Below are positions 1 to 50,888 of a stretch of DNA of 50,888 nucleotides, in pieces (positions within the stretch are counted from its first letter, which is position 1; each line of letters opens with the position of its first letter). Source of the DNA: a virus; the IMG/VR virus record IMGVR_UViG_3300022693_004335, positions 1-50,888 of that record; one strand, 5' to 3'. The notes under the pieces were generated by a model. It did not search any database and was not told the origin of the DNA. It was given only the letters and a program-made list of their open reading frames with translations. The translations under genes and the position numbers were made by a program.

Positions 1-450
1 CTAAGTATTTGAATTAAGATGTTCTCTAAAATCTCTGTTTAACTCATAGGTTAAGAAATAATAGAAGAATGTAGCTTTCATTGGTTTAGATAAAGCCACA
101 TTGTTATCATCTTGAGCACTTTTACCTGGCACCTTATTAAATATTCTACTAAGGTAAGACTTACTTAAGGCTAACTGTTTAATCAAATCATTTCGCTTGA
201 TTCCAAATTCTTGCATTCTGTTTTCGATCCAGTTGATGTCTATAGAATCTACGTCTAAAGAAAAAACTACGGGTACAATTTTGGCGCCCGGGAATATTGC
301 ACGAGCCCGTTCTACTAATTCCTTTTGATTTAAGATTAAGCCATTAATAAGTTTAGTTTGGCTGATCTTTACTCGATCATCATCTAATACCTCAATCTCG
401 ATTCCCATTCGCTTGTAATTCGCTATGGATTGTTTTTGATTATTTTCCAT
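1..450 (-). CDS. hypothetical protein with HTH-like segment
   Basis: About 149 residues; not recognised as a named family. The ATG at 448-450 (start MENNQKQS) is preferred to an in-frame TTG seven codons upstream. The middle looks like an alpha/beta domain, and residues around 85-110 (NDLIKQLALSKSYLSRIFNK) read like an XRE-type helix-turn-helix, with 'LSKSYLSRIFN' in the recognition-helix position. A role as a DNA-binding regulator is inferred from that segment only. It sits just downstream of another unknown minus-strand gene (41-bp gap) and its stop is at the first base of the window, so its downstream context is unseen. Confidence 0.6.
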   Translation of the reverse strand: MENNQKQSIANYKRMGIEIEVLDDDRVKISQTKLINGLILNQKELVERARAIFPGAKIVPVVFSLDVDSIDINWIENRMQEFGIKRNDLIKQLALSKSYLSRIFNKVPGKSAQDDNNVALSKPMKATFFYYFLTYELNRDFREHLNSNT

Positions 451-491
451 TTGATTATAAATTAAAAGCAAGGGCGGGGAGATTATCTCCC

Positions 492-836
492 CTATTTAAT
501 TTTAATTTCTATTAAGTTAGTTAGATCAAATATTGCAAGCTGTTTATTTTGCTTTGCAAACTCAATCGCTAGTTGTAATTCTGAATTTTTAAAGACTCTT
601 ATTGAATCAAAGTAGTACATTTTGTTGTCTTCATTTAGCCAACCTCCTACTATTTTGTTATGCTTAAGAGCGTGATTAATAACTTGTTTTAAGGCTTCTT
701 TGCCGAAGCTGTTCTGAGTGTCATTGTAAGCAACTACAATTCCAAATTTAACAGCTTTTAAAGTTTCAATGTTTAGAGTGAAACCTTCAGGATTGTTTTT
801 TGAGTATTCCCAAACTCGGTCAATTAAGTTTTCCAT
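492..836 (-). CDS. hypothetical protein (114 aa)
   Basis: A 114-residue protein starting with a clear ATG (MENLIDRVWEYSKNNPEGFTL). I do not recognise the family. The pattern 'NPEGFTLNIETLKAVKFGIVVAY' followed by 'KEALKQVINHALKHNKIVGGW' suggests a small alpha/beta fold, without signal peptide or membrane segment. It precedes the HTH-like gene on the same strand, probably in one transcript, and is divergent from the AbiH gene at 974 across a 137-bp AT-rich gap that should carry both promoters. Confidence 0.6.
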   Translation of the reverse strand: MENLIDRVWEYSKNNPEGFTLNIETLKAVKFGIVVAYNDTQNSFGKEALKQVINHALKHNKIVGGWLNEDNKMYYFDSIRVFKNSELQLAIEFAKQNKQLAIFDLTNLIEIKIK

Positions 837-973
837 TTTGATAACTTGTTTTGTTAATCATTATGTCAAAGAACCCTTGCTTATTACTGATGTAAAGATA
901 AAATAAAAGTTTACATTATGAAAACTATTTTAAATTTATTTTTGATTTATATTGTACCTTTAATATAACTGAG

Positions 974-2227
974 ATGAACAGAATTATTCTTGTAGGCAAC
1001 GGATTTGATTTAGCTCACGATTTGAAAACCAGTTACGATGATTTTTTAAATTATTACTGGGAACAGGTTATTGACAACGTGAATCAGAATTTAAAGGAAG
1101 GCTATGAAGGAAATGGCATAAAGATTCTAAGAGGTATAGGTGATAAATGTGTTGGAAAAACATATTCGCATCTTGTGAATAGTGCTGCTCAAGTAGCTTG
1201 TAAAATCCAATTTACAAACAGCTTTTTGAAAATAATAATGGAATCGAAAAGTTTGAATAATTGGGTTGATATTGAAGATGTTTATTATAGAGAATTGGTG
1301 AAGAGAATGAATAATAGTCCAAAGTCAATTTATTCATTAAATAAACAATTTGAGGAAATTAAATTAGCTTTAAAAAATTACCTATCCACCATAAATTTTA
1401 AAGTGAATTCTGAAAAAAGAGTACATATCAGGAATTCATTTGAATCTCACATTTTCACTCCATTTAACTTTAAGGATTTTATAGAAAATGCGGTTGACGA
1501 TAAATCTGAGAGGGAATTAAAATTACTTAATTCATATATTGACAATCCAGAGAATTTCAAAAATAATCAATATCTATTTAATTTAAGTCGAAGGATTACA
1601 AAGGCTACAAATAAAAAAACTGCTATCACAGATTTATTGCTGAGTAACGATAGTGAGATTTATTTTGATCTAATTCCTGACAATATTTATTTACTAGATT
1701 TCAATTATACCAATACAACCAGTAACTATATTGAAAAGGTTTATTACGACTATTCTCTTGATAAAATGAGAAAGATTAATTGCGAAATAAACCACATACA
1801 TGGATCTCTCAATCCAAAACATAATAATCCTATAATTTTTGGTTTCGGGGACGAATTGGATGACAATTATCCAGCCATCGAAAAATTAAACAATAACGAC
1901 TTTCTTGAAAATATAAAATCCATAAGATATTCAGATACTGACAATTATAAAAAGTTACTTCAATTTGTTAATTCTGATCAATACCAAATATGCATTTTTG
2001 GACACTCCTGTGGTGTTTCCGATCGTACAATGCTCAACACCTTATTTGAGCACGAGAATTGTGTATCTATCAAACCATATTATCATTTAAGAGAAAATGG
2101 TACCGACAATTACAGTGATATCGTACGGAATATATCCCGTAACTTTAACAATAAAGCCAGTATGCGTGATAAGGTTGTAAACAAGACTTACTGCGAACCA
2201 TTAGTAAGACCTGAAAAAAATGGCTGA
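974..2227 (+). CDS. abiH: AbiH-family abortive infection protein
   Basis: A 417-residue protein opening with the AbiH signature: a Rossmann-like start 'IILVGNGFDLAHDLKTSYDDF' in which a Gly-rich turn is followed by D, H and the S-Y-DF motif. Near residue 255 is 'YLLDFNYTNT', then 'NHIHGSLN', and near 340 'ICIFGHSCGVSDRTML'; these blocks recur in AbiH proteins of phages and genomic islands. AbiH family members block productive infection by an unknown mechanism (Lactococcus AbiH is the prototype). Here it lies at the cargo end of a prophage, next to a tiny zinc-ribbon gene that overlaps its 3' end by 8 bp, so it likely protects the lysogen from other phages. A TACCTTTA box at 955-962 could be its -7 element, but no good -33 box is visible. 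Confidence 0.85.
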   Translation: MNRIILVGNGFDLAHDLKTSYDDFLNYYWEQVIDNVNQNLKEGYEGNGIKILRGIGDKCVGKTYSHLVNSAAQVACKIQFTNSFLKIIMESKSLNNWVDIEDVYYRELVKRMNNSPKSIYSLNKQFEEIKLALKNYLSTINFKVNSEKRVHIRNSFESHIFTPFNFKDFIENAVDDKSERELKLLNSYIDNPENFKNNQYLFNLSRRITKATNKKTAITDLLLSNDSEIYFDLIPDNIYLLDFNYTNTTSNYIEKVYYDYSLDKMRKINCEINHIHGSLNPKHNNPIIFGFGDELDDNYPAIEKLNNNDFLENIKSIRYSDTDNYKKLLQFVNSDQYQICIFGHSCGVSDRTMLNTLFEHENCVSIKPYYHLRENGTDNYSDIVRNISRNFNNKASMRDKVVNKTYCEPLVRPEKNG

Positions 2228-2363
2228 ATTCTGTAAAAAATGTGGAGACAAATTAGGAATTGGAGGAGTAGATCCACCAGTGTTTTGCGAACATTGCAAA
2301 ATATATTACCCAAGCTCTTGGGAACGGTTCTGTTCGTGGCTTAGCAAGATATTTCGTAAATAA
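2220..2363 (+). CDS. 47-aa zinc-ribbon protein overlapping abiH
   Basis: A short gene whose ATG lies inside the last codons of abiH (8-bp overlap, different frame). The 47-residue product begins MAEFCKKCGDKLGIGG and has two CxxC knuckles, C5-K-K-C8 and C23-E-H-C26, a typical zinc-ribbon arrangement, followed by a Trp- and Arg/Lys-rich tail (WERFCSWLSKIFRK). The overlap implies translational coupling to abiH. A function with AbiH is an inference from this arrangement. Alternatively it is an unrelated small zinc-binding membrane-adaptor-type protein. Confidence 0.6.
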   Translation: MAEFCKKCGDKLGIGGVDPPVFCEHCKIYYPSSWERFCSWLSKIFRK

Positions 2364-2405
2364 CTTATTTAGTATATAAATAGAATTATACTCTATATAG
2401 GTTAT

Positions 2406-3152
2406 TTAGAATAAAGTCGATTGGTTAGAGCCATCAAGCTCTGGATCTATCGCGGGCACCGCATTTAATATTTCAGGAGTATTGGTATCAACGCCTCGTT
2501 TGTAGATTGCATTGCTTACCGGATGATACTTCAATGCTTCATTAGTGAAACTCACATTGATTAACTCTTTAATCTGCTTTTCATTTAAACTAGAATCTAT
2601 CCAGTTCTCGGTAAACTGCTCATCTAGTATTAACGGCATTCGTTTTTTAGCGTTATGGATCTGGGCCATTATATCATTCGCTTCCATTGTCAAGATTGTA
2701 ACGGTGTACAGCTCTTCATCAATTTTATTAAAAAGCCCGGCAAAGTAGAATAGCTTTTGCTCCGGTAGGGTGATATAATAGGGTTGTTTCTTTTCAGTTT
2801 TGGTACCAGGCTTCACATACGTATGTGGCTCGAAAAAACCATCAGCTAAAATCAAGCAACGACCAGACTCCGCACTTTTCTTATACGTGTTACTTGTCCA
2901 GATATCTTCGCTTCTAGCATTATAAGTGTGATAAGGAAACTCTGAAGGAGCGCCTTGGTGAAAATCCGGTATCAGTTTCCAGTCAGCCGGCCAGATCCGT
3001 TGGGGATCATCCTGAGGAATTATATGCAATAACTTATCACCAAAAGCATTTATATGATAGTAAGGCTCGTAAACTTCCGGATAAACAAATTTGCGCTTTG
3101 AAGTTTTTACTATCTCTTCTTCTAACTTGGTTAAACTGGTTGCGTTGCACAT
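2406..3152 (-). CDS. SRAP-domain protein (YedK/HMCES type)
   Basis: SOS-response-associated peptidase family (SRAP), 248 residues. Members form a covalent thiazolidine crosslink with abasic sites in single-stranded DNA and so shield them from cleavage. All key residues are present: the exposed catalytic Cys2 after Met removal (MCNATS), Asn78 in 'YNARSED', Glu108 in 'DGFFEPH', and His166 in 'IHNAKKRMPLIL'. Length and motif spacing match the bacterial family. It is divergent from the small gene at 3194, only 41 bp away, which leads into umuD-umuC, so this is a compact DNA-damage module on the phage. The C-terminal 20 residues are acidic and poorly conserved. Confidence 0.93.
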   Translation of the reverse strand: MCNATSLTKLEEEIVKTSKRKFVYPEVYEPYYHINAFGDKLLHIIPQDDPQRIWPADWKLIPDFHQGAPSEFPYHTYNARSEDIWTSNTYKKSAESGRCLILADGFFEPHTYVKPGTKTEKKQPYYITLPEQKLFYFAGLFNKIDEELYTVTILTMEANDIMAQIHNAKKRMPLILDEQFTENWIDSSLNEKQIKELINVSFTNEALKYHPVSNAIYKRGVDTNTPEILNAVPAIDPELDGSNQSTLF

Positions 3153-3193
3153 AGAATTCTGATTTAAAAACTAATTTATTAATTTTATGTACT

Positions 3194-3451
3194 ATGGGCC
3201 GTACCCGCAAAGAACTTTATGATTTAGCTAACAACTTTTATCTGAATTCAACCATTCAATTGGTTGATAAGGATTTCACGTATTCATTGTATCGTATAGA
3301 ATATCAGGATAAACTTTATGAGTTATGCATAGCTAATCGCAATAACAATTATAATGGCCCCGCTCCTACATTTTATCTTAGAAATCAAAGTGAAAGTTTT
3401 GCTCGGAATCTTTGTTGGAAAAAATTAATTGAACCCACAATACAGAGATAG
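3194..3451 (+). CDS. hypothetical protein (85 aa)
   Basis: An 85-residue product, MGRTRKELYDLANNFYLNST onward, with no family I recognise. The central 'FTYSLYRIEYQDKLYELCIANRN' looks like two or three beta strands and the termini are basic. It lies between the divergent SRAP gene and umuD, and its stop is 12 bp before the umuD promoter box, so it may be expressed separately from umuDC. Association with DNA-damage tolerance is suggested by position only. Confidence 0.5.
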   Translation: MGRTRKELYDLANNFYLNSTIQLVDKDFTYSLYRIEYQDKLYELCIANRNNNYNGPAPTFYLRNQSESFARNLCWKKLIEPTIQR

Positions 3452-3462
3452 GATTAATTACA

Positions 3463-3483
3463 TAATTTTGGACTTTTTCCAAA
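3463..3483 (+). promoter_or_regulatory. umuDC promoter with overlapping palindrome
   Basis: TAATTTTG at 3463-3470 fits the Bacteroidota -7 consensus TAnnTTTG, 29 bp before the umuD ATG. A perfect inverted repeat, TTTGGA (3467-3472) and TCCAAA (3478-3483) with a 5-bp spacer, overlaps the box and the expected transcription start. This placement suits a repressor operator, for example for a LexA/S24-type regulator. The operator role is inferred. Confidence 0.5.
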
Positions 3484-3499
3484 TTAAAGATTTCCTACA

Positions 3500-3919
3500 A
3501 TGTGTTTAGAATTAATAAAGCCTGCAACGGGGTACTCTATTACGATCCCATTTATTGACAGTTTATCTTGTGGCTTTCCTTCCCCTGCCGATGACCACTT
3601 AGATGAAGGAATAGATTTAAACTCCGCCTATATACGTAATAAGGATGCTACATTTTTTGGCCGCGTAAAAGGGGATTCCATGGAAGGTGCCGGTCTTTCT
3701 GACGGTGATCTTTTAATAATTGACAAAAGTCTTGAGCCTAGAGACGGAAAAATAGCTGTTTGTTTTATAGATGGGGAATTCACGGTTAAACGCATACGCA
3801 TAGAGAAAGATATCATCTGGCTAATTGCTGAGAACTCTAAATACAAGCCTTTAAAAGTTACCAAGGATAACGAATTTCTAATCTGGGGAGTAGTAACTAA
3901 CGTAATTAAGGACTTGTAG
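3500..3919 (+). CDS. umuD: UmuD-like S24 peptidase, DNA polymerase V subunit
   Basis: A 139-residue LexA/UmuD-type serine protease. The self-cleavage site is probably Cys24-Gly25 in '[13 protein letters not shown]'. The catalytic Ser60 is in '[10 protein letters not shown]' and the catalytic Lys97 in 'FTVKRIR', with the expected spacing. UmuD is cleaved on RecA filaments to UmuD' and then assembles with UmuC into the error-prone DNA polymerase V. It is followed after 1 bp by umuC, so the two form an operon. Length and order match typical umuDC operons of plasmids, phages and Bacteroidota genomes. Confidence 0.93.
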
Positions 3920-3920
3920 A

Positions 3921-5180
3921 ATGTTTGCTCTTATCGATTGTAATAATTTCTACGCCTCTTGTGAACGCGTATTTAATCCTTCATTAAATGGCAAACCTGT
4001 TGTTGTCCTTTCTAATAATGATGGATGTGTAATTGCTAGATCGAACGAAGCGAAGGCTCTCGGTATTCCAATGGGTGCTCCTGCGTTTCAAATCAAGCAG
4101 CTTTTTAATAAACATAACATTCAGGTGTTTTCTTCAAACTATGCTCTTTACGGCGACATGAGTGCACGTGTAATGAACATACTCTCCAATTTCTCTCCAG
4201 AGCTTGAAGTATATTCTATTGATGAAATCTTTTTGAAGCTGGAGGGTTTTGAACTATACAACCTGACAGATTATGGTTGTAAAATGATTGATCTGGTTAA
4301 ACGTTCAACTGGTATTCCAATTAGTATAGGAATTGCTCCTACCAAATCTCTAGCTAAAGTGGCCAATAAGATTGCTAAGAAGTTTCCTGAGCGCACTAAA
4401 GGAACTTATGTTCTAGACACCTCAGAAAAAATTCAAAAGGGTTTAAGGTGGACGGAAATAGGTGATGTATGGGGAATTGGCAGGAGGTACGAAAAAAAAT
4501 TACAGAACATCCAGGTTATGAATGCTTGGCAATTCACACAGCTTCCAAACGAGTATGTAAAAAAAGAAATGAGCATTGTAGGTCTAAGATTGAAACGGGA
4601 TCTATCTGGGGAATCAACGCTTGATTTGGAAGAAGTTGCTAAAAAGAAAAATATTGCTGTTACCAGATCCTTTGAGAAAATGTACACTGACTTTGAAGAT
4701 CTACGTGAACGGGTTGCTACATACGCAAGTAAGGTGAGTTATAAGCTGCGTAAACAAAATAGTTGCTGCAAATTGGCTTATCTTTTTTTACATACGAATA
4801 GACACCGGGAAGATCTCCCACAATACAGTAACGGTATAAGTATTCAAATGCCGTATGAAACAAATTCATCTCTAGTTATTACTAAAACAGTAATGAGCGG
4901 ATTGAAGCGAATTTATAGAGAAGGTTATCACTATAAAAAAGCCGGCATAATTGTAATGGGATTAACCCCAGATACACAAAAACAATTAGTCCTATTTCAT
5001 AATGAAGATCCCCGGCATAAAATTTTGATGCAAACTATTGATCGGTTGAATAGAAATTGCTTCGACCAGGTGAAGTTTGGCGGGCAGGATCTGAAAAAAG
5101 TCTGGAAGATGCAACAAAATCATTTATCCAAACGATACAGCACGCGTCTTAATGAGATCATTGAGGTGAAGTGTAATTGA
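3921..5180 (+). CDS. umuC: UmuC-like Y-family translesion DNA polymerase
   Basis: A 419-residue Y-family polymerase. The N-terminus '[20 protein letters not shown]' holds the first metal-binding Asp (D6) and the steric-gate region. 'YSIDEIFL' supplies catalytic D101-E102, and '[20 protein letters not shown]' is the palm/thumb signature. Helix-hairpin-helix-like residues near 175-200 and a little-finger domain follow. It carries out mutagenic bypass of lesions as part of Pol V with UmuD'. The gene appears intact and is the last of the plus-strand cargo block, followed by a strong hairpin terminator. Confidence 0.95.
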
Positions 5181-5237
5181 ATGATTCTCTTAGTTTAGCA
5201 ATTTGTATAAATAATTTAATGTGATTAACTTAGCCTG

Positions 5238-5312
5238 AGAGTGAGATCCCGCTTCAGTAGGTTATAGTGCATTGGGTAATTTTCTATAACTGCTGAATCT
5301 CACTCTTTTTTT
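5238..5312. terminator. long hairpin terminator between convergent operons
   Basis: Three nested complementary blocks form one imperfect hairpin: AGAGTGAGAT (5238-5247) with ATCTCACTCT (5297-5306), TTCAG with CTGAA, and GTTATAG with CTATAAC, around a loop of about 16 nt. A T-run follows at 5304-5312. It lies between umuC (plus) and the phage lysis operon (minus), so it may stop both; the T-run favours termination of umuC transcripts. Confidence 0.7.
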
Positions 5313-5355
5313 ATTCTTAAAATCTCAGCAATGTATAAGTAAGCGCTATACCAGA

Positions 5356-5889
5356 TTAAATCTTCGGTAAAAAGAAACGTTCATAAATCCAAAGCGCAGC
5401 AAAAAATAAAATACCTAACCCTAATACCCACACCCACCACGGATAAACGTAAACTTTAATTTCTTCAACCTCTGAAAATTCGTTGATCAATTCTTTTCGC
5501 AGGTTCAAACTATCCCTAACGTATTTATTTCGGTATTCAGTTTCTAGTGAAGATTTTGTGCTATCGATATAAGCCGAAATAATCACTTTACCGTCTCTTT
5601 TTGTGTAATTGAATGTATTGCCGCCGCTTTGTATCTTTCCGCTTGCATTTAGGCTATCGCAGTCTATAACAGTTTCGTAGTATATTGGTTTCGTGATTTC
5701 GACACGCTTTTCTTTGATTACGGTATCGGTTTGGGTAAAGTTTCGGTAAACGGTATCTATCTGAACTCGGTTAGATGTTGTGGTGAGTTCTTTTTTTGAT
5801 CTGCAAGAAGATGCTAATGCAAACAAGCCTGCTACAATTACGGCTAATGCTATTCGTGCTATCCAACGGTAAATTATATGTTTTCTCAT
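5356..5889 (-). CDS. u-spanin-like lipoprotein
   Basis: A 177-residue protein with an N-terminal signal peptide (positive start, hydrophobic stretch 'ALAVIVAGLFALASSC') ending in a lipobox with Cys29 as lipidation site. A charged periplasmic middle (about 30-145) follows, then one C-terminal membrane segment around 150-172 (WWVWVLGLGILFFAALWI). Outer-membrane lipid anchor at one end and inner-membrane helix at the other is the layout of unimolecular spanins (T1 gp11 type), which fuse the two membranes in the last step of lysis. It overlaps the muramidase gene by 4 bp (ATGA) and is the final gene of the late operon, as expected. The assignment rests on topology and context. Confidence 0.75.
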   Translation of the reverse strand: MRKHIIYRWIARIALAVIVAGLFALASSCRSKKELTTTSNRVQIDTVYRNFTQTDTVIKEKRVEITKPIYYETVIDCDSLNASGKIQSGGNTFNYTKRDGKVIISAYIDSTKSSLETEYRNKYVRDSLNLRKELINEFSEVEEIKVYVYPWWVWVLGLGILFFAALWIYERFFLPKI

Positions 5890-6479
5890 TTCGCGAATTT
5901 GTTATAAGCTGCTTCCAGCTTGGTGTCGTATTTATTTAGAGCGTAGCCGGGACCATTGTAACCTCTAGCAAATGCCGCCCAATTTTTAGATCGTAGGTGT
6001 CTGGTAAGATTGTTAGCTTCACAAAATTTGATAAAGACCTTGAGGTGATTTACTTCCTTTTCTGCTAAAAAGAAATACAGATCAAAGGCATCTTTGAAGC
6101 CTACCAACTGCGCGTTAAATCCCATCAACTGAAAAGCACCATAAGAAGCAGATTCAACCGCAGCAGTTTTCACACGATCATCTTCGGTCATATCATAAGC
6201 CTCTTCAAGTCGATCCCATTCTCTAGCGCCACCTATATATTCATCACGCGTCCAATGCTTGTATAAGACATCGCGATGCTCTTGCTTTAAGATACTGTAA
6301 GGATCTACACCTTTTTTTACAAGTTGCCGCCAGAACACGTGACCTTCAAAAAGTATTTTGAGCCTTCCGTCTGGCAGAAAACCACCGTTGTTGGCTTCAA
6401 CCTCATAAACAGCTTTGATTGTAGCCACTTCTATATTGTAGTCAAGAGCTACTTTCTCAAATTCAGCTTCGGTTATCAT
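5886..6479 (-). CDS. phage endolysin, N-acetylmuramidase domain
   Basis: A 197-residue protein of the N-acetylmuramidase (DUF3380-type) family. The N-terminal part 'IKAVYEVEANNGGFLPDGRL' contains the likely catalytic Glu (E26 or E28), and 'KILFEGHVFW' is the characteristic next block. 'ASYGAFQLMGFN' and 'WAAFARGYNGPGY' complete the lysozyme-like domain. It hydrolyses the glycan backbone of peptidoglycan. No signal peptide is seen, so export needs a holin. It sits between two small membrane proteins and the spanin-like gene, with 4-bp overlaps on both sides. Confidence 0.92.
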   Translation of the reverse strand: MITEAEFEKVALDYNIEVATIKAVYEVEANNGGFLPDGRLKILFEGHVFWRQLVKKGVDPYSILKQEHRDVLYKHWTRDEYIGGAREWDRLEEAYDMTEDDRVKTAAVESASYGAFQLMGFNAQLVGFKDAFDLYFFLAEKEVNHLKVFIKFCEANNLTRHLRSKNWAAFARGYNGPGYALNKYDTKLEAAYNKFAK

Positions 6480-6829
6480 ACATTAGATTTAGGAAGGTTA
6501 AACAAGCTTAGAAAATCATTGTAGCTTTTGAAGCAATTAAAGAACCGTGCTTGCATCACCAGTAGGCTGTGGAAGTAGTAAATCACATACACCGGTAAGA
6601 AGGCATCACACATTGTATAGCCGGGGTTTGAAAACTTAGCCATAAATATAAATGTGATAAAGATTAAGGAAGCCAGCAGATACCAGCGAACCCTACGGCG
6701 CTTATTCTTCCAAATATTACGCAATCCTAAGGTTAGGTGTGACAACATTGCCAGTACCAGCGCACTGGCTATAAAATGCACCCAAATTGGTGCGCTCTGT
6801 ATAAATAAATCAAATTCTCTAAAGGTCAT
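6476..6829 (-). CDS. small membrane protein of lysis cassette
   Basis: A 117-residue protein with about three hydrophobic segments: around 15-35 (WVHFIASALVLAMLSHLTLG), 48-66 (WYLLASLIFITFIFMA) and 78-96. A basic loop (KNKRRRVR) lies between the first two. It overlaps the muramidase start by 4 bp and the upstream membrane gene by 11 bp. Size, topology and location fit a second holin, antiholin or lysis regulator. No sequence family was recognised. Confidence 0.65.
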   Translation of the reverse strand: MTFREFDLFIQSAPIWVHFIASALVLAMLSHLTLGLRNIWKNKRRRVRWYLLASLIFITFIFMAKFSNPGYTMCDAFLPVYVIYYFHSLLVMQARFFNCFKSYNDFLSLFNLPKSNV

Positions 6830-7238
6830 CGTTCTGGGTTTTTGATTTGAAAATCCATCCTTCTGCTTTGTGAAAAAGTTCAGGTACGCGCCGCTTGATG
6901 ATCAGCATAATATCCAGCGAAAACACACCCAACAAAAAGGCAGTGATCATCGCTATGATGATGGCTATATTTTTAGCAATGGCGTATTCGTAGCTAAAAA
7001 AAACAAACAACACCGCGAGCAATACAATCAACAAAGCTTTAGGAAAGGTTAATTTGCTCGAAGTCTTATCAGTTGAATCCATCAATAAAGCTACACCTAC
7101 ACTCACCACCATAATTAATATGAATTTATAATCATTAGTAGTCAACACAGGATCCAGTAACCCAGCATCTTTTGTATAGATCTGCGCAAGTAGCTTAAAA
7201 TTGAATAGTATCGATATGATGATGATGGGGTTTTTCAT
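6819..7238 (-). CDS. holin-like membrane protein
   Basis: A 139-residue protein with about four membrane segments: near 3-17, 38-55 (FILIMVVSVGVALLM), 68-87 (ALLIVLLAVLFVFFSYEYAI) and 91-112 (IAIIIAMITAFLLGVFSLDIM). A charged C-terminal tail (KSKTQNDDL) is present. It is the first gene of the lysis cassette, directly after the tail fibre gene, where holins are usually found. The holin call is by topology and position; the neighbouring 117-aa protein is the alternative candidate. Confidence 0.65.
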   Translation of the reverse strand: MKNPIIIISILFNFKLLAQIYTKDAGLLDPVLTTNDYKFILIMVVSVGVALLMDSTDKTSSKLTFPKALLIVLLAVLFVFFSYEYAIAKNIAIIIAMITAFLLGVFSLDIMLIIKRRVPELFHKAEGWIFKSKTQNDDL

Positions 7239-7243
7239 TTGCG

Positions 7244-9088
7244 CTACTTCAAAGTAATTTTAAGCTCAAAAATTGATTCGATATAATCCCCGTTATCAAC
7301 ATTAGCAAATCCAGTACCGCGACGGTAATATTTAAGATCTGTGGTACGGTCATAGACTTCTGTTTTCATTGCTTCGTTCCAAACATCTTTTTGCTGAACG
7401 CCTCCAATTAAAACATTTGTAAAATATCCTTTAGCTTCGGCGGTGTATCCTGTACCCGCTTTAGAATAGAACAACGTAGGGTCTTTACCCACTTTTACAT
7501 CTTTCTCTTTATTATCATACAAAGCAGTTTTCACAATCAAATCATCAGCAAACCAACTGCTTGCAATACCCGTAGATACACAACTTAAGCCAGCAAACCA
7601 AGTTCCGCCTAAAATCGGTATTTTAGGAGATATATGTTTAAAAACAGTATAACCAGGCTTTGAAAAGTTTGTACGTTTAAAGTGGATAGCAGCTTCTGCA
7701 GGATAGTTACCGTGATCATACATCAAACTAGATTGCATATATTCAAATTTTTTACAAGCAATAGGCGTGGGTATATCTGACCCTAGGCTGATCTCTTTGT
7801 CATCAGCAAGAATTCGTACACCTGTGAGTTCTTCAAAACCGTGATAACCTCCTGTAAAATCTGTTGCGTTATCATTTTCGTGATACACATCTTCATTTTC
7901 TGAAGTGTGCAATATGTTTCTTCCTGTTGAAACGAATGCACCATCTATTAATTCTACTTCATACGCGCCATATAATCTCCAAAGGTCAGAATGAGGCTTG
8001 ACGCCGTTTAAATCTGAGGCCGTTGCATTAACCAGATGTGCAATTCTAGAAGCTTGGTAGATAGTGTCTTTGATCTGTGTGTATACAGTTACAAGTTCAT
8101 CGCCACTTATACTACCATCAAGATCAACCGTGTAGTAATTGTTTGAAAGTTCAATCAACTTCGTCTCATCTCGCTCTTCTACATCTGTATCTGTCCAATC
8201 GTCACCGGTAAATTCATACCAAGCGTAGTTAACACCTTGCGCACGAGCTTTTATGTGATATAAATCGATTTTAGCAAAAATTGCAGGGTTACCACCGGCG
8301 CGCGCAACATCTTTGAATATAAAAGGTGCAGCATCAATTGGCCGGGTATCTATAACAACTTCATTTACCGTTAAGACAACATTACTTCCTGACCTTGTAA
8401 AGCGTATTACAAGTACTGACTGAAAGTTAATTGTAGGCGTTAAGAGGTCAACATAGGACCCAGTGGATGTACGCACACGAATCGACTTGTTTCCAGAGCC
8501 ATCTGTATAGTAACCTGAAGTATTGGTGTTTTCTCCGTCTTTACCAAAAGCATAGAGGCCATATACATCTTCAGCAGGCGCCTGGTCGTTTTTATATGCA
8601 CCCCTCCATTCAAAGAAATCATCATCATTAACTATATGTATTTCAGAAGCTAGTGACGCCTTTGAACTTGTACCATTGAATCTGAAGAATTTTTTAATAT
8701 CAATTATTTTATTTAAAGCCTCTAATTGAGTGTTAACACTTGTTATTCCTGATTCTAAGTCAACTTTCAAATTTTGCGCGCCACCAGTAGTGAAAAGATC
8801 CGTACCTCCCGGTGAAGGTGTGGGGGATTTATCAGCATCCGTCAACCCTGCAGGTGTTAATTCTTGCGTACTATTATCACTGGCGCGTCTATAAAATTCC
8901 GCTTTAGACGCTGCTGCATCGGTGTACTTGAATAACACATCTTCAGCTGGTGGGTTGTTGGTAAAATAAGTGTTAGCTGCTGTCTCGTTTGCAAATAGCT
9001 TGAAGCCGTTTGCGGCGGCAGAAATTTGCTTACGAAGCTCTTGTAGCTGTCGATCTGATTCTATTCTTGGATAATAATCTGTAGCCAT
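7244..9088 (-). CDS. tail fibre / receptor-binding-type protein
   Basis: A 614-residue protein immediately downstream of the tail-tip genes. Residues 1-60 (start MATDYYPRIESDRQLQELRK) look like a helical attachment region. The segment around 135-260 begins 'FFRFNGTSSKASLA' and resembles a LamG/concanavalin-like jelly roll, a fold used for glycan binding. The C-terminal half is beta-rich. Position at the end of the tail module, length and composition all fit the host-recognition structure. No enzymatic motif was seen. The exact receptor cannot be read from the sequence. Confidence 0.7.
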   Translation of the reverse strand: MATDYYPRIESDRQLQELRKQISAAANGFKLFANETAANTYFTNNPPAEDVLFKYTDAAASKAEFYRRASDNSTQELTPAGLTDADKSPTPSPGGTDLFTTGGAQNLKVDLESGITSVNTQLEALNKIIDIKKFFRFNGTSSKASLASEIHIVNDDDFFEWRGAYKNDQAPAEDVYGLYAFGKDGENTNTSGYYTDGSGNKSIRVRTSTGSYVDLLTPTINFQSVLVIRFTRSGSNVVLTVNEVVIDTRPIDAAPFIFKDVARAGGNPAIFAKIDLYHIKARAQGVNYAWYEFTGDDWTDTDVEERDETKLIELSNNYYTVDLDGSISGDELVTVYTQIKDTIYQASRIAHLVNATASDLNGVKPHSDLWRLYGAYEVELIDGAFVSTGRNILHTSENEDVYHENDNATDFTGGYHGFEELTGVRILADDKEISLGSDIPTPIACKKFEYMQSSLMYDHGNYPAEAAIHFKRTNFSKPGYTVFKHISPKIPILGGTWFAGLSCVSTGIASSWFADDLIVKTALYDNKEKDVKVGKDPTLFYSKAGTGYTAEAKGYFTNVLIGGVQQKDVWNEAMKTEVYDRTTDLKYYRRGTGFANVDNGDYIESIFELKITLK

Positions 9089-9089
9089 T

Positions 9090-10304
9090 CTAATTATTTA
9101 TATATCGCTGGCCTTCAATGCTTATGTAAGAGCCATCTTCGATAGTTTTTAGTATTTCGATTTGTGAAAGATTATCTGAGATTAACCAGTCTGTTACTGG
9201 AGTTAGCTTACCGCCTTTATTTTCGCCTCCTGTGATGAACACACCCCTAATCCAAAAGGTGTCAGGGAGTAAATCAACAACAGTAGAGTCTCCAGTATTC
9301 CAGGTTAAATCCAAATTGAAGTCTGAAATATTCTGACCTATTTGTCCCGTGTTACTAATCTTAAGAGTAGCGTCTACCTTTTTTTCGTAAAACTCCGCCG
9401 GTTGACCGTTAAGCTTTTCGCTATCTGAGGCTACAAAGTTTTCTTTTCCGAAAACATATTCTGGCTTAGTATTATCAGTTTCAGATAAATCACTTTGAGG
9501 CCGAATACCAATTTCAACCCTATCAATGATTTCTTGCGCTAAAGCTTCTATGTTGTACCAACTCATTACTCTTAATTTCAGATCAATCGACACCCAATTT
9601 TTGTTTATTGATACTTTATAGCCATCTGTGCAATAGCATTGATATCCATACCCAGCATTTACAAAGTGTCTTAATCCTTCCTTAGCGAATAACCTATTTA
9701 ATTCGGTGACTTTAGTCTGCATATCCGCTTTTGATGCGTAGATGCCATTCACTTTCACATTAATTTCAGGAGGTTGACGGAATTCGCTTAATGCGTTAAG
9801 CTTATCAGAAGTTTCACGTGCTGATTTTAACTCAGGAGCATTAAACCCGTTCACATTCTCCACAAGCAATCCGAATTCCGAAAAAAGGTCGTGACCATCT
9901 AATCGAATGCCATCCAATTGAGAAACATTGGGTAGTGGTCCGGATAAGTCTGGATTGAGTTGAACGAATTCAATACTCAACGTTTTTACGCCTTTGTAAT
10001 CTTTTAGTATTTTGAGTTGGTAGAGTTTTACTTGAAAATCTCCATAAGGTGTTGAGAGGGTTTCTTTAGTGGTGACCTCTTCTAATTGCTTAGCTGAGTT
10101 ATACCAATCGCTTCCTTTATAAAAGGCTTCTATAATTATTTTGCGTGACCCGAAATAAATATCATCCTCACTGATAAGCGGTTCAATTTCATCACCCCAA
10201 TCATAGAATGTTTCACCTTGTCGAGCGGGCATATCAAGATAACCGGTTATGAACTGCACGGTGATCCCTAAGTCTGCAAATAATATGTTATTGAATGATG
10301 TCAT
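9090..10304 (-). CDS. distal tail (Dit-like) protein
   Basis: A 404-residue protein between the long Tal-like protein and the tail fibre. The N-terminal 130 residues (FNNILFADLGITVQFITGYL, then 'FYGS'-like 'DIYFGSRKIIIEAFYKGSD' and 'TLSTPYGDFQVKLY') resemble the galectin-like ring domain of Dit proteins that cap the tail tube. A related half-repeat occurs at about 145-260 (INGFNAPELKSARETSDKLN style). It begins with an ATG that overlaps the upstream stop by 1 bp. The fold assignment is by pattern and gene order, not by a confirmed match. Confidence 0.6.
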   Translation of the reverse strand: MTSFNNILFADLGITVQFITGYLDMPARQGETFYDWGDEIEPLISEDDIYFGSRKIIIEAFYKGSDWYNSAKQLEEVTTKETLSTPYGDFQVKLYQLKILKDYKGVKTLSIEFVQLNPDLSGPLPNVSQLDGIRLDGHDLFSEFGLLVENVNGFNAPELKSARETSDKLNALSEFRQPPEINVKVNGIYASKADMQTKVTELNRLFAKEGLRHFVNAGYGYQCYCTDGYKVSINKNWVSIDLKLRVMSWYNIEALAQEIIDRVEIGIRPQSDLSETDNTKPEYVFGKENFVASDSEKLNGQPAEFYEKKVDATLKISNTGQIGQNISDFNLDLTWNTGDSTVVDLLPDTFWIRGVFITGGENKGGKLTPVTDWLISDNLSQIEILKTIEDGSYISIEGQRYINN

Positions 10305-12727
10305 TAACCTAGTGTTACATTGGCTTGCCAGTAGACGCCGTCATTTGTGAATTCCCAAGCGTCACCTATATTTATTAATAGGTCAGTTTCTATTTCTGAT
10401 TTGAAAATGTTACCGTTAATGGTGACAGAAGCGTCGGTGCGTTTAATTTTTAATACTCTTCCCTCAGGATGCGTAGTTGGATCAGGCAGGTAGATGTTAA
10501 TTGCTTCAGTGTTATAGCAAGAAATGTACTCGTCGTGCTGAGAGATAGTGTAGTCAACATTTTGAATAATTCTTTTAACCCCTTTAAATCTTCCCTGTGT
10601 TTTGAGATCCCACACGTAGGCCCCAAAAGCATCTACCCCATCAACTGCAGTATTTTCAGCAACACCAAATAGCCCGGCAATAAATGCCCTGCCTTGGGGG
10701 TTTACTTTTTCTACTTTCGCCCGGCCTCTTCCAATAATAGTGGCATAACCTCCAACAGGCTTTGCCCCACCTAGAACGATTGTGTCGAGTCCTGCATAAA
10801 TACCGTTTATTCCGTCGCTGCTTACCGAAGCTCCACCAGATTCCATATAAGCGTCACCATCTCGTAAACAGTTTATAGCCGGGTACTGACTGTCTATACT
10901 GATCCTTTGATTATAATATCTTAGAACACCATCAAAGTTTTGCACGGTTTTGTTCTCGAATCGTGCCAATCCAATTTCACCATCCAGTTGTACTCTTGGC
11001 CGCACAAGCTCAGGGGTTTCGTTTTCAACAATCGCTTGAGATACTATCTGACCGCTTTGAATTAACCAATCTCCAATGTTTGCGTTTTCAGCAAGAATTG
11101 TATTAGTGGCGATAATTTCAAAATTGTCATCTATGAACTGCCAGTTAGCACCTATCCATTCAGCAGCTTGATTATCTTGACCGATGTAGTAATACCATTC
11201 TTTTTGACCTTCTTCATTTAACCTAAAAACATAATCCACTCGATTCTGAGAGTTATGGTAAAGGGTTTCAGGATCGAACTCTCCCATATTCACATAAAGC
11301 GGTGCTTTAAAGTTTCCGATGTTATTGAAAACACGGTTGAACTGTTCACTTACATATTGCTCGTTTAAGTAAATTGTATTCTTAATATTCCGTTGATCTG
11401 AAAGAACCTGAGCGATATAGCTTACTGTTACTTGGCTACCAATTTCTAGTGAGTATTCAAAAGGATTATTAAGCTTCTGAGACAGGCTTAAAATCCTCAC
11501 CTGAAAATCAATACCGAAATCTTCATCGGTTATCGTTATGATATCCCCTATATTAAGTTCTGTTTGATTTCTGCGTAAATAAGGGTAATGCGGCGAAACC
11601 TTATAAATCACATTTGGTTGACTGTACTTCTCTAAATATTCAGTTGCGCGTTCCAAAAGTTCTGCTTCCGCGTTATCGATATACGCCTGAGGCATTTTAA
11701 TATTCACCAGAACATACTTGTCGCCTGAACGCGGTCTGAAAGTTTCGTTTGGCGTTGTATAATCAGTTTCATCCGTATAAGGAATGATCTCGATTTCTTT
11801 ATTTTGACTGTTATAACTAGCGATTTCAAATTCTCGACCGGCAAGATCCCCGGTATTGAAAATTACTTTTGCTCTGGCTCCACCTATAAGTTGCTCGTTG
11901 ATATTGAAATCAATTGCGGTATCTCGGAATTTTGAAATACTTGCCGAAGATGAAGACACTACCCCATTTAGTCGCGGATAAACATCTTCAAAAGTTATAC
12001 TTCTTTCAATGGTCCCAAAAACATCAACGTTGTTTTGAAGCTTGGGTATTTTTAGGCGTTTGCTTCCGTATTCGTTTGTGATATTTCTTGTACTTCCGGT
12101 TGGATATAGCACCGTAAGTAACTCCGCATTTTGCAAAGTCAGGCGTTCAATGTCACGGAGCCCTTTCTTGTACTCAAATTTTAAATCCGTTTCAGATCCG
12201 ATCTTCTTGCGAAAAGTGATTTGCTTTCCTTTGACTTGAAACTCACATTCAAATTCAGTAGCTAGCTTTTGAAGCGCTGCTAAACAGTTTTCATTGGTGA
12301 AGTTTAAATTTTTTCCTTCTAAGGGTTCTACGTAGTCAGCGTAAAAAACACCTTCACCATAAACTCGATTAAGATTCGATATAATTAAGCTTACGGCATC
12401 AATAGGATCACCGAATAAGTAGAATTCTGAGTCATCATCCAACATTACCTGAACGTTTTTCAGGATATACATATCAGATTTGAACTGAAGATTATAGCTG
12501 AATGTATTCTGCGATTTTTTAACCTGTGGCTCATCAAGGATCGTATAAACCGAATCCTTGAATTCTATAAAATCACCTATTTGCAAATCAAGCTTTCTGC
12601 CTTCAATTACAAAACGCGAAGTCACCAAGTCTTCACCTCCTATTTTTTGACGTAACTCTGTCTGACCGTCGATGTTAATATCTTCAAGCTCAGTCTTTAC
12701 TTCGTTTATGTATCTGTATATTTTCAT
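10304..12727 (-). CDS. tail-associated (Tal/hub-like) protein
   Basis: An 807-residue protein just downstream of the tape measure. The N-terminal third (about 1-430) has the layout of phage tail hub / Tal proteins: beta-rich domains, 'LAALQKLATEFECEFQVKG' and a transition to 'YSLEIGSQVTVSYIAQVL'. The C-terminal 350 residues are beta-rich, with 'LAENANIGDWLIQSGQIVSQ' and ending in a small carbohydrate-binding-looking or baseplate extension domain. Hub proteins form the tip that contacts the cell and often carry an endopeptidase domain, which I could not identify here. Role inferred mainly from gene order and length. Confidence 0.65.
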   Translation of the reverse strand: MKIYRYINEVKTELEDINIDGQTELRQKIGGEDLVTSRFVIEGRKLDLQIGDFIEFKDSVYTILDEPQVKKSQNTFSYNLQFKSDMYILKNVQVMLDDDSEFYLFGDPIDAVSLIISNLNRVYGEGVFYADYVEPLEGKNLNFTNENCLAALQKLATEFECEFQVKGKQITFRKKIGSETDLKFEYKKGLRDIERLTLQNAELLTVLYPTGSTRNITNEYGSKRLKIPKLQNNVDVFGTIERSITFEDVYPRLNGVVSSSSASISKFRDTAIDFNINEQLIGGARAKVIFNTGDLAGREFEIASYNSQNKEIEIIPYTDETDYTTPNETFRPRSGDKYVLVNIKMPQAYIDNAEAELLERATEYLEKYSQPNVIYKVSPHYPYLRRNQTELNIGDIITITDEDFGIDFQVRILSLSQKLNNPFEYSLEIGSQVTVSYIAQVLSDQRNIKNTIYLNEQYVSEQFNRVFNNIGNFKAPLYVNMGEFDPETLYHNSQNRVDYVFRLNEEGQKEWYYYIGQDNQAAEWIGANWQFIDDNFEIIATNTILAENANIGDWLIQSGQIVSQAIVENETPELVRPRVQLDGEIGLARFENKTVQNFDGVLRYYNQRISIDSQYPAINCLRDGDAYMESGGASVSSDGINGIYAGLDTIVLGGAKPVGGYATIIGRGRAKVEKVNPQGRAFIAGLFGVAENTAVDGVDAFGAYVWDLKTQGRFKGVKRIIQNVDYTISQHDEYISCYNTEAINIYLPDPTTHPEGRVLKIKRTDASVTINGNIFKSEIETDLLINIGDAWEFTNDGVYWQANVTLG

Positions 12728-15700
12728 CTATCCTACTTGAAATTGTAGTATTGCTGACTCAATGCTTGCGAATCTTCCGTCAATGCTTTCTAGGTATCTG
12801 TTGTATCTGGTGTTGATTTCAATTTGAGCTAAATAGGCGACAGCTTGCTGATTTACAATAAGACCCTGACGAACGTCTAATCGCATTGCGTTGAGATATC
12901 CTGCCAGTATATTAGCTGTGTCTTCTGTGATCGCTGTAATAGCACCACTTAATCCTTGCTTTTGAGACGCATCAGAACCAAGCGCACCAATACCACTATC
13001 CTCAAGTATTGCATTGATTGCATCTAGATCACTTTGAGCACCGTTGATAAGGCTTGAATAAAAGTTTCTGAGCGCTTCTATTTCTGAAGAAGTGTATTTG
13101 CCGTCCTCTCCGGCTTTTGCAAATTCATCGTAGAATTTCGCTACTTCTTTTTCGAGGTACTTAATTTGAAATGCTTGTAGTAGAGCGTCCTGCATTAACG
13201 CCCCAAAATCTGAAGCAAAATCTTCAGCCGCTAGCTTTCCATTTCTAAAACCCTCAATAATACTATCTGTGATAGACTGAGCAGTCGTACCGGTATATAT
13301 TTGCTGGAGTTCTTCTCGCAACTCTTGAACTTTACGTCTAGCTTCTTCGGCCTGTTCTGCTAATTCCTCGAGCTTGGCCTGATCAGTACCACTACCCTTA
13401 CCTTTTTTACCAATTGTTATACCTAGTAACTTAACCTGTTTTTCGGCTTCCTTTTCCGCTTCTGCTGCAAGGTTCGCTTGTCTTTCGAGATCTGCTAATT
13501 CTTCAATTTGACTTAACCTAGAACCTACCCTATCACTACCTATGCTTTGAGAAATAACATAGTCAAGCTTATCAATAGCTTTGTTTAGCTCTTTGATCGC
13601 TCTTTCAAACTTCTCTGTGTCTGATTCTACTTCTACACTCAAAGCACTATTTAGAACTTGTAAGCCACCTCCGATAATATCAGCGGGGTTTCCGGATGCA
13701 ATTCCTTTAGCTAACTGACCTGCACCGGCTGCAACTCCTGCGAGCTGGTCTAGTAATTTTGCCGTGTCTTCATCGCCGAATTTTTGAAATAGTGAAGAAA
13801 GCTGTCCGAATGACTGTGAAATTGTATCTGCGGTACGCTGAAAATTATCACCTATCGCTTCTTGTGCGTCTTGAATATTGCCTTCCGCCTCAATCGCTTC
13901 AGCTGATCCTTCCTTGGCAACCTTTAATTTGACTTTCCATAACTTGATATAAGATCTAAGTTCATCGTTTCTCAAATCACGAATGCTTCGATTTAGATTC
14001 TTGTAAAGATCCTCTTCTTCGTTAAGAGATTGCTTTGCTACTCTTAATTCTTCTTCTTTAGCTTTAATTCGTTCCGCGATTCCACGGCGCTCTTCTTCGG
14101 TTTTAACCGATTCAAACTCTTCGTATAGGTTGTTGAGTTGACGATTTATCGCATCCACAGAGGTTATATCAATCTCAAAATCTACCGGGACGGTTATAGG
14201 CTGCAACGTGTTTGCTGAGACAATCACTTCTCTATTTAAATCAATACCAGCGTTTTCAGCAGCCAGAGCAATTTTTTGTTGTTCTGCGAATGATTTAGTT
14301 TGAGCAAGTTTATTTTTAAGGAACTCCCCATAATCTGCACCTTGCTTAATTAGGGATTCAAATTGTTTATCGGCTATTTCTTTGCCGATTTGATTCACAA
14401 CAGCTTCATACTTTTGATATTCCTGCTCTTGCCTTTTTAAAGATTCCGTAAAAGCATCTTTAGTATTTCCGTCACCTGAACCTGAACCGCTGTATTCCGT
14501 ATTTAAAATGCGCTTACGTTTTTCAGCATACTTTCTTATTTCTTCTGTCTCATTGTCTAAGAAAGGTTTTAAAGACTGAATACTGTCAGTTTCGTTAATT
14601 GCCTCAAGTTGTTCTATAATTTTGAGACGATTAGCTATAGCATCTTCAATTTCTTTAATCCCAGAGCCTATAAAATCAGAAAAATCAGATTCTTTTAATG
14701 ATTGATTTATCTGCCTGATAGCCTCGGCTTTGCCTGACGCTGTATTTAATTCAGCCTGAGTTAATCTCCTATTTTTATCAAGTAATTCATCTACAATTGA
14801 AGATTGCTCTTCTAGTTGTCCGTTAAGTTGGCGTTGTTGAATTACGCTTTGGGAAAGAGAATTTATATAACCTTGAGCAAATCCTTTTAAAACATCTTTT
14901 GATTTATCCCCAGAATTAAGAGTTCTGTCAAACGCTCCTTGAACACCTTCAAGTTGCTTTCTTAAAGATGCAAGTATTTCGCTATCGGATTGCTGATAAT
15001 CAATTTGTAATTGAACTCCATTGTCTTTAGCTATAACATCTAATTCCGCTAAAGTTTGAGTGAACTTGTCTCTGTAGTCTTCGATGTCAATTTCAAGGTC
15101 TCCTTGCTCTCTAAGTGCTTTTTCAAGTTGTTCTTGTCTTTGAGCAAACTTGTAGCGCTGAATGTAAGCGTCGTTTACTTGGTTAATTACTCTAAGTAAA
15201 TCTTTAGTACTTGCAGTTTCAGAATCTATACCGCTTATGAATTCAGGATAATTTTTGAGTATCTCGTTTCTTATACGATTGAAGTCTTCACTTCCTTCTG
15301 TGGTGCTAAGAAGTTCTCCTTTAAGTTTCGATAATGCTACTCTTTGATCGTTGAAATTCTTCTCAAGTTCTCTACCGATTGATAACGTATTATTTAAAAA
15401 ACCAGCTAGTCTGTTACTCATATCAAGCACAGAATCTCCAATACTTTTTGATGTTGCTTTTATTCTATTTTGAAGAATAGCAAGTTGATTAACATTAGAG
15501 GATACGTTTCTTTCAAAGGCCTCTTGAGAAGCGCCGGCTGAATTACCTAGATCTTCTAAATCTTGTGCTGCACCCTTTGCGTTTTCTCCTGTAGTTGAAA
15601 GGATAGCTCCCATTGCTTCAACGCTCCCAGTAAGCTCTTTTAGTTTGTTTTGACTGCCTCCTGCTCTATCACTTACTAACTGAAAAGCGTTTTGAAGTGT

Positions 15701-16438
15701 TAATGATTTAGCGGCTCCGTCTCCCAGTACTTTAGTAGTCGCTTCAATTGCTGCGCGTATTTGGGTCATAGCCTGCGCCGTTGGAACCCCTTGCTTTGTG
15801 AGTGTTGCTACTGCTGCTAATACCTCTCTAAACTCAAAGCCGGAAGCTGCTGCCAGTGGAGCAACCTGAGATAAAGAACTCGATAACTGCTCAAAGTTCG
15901 TTTTACCAAGCTTTACAGTTTGAAATAAAGCGTCTGCGACTTCCTCTGCATCTTCTGCTCCTAATTTGAAAGCGTTGAGAACTGTTGTTATACCATCCGC
16001 TGCTGTTTCGGTTGTGGTTACACCTGCAGTTGCAGCTTTGGCAGATGTTTCAAGTAGCTTTAACCCTTCTGCACCATCATAACCGGCACTTACTATTTGG
16101 TAGTAAGCTTTAGCTAATTTTACAGGACCGTCTGGAGATATTTTACTAAGCTCAAATACTTGGCTTGATATGCCTTTGAAATCGTTTTGAGTTGCTTCTG
16201 AAATAGTTTCAACCTCTTTCATCGCATTCTCAAAATCCTTTGCCAATTGATAAGCATCGTCAGCAATGGAAATAAAAGCAGCAGCCGCACCTGTAGCTAG
16301 GGCTACAAAAGGATTTATTCTACCTATTGTTCCGGCTAACCCTTGAATTATACCTTCAGCTTCTCTTGCTCCCCGCCTAAGCCCGTCGTTTTGGATGCCC
16401 GTGCTAAAGAAGAGACTATTATCGCCGCGTACTGCCAT
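12728..16438 (-). CDS. tail tape measure protein
   Basis: About 1236 residues. The ATG at 16436-16438 (MAVRGDNSLFFSTG) is preferred to a TTG six codons upstream. Residues about 70-320 match the TP901-type tape measure domain, with 'ALATGAAAAFISIADDAYQLAKDFENAMKEVE' split over a hydrophobic start, 'ISPDGPVKLAKAYYQIVSAG' and 'LTKQGVPTAQAMTQIRAAIE'. Long helical coiled-coil stretches follow (about 380-660 and 780-860), then a small hydrophobic patch near 900 and more coiled coil. The protein sets tail length: at roughly 1.5 Å per residue it predicts a tail of about 180 nm. It is the longest gene in the window. Confidence 0.93.
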   Translation of the reverse strand: MAVRGDNSLFFSTGIQNDGLRRGAREAEGIIQGLAGTIGRINPFVALATGAAAAFISIADDAYQLAKDFENAMKEVETISEATQNDFKGISSQVFELSKISPDGPVKLAKAYYQIVSAGYDGAEGLKLLETSAKAATAGVTTTETAADGITTVLNAFKLGAEDAEEVADALFQTVKLGKTNFEQLSSSLSQVAPLAAASGFEFREVLAAVATLTKQGVPTAQAMTQIRAAIEATTKVLGDGAAKSLTLQNAFQLVSDRAGGSQNKLKELTGSVEAMGAILSTTGENAKGAAQDLEDLGNSAGASQEAFERNVSSNVNQLAILQNRIKATSKSIGDSVLDMSNRLAGFLNNTLSIGRELEKNFNDQRVALSKLKGELLSTTEGSEDFNRIRNEILKNYPEFISGIDSETASTKDLLRVINQVNDAYIQRYKFAQRQEQLEKALREQGDLEIDIEDYRDKFTQTLAELDVIAKDNGVQLQIDYQQSDSEILASLRKQLEGVQGAFDRTLNSGDKSKDVLKGFAQGYINSLSQSVIQQRQLNGQLEEQSSIVDELLDKNRRLTQAELNTASGKAEAIRQINQSLKESDFSDFIGSGIKEIEDAIANRLKIIEQLEAINETDSIQSLKPFLDNETEEIRKYAEKRKRILNTEYSGSGSGDGNTKDAFTESLKRQEQEYQKYEAVVNQIGKEIADKQFESLIKQGADYGEFLKNKLAQTKSFAEQQKIALAAENAGIDLNREVIVSANTLQPITVPVDFEIDITSVDAINRQLNNLYEEFESVKTEEERRGIAERIKAKEEELRVAKQSLNEEEDLYKNLNRSIRDLRNDELRSYIKLWKVKLKVAKEGSAEAIEAEGNIQDAQEAIGDNFQRTADTISQSFGQLSSLFQKFGDEDTAKLLDQLAGVAAGAGQLAKGIASGNPADIIGGGLQVLNSALSVEVESDTEKFERAIKELNKAIDKLDYVISQSIGSDRVGSRLSQIEELADLERQANLAAEAEKEAEKQVKLLGITIGKKGKGSGTDQAKLEELAEQAEEARRKVQELREELQQIYTGTTAQSITDSIIEGFRNGKLAAEDFASDFGALMQDALLQAFQIKYLEKEVAKFYDEFAKAGEDGKYTSSEIEALRNFYSSLINGAQSDLDAINAILEDSGIGALGSDASQKQGLSGAITAITEDTANILAGYLNAMRLDVRQGLIVNQQAVAYLAQIEINTRYNRYLESIDGRFASIESAILQFQVG

Positions 16439-16575
16439 TGTTTTCTTTTCCTGCAAAGTAGGCTGACCGCTATATTAAAATGCCTCAATTCTTTCTTAGT
16501 ATGCGTAGGTGCAACTACATTATCTCATAGGAAACTATCATCAACGCAAATGATATAATTCGCTAACTTGCGGCT

Positions 16576-17223
16576 ATGTATGTCCTGCAATTCCGCAAAT
16601 CCAAATCGAAGCATTTTCCTGAAGCTCTAAAGCTTGCTCAGGAGTTTGGAGCAGAGTATGACGGCACCACTGTTACGCTAGAGATATCCGATCTTTTAAA
16701 TGCATACAAACATATTCGGACCTTATTCGGGATCATTCAGAATTGGAAAAGCACATCGGCAACTTACAACGGAAAACCGGTTGCTCCATATCAATTCATT
16801 CTACAAGCGCATTGGATAGGTGACTGCTACGATGAGGCATTGCTTGGGAGAAGCTGCGGAACCGGTTGGGAGTGTTTGAAACTAGATAACGTCAAATACA
16901 ATTTACCGGCTGGATTTTTTAAATCGCATAAATACTGGTATCAATTTGGAGAATGGAAGGGTAAAAAATGGGTGATAAATAAACAGGATATTTTCAACAC
17001 GCTTTTAAATTACGCGAATTCAAAAGGGATTTCGCTTTGTCCATTTTTTGATGAAACAAAACTCCAGTTTATTGTTGGGAATTTGCCTAATTTCTTAATT
17101 GCTGACGGAGTTACTTTTGAAACTGTGTTCTCTGACAAGTATTTGAACAAGGAGATTCTTCAGGTTCCAGTTGGGATCAAGCACTTGCAGATAGATAATA
17201 TAATGAAGCGTGTTGATCAATAA
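16576..17223 (+). CDS. unknown moron gene opposite to the tail operon
   Basis: A 215-residue protein of unknown family (MYVLQFRKSKSKHFPEALKL), rich in Trp, Lys and Tyr, with 'WIGDCYDEALLGRSCGTGWECLKL' containing three Cys. It is the only plus-strand gene within the 17-kb tail/head operon, so it must have its own promoter in the 137-bp AT-rich stretch before it. It converges with, and overlaps by 7 bp, the gene at 17217-17735. Such inserted, oppositely oriented genes are typically expressed from the lysogen. No function can be named. Confidence 0.6.
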   Translation: MYVLQFRKSKSKHFPEALKLAQEFGAEYDGTTVTLEISDLLNAYKHIRTLFGIIQNWKSTSATYNGKPVAPYQFILQAHWIGDCYDEALLGRSCGTGWECLKLDNVKYNLPAGFFKSHKYWYQFGEWKGKKWVINKQDIFNTLLNYANSKGISLCPFFDETKLQFIVGNLPNFLIADGVTFETVFSDKYLNKEILQVPVGIKHLQIDNIMKRVDQ

Positions 17224-17735
17224 ACCAAATCCTTAGCCCCGGCTACAATCTTTCCACCTTCTGTATAATCCTCAATCAAACAAAACCCGCGGCTTTTCAC
17301 CTGGGCTTGATGGAACGCTTGAATCTTGCAATTCTTGGCATCTACTTTAGAATTGTGATAAGCGGAAACAAAAGTACTGTCATCAGCTTCTACTTGTGAG
17401 TGATCAAAAGCCCTAATTCTGGAATGTCCGGTTACAGTAGCTTTCGTGCAGTTGAATAGAATTGCTTGGCCATTGTGAATTTTGACGTGGCCTTCAAAAT
17501 AAATACCAGCTTCCTTCATCAATAGCGTGTTTCCTAGCTTTTTGATTGTTAAACTGTTCAAGACTTCTGAGTTAATCAGCCACTCTATGTTATCAAATAG
17601 CAATTCAATTGCAGCTTGGTCGCTGAAATTAGCATTGAGCCGCTCAATCTTTAGCCAGTATTGTTTGCAAAGCTCGTTTTCTTCAAAATTGATTTCCTTG
17701 ATTCTTGAGTAGATGTAATTGAATAACTGTATCAT
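17217..17735 (-). CDS. beta-helix-like repeat protein
   Basis: A 172-residue protein. The N-terminal half is helical (MIQLFNYIYSRIKEINFEEN). The C-terminal half, about 85-165, is a run of short repeats of the form [ILV]-x-[AV]-[FY]-x-[NHD]-[SAT]-x-[VIA] ('RIRAFDHSQVEADDSTFVSA', 'YHNSKVDAKNCKIQAFHQAQ'), as in right-handed beta-helix or pentapeptide-like solenoids. Its ATG overlaps the stop of the frameshifted chaperone (ATGA), so it is co-transcribed with the tail genes. Possibly part of the moron island with its convergent neighbour. Function unknown. Confidence 0.6.
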   Translation of the reverse strand: MIQLFNYIYSRIKEINFEENELCKQYWLKIERLNANFSDQAAIELLFDNIEWLINSEVLNSLTIKKLGNTLLMKEAGIYFEGHVKIHNGQAILFNCTKATVTGHSRIRAFDHSQVEADDSTFVSAYHNSKVDAKNCKIQAFHQAQVKSRGFCLIEDYTEGGKIVAGAKDLVY

Positions 17736-18378
17736 TTTTTCATTGCTTTAGCGATTAATGAATTGAAGTCGTTGGTTTCTTCTTCTTTTTTAGCTGATTT
17801 TGATTTGGGGATGGATGCGTTTAAAAGGATAATAGTTTGAAAGCTCATTTCCCAAAGAACTTTATGGTAGTCGTAATGATAGTAATGCGAAACACTGCCA
17901 ATAGTTTGAAATGGGTTTAATCTTCGCGGTTTGTCAGATTCATCATCATCGGATTTGTCTGGCTTGCAATCTGGAAAGAGTGCAAAAAAAAATCAGATTG
18001 CATCTTAAGGGTTGTTTCCTGAAAGATCTGGTATATTTCTTTAGGCGTGCAATTATTTTTGATGAATGATTCGTACCAGTCTGGGTATTTTGATTCTTTT
18101 GCGTGTGCCAATATGCAGATCACGCGGATCATATTGTCAGTGTAAGGCAATGCATCTACAAAAGATATTTGTGCCTCTGGTTTTGTGAGGTGGTTAGGTA
18201 AGTTTTGGATTTCACTTGCGCATAGTGCAAGGACTCCCATCGATGGAGGTTTAACAACGAAGTCTATTTCTTTCTTTTGCTTCATATTTTCCGGAAGCAT
18301 TGTGCTGTCTTGCACGTCTATTTTATAGCGACTTGGTTTTTCGATCAAGGCAGCTATAAGCTTTTGTTTGTCGTTCAT
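17732..18378 (-). CDS. tail assembly chaperone, -1 frameshift fusion (G-T type)
   Basis: Reading the upstream frame from the ATG at 18378 and shifting -1 on the T9 tract (complement of 17984-17992, codons TTT TTT TTG) extends the protein by 83 residues beyond the shift, to a TGA at 17732-17734. The extension reads ALFPDCKPDKSDDDESD... then 'HYDYHKVLWEMSFQTIILLN' and ends in a charged tail 'SLIAKAMKK'. Total about 215 residues. Tail assembly chaperones of long-tailed phages are classically made as a short form and a frameshifted long form (lambda gpG/gpGT), located just before the tape measure gene, exactly as here. The new frame is open across the otherwise empty stretch 17736-17916 and ends in an ATGA overlap with the next gene, which argues against chance. 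Confidence 0.8.
17917..18378 (-). CDS. tail assembly chaperone, short form (G type)
   Basis: About 153 residues in the zero frame, from the ATG at 18378 (MNDKQKLIAALIEKPSRYKI) to the TAA at 17917. Residues up to about 132 are shared with the frameshifted long form. The C-terminal 21 residues after the slip site (HSFQIASQTNPMMMNLTNRE) are specific to this form. It lies between the tail tube protein and the tape measure, as in gpG of lambda-like phages, and should coat the tape measure during tail assembly. A TTG two codons upstream is a possible alternative start. Confidence 0.8.
   Translation of the reverse strand: MNDKQKLIAALIEKPSRYKIDVQDSTMLPENMKQKKEIDFVVKPPSMGVLALCASEIQNLPNHLTKPEAQISFVDALPYTDNMIRVICILAHAKESKYPDWYESFIKNNCTPKEIYQIFQETTLKMQSDFFLHSFQIASQTNPMMMNLTNRED
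17984..17992 (-). other. slippery site for -1 frameshift in chaperone gene
   Basis: A run of nine T on the coding strand, read GAT TTT TTT TTG in the zero frame. Slippage of Phe-tRNA on TTT codons by one base gives access to the open -1 frame. No convincing pseudoknot was traced downstream. A sequencing or mutational indel would give the same picture, but the position within the tail module favours a programmed event. Confidence 0.7.
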
Positions 18379-18390
18379 TTTCAATATGTC

Positions 18391-18424
18391 AAAAAAAGCC
18401 TATACCGGTCACAGCATAGGCTTT
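18391..18424 (-). terminator. hairpin terminator/attenuator after the tail tube gene
   Basis: On the minus strand AAAGCCTAT (18416-18424) pairs with ATAGGCTTT (18395-18403), 12-nt loop, followed by a run of T (complement of 18391-18397). It lies between the tail tube gene and the chaperone gene in one operon, so partial termination here would raise tube protein over chaperone and tape measure. Confidence 0.75.
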
Positions 18425-18447
18425 CAATTTATTAACCAAAATAAATA

Positions 18448-18987
18448 TTAAACTACATCCTCAAATCCTAAGATGTAAGGTGAGCCTTTATCTCCTGCAG
18501 CTGAAACTGGAGTGTTTGCGGTTACGGTTACATCAACAGCTGGAAGGCCGTTTTTTGTAATTGTACCCTGCTCACGGGCATTTACCTTGCCGTAAGGAAT
18601 TTTTATTACTCCCTGCTTTCCGTTGATTGGTTTACCAACTGCTTTAAGGGATAAGTAAATACTTGGTTTTGATGCTGGGGCCATATAGTTTCCTTCGTCT
18701 TCACCATCTGCAACTACACCTACTTTTCCTCCCATTAACATAACGCGCTGTTCTGGAGTAACTCCGAATAGACGGAAGGTTAATGTAGTAGGATCTGCTG
18801 TGTCATCTACAGTCAGGTAGCTGTCTTCTGCTTCAGTTGGAATAGTAGTTTCGTTAGAATTCGTTCCTTCGATAACTACTGACCCTACTTCTACATCAGT
18901 GAACTCTGTAAGATCGGCTCCCATTACACCATCACCAGGAGTTCCTAGTGCGATGCTTGCTAAGCCTAAAATGTTATTCGTTTTCAT
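18448..18987 (-). CDS. major tail (tube) protein
   Basis: A 179-residue, acidic, beta-rich protein (MKTNNILGLASIALGTPGDG). The pattern 'TLTFRLFGVTPEQRVMLMGG' and the length are typical of tail tube proteins that polymerise round the tape measure. It is followed by a hairpin terminator and then the chaperone gene, the usual order tube-chaperone-tape measure. It has a 4-bp overlap with the upstream gene. High expression is expected, in line with the downstream attenuator. Confidence 0.8.
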   Translation of the reverse strand: MKTNNILGLASIALGTPGDGVMGADLTEFTDVEVGSVVIEGTNSNETTIPTEAEDSYLTVDDTADPTTLTFRLFGVTPEQRVMLMGGKVGVVADGEDEGNYMAPASKPSIYLSLKAVGKPINGKQGVIKIPYGKVNAREQGTITKNGLPAVDVTVTANTPVSAAGDKGSPYILGFEDVV

Positions 18988-19379
18988 AATGTCTGAAATT
19001 CGATTCTTAAATTGTAATAACTCATTCCGTCTCTGTCTGGGTCATCAAATATTCCCTTGTCATCATCTATTTGAAAATAGAAAGTGCCGTGTTCGGTTGT
19101 GATTTGTGTTTCATCCAGTAATGGAATTATAATGTCAATTAGCTTTTTAAATCTGCTGTGATTGTCTTCTCCTGCTGAAAGTTTCTGCGTGTGAATGTTC
19201 ACGTTTGCAAATCCGTTTTGCAAGTATTGATTCGGATTATTGATCGTATTAAGCGCGATAAATTCCGATTGAGTGATTTTTGAAACCTGTCCAAACTTGA
19301 TAGTTTCGATTTCATCGGTTACAACTGGCACGTTCAGGACCCTATATAGGGCCAGCAATATGTTATACGTTGATTGCAC
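18984..19379 (-). CDS. tail completion / tail terminator-like protein
   Basis: 131 residues starting with GTG (reads MQSTYNILLALYRVLNVPVV). The end, 'DDDKGIFDDPDRDGMSYYNL' plus 'RIEFQTL', resembles the C-terminal strand of tail-terminator proteins (DUF3168 / gpU-like), and its position between the gp10-like neck protein and the tube protein is where the terminator lies in siphophages. The family call is by pattern and synteny. It overlaps its upstream neighbour by 17 bp and the tube gene by 4 bp. Confidence 0.55.
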   Translation of the reverse strand: MQSTYNILLALYRVLNVPVVTDEIETIKFGQVSKITQSEFIALNTINNPNQYLQNGFANVNIHTQKLSAGEDNHSRFKKLIDIIIPLLDETQITTEHGTFYFQIDDDKGIFDDPDRDGMSYYNLRIEFQTL

Positions 19380-19788
19380 TTAGTAAATCTTTTATATCAT
19401 TAGAGTTTGGAGCGCTCCCGGTAATTACATCATAGCCGCGGCTTTCTACTGCCGCTGCATAACCCATTCCGGCAACACCTATTAAAACCATTCCTTTCGG
19501 ATAATCTAACGCTACTTCATTTGCGAATGCTCGCCCTTTTTGAACACCTTCTTCTTTCCCTTGAAAGCTCTGATCGACAACTTTACCATCTTGCAAAATG
19601 ATATAACCAATCGATGCTCTTAAGTTTCCGGTTCTGTCTGAATAATTTCCCGATTGCCGGGCTCTTGTCACAAACAATTCACCTTCGTACTGAAGTGCTT
19701 GAATAGACTTATTTGCAATCTGATCAATTTGATCCTGCATATAGCCTTTCACCGCTCCTAAGTTGAACATTGGTTTTAATCCAGCCAT
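19363..19788 (-). CDS. HK97 gp10-like neck/tail component
   Basis: 141 residues from the ATG at 19788 (MAGLKPMFNLGAVKGYMQDQ); an in-frame TTG nine codons upstream is less likely. The block 'DRTGNLRASIGYIILQDGK' and the C-terminal 'VGMGYAAAVESRGYDV'-like segment (here 'GVAGMGYAAAVESRGYDVIT') are the hallmark of HK97 gp10-like proteins, which sit at the head-tail interface. Gene order head closure - gp10-like - tail terminator agrees. Confidence 0.8.
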   Translation of the reverse strand: MAGLKPMFNLGAVKGYMQDQIDQIANKSIQALQYEGELFVTRARQSGNYSDRTGNLRASIGYIILQDGKVVDQSFQGKEEGVQKGRAFANEVALDYPKGMVLIGVAGMGYAAAVESRGYDVITGSAPNSNDIKDLLSAINV

Positions 19789-20066
19789 ATCTCGCAATGC
19801 GTTTGATAGTTCCAAGCTCTTGAAATACCAATGAATGAACCGTTGAATTCCAGCTTATTCCCATCCAAGGCTTTTGAATTTACATCTACCTCGGTAATTA
19901 CAGGGCAATACCATTTAGCCGAATAATCGAGCGAGGTGTTACCTCCGGATTGGCTGTTTGGTTCATATCTGCCCTCTAAATCAATAGTAGTTGTTGTTAC
20001 CTCTGGTATAGGACCTTCGCCTGTTGTCTCAATCTTAATCTTTGCGGTATGCGGATAGCGTCTCAT
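19776..20066 (-). CDS. head closure / head-tail joining protein
   Basis: A 96-residue, beta-rich protein (MRRYPHTAKIKIETTGEGPI) that lies between the connector-like gene and the gp10-like gene. Head-closure proteins of the SPP1 gp16 / HK97 gp7 kind have this size and often contain a 'P-HTA-I' start and a 'G---I---ET-C-IWL' end, both seen here (SFIGISRAWNYQTHCEIWLD). Overlaps of 4 bp upstream and 13 bp downstream show tight translational coupling. Confidence 0.6.
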   Translation of the reverse strand: MRRYPHTAKIKIETTGEGPIPEVTTTTIDLEGRYEPNSQSGGNTSLDYSAKWYCPVITEVDVNSKALDGNKLEFNGSFIGISRAWNYQTHCEIWLD

Positions 20067-20362
20067 AGCTTTTGCCTTTTGATTGTTGGCTGACCGCTTG
20101 AATAGCGATCATCATCATACTTAAGGTATATTCTATTCGCAGCATCTTTCAAAGAACTCGCATCGTATTTAATGCTTAGGCTCCCTTCGGAGAATTCTGG
20201 CATAATTAATATCCGCATATACAAATCAGCTTCAGCTAATTCTACGGATTCGCTACCATTATAAACAGCCAAAGGGTCTACCCCTCTGGCCGTCATAACA
20301 GCAGTTTTTATGCCCTGACTAACCTCAGGAACGAGTTCATTAAGCCAGTCAGCATTGTTCAT
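20063..20362 (-). CDS. head-tail connector-like protein
   Basis: 99 residues (MNNADWLNELVPEVSQGIKT), directly downstream of the capsid gene. 'ADLYMRILIMPEFSEGSLSI' followed by 'KDAANRIYLKYDDDRYSSG' fits a small gp6-like adaptor, comparable to the DUF6706 type in Bacteroidota phages. The assignment is tentative and rests on position and length. Confidence 0.5.
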   Translation of the reverse strand: MNNADWLNELVPEVSQGIKTAVMTARGVDPLAVYNGSESVELAEADLYMRILIMPEFSEGSLSIKYDASSLKDAANRIYLKYDDDRYSSGQPTIKRQKL

Positions 20363-20363
20363 A

Positions 20364-21659
20364 TTATGCAGATTCTACAAGTTCAGCTTCAAACTTCGCT
20401 ACTCCTTCCTCAGAAAGACTATCGATTTTCTTAGCTAATGTTGCGTCTTGCTGTGATTCAGTTGCCGGAGCAGTTTCACCAGCAGCATTGATACCCGCCA
20501 CTACAGAAGCTTTGGTATAGTCAGTACCTTTGTAGGTGTAAACTGCATCGCCTTCTGTTTGCTCATCTTCAGCAGCAGTAGCTTCTTCTGAGTTGATGTA
20601 GAAAATAGACTCTACATTCTGAAGGATTGGAAATACAACACCTTCAGCTCCGGTAGCTTCACTTACAGGATCTGTAGTACCCCACTTTTTAACTAAGATA
20701 TAGTCATTAGCTTTAGAATATTGAACACCTTCAACTGGGAATTCTTCTTCCGCAAGAGTAGAATAAACAAGGTTACCTATATTGGTCCCGGTTGTAAATA
20801 CGACCATGTCTTTTGTCCATCCCTCAGTAACGATTTTCTTTCCGTTTTTCTGGTGGGTAAATGTTCGATCAATAACAATCAAATTCATTTTAGCCTTTTT
20901 AGAAAAAACAGACTTCAGATCATCTTCTTCTAAAGTTGGAATGTTTGGATTATCTCCTGAGAATTTGTTACCCCAAGCGAATTGAGCTTTGATCTGCTCA
21001 TTATCCAGAAGATTATTCATGGTTTCGTCACTCATCCAAATCGTATTTGGATATTCGCCTTTTGCTTTAGCCGCCTTCTTAATCCTAGCAATATCACTAA
21101 GAGGTTTAGAAGTAGGATCACTCCATTTAGCAATAACACCAAACTGATTACTTTCTGGAATATCATAACTTACACGAACAGCCGTTCCTGTGTTTTCTGT
21201 CTCTGGAACAAGTGCTACTCCTCCAGATAGACCCATCAGCATTGCTTGTTCTATTTTTTCTTTGATACCGAATATACTATTCTCGGAATCTTGAAAAACT
21301 TTACGAGCTAACTCGGTCTTTCTTCCTGTGTCTCTACGTAGAATACGAAGTGTATTCATTTCCTTTTCATTCAATAAGTACTTCATACCCATTTTAGGGA
21401 TTTCTCCAGAAGCACTTTTAATACGAGATCTTGATTTCACTGGTAAAGGAGAATCGAAGGAAACAATATCAGCTGTAATTCTGGTAAAATCACCACTAAT
21501 AGAGCTGTAAGTCATATCAGCACTATACTCAGGGGTAAGAAACTGCTCATGCAGATAATTGGGAGCATCCTTAGAACCGTTTACTTTCTCGTATTGAGCT
21601 AGTACAACTGATTCCATATACTCATCAATCAGATCTTTAAATATGGATTGTGTTGCCAT
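20364..21659 (-). CDS. major capsid protein (lambda E-like)
   Basis: A 431-residue protein. The N-terminal 370 residues match the phage major capsid protein E family: 'YSSISGDFTRITADIVSFDS', 'GEIPKMGMKYLLNEKEMNTL', 'IEQAMLMGLSGGVALV', then 'PNTIWMSDETMNNLLDNEQI' and 'GWTKDMVVFTTGTNIGNLVY'. The last 60 residues (from about 372) form an extra Ala/Glu-rich domain with 'YTYKGTDYTKASVVAGINAA', not part of the core. It follows scaffold and decoration genes, with a 1-bp overlap to the decoration gene. Confidence 0.9.
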   Translation of the reverse strand: MATQSIFKDLIDEYMESVVLAQYEKVNGSKDAPNYLHEQFLTPEYSADMTYSSISGDFTRITADIVSFDSPLPVKSRSRIKSASGEIPKMGMKYLLNEKEMNTLRILRRDTGRKTELARKVFQDSENSIFGIKEKIEQAMLMGLSGGVALVPETENTGTAVRVSYDIPESNQFGVIAKWSDPTSKPLSDIARIKKAAKAKGEYPNTIWMSDETMNNLLDNEQIKAQFAWGNKFSGDNPNIPTLEEDDLKSVFSKKAKMNLIVIDRTFTHQKNGKKIVTEGWTKDMVVFTTGTNIGNLVYSTLAEEEFPVEGVQYSKANDYILVKKWGTTDPVSEATGAEGVVFPILQNVESIFYINSEEATAAEDEQTEGDAVYTYKGTDYTKASVVAGINAAGETAPATESQQDATLAKKIDSLSEEGVAKFEAELVESA

Positions 21660-22030
21660 TAGTAGTCTGGTTGATTATAAATTCCAAGAGCTTTTAAAGC
21701 ATCTAAAGAATTCTGGTTAAACTTATACTTTACAACTTCATTGTTGATGTACCCTCCGGTCATTACACCGGTAGAAGGTTTTGCTGTTCTTGTAGTAGAA
21801 CGAACAACCCCAACGAGTAAAGTGTGTTTTGAGCCGTCTGTCGGCTGCGGCTTAAATTCGCCGTCTTCTCTGATTACGCCATGACCTTCAAAAATGAATT
21901 TGTCAGCAAAGCCAGTAGTATTGAGTACTGCTCCACCTTCAAGGCCGTGAACGTATTTTTTGATAGCAACGCCGTCGATACCTTCAGAATATTCCTTTTG
22001 ATCTTCGACGCTTAAATCTAATACTGCCAT
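21659..22030 (-). CDS. capsid decoration protein
   Basis: A 123-residue protein (MAVLDLSVEDQKEYSEGIDG) between scaffold and capsid genes. A compact beta domain with 'FIFEGHGVIREDGEFKPQPT' and 'HTLLVGVVRSTTRTAKPSTG' resembles lambda gpD-type decoration (head-stabilisation) proteins, which are always adjacent to an E-family capsid protein. Role inferred from position, size and composition. Confidence 0.7.
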   Translation of the reverse strand: MAVLDLSVEDQKEYSEGIDGVAIKKYVHGLEGGAVLNTTGFADKFIFEGHGVIREDGEFKPQPTDGSKHTLLVGVVRSTTRTAKPSTGVMTGGYINNEVVKYKFNQNSLDALKALGIYNQPDY

Positions 22031-22049
22031 TGGTAATGGTTTTTAGTGA

Positions 22050-22682
22050 TTATCCTACGATTTTGGATATTTCCTCTTTCGATGGTTTTTTAGCCCCGCC
22101 GTTTCTAGGAACTGGTAATCGCTGAGTATGCCTTGGATTCGGATCAGTATCTTCGATTACAATTGTACCACCGTCTGCTTCGAATTTCTCCTTAACGGTT
22201 TCAAATTGCTCTTCAAAATCCTTTTCTAAGTCCAATTCACTGGCGTAACCAGGTAAAATGCCTTTTGATTTGAGGAACTTACGAGCTGCTTCTTTTTTCT
22301 GAGCCGCAGTTTGTTGTTGCTTCTCAGCTTTTTGAGCTTCCAGATCCTTTTCCATTTTGGTAAGCTTTGCAAGTAATGCTTTCATAGCAGGATCTTTCGT
22401 TTGGATTTCTTCCTCTTCCTCCTCTTCTTCCTCTTCCTCTTCGCCAAAGCCATACTTCTTTTTAAGTTTTGCTTCACGAGTATCAGCAGATTTTGCAAGT
22501 CTTTTGTCAAATTCGCTTTGCACACCTTTAATTTTAAGTGCTTCGTCTAGAGTAGTAGGTACATCGAGTCCTTCAAATTCCTCAATGGTTTCGGCTTCTA
22601 TGCCAAATTTTTTAAGCTCCTCGGCTGCTTCCTTATCTTGGGCCGCTAGTTTGAGTTTCTTAATAAATTCTTTTAATGTCAT
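22050..22682 (-). CDS. capsid scaffold protein
   Basis: A 210-residue, highly charged helical protein upstream of decoration and capsid genes, the normal position for a scaffold. A tract of 12 Glu at about 82-93 and a long Lys/Glu/Gln-rich coiled coil (about 105-140) dominate, and the C-terminus is basic (PRNGGAKKPSKEEISKIVG), suited to binding the inner capsid surface. No prohead protease was found in the neighbourhood, so scaffold exit without cleavage is likely. The Glu tract is coded by a trinucleotide repeat and could vary in length between strains. Confidence 0.8.
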   Translation of the reverse strand: MTLKEFIKKLKLAAQDKEAAEELKKFGIEAETIEEFEGLDVPTTLDEALKIKGVQSEFDKRLAKSADTREAKLKKKYGFGEEEEEEEEEEEEIQTKDPAMKALLAKLTKMEKDLEAQKAEKQQQTAAQKKEAARKFLKSKGILPGYASELDLEKDFEEQFETVKEKFEADGGTIVIEDTDPNPRHTQRLPVPRNGGAKKPSKEEISKIVG

Positions 22683-22683
22683 C

Positions 22684-22717
22684 TTACGATCGTTTTGATT
22701 AATACGTTAGATCGTAA
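22684..22717. promoter_or_regulatory. perfect inverted repeat at the scaffold start
   Basis: TTACGATC (22684-22691) and GATCGTAA (22710-22717), 8/8 complementary with an 18-bp spacer, end 2 bp before the scaffold ATG. It could be a DNA operator for the head operon or an mRNA hairpin covering the ribosome-binding region. A TATATTTA box (22717-22724 on the minus strand) is a possible -7 element with no clear -33 partner. Confidence 0.5.
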
Positions 22718-22796
22718 ATATATTTAGGTGAGATGTAGTATTGCTGTGTATTGGTCCTTTGTGTGCGTAGGTGGTATGCTTTTAGGTTTGGAGTAT

Positions 22797-22823
22797 AAAA
22801 AAAAAGAGCCCGGTGAAGGCTCT
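22797..22823 (-). terminator. rho-independent terminator before the head operon
   Basis: On the minus strand AGAGCC (22818-22823) pairs with GGCTCT (22805-22810) around a 7-nt loop, followed by a run of nine T (complement of 22797-22805). It ends transcripts of the small-gene region (22853 upward) and separates them from the scaffold-capsid operon. Confidence 0.85.
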
Positions 22824-22852
22824 TATACGGTTGTATAAAATCAATGTTTAGG

Positions 22853-23212
22853 CTATGGTGAGCCATTTATAAAAGATATGTAATTATTCAAATCTTCCAT
22901 AAATAGTTTGAGTTCTCGTTCGTATTCTTCTCTTGTAATTTGCTCACCCATATCACAATAGTAAGTGTAGCTATTTGTATCTAAAAAACCTTTAAAAAAA
23001 TCATTCCCAACTTCAAAATGGTGTTCCCTTGATGTTTTTTGAAAAGTAAAAGCCTGACAAGTTTCTTCATCAAAATATTCGTGTTTAATAATTTTAGCAT
23101 AAGCCCACCAAACACCATTTCTTGGGTGGTAAGAGTTTTTAGCCTTGAAGTATAAAGACTCATTTAATTCTAAATCTTTTACTTTTTTTCTCATTTCTAA
23201 ATTTTCATCCAT
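22853..23212 (-). CDS. hypothetical protein (119 aa)
   Basis: From the ATG at 23210-23212 (MDENLEMRKKVKDLELNESL); a longer frame from a GTG at 23311 would run through a cassette-boundary hairpin and is rejected. The product is charged, with 'HPRNGVWWAYAKIIKHEYFD' in the middle, without membrane segments or known motif. It is the last gene of the small-gene region before a strong terminator. Function unknown. Confidence 0.5.
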   Translation of the reverse strand: MDENLEMRKKVKDLELNESLYFKAKNSYHPRNGVWWAYAKIIKHEYFDEETCQAFTFQKTSREHHFEVGNDFFKGFLDTNSYTYYCDMGEQITREEYERELKLFMEDLNNYISFINGSP

Positions 23213-23265
23213 AATAAAATATGTTATTTGCGCTCGTACATCACGCACGCCTTTTTTCTTTAAAA

Positions 23266-23295
23266 ACAGTTCCCTTCGGTGGGTAACACTGTATA
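23266..23295. repeat. cassette-boundary hairpin (left-most)
   Basis: ACAGT (23266-23270) pairs with ACTGT (23288-23292), with CCC and GGG pairing inside, and the right part reads TAACACTGTATAA, the boundary motif seen at the other small genes (TAACTATGTATA, TAACATTGTATA). It borders the gene ending at 23308. Confidence 0.45.
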
Positions 23296-23307
23296 AACAA
23301 AATACAC

Positions 23308-23523
23308 TCACTTCAAACTGAATGCTATAAAATCGCCTCTCATATCAGTTGTAATTCCAATAAATCGCTTGCATTTGCATTTCATTCTCATATAGTGTTT
23401 ATCTTGTTTCATCCATTTTCCTTCAATCTCATCAAATGGTATTTGTCGCTCACATTCTGGACACTCGGCTTTACTTTCTGCTAGTGTTAAAATTCCGTTT
23501 GGTATAATTACTGTTTTGCTCAT
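23308..23523 (-). CDS. Cys-rich small protein (71 aa)
   Basis: A 71-residue protein (MSKTVIIPNGILTLAESKAE) with 'CPECERQ' at about 22-28 and 'MKCKCKRFIGI' at about 48-58, suggesting a zinc-binding pair of knuckles. Its 5' flank (GTATAACAAAAGTAAAACGA before the ATG) and its 3' end (TGAGTGTATTT) are nearly identical to those of the gene at 24084-24251, although the proteins differ. That is the pattern expected of exchangeable gene cassettes. Function unknown. Confidence 0.6.
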   Translation of the reverse strand: MSKTVIIPNGILTLAESKAECPECERQIPFDEIEGKWMKQDKHYMRMKCKCKRFIGITTDMRGDFIAFSLK

Positions 23524-23539
23524 GTTCGTTTTACTTTTG

Positions 23540-23752
23540 TTATACTCGTAAATTACCCTGCGGGGCGTGTTGCTCCGCTTTTAAAATTTTTAAAGCTGAT
23601 TTAAACTTCTCCACTCGCTTAGAGTGATATTCACTTGTCGATAAAAGAACTTTTATATCCACAGTTTTGTCCTTGTGAGAATCCTGAGGATAGCTCGCTA
23701 AATGATGTGATATATGTATTTGGGATTGTACCCATTCTATGATTTCTTCCAT
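23540..23752 (-). CDS. hypothetical protein (70 aa)
   Basis: A 70-residue protein (MEEIIEWVQSQIHISHHLAS) with a His-containing helical start and a basic end 'FKSALKILKAEQHAPQGNLR'. No family recognised. It lies in the small-gene array; downstream, on its 3' side, is the boundary TATACTCGTAAATTACCC, and upstream lies the 160-bp palindrome. Confidence 0.5.
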   Translation of the reverse strand: MEEIIEWVQSQIHISHHLASYPQDSHKDKTVDIKVLLSTSEYHSKRVEKFKSALKILKAEQHAPQGNLRV

Positions 23753-23794
23753 ATTTGTAAAATTTTAAAGACTCCCGCACCCCTTAATTTGCCC

Positions 23795-23953
23795 TAACGG
23801 TCTGTGTGTGCAGTGCCATTGGTTAATAATTGTATTTTAGTTAATTATAGCTTAGCAGGGTAACTATCCCTAACACCGCATATCTGCAAGACGGCACAGC
23901 AATCTGCCCCTCTGTAGGGCTGCGCCCTCCAGGCAGATATACACAGACCGTTA
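23795..23953. repeat. long intergenic palindrome A
   Basis: The arms TAACGGTCTGTGT (23795-23807) and ACACAGACCGTTA (23941-23953) are perfectly complementary over 13 bp. Inside is a second hairpin built on ATCTGCC and GGCAGAT, with AGGG/CCCT at its tip. TAAC at one end and GTTA at the other is the layout of integron attC sites. Together with the adjoining element to 24083 it fills a 331-bp stretch without a gene. Confidence 0.6.
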
Positions 23954-23960
23954 TATACAA

Positions 23961-24051
23961 GTGGCGAATAGGTATCGAACCTATCTACGGCAGTCCTTCA
24001 ATAATTAGACTTCCTGTTTTTTATCACTGTACCTACTGTGAGTATCGCCAC
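23961..24051 (-). ncRNA. tRNA-like element without normal anticodon arm
   Basis: On the minus strand, 91 nt: a 7-bp acceptor-like stem GTGGCGA/TCGCCAC, a D-like arm TCAC...GTGA with GG in its loop, and a perfect T-arm ATAGG-TTCGATA-CCTAT next to the acceptor. In place of the anticodon arm is a stem of about 7 bp with a 12-nt loop, so no anticodon can be assigned. The element is enclosed by GTTATATA (23951-23958) and TATATAAC (24056-24063), which pair outside the acceptor stem. It may therefore be one of the attC-like hairpins carrying a tRNA-like fold. No CCA is encoded. Confidence 0.45.
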
Positions 24052-24083
24052 CAGATATATAACTATGTATAACACAAATACAC

Positions 24084-24251
24084 TCACTTACAATAGGTCT
24101 TTTTAAACCAATCTCTTGCTTTTTCTAGTCGTGCTAAATCTTGTCTAGCCATTTTTAATTCTTCTTTTCCTCCAACAATACCTCCTGCTATTGCAGAATC
24201 TTGATGAAAAACGCACTCTTCTAATATTTCTAAAACTAATTTTTTGCTCAT
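24084..24251 (-). CDS. 55-aa hypothetical protein in cassette
   Basis: ATG at 24249-24251, 55 residues (MSKKLVLEILEECVFHQDSA ... RDWFKKTYCK). 'AIAGGIVGGKEELKMARQDL' precedes a basic helix, so a small helical protein is likely. The gene is enclosed by an inverted repeat, TGTATAACACAA (24066-24077) and TTGTGTTATACA (24268-24279), and shares its flanks with the gene at 23308-23523. Not recognised as a family. Confidence 0.55.
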   Translation of the reverse strand: MSKKLVLEILEECVFHQDSAIAGGIVGGKEELKMARQDLARLEKARDWFKKTYCK

Positions 24252-24284
24252 AATTCGTTCATTTTACTTGTGTTATACAGTTCC

Positions 24285-24420
24285 GTTATCTACAGTTTCA
24301 CAACTCCAACGCGCGCTTCTTTAATTCCAATCTCACGTGATCTACATTGTGAATAAAGCCACTACCGTGGGCTATGCCTTCGCTCTGTTGTGAAACTGCA
24401 AAGCCCTTCGGGTAGATAAC
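24285..24420. repeat. intergenic palindrome B (attC-like)
   Basis: The left arm GTTATCTA + CAGTTTCACAAC (24285-24304) is perfectly complementary to the right arm GTTGTGAAACTG (24387-24398) + TAGATAAC (24413-24420); the right arm has a 14-nt insert that itself contains CCCTTCGGG. Outward of both ends are the boundary motifs TATACAG...CCGTTATC and GATAACTATGTATA. Two separated paired boxes with an unpaired spacer resemble the R and L boxes of attC. Confidence 0.6.
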
Positions 24421-24431
24421 TATGTATATAA

Positions 24432-24674
24432 TTAATGCTTAACCTTTTGCTTCTCAATCAAGGCTTGTGTTTTAAGTCGCCTACTACCAACGGATGACAT
24501 ACAGTCAAAACATTGTTTATCGCAAGTTCCTAAAACTTCTGGATTAAGAATTTCATCCTTTTCTCTTTCAGTCATATTTGTTTTTTCAAGAGCGTGGAAA
24601 GTTTCATTCCATTCGTCTATTGAAAATTCCTCGTCGCCACACATCCGTTGGCAGTAAAAATTATTGTTATTCAT
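24432..24674 (-). CDS. Cys-containing hypothetical protein (80 aa)
   Basis: An 80-residue protein (MNNNNFYCQRMCGDEEFSID) with five Cys: C8 and C12 near the start and 'TCDKQCFDCMSSVGSRRLKT' later, so metal binding is possible. It lies between palindrome B and the gene at 24718, whose boundary TATACTTATCCGTTA is only 28 bp upstream of its start. Function unknown. Confidence 0.5.
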   Translation of the reverse strand: MNNNNFYCQRMCGDEEFSIDEWNETFHALEKTNMTEREKDEILNPEVLGTCDKQCFDCMSSVGSRRLKTQALIEKQKVKH

Positions 24675-24717
24675 AATTATTTGTTTTTGAATTTCGCACT
24701 AATCATATACTTATCCG

Positions 24718-24927
24718 TTAGCGCGCATTAAATTCTGCTACTAACTTTGATGCTTTTTCTCTATTGAATTTACTTGTGCAATTTGACCAACAAATATTTT
24801 TAGTACATCCTTCAATCCATCCCCATTCTGTCCCGTCAGTGTTCGGGTGTCTGTTTGTCTTTAAACTCAATTTGTCAGCTATTGGCACTATTTCTTGTCC
24901 TGATACGTCTTTGCCTATACTTTCCAT
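24718..24927 (-). CDS. hypothetical protein (69 aa)
   Basis: From the ATG at 24925-24927 (MESIGKDVSGQEIVPIADKL), 69 residues with 'EWGWIEGCTKNICWSNCTSK'. Its TAA stop is the TAAC of the boundary motif itself (minus strand GCTAACGGATAAGTATA). The arms GTTAGCGCG (24717-24725) and CACGCTAAC (24937-24945) enclose the gene. That a stop codon coincides with the boundary is common in integron cassettes. Function unknown. Confidence 0.5.
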   Translation of the reverse strand: MESIGKDVSGQEIVPIADKLSLKTNRHPNTDGTEWGWIEGCTKNICWSNCTSKFNREKASKLVAEFNAR

Positions 24928-24941
24928 AAAACAACGCACGC

Positions 24942-25065
24942 TAACATTGTATATAAATCAGTGGCGTTACCGTGTCTTTTTGAACCACCTTTGCTGTTAA
25001 TTTAGTTTAAGCGTGTTTGCAATCTTACAGCTATTAATCGCCACCGCTTCATATACTTATCCGTT
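24942..25065. repeat. intergenic palindrome D (attC-like)
   Basis: TAAC-att-GTATAT-aaatca-GTGGCG at 24942-24966 faces CGCCAC-cgcttc-ATATAC-ttatcc-GTT at 25039-25065, so three paired boxes alternate with unpaired spacers, symmetrically. The interior (GTGTC-TTTTTGA-ACCAC) looks like a decayed copy of the T-arm in the element at 23961-24051. No gene fits within it. Confidence 0.6.
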
Positions 25066-25101
25066 CAGAATAATTGACCTGCGTTTCGAAACACCAAGCT
25101 T

Positions 25102-25305
25102 TCAAACCCTTTCAACATCTCTAATTTCCTCCAGTTCATTACCGGCTACCGTGTAACTCCCGATAGCTTCATATTTCTTTTCTCCGTTGATATATCCGTC
25201 GATGAAATATTCGGTGCTTTGTCCGTGTCTTTCGCATTGCTCTACTTTTTCTGGATGGCCCTGTTCGATAAGTTCATCGATTAGGATTTTAGTTGTTGTG
25301 TTCAT
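25102..25305 (-). CDS. hypothetical protein (67 aa)
   Basis: A 67-residue protein (MNTTTKILIDELIEQGHPEK), strongly acidic, with 'QCERHGQSTEYFIDGYINGE'. It starts within an ATGA overlap with the gene at 25302-25733, so these two are translated together. Its stop is 37 bp from palindrome D. No family recognised. Confidence 0.55.
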   Translation of the reverse strand: MNTTTKILIDELIEQGHPEKVEQCERHGQSTEYFIDGYINGEKKYEAIGSYTVAGNELEEIRDVERV

Positions 25306-25733
25306 TGAGTTATTTCATTTAATTTTTTGTATTTCCATTCAGTCATAAGAAAATCCGCGTACCATAGAAAAACAGTAAGTAGTAAGCTAGCTTGTTTGAT
25401 TGAATCAACGTTATGAGGCGCTAATAATGCGGATCCTTCTAGCACTCCTAAGCTGTAATTTGTTATATCCAAACCACAAGCATTACCCGGGACTGAAATA
25501 TGTTCCAAACCCCAAACACCCATTCTAACTCTAATTTGACCTTCATAAAAGGTCTTATCATAACCGTGATTCATTAACCAAATTGGTGAGAGATTGGCAA
25601 CCGCGGTATTAGCTTCTTCTTGAGATATATTAGCTTCTTTGACCAGATTTTTAAATTCTGGAAATAATTCAATATTAAATCCAGAGGCTGACAATCCGGG
25701 TGAAGGGTTGTATTTTGATATGTGATAAAACAT
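25302..25733 (-). CDS. hypothetical protein (143 aa)
   Basis: A 143-residue protein (MFYHISKYNPSPGLSASGFN) with one hydrophobic stretch near 115-130 (ASLLLTVFLWYADFLMTEW). It contains 'VWGLEHISVPGNACGLDITN', a compact conserved-looking block. No motif that assigns a function. It overlaps the next gene by 4 bp and follows the winged-helix-like gene by 5 bp. Confidence 0.5.
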   Translation of the reverse strand: MFYHISKYNPSPGLSASGFNIELFPEFKNLVKEANISQEEANTAVANLSPIWLMNHGYDKTFYEGQIRVRMGVWGLEHISVPGNACGLDITNYSLGVLEGSALLAPHNVDSIKQASLLLTVFLWYADFLMTEWKYKKLNEITQ

Positions 25734-25738
25734 AATTC

Positions 25739-25993
25739 CTATTTAAAAAGTTCTGTTTGATTTTCTATTTTTTGCACTGGTCTCCCGTGCTTAGGTGTTG
25801 ATTTTCCTAATTTGTAATACCCTTTCTTAATACGGACCAAAAGCTGATTCTTAACCATTCTTGAAAGCGTGTGTCCTACGTGCTTTTCAGTATTGTAGTA
25901 ATACCGGATCTGCCCGCGTTCAATGATTTCCTTTTTTGAGAGGATTGTTTCCTTGTCTGGGAAGGTTTCGAGTATTTCAGCTTGGCGGTTCAT
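25739..25993 (-). CDS. small winged-helix-like protein
   Basis: 84 residues (MNRQAEILETFPDKETILSK). The stretch 'KKEIIERGQIRYYYNTEKHVGHTLSRMVKNQLLVRIKKGYYKLG', from about 20 to 63, reads as helix - helix - wing ('VGHTLSRMVKNQLLVRIKKG' with a typical 'G-Y-' turn), like small transcription regulators. The C-terminus is basic (TPKHGRPVQKIENQTELFK). DNA binding is inferred from this pattern only. Confidence 0.5.
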   Translation of the reverse strand: MNRQAEILETFPDKETILSKKEIIERGQIRYYYNTEKHVGHTLSRMVKNQLLVRIKKGYYKLGKSTPKHGRPVQKIENQTELFK

Positions 25994-25994
25994 T

Positions 25995-26315
25995 TTATTG
26001 AAGTCTTAAGGCTCTAAGCCAATTCAATATTCTATTGTTTTCCCCTAATGAATAACCCCAATTTCCGGTTATCAAAAAATTTACTGGAATGCCAACAATC
26101 ATAACTACCATAACTAGTAATGCGAATGGCATGGTCAGCCTTAATAATGGATTTATACTTTTCTTTTCCTCGGTATAAAAATCCATTCCAAGATCAATAA
26201 ACCTATCAGCTAGTTCTTCTGAATCAATGTTTTTCAATTCAGGAAATACTTTTTTGAATCTTGGAATATTCCCATAGCCATGTGTCCAAGTTCTTTTTAA
26301 CTTTCTATATATCAT
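25995..26315 (-). CDS. small membrane protein (106 aa)
   Basis: 106 residues (MIYRKLKRTWTHGYGNIPRF). The first 60 residues are charged and there is a hydrophobic region at about 57-85 ('LLRLTMPFALLVMVVMIVGI', 'PVNFLITGN'), so one or two membrane segments are likely. It is 1 bp from the next gene's start. No family recognised. Confidence 0.55.
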   Translation of the reverse strand: MIYRKLKRTWTHGYGNIPRFKKVFPELKNIDSEELADRFIDLGMDFYTEEKKSINPLLRLTMPFALLVMVVMIVGIPVNFLITGNWGYSLGENNRILNWLRALRLQ

Positions 26316-26360
26316 ATCTCTATTTTATTTTACAATTAACACAAGAGCCTTGCGCTCTAG

Positions 26361-26522
26361 TTACTTTATTCCTTTAAAATTCAAATTCCAGCCCCTTCTC
26401 CATTCTTTGAATTTTACTGATCCGTCTTTACAAGGGTTTTCCGGCTTTAGCTTCCAAGATGATTGGCAGTATTCGTTCCAAGCCTTTTGACCTTCTTGAA
26501 AAGCTTTCTCTTGAGCTGTCAT
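26361..26522 (-). CDS. ribosome-modulation-factor (RMF)/CrpP-like small protein
   Basis: A 53-residue protein (MTAQEKAFQEGQKAWNEYCQ). 'FQEGQKAWNEY' followed by 'NPCKDGSVKFKEWRRGWN' fits the RMF-like pattern A-x3-G-x2-A ... NP[YC] ... W-x2-GW. RMF dimerises 70S ribosomes in stationary phase, and related phage or plasmid proteins exist whose functions are debated. It has its own promoter (TATCTTTG, complement of 26547-26554, 25 bp before the ATG). RMF-like is a pattern-based call. Confidence 0.55.
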   Translation of the reverse strand: MTAQEKAFQEGQKAWNEYCQSSWKLKPENPCKDGSVKFKEWRRGWNLNFKGIK

Positions 26523-26580
26523 AGTTTTCGATTGTTTTGATGTTTCAAAGATAGCAGTTAGTTTTCATTTTTTGAAAACT
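26523..26580. promoter_or_regulatory. divergent promoter region with perfect operator palindrome
   Basis: AGTTTTCA (26560-26567) and TGAAAACT (26573-26580) form a perfect inverted repeat, 5-bp spacer, midway between the RMF-like gene and the PAPS-reductase-like gene. The minus-strand box TATCTTTG (26547-26554) fits the Bacteroidota -7 consensus for the RMF-like gene, with the palindrome over its -33 region. The first part (26523-26555) recurs at 37383-37415. The nearby HTH protein at 27610 is a candidate binder. Confidence 0.55.
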
Positions 26581-26617
26581 TTTATAGTTTATTTTACTTT
26601 TATTGAAAATACATTTG

Positions 26618-26625
26618 TACTTTTG
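26618..26625 (+). promoter_or_regulatory. TAnnTTTG box before the PAPS-reductase-like gene
   Basis: TACTTTTG, exact match to the -7 consensus, ends 4 bp before the ATG at 26630. Transcription would begin at or within the start codon, so the message would be leaderless or start at a downstream codon. Without a clear -33 element the call is provisional. Confidence 0.4.
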
Positions 26626-26629
26626 AAAT

Positions 26630-27595
26630 ATGAAAAATGAATTGTTAGAGGGGTATGATAAGTACATAGTTGCCTTTTCGGGTGGTAAGGATAGTATCGC
26701 CTGTTTTTTGTCATTACTCGAGTCTGGAGTGCCTAAAAACAAAATTGAACTTTGGCACAGTTTGATTGATGGGCCGGGGGAAACATTTATGGATTGGCCA
26801 GTAACCGAAGACTATTGCAGAAAATTTGCAAATGCTTTTGGTGTTCCTATTTATTTCAGTTGGAAAGAAGGTGGGTTTAAAGGTGAAATGCTCAGAAACA
26901 ATCAACCAACCAGACCCACTTTTTTTGAAACGCCCGAAGGTTTATTGAGTTCAGGTGGTAAAGGTCCTAATGGCACCCGATTAAAATTTCCGCAGGTGAG
27001 CGCAGATTTACGAGTAAGATGGTGTTCAGCTTATTTAAAGATTGATGTTTGCTCTTCAGCTATTCGAAACCAGTCAAGATTCAACGGGATTAAAACCGCT
27101 TTGATATCTGGTGAACGTGCACAGGAAAGCACCGCTCGGGCAAACTATAAAGTATTTGAAATAGATCGTGCAGATAATAGAAACGGTAAAAACAAGCGCC
27201 ACGTTGATAGAATAAGATTAGTGCACGGCTTATCAGAGGCTGAAGTATGGGAAATTATTAAGCGTTACCGTGTTGTTGTTCATCCTTGCTATTATATGGG
27301 ATGGAGCCGGTGCAGTTGTCTTTTTTGCATTTTTGGCAACGATGATCAGTTTGCTAGTGCTCAAATGGTTAGTCCTTTGAAGGCTAAAGAACTGGTAACG
27401 CACGAGAATTCATTCGGAGTAACCTTAAAGCGGGATAAGCCTATTTCTATTGTAATGAATAACGGGAAGGTTTATGCAGCAATAACGCCTGAGCTTTTAG
27501 AAATGTCGCGATCAACTGAATACACTGGAAAAATCTTCACTACAAACTGGAAGCTTCCTGCCGGGGCTTTTGGTGAAAGTTGCGGTCCTAATTAA
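26630..27595 (+). CDS. PAPS-reductase-family (PP-loop) protein, IbrA/DndC-like
   Basis: A 321-residue PP-loop ATP pyrophosphatase of the phosphoadenosine phosphosulfate reductase family. The motif SGGKDS is at 17-22 ('IVAFSGGKDSIACFLSLLES'), and the family feature 'GERAQESTARANYKVFEIDR' is near 160. A Cys cluster near 222-236 ('CYYMGWSRCSCLFCIFG') suggests an Fe-S cluster. Such proteins activate a substrate by adenylation and transfer sulfur or reduce sulfate. Known relatives in phages and islands include IbrA and the DndC-type sulfurtransferases of DNA phosphorothioation. No other dnd gene was found. A ParB-like protein at 30935, the IbrB type, is the best partner candidate. It heads a plus-strand island (26630-28721). 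Confidence 0.85.
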   Translation: MKNELLEGYDKYIVAFSGGKDSIACFLSLLESGVPKNKIELWHSLIDGPGETFMDWPVTEDYCRKFANAFGVPIYFSWKEGGFKGEMLRNNQPTRPTFFETPEGLLSSGGKGPNGTRLKFPQVSADLRVRWCSAYLKIDVCSSAIRNQSRFNGIKTALISGERAQESTARANYKVFEIDRADNRNGKNKRHVDRIRLVHGLSEAEVWEIIKRYRVVVHPCYYMGWSRCSCLFCIFGNDDQFASAQMVSPLKAKELVTHENSFGVTLKRDKPISIVMNNGKVYAAITPELLEMSRSTEYTGKIFTTNWKLPAGAFGESCGPN

Positions 27596-27609
27596 ATAAA
27601 ATAGATACT

Positions 27610-27915
27610 ATGTCAAATAATTTAACTTTGAACGTTGAAACAAATGTTCTTGATAAGTTGATTTTAAAAATTAAAGAAGTCTTAAAGGCTAAAAAACTTA
27701 AGCAAAAAGATCTTGCTGCACATCTTAATTACGATGCTTCATACATGAGCCGTGTTTTAAAAGGTGAAATAACTATGAGTATTAAAACTCTTCAAGAGAT
27801 AGCAGACTTTTTAAAGGTTCCAGTACATCAGCTTATAGAAGTTCCGGATGGTTATATAAACGTTTACGACAATGATAAAAACTGGAAGGGAATAATCAAA
27901 AAGGACTTTATATGA
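27610..27915 (+). CDS. XRE-family HTH regulator
   Basis: A 101-residue protein with a clear HTH_3 domain at about 15-75: 'KLKQKDLAAHLNYDASYMSR' then 'LKGEITMSIKTLQEIADFLK', ending 'VPVHQLIEV'. It follows the PAPS-reductase-like gene by 14 bp and overlaps the next small gene by 4 bp, so these are co-transcribed. It may bind the palindrome at 26560-26580 and control its own operon. That link is inferred. Confidence 0.85.
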   Translation: MSNNLTLNVETNVLDKLILKIKEVLKAKKLKQKDLAAHLNYDASYMSRVLKGEITMSIKTLQEIADFLKVPVHQLIEVPDGYINVYDNDKNWKGIIKKDFI

Positions 27916-28049
27916 GTTCAGTAGCAAAAGAAACGGCAGATAAATATCAGGACTTTTTCAATTTTATGAATCAGGAACACGGGTTAATTTTGACAATTTC
28001 CGAAATGAATGAGATTTTAGAAGAAGCCCAAAAGCTTTTAAATCAATAG
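27912..28049 (+). CDS. 45-aa hypothetical protein
   Basis: The ATG overlaps the stop of the HTH gene (ATGA). The 45-residue product (MSSVAKETADKYQDFFNFMN ... ILEEAQKLLNQ) is acidic and helical. Its stop is 8 bp before a tRNA-like element on the same strand. A small antirepressor or regulator-partner role is possible but unsupported. Confidence 0.5.
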   Translation: MSSVAKETADKYQDFFNFMNQEHGLILTISEMNEILEEAQKLLNQ

Positions 28050-28057
28050 AACAAAAA

Positions 28058-28192
28058 GAGCAAGTGGCGGAATTGGTAGACGCTATCTACTCCGAGGAAT
28101 GATAAGTTCGCGCGATAGTTCTAAAGAAGTAAATCCTCGCGGTGCGTTTTGCACAGTAGGGGATTGTGCAGGTTCGAACCCTGCCTTGCTCA
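28058..28192 (+). ncRNA. tRNA-Leu-like RNA with an expanded middle
   Basis: 135 nt beginning with a 7-bp acceptor stem GAGCAAG (28058-28064) / CTTGCTC (28185-28191), followed by the tRNA-Leu D-arm GTGGCGGAATTGGTAGACGC, and a perfect T-arm GCAGG-TTCGAAC-CCTGC (28168-28184). Normal Leu tRNAs are about 87 nt. The 87 nt between D-arm and T-arm hold CTATC/GATAG and CGAGGA/TCCTCG pairings and a GTGC-GTTTT-GCAC hairpin, but no 7-nt anticodon loop. It is too short for a group I intron. No CCA is encoded. This looks like a deliberate or decayed tRNA mimic; the plus-strand genes downstream start 15 bp after it. Confidence 0.6.
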
Positions 28193-28206
28193 CTAAAACA
28201 TATCTT

Positions 28207-28449
28207 ATGAAACACCTAGCATCAATAAGAGCAAACGTAATCTACACCAAAGAAAAGGGCGAGTATAAGAAGATTAATGAGATTGTTCTTCTCTCCGATG
28301 GTCCAGAATATAAGTACTCAAACGAGGGTGAGATAGTGCGCCAGAGATCACTCCAAGAACACCGATTTTTGGTTGACAATGCTGGAATAGATAATTTGAT
28401 TGCTGTTCTTGAGAAAATAAAAGAAGTTGAAAACGAAGATTTAGAGTGA
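28207..28449 (+). CDS. hypothetical protein (80 aa)
   Basis: From the ATG at 28207 (MKHLASIRANVIYTKEKGEY), 80 residues; a longer frame from 28099 would start inside the tRNA-like element. 'KKINEIVLLSDGPEYKYSNE' and 'HRFLVDNAGIDNLIAVLEKI' suggest a small beta plus helix protein of phage type. Its stop overlaps the next ATG by 1 bp. Function unknown. Confidence 0.65.
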   Translation: MKHLASIRANVIYTKEKGEYKKINEIVLLSDGPEYKYSNEGEIVRQRSLQEHRFLVDNAGIDNLIAVLEKIKEVENEDLE

Positions 28450-28721
28450 TGGAAACAATCTACAAATACCCATTAGAAATAACATACTATCAAGGAGTAG
28501 AAATGCCAAAAGGCTCCGAAATACTTTCTGCTAAATGTCAGAACAATTCTTTAGTACTATATGCAGGTGTTAGCGAAAATGAAGTAAATGAACTTCGTAC
28601 TATAGAAGTTATAGGAACTGGTAATCCTGTCTATTCAAATTCAAAAACGAAGCGTAGATTTATAGATACTGTGATAATGCCTAAAGGTTTAGTTTGGCAC
28701 GTGTTTGAGCGGATTTCTTAA
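28449..28721 (+). CDS. conserved phage protein, DUF7352-like
   Basis: 90 residues from the ATG at 28449 (METIYKYPLEITYYQGVEMP). The start 'TIYKYPLE', 'MPKGSEILSAKCQNNSLVLY' and end 'GLVWHVFERIS' follow a well-known small phage protein family that often occurs among early genes. No activity is known for it. It is the last gene of the plus-strand island and is closed by a hairpin at 28727-28754. Confidence 0.7.
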   Translation: METIYKYPLEITYYQGVEMPKGSEILSAKCQNNSLVLYAGVSENEVNELRTIEVIGTGNPVYSNSKTKRRFIDTVIMPKGLVWHVFERIS

Positions 28722-28726
28722 AATAC

Positions 28727-28754
28727 AACCAACCCTCACTGATGCGGGTTGGTT
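28727..28754. terminator. hairpin between convergent units
   Basis: AACCAACCC (28727-28735) pairs with GGGTTGGTT (28746-28754), perfect 9 bp with a 10-nt loop. The plus-strand side has no T-run, and the minus strand continues GTATTTT, so it is likely a bidirectional terminator or mRNA-end stabiliser. Confidence 0.6.
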
Positions 28755-28932
28755 AAACTAAACTCTTCCTATACTTCACCAAATCCTTAGTAGTCACACT
28801 CACAGAAACCCCCAGTGCTTGAGATATTTCAATAATCGCTCGTTTAGAACTTGATCCAGCAGCTTTTTTGATTTCAAAGAACATTCCAGACTGCTTTACC
28901 CGTTTTTCAAGTAATTTCTTATTCCTGTTCAT
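28753..28932 (-). CDS. 59-aa HTH-like small protein
   Basis: ATG at 28930-28932, overlapping the last codons of the gene at 28919 by 14 bp. The product (MNRNKKLLEKRVKQSGMFFE) is Lys-rich, and 'KRAIIEISQALGVSVSVTTK' has the spacing of a helix-turn-helix (ISQALGVSVSVTT), followed by 'DLVKYRKSL'. Its stop lies in the terminator hairpin. A DNA-binding role is inferred from the HTH-like segment. Confidence 0.55.
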   Translation of the reverse strand: MNRNKKLLEKRVKQSGMFFEIKKAAGSSSKRAIIEISQALGVSVSVTTKDLVKYRKSLV

Positions 28933-29140
28933 TTAGATAGCGTATTATTCGGTTCTCGGAAATGTGCAAATAGTAATCGGATAGATCATTGATCAGGACC
29001 CGAAGCGGCGCATTATGATTCTCAACGTACCAATTAATAAAAAGGCGCTTTTCATCTTCCGCATTCTTGCCGTGCTCTTCAAAGAATCGGTTGCGGGTTT
29101 TCTCGATAGTTTCTAAGACGGTGACCGTTACGCTTTTCAT
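28919..29140 (-). CDS. hypothetical protein (73 aa)
   Basis: 73 residues (MKSVTVTVLETIEKTRNRFF), followed within 14 bp of overlap by the small HTH-like gene. 'EDEKRLFINWYVENHNAPLR' and 'VLINDLSDYYLHISENRIIR' read as short helices. No family recognised. It is 5 bp downstream of the minor head gene. Confidence 0.55.
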   Translation of the reverse strand: MKSVTVTVLETIEKTRNRFFEEHGKNAEDEKRLFINWYVENHNAPLRVLINDLSDYYLHISENRIIRYLNEQE

Positions 29141-29145
29141 ATCTT

Positions 29146-30177
29146 TTAATTTGCCAGTGCCGTTACTTTCGGCACATATATTCCGTTTCTGTACTTGAAA
29201 TTTTCTTCTAGGAAATAAGGTTTTGATTTATAGTTGTGCAAAGTGTCTGCATTAGCATTCAGATAATTTTGCGCTGCTGCAGGAATGTTTTTAATGGTGT
29301 GGCGGCTATCAATGTCAGCACCGCCTAAATAGTTCTTGAATTTTTCTCGTGGTAATAGAATCGAGGTTGAAAAACAAAGGCAGTTGGGGTGCCAACCTAT
29401 GAACTTGAAGTTTTTCGGATAGGTGCCAACCATTTCATCACAAATATCATAGGCAGGGTGAGCAGCGCTTAATTGAATCCTTTGCCCCATCACAAAAGGC
29501 ATCATTTTACGTCTCTCGAAATCATTGGTGCGATACGCGATGTTGATCTCGTTTCGGCTTAATCGTAATGCGTTGCGATAACTCGATCTATAAACACCGC
29601 GACCTGGTTTGTAGTTTTTCGCCGGTGTGCTTAGCTGAAGCTTTCCGTTTTCATCTCTGATTCTTCGAAAGCGTTTATCTGGATCCTTTAGATAGGTTTT
29701 AAGATCCCTAGCCATATCCGCTGCACTTCTGCCATTCACTACTCCACTTTCCAGAATTACATTTAAGCTTTCTTCAGTCTGCTGGGTAAGGTTCCAAACT
29801 CGATCCGAAAGTCTTAATCCCTTTTCAGCACGGTTGATAAATGCTTTGGCCGCTGCGTTGTTTTTAGCAAACAAATTATTGACTTGTGATTCTGGAACTT
29901 CTATTCCTTTGATGTAATCACTTACAAATTCATCGTTGCAGATATTTGAAGCTTGAAACCCGTTGCCGATTTGCTCTTCAAGAAGTTTCTCAAGATCATC
30001 ATTGAATCGCTGCAAGGCTTTGTCGAGTTGCTTTTTTCTCAGTTTGCTTTCACGTCCTGAGTAGTTTTGAAAGATGAAACCAAACTCTCGCGAATATTCC
30101 GCGTACAATCTATCCAAGTGCCATTCTTGAGCACTTAGGATTGATAGTAGACGGTTTTTGCATTTGTTGTTTGGCAT
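29146..30177 (-). CDS. minor head protein (Mu F / SPP1 gp7-like)
   Basis: A 343-residue head morphogenesis protein. The N-terminal 200 residues are helical. The conserved core at about 225-290 reads 'RLSRNEINIAYRTNDFERRK' and 'RIQLSAAHPAYDICDEMVGT' and 'FIGWHPNCLCFSTSILL', the hallmark of Mu gpF / SPP1 gp7 minor head proteins (R-E-x-x-x-AY-R, H-P-C pattern). It normally lies just after the portal. Here several small genes separate them, consistent with accessory insertion. It interacts with the portal and enters the procapsid with the genome. Confidence 0.85.
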   Translation of the reverse strand: MPNNKCKNRLLSILSAQEWHLDRLYAEYSREFGFIFQNYSGRESKLRKKQLDKALQRFNDDLEKLLEEQIGNGFQASNICNDEFVSDYIKGIEVPESQVNNLFAKNNAAAKAFINRAEKGLRLSDRVWNLTQQTEESLNVILESGVVNGRSAADMARDLKTYLKDPDKRFRRIRDENGKLQLSTPAKNYKPGRGVYRSSYRNALRLSRNEINIAYRTNDFERRKMMPFVMGQRIQLSAAHPAYDICDEMVGTYPKNFKFIGWHPNCLCFSTSILLPREKFKNYLGGADIDSRHTIKNIPAAAQNYLNANADTLHNYKSKPYFLEENFKYRNGIYVPKVTALAN

Positions 30178-30368
30178 TAATAAATCTTTTTAAACCAAAT
30201 TCTAAAATCGATTCCGAAAAGGTGAATGTTTAAAGAATACTCGGAAGGGCTGAAATACTTTTGAGAAAGACCAAAAACAACCCAGTCTCCATTTCTCATA
30301 TACTTTTTCTGGCTCCATCGATTATTGATAAACAATCTTTCAAACTTTGATTTATATTTTCTTCTCAT
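30177..30368 (-). CDS. hypothetical protein (63 aa)
   Basis: From the ATG at 30368 (MRRKYKSKFERLFINNRWSQ), which overlaps the upstream stop by 1 bp; an in-frame TTG ten codons further up is less likely. Basic and aromatic, ending 'LNIHLFGIDFRIWFKKIY', probably membrane-associated. Overlaps the minor head gene start by 1 bp. No family recognised. Confidence 0.5.
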   Translation of the reverse strand: MRRKYKSKFERLFINNRWSQKKYMRNGDWVVFGLSQKYFSPSEYSLNIHLFGIDFRIWFKKIY

Positions 30369-30610
30369 TACTCCTGTATCAAAACCTCCTTCAAACAACT
30401 TCCACCTATTGGCTGCATTGCTTTTCCGAACGTTAGTTGCTTAATGTAAATCTTACCGGTTGTCTTCACCTGCTCCAGTTCCTCTTCATCTAATTCAAAG
30501 CAGAAAGTCATTGAACCTTCTTCTTTGTTGTAAAGTGCCGGAAGCGTTTCGTATTCCGGTTGGTGTTCTGCTATTTTTACGTTGTGCTCTGGGAATTCAA
30601 TTGCTTTCAT
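30368..30610 (-). CDS. conserved phage protein (80 aa)
   Basis: 80 residues (MKAIEFPEHNVKIAEHQPEY). 'ETLPALYNKEEGSMTFCFEL' and 'TTGKIYIKQLTFGKAMQPIG' follow a small family often found near the portal/minor head genes in Bacteroidota phages. No known biochemical role. Coupled by a 1-bp overlap to the next gene. Confidence 0.6.
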   Translation of the reverse strand: MKAIEFPEHNVKIAEHQPEYETLPALYNKEEGSMTFCFELDEEELEQVKTTGKIYIKQLTFGKAMQPIGGSCLKEVLIQE

Positions 30611-30613
30611 AGT

Positions 30614-30748
30614 TTAGTTTCTTTCGTTATCAGAACAGGATCTGCATATCTGAATTTTACCATCTTTACTAGAACCTCCATCATTTAGATCGAACCAATC
30701 CCCGCATCTATCACAAGGGGTTGGCATTTCCATTTCAAATTCTTCCAT
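30614..30748 (-). CDS. 44-aa zinc-finger-like protein
   Basis: ATG at 30746-30748, 44 residues (MEEFEMEMPTPCDRCGDWFD ... ICRSCSDNERN). Two CxxC pairs, C12-D-R-C15 and C35-R-S-C38, separated by 19 residues form a plausible zinc ribbon. The gene lies in line with its neighbours, 1 bp from the upstream stop and 3 bp from the next gene's start. Confidence 0.6.
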   Translation of the reverse strand: MEEFEMEMPTPCDRCGDWFDLNDGGSSKDGKIQICRSCSDNERN

Positions 30749-30749
30749 C

Positions 30750-30932
30750 CTACTTCTTATTTTCGATTATACGCTTTGCGATTTTCTGATACTTGGGCTT
30801 TGCCAGTTTGCGCTTGAAATCTCTCTTTTCGCGCCGGGTCATTTTCCTTTGTTTTGAAGGATGTGAAGCATCTGGGTTTGTTGTTTCTGGAATTTCTCCG
30901 TGCAATAATTCTCTTTGTTCTTTTGTCATCAT
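30750..30932 (-). CDS. basic hypothetical protein (60 aa)
   Basis: 60 residues (MMTKEQRELLHGEIPETTNP) with a strongly basic second half 'RKMTRREKRDFKRKLAKPKY', so nucleic-acid binding is possible. Met2 is an equally good start. A reading frame of similar length overlaps it (30757-30957) but lacks an in-line start. No family recognised. Confidence 0.5.
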   Translation of the reverse strand: MMTKEQRELLHGEIPETTNPDASHPSKQRKMTRREKRDFKRKLAKPKYQKIAKRIIENKK

Positions 30933-30934
30933 AA

Positions 30935-31306
30935 TTAATCTTCTGTTTTAATTTCACATGGTTCCGGCATAGTTTCTAATCTTATTGCCGGTATAGTTTT
31001 ATGATTCTCTAATATTGCTTTTGAAATACGATGCCAACCATCACATAGATAACCATCTTCATCAAAAAGTATAGGTTTAGTAAGATCTGCGTCTTGAATC
31101 CGTTTTACGTGATATATAAATGAATTCATATTGATGTTATCTCCCCAAGGCATACGGGACAAATCAATTCCCACGAGAGGCATTTCAAAAACTTCAAATT
31201 GCTTTGAGTGTTCTATCAATGAAAAAGCGGAATACACGCGATTACCAACATTGAAATTGTTCTCTGAATAATGAAATGGCTTTATTTTAACCTTAGGTAT
31301 ATTCAT
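30935..31306 (-). CDS. ParB-like nuclease-fold protein (IbrB-like)
   Basis: 123 residues (MNIPKVKIKPFHYSENNFNV). The ParB/Srx-type motif is at about 85-100: 'LFDEDGYLCDGWHRISKAIL', with the 'DG-HR' core and the following helix. The N-terminal 'IDLSRMPWG...INMNSFIYHVKRI' segment precedes it. Stand-alone members of this fold include the IbrB protein paired with the PAPS-reductase-like IbrA. Here the IbrA-like gene lies 3.3 kb away on the other strand. It is directly downstream of the portal gene (0 bp apart), so it is expressed with the packaging genes. Confidence 0.75.
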   Translation of the reverse strand: MNIPKVKIKPFHYSENNFNVGNRVYSAFSLIEHSKQFEVFEMPLVGIDLSRMPWGDNINMNSFIYHVKRIQDADLTKPILFDEDGYLCDGWHRISKAILENHKTIPAIRLETMPEPCEIKTED

Positions 31307-32656
31307 CTAGCTTACATTAAAAGTTTCACCAATACTACTTACACCCTCAGCTTTGATCTTATCCAGTTCTTCACTTGGATTCTTCACAAGTGGATTATTT
31401 TGAACCGCGGTCTCTTGGCTCATTGTTGCCTTACCTCCTGTTGCGTTATAAAGCATCTGAATTTGCTCCGCTAGATCCTCAGGTATTGAGTAATTGAATT
31501 CAATGTCAAAGCTTAATTCATCATCATTAATTCCTAAACCGTTTTTGATTACTGATAGAATACGGCTGATTGCTGTATCATAAGCTCCACGTTTGCGTTT
31601 AGCTTTGTTGATGGCATCTTGCAGCATAAGCACGAGTGCGCGACCGGAAAGCGCTCCAATTCCTTTCACGTTGTCAAAGGATAGATCTGGAGTTTGTGAA
31701 ATACTATGAATGTCTTCTTTTAGCCAATCCTTTTCCAGTTCAATTGATTCAACTCCGGTGTCACGCTGCAAGAATTCTGCTTCCGCCTGAACAACTTGAT
31801 TGTCGTGTATTGCGTGGCCCAGTAAAAGAGATTTACCGTCATCATCAATTTCAATCAATGTTTCATCTTCACCCTCATCATTCTTAACCGTTCCACCTTT
31901 CAACTTTAGAATAGGAAATGCGAAATAGTTGTTTGATCCGGCAAGCTTTGACTTGAGCATTTCATAACGGTCAATCATTTCTTTCACGATAAACCATTCC
32001 GGCTCTTCCTGCTCGACAAATACAACCGGAATCACTCCGAACTCGTGTGGGTCTGATTTTTGGTACTTTTCATCTTGGTACTTGTGAATCTCAGTATCTG
32101 TAAATATCCATAAGTGCTCTACTTCATCAATCACAAATTCCCAGTAGAAAGCAACCAGATCACCATACACATCGTATTGAGGCGTGTACTTTCCATTTTC
32201 GGTCGTATAGAATCGCGACTTGATTTCTTTGCCGGTTTGACCTTGCATCATTGAGAATATGAATACTCCAATTGTGGTGCTCATTACACTCTCCGCAAAG
32301 TCCTGAAGTTTGTTGCTGATCCTATTCTTCTTGTATACATCTAGGATTGCAATCGCATTGGCATTATCTGCATCATTCGCTGAGATGGTTGGTGCATCAC
32401 CAAACAGGAAAGAAACCGCAGTATTCACGATTTTCTTTTGCAGCTGCACTTTGATACGCTCGGCTTTAACAGATTTTTTCCCTTGAGTGTAATCTTCTCG
32501 CTTTCCAATCTGCAGATCGCGTAGTTTTCTCCCTTCATCGCTTCCGCTATACTCCTTCGCGTATTCGGTTATTTTCTTTTGTCGCTTATCTTGAGTTGCT
32601 AGGTAATCTTTTACCTTTTGCGCGTCGGTGAAATCAAAGTCAAATTCTTCTTCCAT
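31307..32656 (-). CDS. portal protein (SPP1 gp6-like)
   Basis: A 449-residue portal protein of the SPP1 gp6 / DUF1073-like type. 'KKIVNTAVSFLFGDAPTISA' (about 70-89) is the portal N-terminal helix region. 'DLVAFYWEFVIDEVEHLWIF' and 'GVIPVVFVEQEEPEWFIVKE' follow, and the C-terminal third (about 315-400) has the long helix 'VKGIGALSGRALVLMLQDAI', which is typical of portals. It forms the dodecameric vertex through which DNA is packaged. Adjacent to the large terminase (3-bp gap). Confidence 0.9.
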   Translation of the reverse strand: MEEEFDFDFTDAQKVKDYLATQDKRQKKITEYAKEYSGSDEGRKLRDLQIGKREDYTQGKKSVKAERIKVQLQKKIVNTAVSFLFGDAPTISANDADNANAIAILDVYKKNRISNKLQDFAESVMSTTIGVFIFSMMQGQTGKEIKSRFYTTENGKYTPQYDVYGDLVAFYWEFVIDEVEHLWIFTDTEIHKYQDEKYQKSDPHEFGVIPVVFVEQEEPEWFIVKEMIDRYEMLKSKLAGSNNYFAFPILKLKGGTVKNDEGEDETLIEIDDDGKSLLLGHAIHDNQVVQAEAEFLQRDTGVESIELEKDWLKEDIHSISQTPDLSFDNVKGIGALSGRALVLMLQDAINKAKRKRGAYDTAISRILSVIKNGLGINDDELSFDIEFNYSIPEDLAEQIQMLYNATGGKATMSQETAVQNNPLVKNPSEELDKIKAEGVSSIGETFNVS

Positions 32657-32659
32657 AAT

Positions 32660-34180
32660 CTATGATCCAAAGTTTAATCCTTTGGGTTTTGTTGGTTTTG
32701 AGACAGTCGTTGGTACAACCAGTTCAAATATTTCTCGCATCATAAACGGGTCTAGTAAATCGGTACTCTCCCCATTGAGATACTTTTGTTTCATTTCTGC
32801 TTTTGGAATTAAAGCTTCTGGCTCTTCATCCAATTTTTTCTTTTTCTTTATCGCTTTACGTTCAGCCATCATTCGTTGACGAACGGTTTGCTTATCATCA
32901 AACATCTTATTCGCCACTTGAGGCATCACCCAAACTTCATTCTTTGCAACACGCTCACCGCTCAGGATGAAACATTGCGTTTTCAGATTCTTAAACTTTC
33001 TCCCGTCTTTCGTGTCGCGTGGTTTACTTCCGTTATCAAATGGAATCGAATTAGGAATGAATGCGTTGTTAGTCCCTCCGATAAACGCTCCTACTCCATT
33101 GGCATCATAAGCCACATTACGGTTAGGTACTCCGTGTTTCTCCTGCATTGCTATAATAGCATCGGTGACGTCTTTACCGGTGGACTTTTCAATAATGCTC
33201 ACATCAGTAATCCTGAAATCATCCCATACGTAAATGATAAGCTTATCCTGACCGCTCATTGCGACATCGACTGTTATGTATTTCTTACCGCCTTTTACAA
33301 AATTGTTAGTGAACACATCTTTAAAAGCATTGTAGTCATAGACATCTGCCGGATTGATTGAAACCTTCCAGTTTCCGTCAAGCAATTGGCGTTTAGAATC
33401 CTCATCTTGAGAAGCTAGGTTTGCCAGGTACTCAGGGTTATTTTTTAGAAGCTCCTTATTCTGGTAAACAGAACCGCCTATAAATGTGATTGATTTGACA
33501 AAGTGTTTGGCATCTATCCCTGAAGCTTCCACAAGTGGTTGAATAAAATATGCAGCTTTCGTTAAGCATTCTTCAACCGTATCTCCCCAGATCATTGTAT
33601 CTCCATCCTTGACAAAATATCTGACTACTCCTTGTCTTTCCGGAATCGGAAAACCATCTTCCCCAATCCACCAGCTTATCAATTCATAAACCCAGCTATC
33701 AGGATCCGGGTTACAAGTGGCCCTAACACAAGGTTTAATCTTACTGTTTGAACGGTTACGCGACAATAAATAAAAGAACGTCTGTTTTGAAAAGTGTGTT
33801 AACTCATCAAAACCTATAAATGGAATCTGTGACCCCTGCCAGCTCGTTACGTTTTTCTCGTGCTCTAAATGCGAGAACTTAATCTTTGCACCGCTATCAA
33901 ACTTCCACTGCAACTCAGTTTTATTTGATATCGCCCCGGCTAATGGATAAAGTTTATTGCTTTCATCCCACAAACCTCCTTGTGCTTTAATCTGGGTTGT
34001 AAGCCTTCTAAAAATTACAGCCCCGAAGTCTGGATCATCTACATCTCTAAGCGGATCAAGTAAAAGACAAAAAGTTTTACCAGCACCTGCGGCTCCTCCT
34101 CCAATCACGATATCTGCAGGACTAGCCAAAGCCATCATCTGATAACCTTCTTGCGGTCTAATCCTTTTTACTTCTCCCAT
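32660..34180 (-). CDS. terL: terminase large subunit
   Basis: About 506 residues from the ATG at 34180 (MGEVKRIRPQEGYQMMALAS); a TTG five codons upstream is less likely. Walker A is GGGAAGAGKT at 27-36 and Walker B 'PFIGFDELTH' has D125-E126, followed by the C-motif 'LSRNRSN'. The nuclease domain begins with 'YITVDVAMSGQD' (D305 and D312) and a third acidic cluster near 380-420. It packages DNA into the procapsid and cuts the concatemer. It overlaps the small subunit gene by about 23 bp. The C-terminal tail is basic. Confidence 0.95.
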   Translation of the reverse strand: MGEVKRIRPQEGYQMMALASPADIVIGGGAAGAGKTFCLLLDPLRDVDDPDFGAVIFRRLTTQIKAQGGLWDESNKLYPLAGAISNKTELQWKFDSGAKIKFSHLEHEKNVTSWQGSQIPFIGFDELTHFSKQTFFYLLSRNRSNSKIKPCVRATCNPDPDSWVYELISWWIGEDGFPIPERQGVVRYFVKDGDTMIWGDTVEECLTKAAYFIQPLVEASGIDAKHFVKSITFIGGSVYQNKELLKNNPEYLANLASQDEDSKRQLLDGNWKVSINPADVYDYNAFKDVFTNNFVKGGKKYITVDVAMSGQDKLIIYVWDDFRITDVSIIEKSTGKDVTDAIIAMQEKHGVPNRNVAYDANGVGAFIGGTNNAFIPNSIPFDNGSKPRDTKDGRKFKNLKTQCFILSGERVAKNEVWVMPQVANKMFDDKQTVRQRMMAERKAIKKKKKLDEEPEALIPKAEMKQKYLNGESTDLLDPFMMREIFELVVPTTVSKPTKPKGLNFGS

Positions 34181-34682
34181 TGTTTGGTATTTCAAACATT
34201 GTGATGTTAGTTGATTTCTGAGTGTTGTCTTTTTCGTAGAAACCAGTGTGTTTGTGTATCATTTCCATTGCTTTCTCCTTGCTAACAAATGATAACTCTA
34301 CAAAAGTTTCAGTAACAACCTTATCCCCGTCCTTGTATGATTTTGAGGTCAGCTTATACTTGCTGATCAACCTTCTCATTTCTTCTGGTAATTCCTTTAT
34401 TTGCTCAGGGCTCAAAAGAATAGTTTCAGTTATATCCGAATATGCCCAATTCTCTAATTCTTCAAGTAGAACCTCATGTGTTGTCCTGAGTTTCTTCTTA
34501 GCTTCGTTCTGCTTTTCTTTTATATAGCCTTTAACCTCTGGTATTCTCTGGATTTTAGAAAAGCTGTCATCTGCTCTTTTAGCCTTTGGATAAAGCGTTC
34601 TATAAGCCTCTGCTCCGTTAAATCCATTAACGAACCATTGGTCTATAACTGCTTTATATTTTTCAAAGGTTTTTTTAGTCAT
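34158..34682 (-). CDS. terS: terminase small subunit
   Basis: A 174-residue protein of the Terminase_2 type. The N-terminal 'KYKAVIDQWFVNGFNGAEAY' plus 'RTLYPKAKRADDSFSKIQRI' 'PEVKGYIKEKQ' is the typical HTH (binding pac/cos DNA). A middle acidic helical oligomerisation region and an extended C-terminal tail follow, as expected. It lies just upstream of the large subunit. Its own upstream gap (35215-35463) is rich in structured repeats and could contain the packaging site. Confidence 0.88.
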   Translation of the reverse strand: MTKKTFEKYKAVIDQWFVNGFNGAEAYRTLYPKAKRADDSFSKIQRIPEVKGYIKEKQNEAKKKLRTTHEVLLEELENWAYSDITETILLSPEQIKELPEEMRRLISKYKLTSKSYKDGDKVVTETFVELSFVSKEKAMEMIHKHTGFYEKDNTQKSTNITMFEIPNNGRSKKD

Positions 34683-34939
34683 TATCTAAATCTTTCGCCT
34701 CTGGTCCACAAATAACCAATGAAGGAATCTATTTTTTGAATTGCTGTTCTTACTCTGTGTCTGAATCCTGGTCTGTGATATGACAGAAACAGAAAATCTT
34801 CTTCTTCGTCTTTTTCAATCACAATCAAAATAGCCCCAGCCATATCATGATCTTTTACGATATCAGCTAACTTCTTCAAGACAGGATTATCTCTTTGAGT
34901 ATCTGGATAGCTTTTTATGTGATTGAGTTTGCTCATCAT
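34682..34939 (-). CDS. hypothetical protein (85 aa)
   Basis: 85 residues (MMSKLNHIKSYPDTQRDNPV). 'DHDMAGAILIVIEKDEEEDF' then 'LFLSYHRPGFRHRVRTAIQK' has an alpha/beta look with an aromatic-basic end. It starts 1 bp into the small terminase stop and overlaps the DUF4031 gene by 4 bp. No family recognised. Confidence 0.5.
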   Translation of the reverse strand: MMSKLNHIKSYPDTQRDNPVLKKLADIVKDHDMAGAILIVIEKDEEEDFLFLSYHRPGFRHRVRTAIQKIDSFIGYLWTRGERFR

Positions 34940-35214
34940 TCATCCATTAATTTAGATAGGACTGGATAGCACTTTCTAATGATTTCCTTGTCGCTCACTT
35001 CAACCGCTCCTAACTCAACAGCTTTTTGTTTCATCCCTTTTGAAACATCGTAATGAGGATGATTCTTTTTGTTTTGAAACCATTTCCGATTAACTCCAAT
35101 AGCATCTGCCATTTTGTGAAGTGATTCAATATCTGCACTTGCCATATGACTCATAAGCATCCTTCCATAAGGATATTCTCTTCTGCCTACGTAAACAGTT
35201 TTATCTAAGCTCAT
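34936..35214 (-). CDS. DUF4031-family phage protein
   Basis: 92 residues (MSLDKTVYVGRREYPYGRML). Two clear family blocks: 'VYVGRREYPYGRMLMSHMAS' and 'LHKMADAIGVNRKWFQNKKN' with 'HYDVSKGMKQKAVELGAVEV'. Members of DUF4031 occur in phages and mobile elements; their function is not known. The gene precedes the small terminase group and is preceded by a tRNA-like element 15 bp upstream. Confidence 0.85.
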   Translation of the reverse strand: MSLDKTVYVGRREYPYGRMLMSHMASADIESLHKMADAIGVNRKWFQNKKNHPHYDVSKGMKQKAVELGAVEVSDKEIIRKCYPVLSKLMDE

Positions 35215-35229
35215 AATTCAATTATTTCG

Positions 35230-35327
35230 GAAAGAGGGAAGGAATCGAACCTTCAAAGAACAGCTACTCGCGTATAGCTTATTGTTCTGCCAGTATCTGG
35301 TGCGATCGCCTATTCGCAGCCTCTCTC
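35230..35327 (-). ncRNA. tRNA-like element with atypical anticodon region
   Basis: On the minus strand, 98 nt: acceptor-like stem GAGAGAGG/CCTCTTTC (8 bp with one G-T), D-arm TGCGA-ATAGGCGA-TCGCA and T-arm GAAGG-TTCGATT-CCTTC. The stretch between D- and T-arm, about 49 nt, folds as CCAG-ATA-CTGG (3-nt loop) and AGAACA/TGTTCT closing GCTA/TAGC. No 7-nt anticodon loop can be drawn. No CCA encoded. This is the second element of this kind after 28058-28192; both, and 23961-24051, share the GGTTCGA loop and GG-bearing D-loop but not the anticodon. Confidence 0.5.
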
Positions 35328-35354
35328 ATTTTGCAGTTGCTTTTTACTGCCAAG

Positions 35355-35479
35355 CCAGTCTTGTGATAATTTGCCGGGTTGCATATACTCTCAACCAAAT
35401 ACCCTAAGCTTTGAATCAATCATTATCACGGCCACGATTAGCGACAACTAAGCGTCAAAAATGCTATTTGGTTGACTGG
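35355..35479. other. structured repeat-rich noncoding stretch
   Basis: Several interleaved inverted repeats: TCAACCAAATA (35391-35401) with TATTTGGTTGA (35465-35475), 11/11; CCAGTC (35355-35360) with GACTGG (35474-35479); GTGATAAT with ATTATCAC (start near 35363 and 35422); plus a GGTTG/CAACC hairpin near 35378-35395. The crossing pairs suggest a pseudoknotted RNA or a protein-binding DNA site. Being just upstream of the terminase genes, a packaging-site role is conceivable. Confidence 0.4.
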
Positions 35480-35793
35480 TTCTGTTTTATTGTCACGTCA
35501 AGTTGTGCAGCCATAAGCGCACCTGACTTTTCAAATTCTCTTTGGCGGTTGTCTGGGGTTGGGTTCCAAAATTCTTGATGCCACGGCCAAAATTCTTCTC
35601 TACGCCAATCTGTATCATTCATTGCGTATGCTAATGACGCGGAAGCTAATTCCTCATTCTCGTAATAGGTTTCAAGATCCCTTTCAACATCATAACCCTT
35701 CACTTCTTTTTGTCTTGCTCGCTCTTTGCATATTGCAGCACACCCGGGACCGAACTCCTTTTCTATTTCCTGAAGTAGTTGCTCTCTATTCAT
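35464..35793 (-). CDS. conserved phage protein (109 aa)
   Basis: 109 residues (MNREQLLQEIEKEFGPGCAA). 'ICKERARQKEVKGYDVERDL' , 'ELASASLAYAMNDTDWRREE', then 'FWPWHQEFWNPTPDNRQREF' and 'EKSGALMAAQLDV' follow a widespread small phage protein family with a WPW motif and an R-x-RE...K-x-GAL end. The activity is unknown. Its 3' end contains one arm of an 11-bp inverted repeat. It overlaps the next upstream gene by 8 bp. Confidence 0.75.
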   Translation of the reverse strand: MNREQLLQEIEKEFGPGCAAICKERARQKEVKGYDVERDLETYYENEELASASLAYAMNDTDWRREEFWPWHQEFWNPTPDNRQREFEKSGALMAAQLDVTIKQNQSTK

Positions 35794-35950
35794 TGTCCTT
35801 TTCCTTTTTAGCCTTCGGCTTTATCTCAACTCCCTTTCCAGCGTTTATGATTTCCTCTCCACGCTCTTTGGTTCTCTCGATTGTGGTTTTTGGGAGAATG
35901 GTTTCTCCGGTGATCTTATCGATGAACTTTTCAGTGACTTTTATCTTCAT
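35786..35950 (-). CDS. 54-aa phage protein
   Basis: 54 residues (MKIKVTEKFIDKITGETILP). The pattern 'FIDKITGETILPKTTIERTK' plus 'ERGEEIINAGKGVEI' matches the small phage proteins that start K-V-T-K-x-F-x-D-K-x-G and continue ER-A-x-E-I; their function is unknown. It overlaps the downstream gene by 8 bp, showing translational coupling. Confidence 0.65.
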   Translation of the reverse strand: MKIKVTEKFIDKITGETILPKTTIERTKERGEEIINAGKGVEIKPKAKKEKDNE

Positions 35951-36015
35951 ATCTCGAATTTTTAATTATCTGATAATCAATATTTATGTCTCACTCTCTC
36001 ACAGGGTGGAGACAA

Positions 36016-36105
36016 TCATTTCCTAATCAATATCAAGTGCCACGCTCCTGCCGCGATTCCTCCGCAAACTATTCCTGCGGCTACTATGGTTAATACTGCG
36101 CTCAT
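36016..36105 (-). CDS. 29-aa membrane peptide
   Basis: A 29-residue peptide (MSAVLTIVAAGIVCGGIAAG ...AWHLILIRK), one hydrophobic helix with a positive end. Its ATG overlaps the TGA of the HNH-like gene (ATGA), and nothing else explains this stretch. Small-membrane-protein genes of this length are easily missed, so support is moderate. Confidence 0.4.
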   Translation of the reverse strand: MSAVLTIVAAGIVCGGIAAGAWHLILIRK

Positions 36106-36434
36106 ACTGCATCCATTTCGTAAACTTCATACTTGGCTATCTGAGCATCCATCCAAGCGTAATCAAAAGAAACTCCGTTGAGTTCAAGGAAATCTCTATG
36201 CTTTCTAAACTGTTCTGCGGTAGTGTGCTTCTTGTCTCCAAGTTCTAAATGCTCAGCTCTTGTCTGGGCCATTAAGTTTTCGATTCGGTCTAGGCTTCGG
36301 TCTGGATTTCCTCCAGCACCGCGGCAAATGATATGGCAAACATCAATTGCTCTTTGTCCGCTGATCTCGCTAGGAATAAAATCAGTGTCAGAGTAGCCCA
36401 AGGCTTGCATATAGATCTTTGTATGAGGCTTCAT
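36102..36434 (-). CDS. HNH-like phage protein
   Basis: 110 residues (MKPHTKIYMQALGYSDTDFI). The core 'AIDVCHIICRGAGGNPDRSL' followed by 'IENLMAQTRAEHLELGDKKH' has the shape of an HNH fold (H-x3-R-x2-GG ... N-L ... H), similar to phage HNH proteins next to terminases that help DNA cutting. One of the usual Cys knuckles is missing, so it could be a degenerate form. Coupled by 4-bp overlaps to both neighbours. Confidence 0.65.
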   Translation of the reverse strand: MKPHTKIYMQALGYSDTDFIPSEISGQRAIDVCHIICRGAGGNPDRSLDRIENLMAQTRAEHLELGDKKHTTAEQFRKHRDFLELNGVSFDYAWMDAQIAKYEVYEMDAV

Positions 36435-36574
36435 TTCCCTATTCCCTTTAGTTTCTCCAACCGCTCGCGGTATGGTTGCTTTGCTTTCTCACTTGCGTTT
36501 CCTAGAATCATATTCTCGTGGCTTTTAATTGCCTTATCGAGATTGATTACCGTTTCGCATTTTGAGATTTTCAT
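36431..36574 (-). CDS. 47-aa hypothetical protein
   Basis: ATG at 36572-36574, 47 residues (MKISKCETVINLDKAIKSHE ...LEKLKGIGK), charged helix. Its stop overlaps the HNH-like gene's ATG by 4 bp. No family recognised. It begins just after a strong terminator hairpin for the tRNA. Confidence 0.55.
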   Translation of the reverse strand: MKISKCETVINLDKAIKSHENMILGNASEKAKQPYRERLEKLKGIGK

Positions 36575-36584
36575 TTTAAACTTT

Positions 36585-36634
36585 TTAAAAACCCAGAGGC
36601 TTGATTTTTGAATTACTCAAGCCTTATCTGGGTT
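36585..36634 (-). terminator. terminator after the tRNA gene
   Basis: On the minus strand AACCCAGA (36627-36634) pairs with TCTGGGTT (36590-36597) and GGCTTGA with TCAAGCC inside it, 15 bp in two blocks, followed by TTTTT. It ends the tRNA transcript and insulates the gene at 36574. Confidence 0.8.
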
Positions 36635-36730
36635 TATACACGCTTATTGACTATTGGGCGTTTCCGCAGAATAATCGTCATCGTATTTTACCCTTCTCCT
36701 GTGTTCGTCAACTCAGAGGTTGGATTTCCG

Positions 36731-36804
36731 TAGCGGGAGCTGGATTCGAACCAGCGGCCTCCGGGTTATGGGCCCGGCGAGCTGACCATCTGCTCTATCC
36801 CACG
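36731..36804 (-). tRNA. tRNA-Met(CAU), initiator-like
   Basis: A complete 74-nt cloverleaf on the minus strand: acceptor CGTGGGA/TCCCGCT, D-arm GAGC...GCTC, anticodon arm CCGGG-CCCATAA-CCCGG with anticodon CAT, 5-nt variable region, T-arm GCTGG-TTCGAAT-CCAGC, discriminator A. Three consecutive G-C pairs at the bottom of the anticodon stem and a mismatched first acceptor pair (C1·U72) are initiator-tRNA hallmarks. The CCA end is not encoded (CGG follows). Flanked by two terminators. Confidence 0.9.
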
Positions 36805-36806
36805 AT

Positions 36807-36837
36807 TTAAAAAGCCTCACCTACTAAGCGAGGCTTT
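36807..36837 (-). terminator. terminator after the secreted-protein gene
   Basis: On the minus strand AAAGCCTC (36830-36837) pairs with GAGGCTTT (36811-36818), 11-nt loop, then a T-run. It lies between the gene at 36854-37177 and the tRNA. Confidence 0.85.
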
Positions 36838-36853
36838 CAATTTTTAATATGTG

Positions 36854-37177
36854 CTATTCATTGCTGCAATTGAGCCCGTCTCTTGGGGACCTATAAACTT
36901 CTGGGGTGAAGGCTACTGCATAGGATTGAACAAGAGTTGATTTTAATTTCTCGGCTTTTTCAAAATCATTAATCACTGGAGTTAAATCAACTGGTTCTTT
37001 TTTTAAATTCACTTGCAATTCCTGAGAAACAGAAACAGCGGCTACCACTTGCACAGCCTGATCCTTATGGATTTCAGTTGCGCTTGAATTCTCGCTCAGG
37101 TCAGTTGTAGTATTACTGAATCCCGTGAAGCTGATCATACAGACCAACAACATCAATAAGCTAGCTATCGCTTTCAT
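36854..37177 (-). CDS. secreted hypothetical protein (107 aa)
   Basis: 107 residues with a clear signal peptide (MKAIASLLMLLVCMISFTGF, cleavage after about residue 20-22) and a short mature domain of 85 residues, 'DQAVQVVAAVSVSQELQVNL' onward. No lipobox Cys was found at the cleavage site. It stands alone between a 238-bp upstream gap and its own terminator. Possibly expressed in the lysogen (lysogenic conversion). No family recognised. Confidence 0.6.
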   Translation of the reverse strand: MKAIASLLMLLVCMISFTGFSNTTTDLSENSSATEIHKDQAVQVVAAVSVSQELQVNLKKEPVDLTPVINDFEKAEKLKSTLVQSYAVAFTPEVYRSPRDGLNCSNE

Positions 37178-37382
37178 ATAATCTTAATTGCCAGTTGGCA
37201 GAAATGTAAAATCGAAAGGACATAAAATGCCCGTAAAGGAATATTGAAGGCGTTAGCCTAATCGGAAAATTGGTAAGTGGTATTCTTGAAAATTGTTGCC
37301 TGATTAACAGGACTTAGGAAGATTGGTAAGGAGTATGCAAGATGCGAAAACCTTGTGATTATTCCTAGTTTTTAGGCTTAAA
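37178..37382. other. intergenic leader with direct repeats
   Basis: About 205 bp without a gene. Two near-identical direct repeats, GGAAAATTGGTAAG (37264-37277) and GGAAGATTGGTAAG (37317-37330), lie 53 bp apart, and the palindrome TGCCAGTTGGCA is near 37190. A site for a regulator or a leader RNA is possible. No promoter core is clear. Confidence 0.4.
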
Positions 37383-37415
37383 AGTTTTCGATTAATTTAA
37401 TGTTTCAAAATAGCA
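37383..37415 (-). promoter_or_regulatory. promoter-like repeat shared with 26523-26555
   Basis: The stretch matches 26523-26555 at about 24 of 27 positions, then continues ATAGCA after one gap. At 26523 the same element lies upstream of the RMF-like gene with the -7 box TATCTTTG; here the box is TATTTTG, one base short. It could start a minus-strand transcript with a 200-nt leader to the secreted-protein gene. Confidence 0.45.
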
Positions 37416-39134
37416 TTAAGCGGCTTCCGAAATAGTTCCCTTATATTTTTTCACTGCTTTATTATGCGCTTCAAATAGTGCTTTAGCGGTTTTCACTTCA
37501 ACACTATTACCGATGAATTTCTTTTGATCAGTTTGATTTCCTACAAGTTGATAGTCTGCCGGAAAGCCTTGTATTTGTAATAGTTCTTTAACCAGTAGCA
37601 TTCGCATTTTTATATCTGTGATACCGTAAGCAGCCATAAACTTTTTGATCTTCACCATCGTTGGAGTATCGCAATCATAGACAGGAATTGCAAATCCTTT
37701 ACCTTGTTCACAGATAACTAAACCAAGTGGCTTTTTATCTTGCCGGGCAATGATCACCGGGCAAGGTTTTTCAACTGAGTTACCAGGATTCTTGAATTGT
37801 GGATTGAATAAGAAATGCTCAGCTTCAACCAAGTTATGCTTGTCGTTATTTACGATGGTTGCTGCAGGACCGGTCACAGGGCGAATAAAACCACCACCAG
37901 AATAATTGAGCATTAAGTAATTCACTTTAGCAAACTTTGGATTTTGTGTAATCGTACCAAGTGGTTGATCAACCTTAGAAGGTTTGCTGTTTCCATATTG
38001 CTGATCAATAAATGTGGTTTCAACCTTGCTGAATCGATCTTTGGTTGTTACTGTTGGGCACGGTTCATCTGTGCTGTGCGCGTGACCGTTGCCATAATAC
38101 GATTGCAAGAATGAAGCATTTACCATTCCCAGTCTGCTTTGAGCGGCAACTGTAGGACAAGGATCTTCAATTGAAGGCGGCACGTGCTTTCCGTTTTTTG
38201 ATACTGAATTGTATTTTAGAATAAAATCACAGTTAACAATTGCCTGACCATCTTTGCACTTCACAGTACCGGCGGGACCTTCAACAGAAATCACTTTTCC
38301 CATTGGTCTTCCGGAATAGTATTTCTTGATAAAGCTTTCGTCACCATTAGCAACAAACTTCACGAGACCAGCGTAAATGCGTTTGAGTGTATTTTCAACA
38401 AGCGGTTTTTTACGGTTGAATATCGATTTACCTTCCGTATCAAAGTCAAGCACTTCTTTTACCGGCTTCCACTTTTTAAGAGGGTTATCGAACAAGCCTT
38501 CAGACTTTAATGGATTTTTAGTGTGCGTTTGTTCTGGCCACGCAATAGGTAGCTTACCTTTTGCAAACTGCGCAAAGAATCTATTTCGGGCAGTGTAGGC
38601 TCCAAAGTCAGCACTATTCAATTCACGCCAATCGTATCGATATCCATAAGCGCGAATAGAATCAATCCATCTTAAGTAATCCTGACCGCGCTTGCGTGAT
38701 ACCGGTTTCCCTTTTGCATCCAGCGGTCCCCAACTCATAAACTCAACCACGTTTTCAATCATCAAATAGTCAGGCTTTATCGCTTTGAGATACATATGCA
38801 AATGATCTGCAAGCGTTCTACTATCTGCCTCACGTGGTAAGCCTCCTTTTGCTTTACTGAAGTTCGTACACTCGAGACTTGCCCAAATGGTAATAATGCA
38901 ATCAGGATAAAGCTTTCTTAAGGCATCAACACGAAGCTTTAAAAACCAAACAACCTCCGGGTTTCTAATATCCTCAATAAAATGCTTGGCCTGTGGATGG
39001 TTTAAACGGTGGCTTTCTATCGCTTTTGTATCGTGATTAACGCAAGCGATTACCTTGGCGCTTCCTTTGGATAAGTGAACACCTTCGGAAGTGCCACCTG
39101 CTCCACAGAATAAGTCAATTACAAATTCTTTCAT
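37416..39134 (-). CDS. DNA cytosine-C5 methyltransferase with six repeats
   Basis: A 572-residue C5-cytosine methyltransferase. Motif I is DLFCGAGG (7-14), the motif IV nucleophile Cys89 lies in 'SLECTNFSKAKGG' (ECT in place of the usual PPCQ), ENV is at 127-129, and motif VIII 'ARNRFFAQF' near 182-190. Motif X 'FIGNSV' is at 540-545. The region between VIII and IX (about 282-480) contains six repeats of roughly 30-40 residues around [ED]-x-P-[CL]-x-T-[IV], e.g. 'IEDPCPTVAAQ', 'TDEPCPTVTTK', 'VDQPLGTITQN'. This is where target-recognition domains lie, so several specificities are possible. It probably shields phage DNA from host restriction. It overlaps the DnaA-IV-like gene by 4 bp. Confidence 0.9.
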   Translation of the reverse strand: MKEFVIDLFCGAGGTSEGVHLSKGSAKVIACVNHDTKAIESHRLNHPQAKHFIEDIRNPEVVWFLKLRVDALRKLYPDCIITIWASLECTNFSKAKGGLPREADSRTLADHLHMYLKAIKPDYLMIENVVEFMSWGPLDAKGKPVSRKRGQDYLRWIDSIRAYGYRYDWRELNSADFGAYTARNRFFAQFAKGKLPIAWPEQTHTKNPLKSEGLFDNPLKKWKPVKEVLDFDTEGKSIFNRKKPLVENTLKRIYAGLVKFVANGDESFIKKYYSGRPMGKVISVEGPAGTVKCKDGQAIVNCDFILKYNSVSKNGKHVPPSIEDPCPTVAAQSRLGMVNASFLQSYYGNGHAHSTDEPCPTVTTKDRFSKVETTFIDQQYGNSKPSKVDQPLGTITQNPKFAKVNYLMLNYSGGGFIRPVTGPAATIVNNDKHNLVEAEHFLFNPQFKNPGNSVEKPCPVIIARQDKKPLGLVICEQGKGFAIPVYDCDTPTMVKIKKFMAAYGITDIKMRMLLVKELLQIQGFPADYQLVGNQTDQKKFIGNSVEVKTAKALFEAHNKAVKKYKGTISEAA

Positions 39135-39591
39135 TTTTCTAATACTTCTTTTAATTCGATTGATTTTGCCTCAAGAATCTGAATAATGCCGTCGATGCTT
39201 TCGGATCTCTTAATGTCTCGAGTTAGGCTGTTCTTCAGCATAAATAGCGTGGGATCTCCAATCCTTAATTGAACTCGTTCCTTGATGGTTTCAAGATTTT
39301 GGCGCTCGTTTTTATACAGGTGAATAGCATTCGATATTTTTTTCGATGAATTCATCACAGTTGCATGATCGAACGACCTATACTTCACCGTTGAATATCC
39401 AATTTCTGCGAAACTCAAACCTGTGAACACATTTGCTAAGTAGTGATAGGTTTGACGGGGCTTTACTAGATGATAATTTCTTTTATCTGAAAAACTTCCT
39501 CGGGCTCTAGATGATAAAAGCTCAGGACTTCCTCTTGTATAACATCGAGTATTGCTCTGTTTTCTACGGATATAATTCGCTTTGCTTTCAT
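39131..39591 (-). CDS. DnaA domain IV-like protein, interrupted by a -1 frameshift
   Basis: The ATG (39589-39591) overlaps the DnaC-like gene stop (ATGA). Frame 0 gives MKAKRIISVENRAILDVIQE ...FYHLEPEEVF, then stops at 39466. A -1 shift on the T5 tract (complement of 39490-39494, GTTTTTC) at residue 34 joins the frame that reads 'SDKRNYHLVKPRQTYHYLAN', then 'VFTGLSFAEIG', 'FDHATVMNSSKKI' and continues to a stop at 39131. The joined 153-residue product has the complete DnaA domain IV pattern (helix, basic KPRQ, LSFAEIG, FDHATV). It may bind DnaA-box-like sites at the phage origin or regulate it. Programmed shift, mutation and sequencing indel cannot be distinguished here. Confidence 0.65.
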
Positions 39592-40496
39592 TTTCTAAAA
39601 CTTTTACCCTTAAACACGATCACATTGAACATTTCGAATAGCCGGTCATAAACTTGACTACTGTATTTTTCTCCGAATTGCATCAGTCCTTGATCTACGT
39701 CATTGGGGTGTTGATCGTTGAAATTGCAACTGATGTATGTGCGTAGCTTTTTCTTGTATCGCTCTTGAATGATATCGTTGAAAAGATTTATTTTCCCGTA
39801 GTTATTTGCAATTCGCTCCGTTAGGACATCATCGAAATATTTTACTCCCGAAAGCATTGTTTTCCAGAATTCGTCCTTATCTCGAATGTTTTGCTGAGGA
39901 TCTGCACCGCAGGTTTCGTACATCTTCACAACTTCATTCGCTGAATATCCGCGGAATGTTATGTTTGAATTTCTAAGAGCTGAATCCAAAGCATTCATTG
40001 TGCTGCTTTTCCCATTGCCATAACCTCCAATGATTAGCAATCCTTTACTCAAACTAGGTTGAGAAACTAGAGAAACATTCTTGCATCGCTTAAAATTTTC
40101 TTCGTCACCGATGAAATAATATATCAGAGGTTTAATGTTTTCAACCTGATCTGGCTGCTTAGAATATCTTACACCTTCATTAGCGAGATAACAATCACTA
40201 AATCTTTTCCATAGAAGCTCCTTTGTCAATTTAACCGGATCTCGGAAAATTTGTTCCTGAGGTTTCAAGGGAGTTTTTGTAAAATTCACAGGGTTATTCG
40301 CTGCTGCATAAGCGTCTCGTTGACGAATCGCTTCCGAAACTTTCAAACCTGGACACGTTTTTTCTAGGTAGTCCAAATTTTCTTCTGTGATATTATCGAG
40401 GTCCAAACCTTTGAGAAAATCATATTTTCTTTTCCCAATGATAGGTTCAGTTTTACTTTTCGCTAAATCTTCAATTCTTTTTTGCGCGTTTTCCAT
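39588..40496 (-). CDS. DnaC-like helicase-loader ATPase
   Basis: A 302-residue AAA+ protein. Walker A is GGYGNGKSS at 157-165 and Walker B 'VKYFDDVLTE' near 218-226, sensor-like 'YISCNFNDQH' at 255-264, and an arginine 'QVYDRLFEMF' near 283. The first 150 residues are a helical binding domain. It loads the replicative helicase onto the phage origin, with the upstream DUF1376 protein as initiator. It starts 1 bp into the stop of that gene and overlaps the DnaA-IV-like start by 4 bp. Confidence 0.85.
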   Translation of the reverse strand: MENAQKRIEDLAKSKTEPIIGKRKYDFLKGLDLDNITEENLDYLEKTCPGLKVSEAIRQRDAYAAANNPVNFTKTPLKPQEQIFRDPVKLTKELLWKRFSDCYLANEGVRYSKQPDQVENIKPLIYYFIGDEENFKRCKNVSLVSQPSLSKGLLIIGGYGNGKSSTMNALDSALRNSNITFRGYSANEVVKMYETCGADPQQNIRDKDEFWKTMLSGVKYFDDVLTERIANNYGKINLFNDIIQERYKKKLRTYISCNFNDQHPNDVDQGLMQFGEKYSSQVYDRLFEMFNVIVFKGKSFRK

Positions 40497-41272
40497 TATC
40501 GATTTGTTGAGAAGGTTTGCTGTTTATTAGCTGAAGCATTATTTACCCAAGAATACTTGAATCCTGACCAGCTATTTTGAGCTGCAATTTTTACAGCCTC
40601 AGGGAGTGGGAAATTATTTTTCTCACACTCGTTTACGAACTGGTTAAATGCCGTTTCTGAATAAACAGCTTTCTTTTTGTCTCTAGCTTTGAACCAATCT
40701 TTGATGTGTTGCTCTTCAGCTCCCAGTTCAATTAATTTTTTTGAAAAGGTCTTTTTATTAAATATTTCTTTATTTACATTTTCATCTTCAATTGCATCTT
40801 CATTTACTAAATGCTTAAGCAATGCTTTAAGCGACCCTTCAAGGGTCTTATGTTTTTTAATTAGTGTTATTAAATTTTCTTTACCATAGGTTTGATAAGC
40901 AAAGTCTTTAAGAGCTTTAAAATCTTTAGCTGATAATTCGGATTTTGCCTTTTTCCAAAACTGCCCAATAGTACCATTAATGGACTGCTTGTTTGAATAT
41001 TCAGTACGATCTTGAATGACTTGATCAAGCTTTGCATTAAACCAAGTACCATCTTCTTTTTGCTTAAACTTTGCTTTAAGGGTCGCTTTAAGGGTCGCTT
41101 CATCGATACCAGAGCAATACATTAAAACTCTGCGCAAATCAGAAGGTATATTTCCGTTTTGATGTTGGTAAATCATTAGGTCTAAGTAACAAGCTCTCTC
41201 TTCTGGCAGCATCATTCGAGTGCCTTCATAAAAATCTTTACTGTATAAAAGGAATGCTGGATCTTTCGCCAT
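40496..41272 (-). CDS. DUF1376-type replication initiation protein
   Basis: About 258 residues from the ATG at 41272 (MAKDPAFLLYSKDFYEGTRM); an upstream in-frame start is unlikely. The first 90 residues, 'PAFLLYSKDFYEGTRMMLPE' with 'YLDLMIYQHQNGNIPSDLRR', form the DUF1376 winged-helix domain common in phage replication initiators. A Lys-rich helical linker follows, and the C-terminal 90 residues, 'DWFKARDKKKAVYSETAFNQ' with 'AAQNSWSGFKYSW', are the typical DnaD-like end. It precedes the DnaC-like loader, as in many phages. It likely recognises the origin. Confidence 0.8.
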   Translation of the reverse strand: MAKDPAFLLYSKDFYEGTRMMLPEERACYLDLMIYQHQNGNIPSDLRRVLMYCSGIDEATLKATLKAKFKQKEDGTWFNAKLDQVIQDRTEYSNKQSINGTIGQFWKKAKSELSAKDFKALKDFAYQTYGKENLITLIKKHKTLEGSLKALLKHLVNEDAIEDENVNKEIFNKKTFSKKLIELGAEEQHIKDWFKARDKKKAVYSETAFNQFVNECEKNNFPLPEAVKIAAQNSWSGFKYSWVNNASANKQQTFSTNR

Positions 41273-41274
41273 TC

Positions 41275-42822
41275 TTATAATTTTTCTGGTAGCGGGAAAC
41301 CTTTTATTTCCGCCACACGTTGATTGAATAAGGCCCATACATCGCGGTCCTTAAATTTGAAGTGAACAGTGCCTTTCTTATGGCATTTGAATTCAAAGAA
41401 GTCCCAGTCGCACCATTGGCCCCATTGAGGACGCTTAAACAAGCTGTATTTCTTTCCGGGATAATAGGTCTCAGCAAATTCTTTAGCAGATTCTTCTGTG
41501 AATGCCGTAGGGCTTCCGTATTTGTTTCCTGAGCGGTTTAAAAGCTTATTGTATATAATATCAGTAATGGTGGTTCCTTCGACTGATAAGTAGCAATTCT
41601 CTGTTCTTATGCGGTTGTAATAGCTCAGCATTGAATCCCAATTTTTACCAGTGAGATAGCATAACACCTTGTTTATATCATCCATTTTATTATCCGACTG
41701 CCATCCTGTTTCTATACCACCGCCGTAAGAAACTTTAACCATATCTGGAAAGATGAATTTTTCACCTACTAAATAATGCTTATTTGTCTTCCACCCCGGT
41801 AAAGAATATCTATTGTCATGGTAAAAGCTTGTAATCCTATCAAAAGTCTCAATTATGGCTTTATTCATAGTTTGCCCCCGTGTCTGAACAATCATATCCA
41901 TCATTTGATAAATGTTCTTCTGGGTGAATGGGATGTGTGTCTGCTGCTCTACAAACTTGTTGATATCATTCATCACCTGCGAGGTGACAAACTTTTTGAT
42001 CTTCAGCTTTGAAATGATCCATTCCCAACTCCTCTTTTGAAGCTCTTTAGAAAATTCCTCTTTATCAAGCGTTGACTTTCGATGTGTTAATGAGATCCCT
42101 ATTTGACCTCCCATTCCCACCGGTTTGATATATGCGTCTAATCTATTGGCGCGTTCTACGAATTCGTCAAACTCTTTCAAGCTTCCTATGTAGCGCATAA
42201 CGATGTCTCTTACCTCGTTGTATGGTAAAAGACCGTCCTGTCCTCCAAACTCTTCGTCTGCATCCAAATAGAAGCCTTCGAACTTGGTCTGGTCTGAAAT
42301 AACCGGCTTGATCAACTTAATAAGACCAATATCTATTCCTGTGGTTCGTTCTGCTTCATTAAACACAGGACCTAAATTTGTTGAGCTGCCATTTTCTTTT
42401 ATTAATACTTCAAGTTGCCGGCGATTTCTGGAGAATGAATTGTTAATCGTTTCCCAGTTGCATAAAGCAATGATCTGGCAACCTTCAGGTGCTACTTCGT
42501 AAGCTTTTAGAATATGCTTGTCAGCGTTGCTAAATGGTGGATTCATAATGATCAAGTCCACGTGGCTGATCTGCTCTGGCCTGCATTGAAAGAAATCCTC
42601 TCCAATCACCTTGCATTTTGAACCTAGTATGGCTCTTAAATCTGAAAGTTCTTCAAATGCCAGGACTTGCTTCGCTCCTCGATCTTGACAGACTTCGACT
42701 ATATGACCGCTTCCAGCCGATGGTTCTAGTATTACCTTTCCTGTAAGATCTAAACCAAATAGCATTTCTTCAATTACCGGTGCCGGTGTTGGGAAAAACT
42801 CTGAATTGAAAATTGTTTTCAT
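41275..42822 (-). CDS. DNA adenine-N6 methyltransferase with DUF4942 domain
   Basis: 515 residues. SAM-binding motif I 'ILEPSAGSGHIVEV' (residues 33-40) and catalytic motif IV NPPF (94-97, 'DLIIMNPPFSNADKH') define a class I amino methyltransferase of the N6-adenine type. The C-terminal half (about 215-510), ending 'WDFFEFKCHKKGTVHFKFKD', 'ALFNQRVAEIKGFPLPEKL', matches the DUF4942 domain common in phage methyltransferases and probably recognises DNA. With the C5 enzyme at 37416 it gives the phage two DNA methylation activities. It overlaps its upstream neighbour by 4 bp. Confidence 0.9.
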   Translation of the reverse strand: MKTIFNSEFFPTPAPVIEEMLFGLDLTGKVILEPSAGSGHIVEVCQDRGAKQVLAFEELSDLRAILGSKCKVIGEDFFQCRPEQISHVDLIIMNPPFSNADKHILKAYEVAPEGCQIIALCNWETINNSFSRNRRQLEVLIKENGSSTNLGPVFNEAERTTGIDIGLIKLIKPVISDQTKFEGFYLDADEEFGGQDGLLPYNEVRDIVMRYIGSLKEFDEFVERANRLDAYIKPVGMGGQIGISLTHRKSTLDKEEFSKELQKRSWEWIISKLKIKKFVTSQVMNDINKFVEQQTHIPFTQKNIYQMMDMIVQTRGQTMNKAIIETFDRITSFYHDNRYSLPGWKTNKHYLVGEKFIFPDMVKVSYGGGIETGWQSDNKMDDINKVLCYLTGKNWDSMLSYYNRIRTENCYLSVEGTTITDIIYNKLLNRSGNKYGSPTAFTEESAKEFAETYYPGKKYSLFKRPQWGQWCDWDFFEFKCHKKGTVHFKFKDRDVWALFNQRVAEIKGFPLPEKL

Positions 42823-43094
42823 GCTATTTGATTTTTCACCGCTTGAATTGACTTAGCGATGATGTTATTGTACTTCGCGCCGCTTCTTGAAATACTTCCT
42901 TTATTTACGGCGCCTATTAGGACGTTATCTCCTTCTTTGAACTCTGAGAGAAGCGCAAGCATTCTAGAGCCGTTAAATTCAATGAATGATGTTTGATTTA
43001 TTTCTTCTTCTAGTTGTACTTTCTTTTTCTGGTGACCGGTTCCATCCGGATCTAATTCTGATATATTGACAATTATTCCTGTATAAATCTTCAT
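42819..43094 (-). CDS. small OB-fold-like protein (91 aa)
   Basis: 91 residues (MKIYTGIIVNISELDPDGTG). 'KVQLEEEINQTSFIEFNGSR' then 'ALLSEFKEGDNVLIGAVNKG' resembles the OB-fold of DUF3127-type proteins (SSB-like), with the 'FIEFNG...L..FKEGD.V' spacing. ssDNA binding is inferred. It is coupled to the methyltransferase gene. Confidence 0.5.
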   Translation of the reverse strand: MKIYTGIIVNISELDPDGTGHQKKKVQLEEEINQTSFIEFNGSRMLALLSEFKEGDNVLIGAVNKGSISRSGAKYNNIIAKSIQAVKNQIA

Positions 43095-43145
43095 AGGTAT
43101 CTATTATTGCGCTACCTCGATTTCTGGGCTACATTTGCCTTATAG

Positions 43146-43466
43146 TTATTTGAAATCGTTGATGCTTTTCTTGTTAGGGTTATTCGGATTGAGTGGATGC
43201 TTTGGATTATTGTGAACGTGTTGGTGGCAGGTTTCACAAAGGCAGCAGAGCCATTCTAAAAATTCAAGTTCTTTACCAAATATCTTTGTGCCGTTGATCT
43301 TATAGAGTATGTGGTGTACCTCTAATCTGATCTTTGCGGCACAAATGATACATTGGAATTTATCGCGGATTTTGACTTTGCGTTTTACTTTTTCCCAGTA
43401 GGGATTATCCTTAAGCGATTTTCGGTAATTCGAAGGCCTTCCTCTGCGATGATTTAATCGGCCCAC
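43146..43466 (-). CDS. HNH endonuclease
   Basis: 106 residues, starting with GTG that overlaps the upstream stop by 1 bp. Zinc knuckles 'FQCIICAAK' and 'CCLCETCHQHVH' flank the 'LEVHHILY' motif, with a downstream His pair 'HQHVHNN': the HNH fold with both structural Cys pairs intact. It has a basic N-terminal extension (GRLNHRRGRPSNYRKSLKDN). It likely nicks phage or host DNA during replication or packaging. Stands alone: 51 bp from the next gene. Confidence 0.85.
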   Translation of the reverse strand: MGRLNHRRGRPSNYRKSLKDNPYWEKVKRKVKIRDKFQCIICAAKIRLEVHHILYKINGTKIFGKELEFLEWLCCLCETCHQHVHNNPKHPLNPNNPNKKSINDFK

Positions 43467-44029
43467 TATTCGTTAGCCGCCTTTTTAAGTCGCTCGAAAT
43501 AGACAGCGTTCTTTTCACTAGTTGAGATTAAATCGTCTATTTCATATTGAGCTATGTCACGAACCTTAGCCAACTTTATCTCACCATCGATAAAAGCATA
43601 ATAGTATCGCTTACCATCAAACACTACTTCCCAAGTATTAGATGGGTCTAGCTCTATTTCAGTCACTCGCTCATTGGCTTCTGCAGCTAGTTGCTGAATT
43701 TTATTTAAACTAGCGTTAACCATTTCTTTTGCGTCCTTTTCAATTTGTTTGGCACGTTCCAATTCTTCGAGCTTTTTCATATGATCAAGCTTATATTGAG
43801 GAAGTGTATCTTCAAGTTCTTCTTGATAATGTTCACGGATCTGTTCCAACTCGTAGTCATCCATAAATCGTTGCGCAGTTAGTTTTGTGCTAACGGCCAA
43901 AAGGTTTTGCCCCATAAATACGCGCGCATCTTCATCGCTTTCAAATTGCCCTAATACTTGAGGAACACGTTTTGACTCCGCTGTAAATACAATTTCATTT
44001 GGTCTGTAATCTTCTGCTACTTTTTTCAT
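43466..44029 (-). CDS. coiled-coil hypothetical protein (187 aa)
   Basis: 187 residues (MKKVAEDYRPNEIVFTAESK). A long helical stretch at about 60-120 (QIREHYQEELEDTLPQYKLD onwards) is flanked by beta-containing ends ('NTWEVVFDGKRYYYAFIDGE', 'KLAKVRDIAQYEIDDL'). Positioned in the early replication cluster next to SSB. No family recognised. Confidence 0.55.
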   Translation of the reverse strand: MKKVAEDYRPNEIVFTAESKRVPQVLGQFESDEDARVFMGQNLLAVSTKLTAQRFMDDYELEQIREHYQEELEDTLPQYKLDHMKKLEELERAKQIEKDAKEMVNASLNKIQQLAAEANERVTEIELDPSNTWEVVFDGKRYYYAFIDGEIKLAKVRDIAQYEIDDLISTSEKNAVYFERLKKAANE

Positions 44030-44030
44030 T

Positions 44031-44414
44031 CTAAGTTGTTTTTGATAATTCCTGTTTTAGTGATGGATTGATATATTCTTCAAACTGGCTCAATCCCTTT
44101 TTTAACCAGTGTTCGTATTTAGCTTTCTTACGCTTTCGGGCGTTATGGATTTGCTTTAGACTGCTAGGTTGATACTTGAAGTAAGTCTGGAAACTGTGGT
44201 GTGATTTTTTAGTTCCTTGCTCTTCAATCAATCCCATATCCAATAGATCACTTACTCTGGCTGAAGCTGTCTGGTGCTTCATATTAAGTTTGCGCTCCAA
44301 TTCAGAAAGCGTTGTGTATGGCTTGGTTTTAATGTGGTGGAGGACTCTAGCCATATCTGTTTGAAGCTTTCCTGATTTTACCTGATCGAGTAATGCTTTG
44401 ATTCGTGGTGTCAT
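44031..44414 (-). CDS. winged-helix DNA-binding protein
   Basis: 127 residues (MTPRIKALLDQVKSGKLQTD). A winged helix is clear at about 18-75: 'DMARVLHHIKTKPYTTLSEL', then 'ERKLNMKHQTASARVSDLLD', 'MGLIEEQGTKKSHHSFQTYF'. This is a MarR/Lrp-like layout with a short basic tail. It precedes SSB (4-bp overlap) and may control the replication cluster or be a recombination accessory factor. Confidence 0.65.
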   Translation of the reverse strand: MTPRIKALLDQVKSGKLQTDMARVLHHIKTKPYTTLSELERKLNMKHQTASARVSDLLDMGLIEEQGTKKSHHSFQTYFKYQPSSLKQIHNARKRKKAKYEHWLKKGLSQFEEYINPSLKQELSKTT

Positions 44415-44752
44415 GTTTTCGGTGTTAGAAAAGTGAATTCGCTTACGTCTATTTCGGTTGAAAATCTTTCAGTGCCGTTAGTGTCCTGCCATTTTCTGGT
44501 CTTGATCCTGCCCTTTACGTAAACCTTATCTCCTTTTTTAAGATACTTCTCGCATATCTCAGCGCCTTTATTACGCACTATGCAAGAGTGCCATTCTGTT
44601 GAGCTTACTTTCTCTCCGGTTTGCCTGTTGGTGTACTCTTCGTTAGTAGCAATTGAAAATCTACCAACGCTGCCACCACCTTCGAAATAGTGCATTTTTA
44701 CATCATCTCCATTGTGACCGATTAGCATTACTTTGTTTAATGTTCCTGCCAT
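44411..44752 (-). CDS. ssb: single-stranded DNA-binding protein
   Basis: 113 residues with a full OB fold: 'LNKVMLIGHNGDDVKMHYFE', 'RFSIATNEEYTNRQTGEKVS', 'EWHSCIVRNKGAEICEKYLK', 'KGDKVYVKGRIKTRKWQDTN'. The acidic C-terminal tail that recruits partners in bacterial SSB is absent, as in many phage SSB. It probably protects ssDNA at replication forks and works with the nuclease at 45880. Confidence 0.93.
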   Translation of the reverse strand: MAGTLNKVMLIGHNGDDVKMHYFEGGGSVGRFSIATNEEYTNRQTGEKVSSTEWHSCIVRNKGAEICEKYLKKGDKVYVKGRIKTRKWQDTNGTERFSTEIDVSEFTFLTPKT

Positions 44753-44755
44753 TGT

Positions 44756-45172
44756 TTAATTATTTGATTGATAAATATTACCGACTACCTTGAATCGGAA
44801 GTCTCGTAGTTCCTTGTAAAGAAATTCTCCAGAGCCTTTGTCTTGTTTAAATGAATGGTCTAGCATCCAAGCTCCTTTTCTATCACACCAGTACACTTGC
44901 TGTTTGGTTTCTTCAAGCTTTACTCCTTCTTCTAGTTCTACATCTAAATCAATTAGCTGATCACCTTCATAAATTGGTTTTCCTTCTGTATCTGGGAATG
45001 GTGTTTTTTCGGATATTGTATTTTCGATAACTGAATGACAAGTATTTGTTTTTGTCGAATCAGTTGTTTGAATACATTTTCCTCCAAGAACATTCAGTAC
45101 CAGTAATCCGTGAACAAAATTGCAATTGCTGATATCATCTTTTAATGCGCGGTATTCAATCTCTCTACTCAT
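44756..45172 (-). CDS. YopX-like phage protein
   Basis: 138 residues (MSREIEYRALKDDISNCNFV). The family pattern is 'GKPIYEGDQLIDLDVELEEG' near 80, then 'QVYWCDRKGAWMLDHSFKQD' and the C-terminal 'FRFKVVGNIYQSNN'. These correspond to YopX-like proteins that are widespread in phages and have no known role. Overlaps the next gene by 4 bp. Confidence 0.8.
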   Translation of the reverse strand: MSREIEYRALKDDISNCNFVHGLLVLNVLGGKCIQTTDSTKTNTCHSVIENTISEKTPFPDTEGKPIYEGDQLIDLDVELEEGVKLEETKQQVYWCDRKGAWMLDHSFKQDKGSGEFLYKELRDFRFKVVGNIYQSNN

Positions 45173-45420
45173 ATCTCACGTGCTTTAAGCATTGCGTCTG
45201 CTACATCAAATGAATCTTGACACAATCCTGATATAACACGATTTCTTTCACCTCCAGGACCGGGTAGAAATCCAATGTTATCACGGTTAGATAATAATGC
45301 CTGCATAGCCTTAGCAGCGAAATAGTCTCTAAGTGTCATACCCTGATATTTCATTTCCATATCTTTTGTAGCAGGAAATGCCTGTGGATTCTTCGGTTTT
45401 TGATCTTCTGTATTCTCCAT
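45169..45420 (-). CDS. conserved phage protein (83 aa)
   Basis: 83 residues (MENTEDQKPKNPQAFPATKD). The block 'YQGMTLRDYFAAKAMQALLS' recurs in small early proteins of diverse phages that carry this 'GMTLRDYFA' motif. Its activity is unknown. Starts 2 bp from the upstream stop. Confidence 0.7.
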   Translation of the reverse strand: MENTEDQKPKNPQAFPATKDMEMKYQGMTLRDYFAAKAMQALLSNRDNIGFLPGPGGERNRVISGLCQDSFDVADAMLKAREI

Positions 45421-45422
45421 TT

Positions 45423-45893
45423 TTAATAAGTTGCTTTTAGTTCTTTATCTGGTAGCGGGATCTCGTATTGAAACATTTCATAAGCAAGATCCCGGGATGC
45501 TTTATGATATTGCTCCTGGTCCCAAGTGTCGTTTGAAGTGGTGGACTTCTGTTTTACTATGGGCCTTCCGTTAATTGGATTGAAAATAAGTTCGCCGGTT
45601 TCCTCGTTTACCTTTTCTTCAAAGCTTAGATTCTGTTTAAGAAACTCGTGCACTTGGTCTTTAGTCAAAACTTCCCCCCATTCAGTTCTTAAAAGGTTTT
45701 TCCAGTGCTCGACAATCACACCGAAATAGTACGCGTTCTGATCATTGCTTCGTTTTTTATAGAAGCGTTTAATCGTGAGTGTTACCTCTTTACCCTCATA
45801 TTGAGCAATAGCATCAACAATAACATCACGGTTGCGTGTAAACTTGCCGTTGTGTATTTCTGATCGTATGTCAATTTTTTTAGGCAATGGCAT
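45423..45893 (-). CDS. conserved phage protein, possibly NinB-like
   Basis: 156 residues (MPLPKKIDIRSEIHNGKFTR). 'VTLTIKRFYKKRSNDQNAYY' and 'FGVIVEHWKNLLRTEWGEVL' give the charged RS-x-x-QN-A pattern seen in NinB-type recombination proteins. Located directly before the YqaJ-like nuclease (14-bp overlap), which supports a recombination role. Family assignment uncertain. Confidence 0.55.
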   Translation of the reverse strand: MPLPKKIDIRSEIHNGKFTRNRDVIVDAIAQYEGKEVTLTIKRFYKKRSNDQNAYYFGVIVEHWKNLLRTEWGEVLTKDQVHEFLKQNLSFEEKVNEETGELIFNPINGRPIVKQKSTTSNDTWDQEQYHKASRDLAYEMFQYEIPLPDKELKATY

Positions 45894-46590
45894 CTAACTC
45901 CTTAATTTTATCATTACGATATCTAATACCTTGACGAAGTCTGCGCTTCAAATCTTCGATCGCCTTTTCGTCACGTTCGATCTTAACAATATGCATACGG
46001 TGCTCCGGCTTTTTGAATCTTGGGTCATAGGAAACCCAGTACCAGAAATCAGCACCAGTCACATACATACTCCCCACAACCTGCCAGAAGTAATTTGAGC
46101 AATGCTTCTCAAGATCTGCTGCATTCTTTACGTTTGTCAAATAGAAGAAATGGGTTTTGCTGTTGGGTGCCTTTCCTTCATATCCTCCATTGGTTCCTAT
46201 TCTTCCGTCTGGCGTGCAGCCGACATCATCGCCTAACTCAACAAACTCCTGATCGTTTCCGTATTTCTCAACAGTAAGGCCAGTGACTTCCATAAAATAT
46301 TCTACTGCTTCTACCTCATGAGCATTTCCGTGCTCCATAGCTGCATTACTGAAATAATCACTTTCGGTTGTTAATGCTTCCACCGCTTTTTCCATCGCAT
46401 AGGTTTCAGCTCCTTTAGGAAAATCAGCTTTAGATCTATAACCCATTAACCGATGAAACTCGGAAGCTGTAAATCGACCTCTTCTTTTTTGAAGCCATTG
46501 CTGGGTTTTACTTTCAAGAGAATCTAAGGCCTCGAAATCGAGACCTTTTGATTCTGTTGCTATCTGCTCTGCAATCTCTAGAAAATCCAT
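45880..46590 (-). CDS. YqaJ/lambda-Exo type recombination nuclease
   Basis: A 236-residue PD-(D/E)XK nuclease. 'RRGRFTASEFHRLMGYRSKA' and 'AAMEHGNAHEVEAVEYFMEV' are the family start. The catalytic stretch is 'GCTPDGRIGTNGGYEGKAPN' (D in PDGR, E-x-K in YEGK), followed by 'YFWQVVGSMYVTGADFWYWV'. It degrades 5'-ended strands of duplex DNA to give 3' ssDNA for annealing, as in the lambda Red system. The annealing partner is not obvious: candidates are the genes at 46590 and 47202. Confidence 0.9.
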   Translation of the reverse strand: MDFLEIAEQIATESKGLDFEALDSLESKTQQWLQKRRGRFTASEFHRLMGYRSKADFPKGAETYAMEKAVEALTTESDYFSNAAMEHGNAHEVEAVEYFMEVTGLTVEKYGNDQEFVELGDDVGCTPDGRIGTNGGYEGKAPNSKTHFFYLTNVKNAADLEKHCSNYFWQVVGSMYVTGADFWYWVSYDPRFKKPEHRMHIVKIERDEKAIEDLKRRLRQGIRYRNDKIKELDAIA

Positions 46591-46985
46591 TATCCTAGTT
46601 TTTCTACATCAAATAGCATGGTGCTACCGTCAGTTGATTTATTTTGTTTTTTCCCTTGATAGGTAATTTGAACTGGTGTCTTAGGATTTAGATTTTTGAC
46701 TGCCTCAACTAGGGTCATTTGACCACTTAAGAAGCATTCTTTTTCACTCACGAAAACACCACACTTTACCAGCTCACCATCTTCACTTGGCACTTCTTTT
46801 AAGCCCATAAAAAAGGCACGTAAAGCTTGACCTTTGAGAGCGGCCCAATCATCTGCAGACTTGTATTTAAGATTAAGGCTGAACTGTGGCTCTAGGCTGT
46901 TAAGCTTGCCTAAACTTTCTGTGTCCGGAATAAGGAATGCTACCTCTGTTCCTGCTGCTTTTTTAACTTCTGATTCTGTTGACAT
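46590..46985 (-). CDS. hypothetical protein beside nuclease (131 aa)
   Basis: 131 residues (MSTESEVKKAAGTEVAFLIP). 'LKYKSADDWAALKGQALRAF' and 'VQITYQGKKQNKSTDGSTML' suggest an alpha/beta domain that may bind nucleic acid. It overlaps the nuclease gene by 1 bp, so it could be its accessory protein (ssDNA-binding or annealing). No family recognised. Confidence 0.45.
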   Translation of the reverse strand: MSTESEVKKAAGTEVAFLIPDTESLGKLNSLEPQFSLNLKYKSADDWAALKGQALRAFFMGLKEVPSEDGELVKCGVFVSEKECFLSGQMTLVEAVKNLNPKTPVQITYQGKKQNKSTDGSTMLFDVEKLG

Positions 46986-47007
46986 TGTTTTAATATTAAA
47001 TGGTTAA

Positions 47008-47202
47008 TTATCTAGGCACCGCGATTCCTGCGAGCACCGTTTTTTTATTTTCAATTTTGAAAGCATCATAGCAATAGCTTCTGATCTGCTTTGCGAACTT
47101 CTCCGCCTTCTGACGGTAGTCTGGATCTGTTACTGGGAATAGAAGTGTTTTGCCTTCTTCCATTCGCTTATCGATAGTTACGTTGGCTGCTGTGAAGTAC
47201 AT
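47008..47202 (-). CDS. hypothetical protein (64 aa)
   Basis: 64 residues (MYFTAANVTIDKRMEEGKTL). 'PDYRQKAEKFAKQIRSYCYD' has a helical core. It shares a 1-bp overlap with the large coiled-coil gene. No family recognised. Confidence 0.5.
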   Translation of the reverse strand: MYFTAANVTIDKRMEEGKTLLFPVTDPDYRQKAEKFAKQIRSYCYDAFKIENKKTVLAGIAVPR

Positions 47203-48326
47203 TACTTGAGGTTTTTTACTCTGTTCCTAGAATCATTTACAAAGGCCTCGAAATTTTGAATTATCAAGTGAACTGTAGGGTGCGCTTCATCTAATGGCGA
47301 ATCTGATATATTAAATGAATCTACCCAACCGTTAAGTTTTTCTCTAATTGGCTTCAACTCTTCCAATCGTTTTGCCTCAGCTTTTGCACGTTCTTTGGCT
47401 TCCTGTTCTGCCTTCTCAGCAGCAGCTTTTTCTTCAGCGGCTTTTCGTTCTGCTTCAATCTTAGCTACACGTTCAGCTTCGGCATCTGCAATACGCTTCT
47501 TTTCAACTTCAAGTTCTTCGCGTTCCTTCCGCAATTTTTCTTCTGCGGCCTCTCTCTCAGCTTTAGCTTTAGCTTCTTCCGCTTCTCGGGCCTCACGCTC
47601 TTTAGCTTCCTGTTCTGCTTTTGCTTTTGCTTCTTTTTCAGCCTGTGCACGAGCTTCAGCCTGTTGTTTTTCAAACGCTGCACGTTCTTCAGCAAGGCGT
47701 TCACGTTCAACACGAGCTTCTTCCTGCTCAGTTATGAATGCTACACGTTCGTCAAGTTGCTTTTCAAGAAGATTTTTCTTCTCAGCAAAATCCATTTCAA
47801 ATTCTTCCAGTTCCTTTTCTGAAAACTCTTGCGCTTGGGTCTCAAAAGCGGTTCCTACATCTCCTCGCTGATCGAAAGTCATTTGAGATATTTTCTGCTT
47901 CCAACTCTGATAAAAGGCATCAATACCACTCAATATTTTATCCTTCCGCTCCTGCTCTATACGCTCCTTCTCTGCTTTTTCGGCTTCTTTAATCGCCTCA
48001 TATCGGCGAACTTCATCCTGCTGTTTTTCTTCGTGAGGGAGTGTTATATCAATAAGCTCTTGTGAAGCTTCAGAAACCTTGGTTCTGAATGCCTTTAATT
48101 TTGATGCTATGGTTTTTTCTTGCTTTTGTACATCTGTACGTGCTGTTACCAAAGCGGTACGGGCTTTTTTAGCTTCCTCGTAGGTTGAGTTATCCTTGAT
48201 TGCTACATAAGGATTGTCATTTACAATTGCCAATTGCTTTTCTCTCCATCCTTGTAATTCCGGTAGAAGATTTGCTTCTAAATTGTCAAGATCGATTACT
48301 TGAACTTCTGCTACTGCTGTACTCAT
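47202..48326 (-). CDS. long coiled-coil protein (374 aa)
   Basis: 374 residues. Residues about 80-325 are almost uninterrupted Glu/Lys/Ala-rich helix (e.g. 'AEKEAKAKAEQEAKEREARE'), consistent with a very long single helix or coiled coil. The N-terminal 60 residues (MSTAVAEVQVIDLDNLEANL) and C-terminal 45 ('LNGWVDSFNISDSPLDEAHP') are globular. It resembles DUF1351-like phage proteins found in recombination clusters. A structural or DNA-pairing role is inferred only from position. Confidence 0.6.
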   Translation of the reverse strand: MSTAVAEVQVIDLDNLEANLLPELQGWREKQLAIVNDNPYVAIKDNSTYEEAKKARTALVTARTDVQKQEKTIASKLKAFRTKVSEASQELIDITLPHEEKQQDEVRRYEAIKEAEKAEKERIEQERKDKILSGIDAFYQSWKQKISQMTFDQRGDVGTAFETQAQEFSEKELEEFEMDFAEKKNLLEKQLDERVAFITEQEEARVERERLAEERAAFEKQQAEARAQAEKEAKAKAEQEAKEREAREAEEAKAKAEREAAEEKLRKEREELEVEKKRIADAEAERVAKIEAERKAAEEKAAAEKAEQEAKERAKAEAKRLEELKPIREKLNGWVDSFNISDSPLDEAHPTVHLIIQNFEAFVNDSRNRVKNLK

Positions 48327-48327
48327 T

Positions 48328-48675
48328 TTAAAATTGATTTTGGTTAAAAAACATTGATTCTGATACTCCGAACTCTGTATAAGGATCGCAGTATTCTAAT
48401 TCGGGTTGATCTTCTTGCACTTCAAGTTTTTCAACCGTTTCATTCATTAATCGCTGTAAGGCCAGTCGTTGCTCTTGGGAAGGCTCCATCTGTTTCCAGC
48501 TGCTGCCGTAATTGTGACCGAAATCTTCTATGGTAACATTGTGACCGGTTACCATTTCTGCATAGAAGCTCATTTCGTATTGATTCAGTTTAGCGGTGAA
48601 GCCAACTGTTTCGAGATCTTTACCAGTGTCAAGCTTTGCTTTAGCTAGTAGGTTATTGAATATCGAATCCTTCAT
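48328..48675 (-). CDS. hypothetical protein (115 aa)
   Basis: 115 residues (MKDSIFNNLLAKAKLDTGKD). 'DLETVGFTAKLNQYEMSFYA' and 'GHNVTIEDFGHNYGSSWKQM' are followed by an acidic tail. It overlaps the small membrane gene by 4 bp. No family rec­ognised; a small early regulator is possible. Confidence 0.5.
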   Translation of the reverse strand: MKDSIFNNLLAKAKLDTGKDLETVGFTAKLNQYEMSFYAEMVTGHNVTIEDFGHNYGSSWKQMEPSQEQRLALQRLMNETVEKLEVQEDQPELEYCDPYTEFGVSESMFFNQNQF

Positions 48676-48815
48676 AGTTGAAAGAATAAGTAGACTGCGA
48701 ACAGAAAAACCGCGAACGAGAAACCCATAATTACACCAAGTTGTTTACCGGCTGATTCTCCTAGGTTGTAGCTGTCTTCACTAAAGTCTTTTGGATCAAT
48801 TTTAGGCTTGTTCAT
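48672..48815 (-). CDS. 47-aa single-span membrane protein
   Basis: ATG at 48813-48815, 47 residues (MNKPKIDPKDFSEDSYNLGE) with one hydrophobic segment 'VIMGFSFAVFLFAVYLFF' near the end. It overlaps the next gene's ATG (ATGA). A superinfection-exclusion or stress-type membrane peptide is conceivable. No family recognised. Confidence 0.5.
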   Translation of the reverse strand: MNKPKIDPKDFSEDSYNLGESAGKQLGVIMGFSFAVFLFAVYLFFQL

Positions 48816-48993
48816 TTGTTTGGATTTTCAACTCTAAAAAGAGTTCGTTCATAAATTGCTGCTCGATTAGGCTAGATTCTTGAAAGCGCTTGCCGTTAAC
48901 CAGCCATCTTCCGTTTTCCTTTTTTGCTTCTAACTTGAGCCCTTGAAAGTTTTTTGAATTGCTCACAGTAGTAAGCTGCGCGTTGTTGCTCAT
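48802..48993 (-). CDS. hypothetical protein (63 aa)
   Basis: 63 residues from an ATG (MSNNAQLTTVSNSKNFQGLK). 'KENGRWLVNGKRFQESSLIE' looks like a beta hairpin, then a helix. The first half overlaps the next gene upstream in another frame (48896-48993), so one of the two may not be real, but both have protein-like composition. Confidence 0.45.
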   Translation of the reverse strand: MSNNAQLTTVSNSKNFQGLKLEAKKENGRWLVNGKRFQESSLIEQQFMNELFLELKIQTNEQA

Positions 48994-49090
48994 AAGACAT
49001 TGTTTTTGGAGTATCTGCTTTCTCAGCCAGTAGAGCCTTTAGGTCTTCAACAGACAAATGGTCCTTTGCTATTTGCAGATACGGGTTCAC
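48896..49090 (-). CDS. hypothetical protein (64 aa)
   Basis: 64 residues starting at a GTG that overlaps the upstream stop by 1 bp (MNPYLQIAKDHLSVEDLKAL). 'EQQRAAYYCEQFKKLSRAQV' and a basic end follow. It shares 98 bp with the next gene in a different frame. No family recognised. Confidence 0.45.
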   Translation of the reverse strand: MNPYLQIAKDHLSVEDLKALLAEKADTPKTMSYEQQRAAYYCEQFKKLSRAQVRSKKGKRKMAG

Positions 49091-49701
49091 TAGGCTAATA
49101 ATTGAGATTTGTAAGAAGCTGAAACCAGACTTAATTTGCAGTCGGTTCCGGTCTTGGTAAATAGGTTCTTTTTGTGATGGTTTAGAGTTATAACAGTGAT
49201 GTTTAAAGCATCAGCTATTTCATAATCAGTGCATCCTCTTGCCGACATATCTATGATCAGAAGATCTCTGCTGTTGAGTTCGGCACCGTTAATTCGTAGA
49301 CTTTTATTTGCAAAAGCTAGAGAAGGGCAATTCTCAATGTGGCGGAAGTTTTCTGAAGGCTGAAGCTCTCCGTTTTTGATATCTGGTTGATGGTCCAATC
49401 CGCCCCACATATAGTATGTGTACAATTCAACTTTTCGTGTAGTGCTTAATTTTACACCTTCCTCTTTTTCAAGTATTCTGAAGAAGTTCTGAGCCGGCTT
49501 ATCTTTGTAAAACTCATTAAGAATTAAAGCAAAATATGAGGCTTGCAGTTTTTTAAAAGGAAAGCATTTACCTCCCTGAAAAAATCTGACTGTCATATCT
49601 TTTTTGATCCCGACGAATTCTAAGTCTACTGGGTTCTTAAGATCTAACCCTGCAATAACCGCTTGTGGTAAGTTTCCGGTTGTAGTACTTTTGTGGTGCA
49701 T
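49090..49701 (-). CDS. LuxR-type HTH regulator
   Basis: 203 residues (MHHKSTTTGNLPQAVIAGLD). A LuxR-type HTH is at about 140-200: 'LNSRDLLIIDMSARGCTDYE', 'IADALNITVITLNHHKKNLF', 'TKTGTDCKLSLVSASYKS'. The N-terminal 135 residues have no phosphoacceptor domain, so this is not a response regulator. Position at the start of the early operon suggests it controls early or late genes. Confidence 0.75.
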   Translation of the reverse strand: MHHKSTTTGNLPQAVIAGLDLKNPVDLEFVGIKKDMTVRFFQGGKCFPFKKLQASYFALILNEFYKDKPAQNFFRILEKEEGVKLSTTRKVELYTYYMWGGLDHQPDIKNGELQPSENFRHIENCPSLAFANKSLRINGAELNSRDLLIIDMSARGCTDYEIADALNITVITLNHHKKNLFTKTGTDCKLSLVSASYKSQLLA

Positions 49702-49743
49702 AACTTGAAATTTTAATTGTGAATAATTGAGATTTATGTGTTG

Positions 49744-49773
49744 GCCTTGTAGTTACAGCTACAGGGCTTTTTT
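49744..49773 (+). terminator. plus-strand hairpin with T-run (leader)
   Basis: GCCTTGTAG (49744-49752) pairs with CTACAGGGC (49759-49767) with one G-T, then six T (49768-49773). The polarity suits plus-strand transcripts, but no plus-strand gene is upstream. It overlaps the 3' end of the gene at 49772. It may act as an mRNA-end structure or a leftover. Confidence 0.45.
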
Positions 49774-50041
49774 ATGCGACTTGTAGCTTTTTAGCTAATT
49801 CAGCTTTTCTTTTTTCGCGCTTTTCATTTTCTTGGCGATAATGGTCCACACAATCAACTATGATGTCTTCAATTTTTGGCATATTTCTGTCACCATTTAG
49901 AACTTTAGAGAATGTATGTACCGTGTAATACTCACCTTTGCGATTTTTCAATTCTCTCTCTTGAGCGAAATCTGCTAACTTTTGAAGGAAACCGTGCCCT
50001 AGGGTCTCGGTAAATAAATTTTTTGTCTGAGGGTCTATCAT
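49772..50041 (-). CDS. early Cro-like small protein
   Basis: 89 residues (MIDPQTKNLFTETLGHGFLQ). 'GEYYTVHTFSKVLNGDRNMP' and 'KIEDIIVDCVDHYRQENEKR' fit a Cro/C1-like HTH in reduced form. It is the first leftward gene from the lysogeny control region, divergent to the S24 repressor, the expected location for Cro. The function is inferred. Confidence 0.6.
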   Translation of the reverse strand: MIDPQTKNLFTETLGHGFLQKLADFAQERELKNRKGEYYTVHTFSKVLNGDRNMPKIEDIIVDCVDHYRQENEKREKRKAELAKKLQVA

Positions 50042-50075
50042 AGCTATCTATTAATGCTTAAGACTAATATTTAAA

Positions 50076-50126
50076 GTATATTTGTCTCGTTGTGTTGTTT
50101 GTTTTGTCTAGCAAATATACAAACAA
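50076..50126. promoter_or_regulatory. lysogeny control region: two facing promoters and operators
   Basis: GTATATTTG (50076-50084) and CAAATATAC (50112-50120) are a perfect 9-bp inverted repeat and each contains a TATATTTG -7 box, one for each direction. For the leftward promoter, TTTG stands 18 bp upstream (around 50138), near the expected -33 distance. A second palindrome, TTGTTTGT (50095-50102) with ACAAACAA (50119-50126), lies across the middle and suits operator binding by the repressor and the Cro-like protein. Confidence 0.6.
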
Positions 50127-50168
50127 TTCAAACTTATCAAACTATACAAATGTTAAAATTTGGAATAG

Positions 50169-50888
50169 TTGTTTAATTTTCCAAAAATACCAATTTTGAC
50201 AAGGCTGGATTTAATATTAAAAGAGAAGAAGCTTAAGAAGTTATCTTGGGATAAGCTCGCTGAAAACCTTCCTGTTACCGGGGAAGCTTTAAGAATAGCA
50301 TTTAAAAGAGGTAGCGTAGACGATGTTTACCTAAGTGCTATTGAAGCCGCTTTGAATATTTCAAAAGATGTTGATTCAAACAAAAAATCAAACATTTCAA
50401 ATGATCTATTAAATACCAACGGAAACAAATTCACAGAAAAACCAGACGGTAGCTTTGACATTGAAGTAAGTCTAATACCATTTGAAGCTTACGCCAGTTA
50501 CCTAGTTAGTGTAGAAGAAGCTACGGTTCATCAGGATTTTGAAAGAGTTGTTTTCAATGTGGATAGATATGGCCGCGGACATTACCAAGCATTCAAGATC
50601 AACGGTAATAGTATGAACGGGGGTAGTATTAATGACGTGCCAGATGGTGCCCTTGTATTAGGCAGGGAACTTGGCCGTCATTTATGGAAAGATGGATTTA
50701 GACCGGCAGATCATGGCTTTGTGATTCTTTCAAAAGAAAATATTTTTCATAAGGACATAATTGACTTTGATACCGAAACTGGAGATATAACATGTCAAAG
50801 TCGCAACAAAAGTCCTGAGTACACTGATTTTAAATTAAACTTAAACGACGTTTACCAAATATTTAGAGTAATAAAAAGACAGATGTAA
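50169..50888 (+). CDS. LexA/S24-type phage repressor
   Basis: About 239 residues. The start is uncertain: TTG at 50169 is the first possible start, and an internal start is plausible. The N-terminal 70 residues are an HTH ('LSWDKLAENLPVTGEALRIA'), followed by a linker. The S24 core is at about 140-215: the catalytic Ser in 'FKINGNSMNGGSIND' and the probable Lys in 'ENIFHKDIIDF'. The usual cleavage dipeptide Ala-Gly is replaced by 'YASYL' (Ala-Ser), so cleavage may be slow or absent. It is the lysogeny repressor, divergent from the early operon. The C-terminus is complete at the edge of the window. Confidence 0.88.
   Translation: MFNFPKIPILTRLDLILKEKKLKKLSWDKLAENLPVTGEALRIAFKRGSVDDVYLSAIEAALNISKDVDSNKKSNISNDLLNTNGNKFTEKPDGSFDIEVSLIPFEAYASYLVSVEEATVHQDFERVVFNVDRYGRGHYQAFKINGNSMNGGSINDVPDGALVLGRELGRHLWKDGFRPADHGFVILSKENIFHKDIIDFDTETGDITCQSRNKSPEYTDFKLNLNDVYQIFRVIKRQM

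Follow-up and report, generated by a model that had tools for sequence, protein, structure and literature searches.

The DNA analysed here, referred to as the window, is a 50,888-bp IMG/VR virus record that is identified as a tailed phage by its PHROG matches, among them the terminase (32660-34195), the portal protein (31307-32656) and the major head protein (20364-21659), all encoded on the minus strand. Relatives of the head protein were found at 88% identity in one record (L002), at 75% in two others (L003 and L006) and at 40% on a contig of Flavobacterium cupreum, and because of these relatives, including the last, we infer that the host is likely to belong to the Bacteroidota. In L002, L003 and L006 the head block is either contiguous or has other DNA inserted; relative to these, the head module of the window is interrupted by an accessory stretch (22785..28759) that contains the array described below. 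The proposal that a cassette array is present would have been refuted by related phages carrying the same genes in a stable order, and in these relatives the array is absent, or other DNA takes its place. As none of the close relatives of the window phage was found to carry the array, exchange within its own lineage is untested.

The accessory stretch also holds a phosphoadenosine phosphosulfate reductase-like gene (26630-27595, plus strand), oriented opposite to the head genes, and a tRNA match (28058-28192, plus strand; Rfam, 36.1 bits) with about 60 extra nucleotides between the D and T arms, for which ARAGORN made no call. An AbiH-like abortive-infection gene lies at 974-2227 (plus strand; Pfam PF14253, E 2.7e-25).

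The array itself (23284..25065, minus strand) was delimited by its cluster of half-sites and by box pairs, and consists of five hairpin sites (S1 to S5) and four bodies, transcribed from the minus strand and listed here from high to low coordinates. Site S1 (24942..25065; 124 bp, AACGGATAAGTATATGAAGCGGTGGCG...CGCCACTGATTTATATACAATGTTA) is followed by body F (24717..24945), in which a pair of boxes, GTTAGCGTGC and GCGCGCTAACG, brackets a gene of 73 amino acids, gene F (24718-24939). Site S2 (24417..24720; TAACGGATAAGTATA ... TATACATAGTTA), recognised by its half-sites, encloses within its arms gene A3 (24432-24674; 80 amino acids), the 5' frame of which is similar to one in L046. Body E (24285..24420; GTTATCTACC ... 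TGTAGATAACG) has a box pair and a strong hairpin (RNA fold z-score -3.1), with no ORF of at least 40 amino acids listed on its own strand. Gene A2 (24084-24251; 55 amino acids) lies inside site S3 (24060..24288; TAACGGAACTGTATAACACAAG ... TTGTGTTATACATAGTTA), whose frame recurs around other ORFs in L017, L018, L021, L024, L031 and L036. Body D (23950..24063; GTTATATATC ... TGTATATAACG) folds as a tRNA-like cloverleaf (fold z-score -3.6), and site S4 (23795..23953) has a perfect 13-nt inverted repeat, TAACGGTCTGTGT / ACACAGACCGTTA, around a structured loop in which no minus-strand ORF is listed. Gene B (23540..23752; 70 amino acids), for which no box pair is recognisable, stands between S4 and site S5 (23284..23555), which has a degenerate left half, TAATTTACGAGTATA, at 23541-23555 and the right half TATACAGTGTTA, and which contains gene A1 (23308-23523; 71 amino acids).

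The cloverleaf of body D (23955-24052) has the T-arm GGTTCGATACC and an acceptor GTGGCGA/TCGCCAC, and neither ARAGORN nor Rfam called it a tRNA. A known RNA identity was also considered for segments C, D and E, for which Rfam and ARAGORN offer no explanation.

Half-sites and box pairs of the window array

Along the minus strand from 25,065 to 23,284, left half-sites of the form TAACG-N4-GTATA alternate with right half-sites of the form TATACA-NN-GTTA around five tiny unknown genes, and all four copies of TAACNNTGTATA in the window fall at 23284-24953. We determined that there are eight distinct half-sites in 1.8 kb; the method used for shuffles counts 11, because overlapping matches are counted twice, and dinucleotide shuffles of the whole window gave a mean of 1.9 matches, with no more than 4 in any 2 kb. 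The outward-facing shared end motifs on which the sequence-only reading was based are therefore confirmed, and are clustered well above shuffled expectation. Furthermore, only two GTTA(x6)..(x6')TAACG pairs with at least five of the six free positions matching exist in the 50.9 kb, both of them in the array, where they bound bodies F and E, and none was found on the other strand of the window. At body D four of the six free positions pair; body B has no good box pair. A clean box pair is missing from body B and from the array at its outer ends, so parts of the array may be decayed.

Other details that had been read from the letters alone proved accurate: the GTGGCG/CGCCAC cores are present, at 23961-24051 and 24961-25044; genes A1 and A2 share their flanks (30 nt at 83% and 21 nt at 81%) and not their coding sequences, their proteins giving no BLASTP alignment; the stop codon of gene F is the TAA of a boundary TAACG; and the record yielded no tyrosine-recombinase domain, consistent with the claim that the window has no integrase. 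That the genes are separated by palindromes holds for B and F, which lie between sites, and fails for A1, A2 and A3, which lie inside the arms of hairpin sites. No confident Pfam or PHROG match was obtained for any of the five genes, and searches of the array DNA against phage and plasmid records gave nothing useful. The window array comprises five attC-like sites, recognised without attC covariance models, and no recombinase, and in this it resembles a CALIN, for which two or more attC sites without an integrase would be required.

Related sites and shared cassettes in other phages

A search with the 5' frame common to A1 and A2 (TATAACANAAGTNAAANGAAC) found 18 viral stretches. The full 5' and 3' frame surrounds small ORFs in L017, L018, L021, L024, L029 and L031, while L022 has the 5' part, and L036 was added by a search with the 3' frame. 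Versions of one framed ORF are found in L024, L029 and L031, and the other frame-bearing stretches carry different ORFs; the boundaries, whose absence from other genomes would have counted against the cassette reading, do occur around different genes in other, unrelated phage contigs. Adjoining the framed ORFs in other phages are hairpins with the loop CGTTTTAATG, and the pattern TAACG...CGTTTTAATG...GTT matches at least 120 viral stretches, not all of which are real. Among the matches listed, 98 sites, of which 82 are distinct, have arms that proved complementary between AAC and GTT. Nor is the window alone in having genes within site arms, since 15 of 27 GTTx-CGTTTTAATG-x'AAC hairpins adjoin an arm-enclosed stretch after a TAACG-type half-site, recombinase loci included.

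In L017, L018, L021, L024, L031 and others the arms of the hairpin vary on both sides of an unchanging loop, CGTTTTAATG; this constancy is partly by construction, because the search pattern fixed the loop, and the loop also occurs in hairpins outside arrays (L031:3664 and 3696). Cores such as AAGGTGGGG...CCCCACTT characterise a second class of sites; a third, GTGTATGAGCAGTAGCCGAACAC...ATTGCTTATACACTTTGTTAGGCAC, is common to two different phages (L017:1530-1640 and L225:7520-7645). Four sites of the same family as those of the window array are present on the minus strand of Polaribacter phage P12002L (L319, KR136259; 29960-30090, 30840-30980, 38000-38130 and 38800-38960), beside DNA methyltransferase genes.

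Within the set drawn from the matches listed, the distinguishing complementarity runs across the gene-bearing body. At 23 of 75 testable sites, versus 1.7 in permuted data, the complement of the 10 nt that end in AAC is found upstream, on the far side of the body, and at 11 nt there is none; inside the hairpin, even a 7-nt complement is present at just 6 of the 82 distinct sites. A co-oriented ORF ends no more than 120 nt before the AAC at 69 of these 82 sites, versus nine on the opposite side, and at 22 of the 69 the stop codon lies in TAAC. Such cross-body complementarity is, at the level of sequence, a hallmark of integron cassettes, and together with the ORF position it is the pattern to be expected if cassettes excise and insert at the boxes.

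Pieces with unrelated flanks are shared between different phages: 315 bp at 100% identity (L221/L257), 576-580 bp at 99.5% (L220/L228) and 305 bp at 98.7% (L257/L275). The breakpoints of shared cassettes lie at boxes in both partners in 29 of 61 cases, versus 3.2% for shifted positions, although the exact crossover base cannot be read because the sites resemble each other. The window is linked to such arrays by S1, which is near-identical to L225:6457-6588, a site located some 1.4 kb upstream of a recombinase gene; the agreement begins exactly at AAC and stops exactly at GTT, with different flanks on either side. In the L225 array, successive bodies have matching boxes (GTTGTGCGC...GCGCACAAC and GTTAGGCAC...GTGCCTAAC), and the array ends with TAACTATTATATATA before the recombinase.

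The long 3'-frame pattern had no match in 395 Bacteroidota genomes, being too specific. The loop pattern matched 18 of these genomes, about six of them with true hairpins as judged by eye; as raw counts were not above those of a reversed control, we claim no enrichment in viruses. Convincing chromosomal arrays of the same grammar, ending just before a recombinase relative, were seen in only a few cases, L316 and L307 (Bacteroidota genomes G198 and G316). The viral status of some of the IMG/VR contigs used is uncertain, hallmark genes being present on several and not all; likewise, several of the recombinase-bearing records, and not all, carry terminase or other phage genes.

The recombinase family and its attI-like site

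Four array-bearing records each encode one tyrosine recombinase of 265-268 amino acids near the array. A profile built from these four retrieved 80 viral loci, which define a family of about 266 amino acids. These loci contain 73 hairpin sites, 72 upstream of the recombinase gene and on its strand and one downstream; none is on the opposite strand, and 336 kb of comparison loci contain no such site. Of 77 loci, 58 have an attI-like AACTA[TG], in most cases TAACTATNATATAT, upstream of the recombinase gene, usually at a distance of about 55 bp, and the box that precedes it has a complementary upstream GTT box in 39 of 54 testable loci. No attI-like site was found in the window.

The best sequence matches of the recombinase are XerA-like archaeal and other Xer proteins (PDB 4a8e, NF040815), and the R, K, H-x-x-R, H and Y motifs are visible in the alignment. 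Its scores are below the NCBIfam cut-offs for both XerA-type recombinases and integron integrases, with 155 of the 265 bits required by TIGR02249 obtained in two stretches. Because the integron model and the IntI4 structure each align in two stretches, we infer that the IntI-specific segment is missing. Archaeal integrases, by comparison, retain the IntI-specific domain (PMC9668308). INPHARED phage records contain no close recombinase (best 40%). Relatives are common in bacteria and were detected by profile in 107 of the 395 Bacteroidota genomes; the regions upstream of 20 of these bacterial relatives showed no overall excess of box pairs. We found no paper on this recombinase-array family and no relevant paper on the loop sequence, preprints and most subscription papers having been outside the search.

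Interpretation and relation to known systems

We consider it probable (about 0.8) that the window region is a mobile cassette array of an integron-like system of Bacteroidota phages, without a recombinase of its own; recombination is inferred here and none has been observed. In this reading a cassette is made up of two parts: a small body, usually one ORF, between GTTA and TAACG boxes that complement each other over up to 10 nt, and behind it a hairpin site with two boxes, in the order TAACG, about 4-6 nt, arm, loop, arm, about 1-4 nt, GTTA. Once the cassette is circular, its own box pair would complete the outer stem of the folded single-stranded site, which would be recognised by the XerA/IntI-like recombinase of about 266 amino acids whose gene closes the full arrays of other phages, which are often giant. 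This enzyme is proposed to excise cassettes and to insert them at other sites or at the attI-like TAACTATNATATAT beside its own gene, and the window phage would receive it in trans, either from the host or from another phage that is co-infecting or present as a prophage. What the comparisons establish, from sequence, is the grammar of the sites, its recurrence around different genes, the cross-body complementarity, the box-precise breakpoints between arrays, a recombinase and an attI-like site that keep a fixed position, and the presence of one window site in a recombinase-bearing array as well. It is inferred that a folded single strand serves as the substrate, that GTT/AAC is where cutting takes place, that the recombinase is supplied in trans and that the genes bring any benefit; on recombination of a folded single strand by the integrase there is only published work, with IntI1 and sites of P12002L.

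Several features by which an integron would be known are present: sites that combine AAC/GTT as outer boxes with inner L boxes and with spacers left unpaired; tandem co-oriented cassettes of one ORF and one site each; box complementarity across the gene, in the window at bodies E and F; and an attI beside the integrase, in the related loci (58/77). Three of the five window genes lie inside site arms instead of forming such cassettes, unlike genes in ordinary integrons, which speaks against a cassette reading. A canonical GTTRRRY/RYYYAAC pair, with both boxes, was found at none of the 82 sites from the matches listed, and the recombinase lacks the additional IntI domain. The claimed layout of integron cassettes therefore stands for the arrangement, the cassette-specific complementarity and the box-precise exchange in related arrays, and not for a canonical attC core or a typical IntI, and for these two reasons we speak of an integron-like array rather than a textbook integron. 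That a phage head operon carries a cassette array is supported in this qualified form.

It seems quite improbable that the hairpins are instead RNA elements in a phage operon, be they terminators, sites of processing by RNase III or structured RNAs that separate small moron genes, and that they take no part in recombination. Bodies D and E and site S1 do fold better as RNA than shuffled sequences, the sites come after the stop codons of co-oriented ORFs, and a constant loop CGTTTTAATG with variable arms would suit such elements. However, RNA hairpins should keep their complementarity within themselves and need none across genes; the inner arms do pair, yet the outer boxes pair across bodies and rarely inside the hairpin, shared pieces break at boxes, and one recombinase family, with an attachment-like site, occupies a fixed side of the arrays. 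A shufflon-like cluster, in which inverted sites flip segments in place, could account for the alternating orientation of the half-sites; it is hardly conceivable given unidirectional ORFs (69 of 82 sites from the matches listed), sites on a single strand relative to the recombinase (72 of 73) and shared pieces in different contexts.

Phages are known to carry integrons and CALINs (Qi et al. 2023, PMC9892861). A further explanation is an ordinary CALIN, with canonical attC sites brought into the phage by a standard IntI. The attC sites of Polaribacter phage P12002L were detected with standard tools and one of two tested was used by IntI1 (PMC9892861), and the genome of that phage, an already known case, carries sites of the window-array family; whether its four family sites are those assayed by Qi et al. 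was not established. We nevertheless hold this explanation to be very unlikely, as none of the 82 sites from the matches listed has both canonical core boxes, the enzyme that accompanies full arrays does not reach the IntI cut-off and has no IntI-specific segment, and the genes point towards this recombinase.

Returning to the integron-like system, we lean, with some reserve, towards regarding it as a separate integron lineage, which would have a XerA-like recombinase lacking the IntI domain, together with reversed gene polarity, would be widespread in Bacteroidota phages and some chromosomes, and would let phages trade single genes by loading them both between and inside hairpin sites. The integron-like system gives a definite way in which single small genes could be exchanged between phages at exact positions, and such exchange would explain the shifting sets of tiny unknown genes in these phages. 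Should the recombinase be able to use folded sites while lacking the IntI-specific domain, this bears on the origin of integrons from Xer-type recombinases. In addition, the search patterns gained may reveal many more phage cassettes, some of them likely genes for host takeover or counter-defence.

Like integrons and CALINs, the phage system has tandem small genes and AAC...GTT two-box hairpin sites with unpaired spacers, and it shares with integrons the box complementarity within a cassette and a tyrosine recombinase with an attI-like site. Unlike in integrons, the sites have no canonical GTTRRRY/RYYYAAC pair, the recombinase has no IntI-specific domain, the genes run towards the recombinase, and some genes lie inside site arms. 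In contrast to XerA and other Xer proteins, the recombinase falls below the NCBIfam cut-off and adjoins a cassette array instead of acting on a dif-type chromosome site. In chromosomal integron arrays, such as those with the Vibrio VCRs, homogeneous sites separate unrelated small genes of unknown function. The phage arrays likewise have similar sites between unrelated small unknown genes, but they combine several site classes in one array, and full arrays are found on viral contigs and a few chromosomes.
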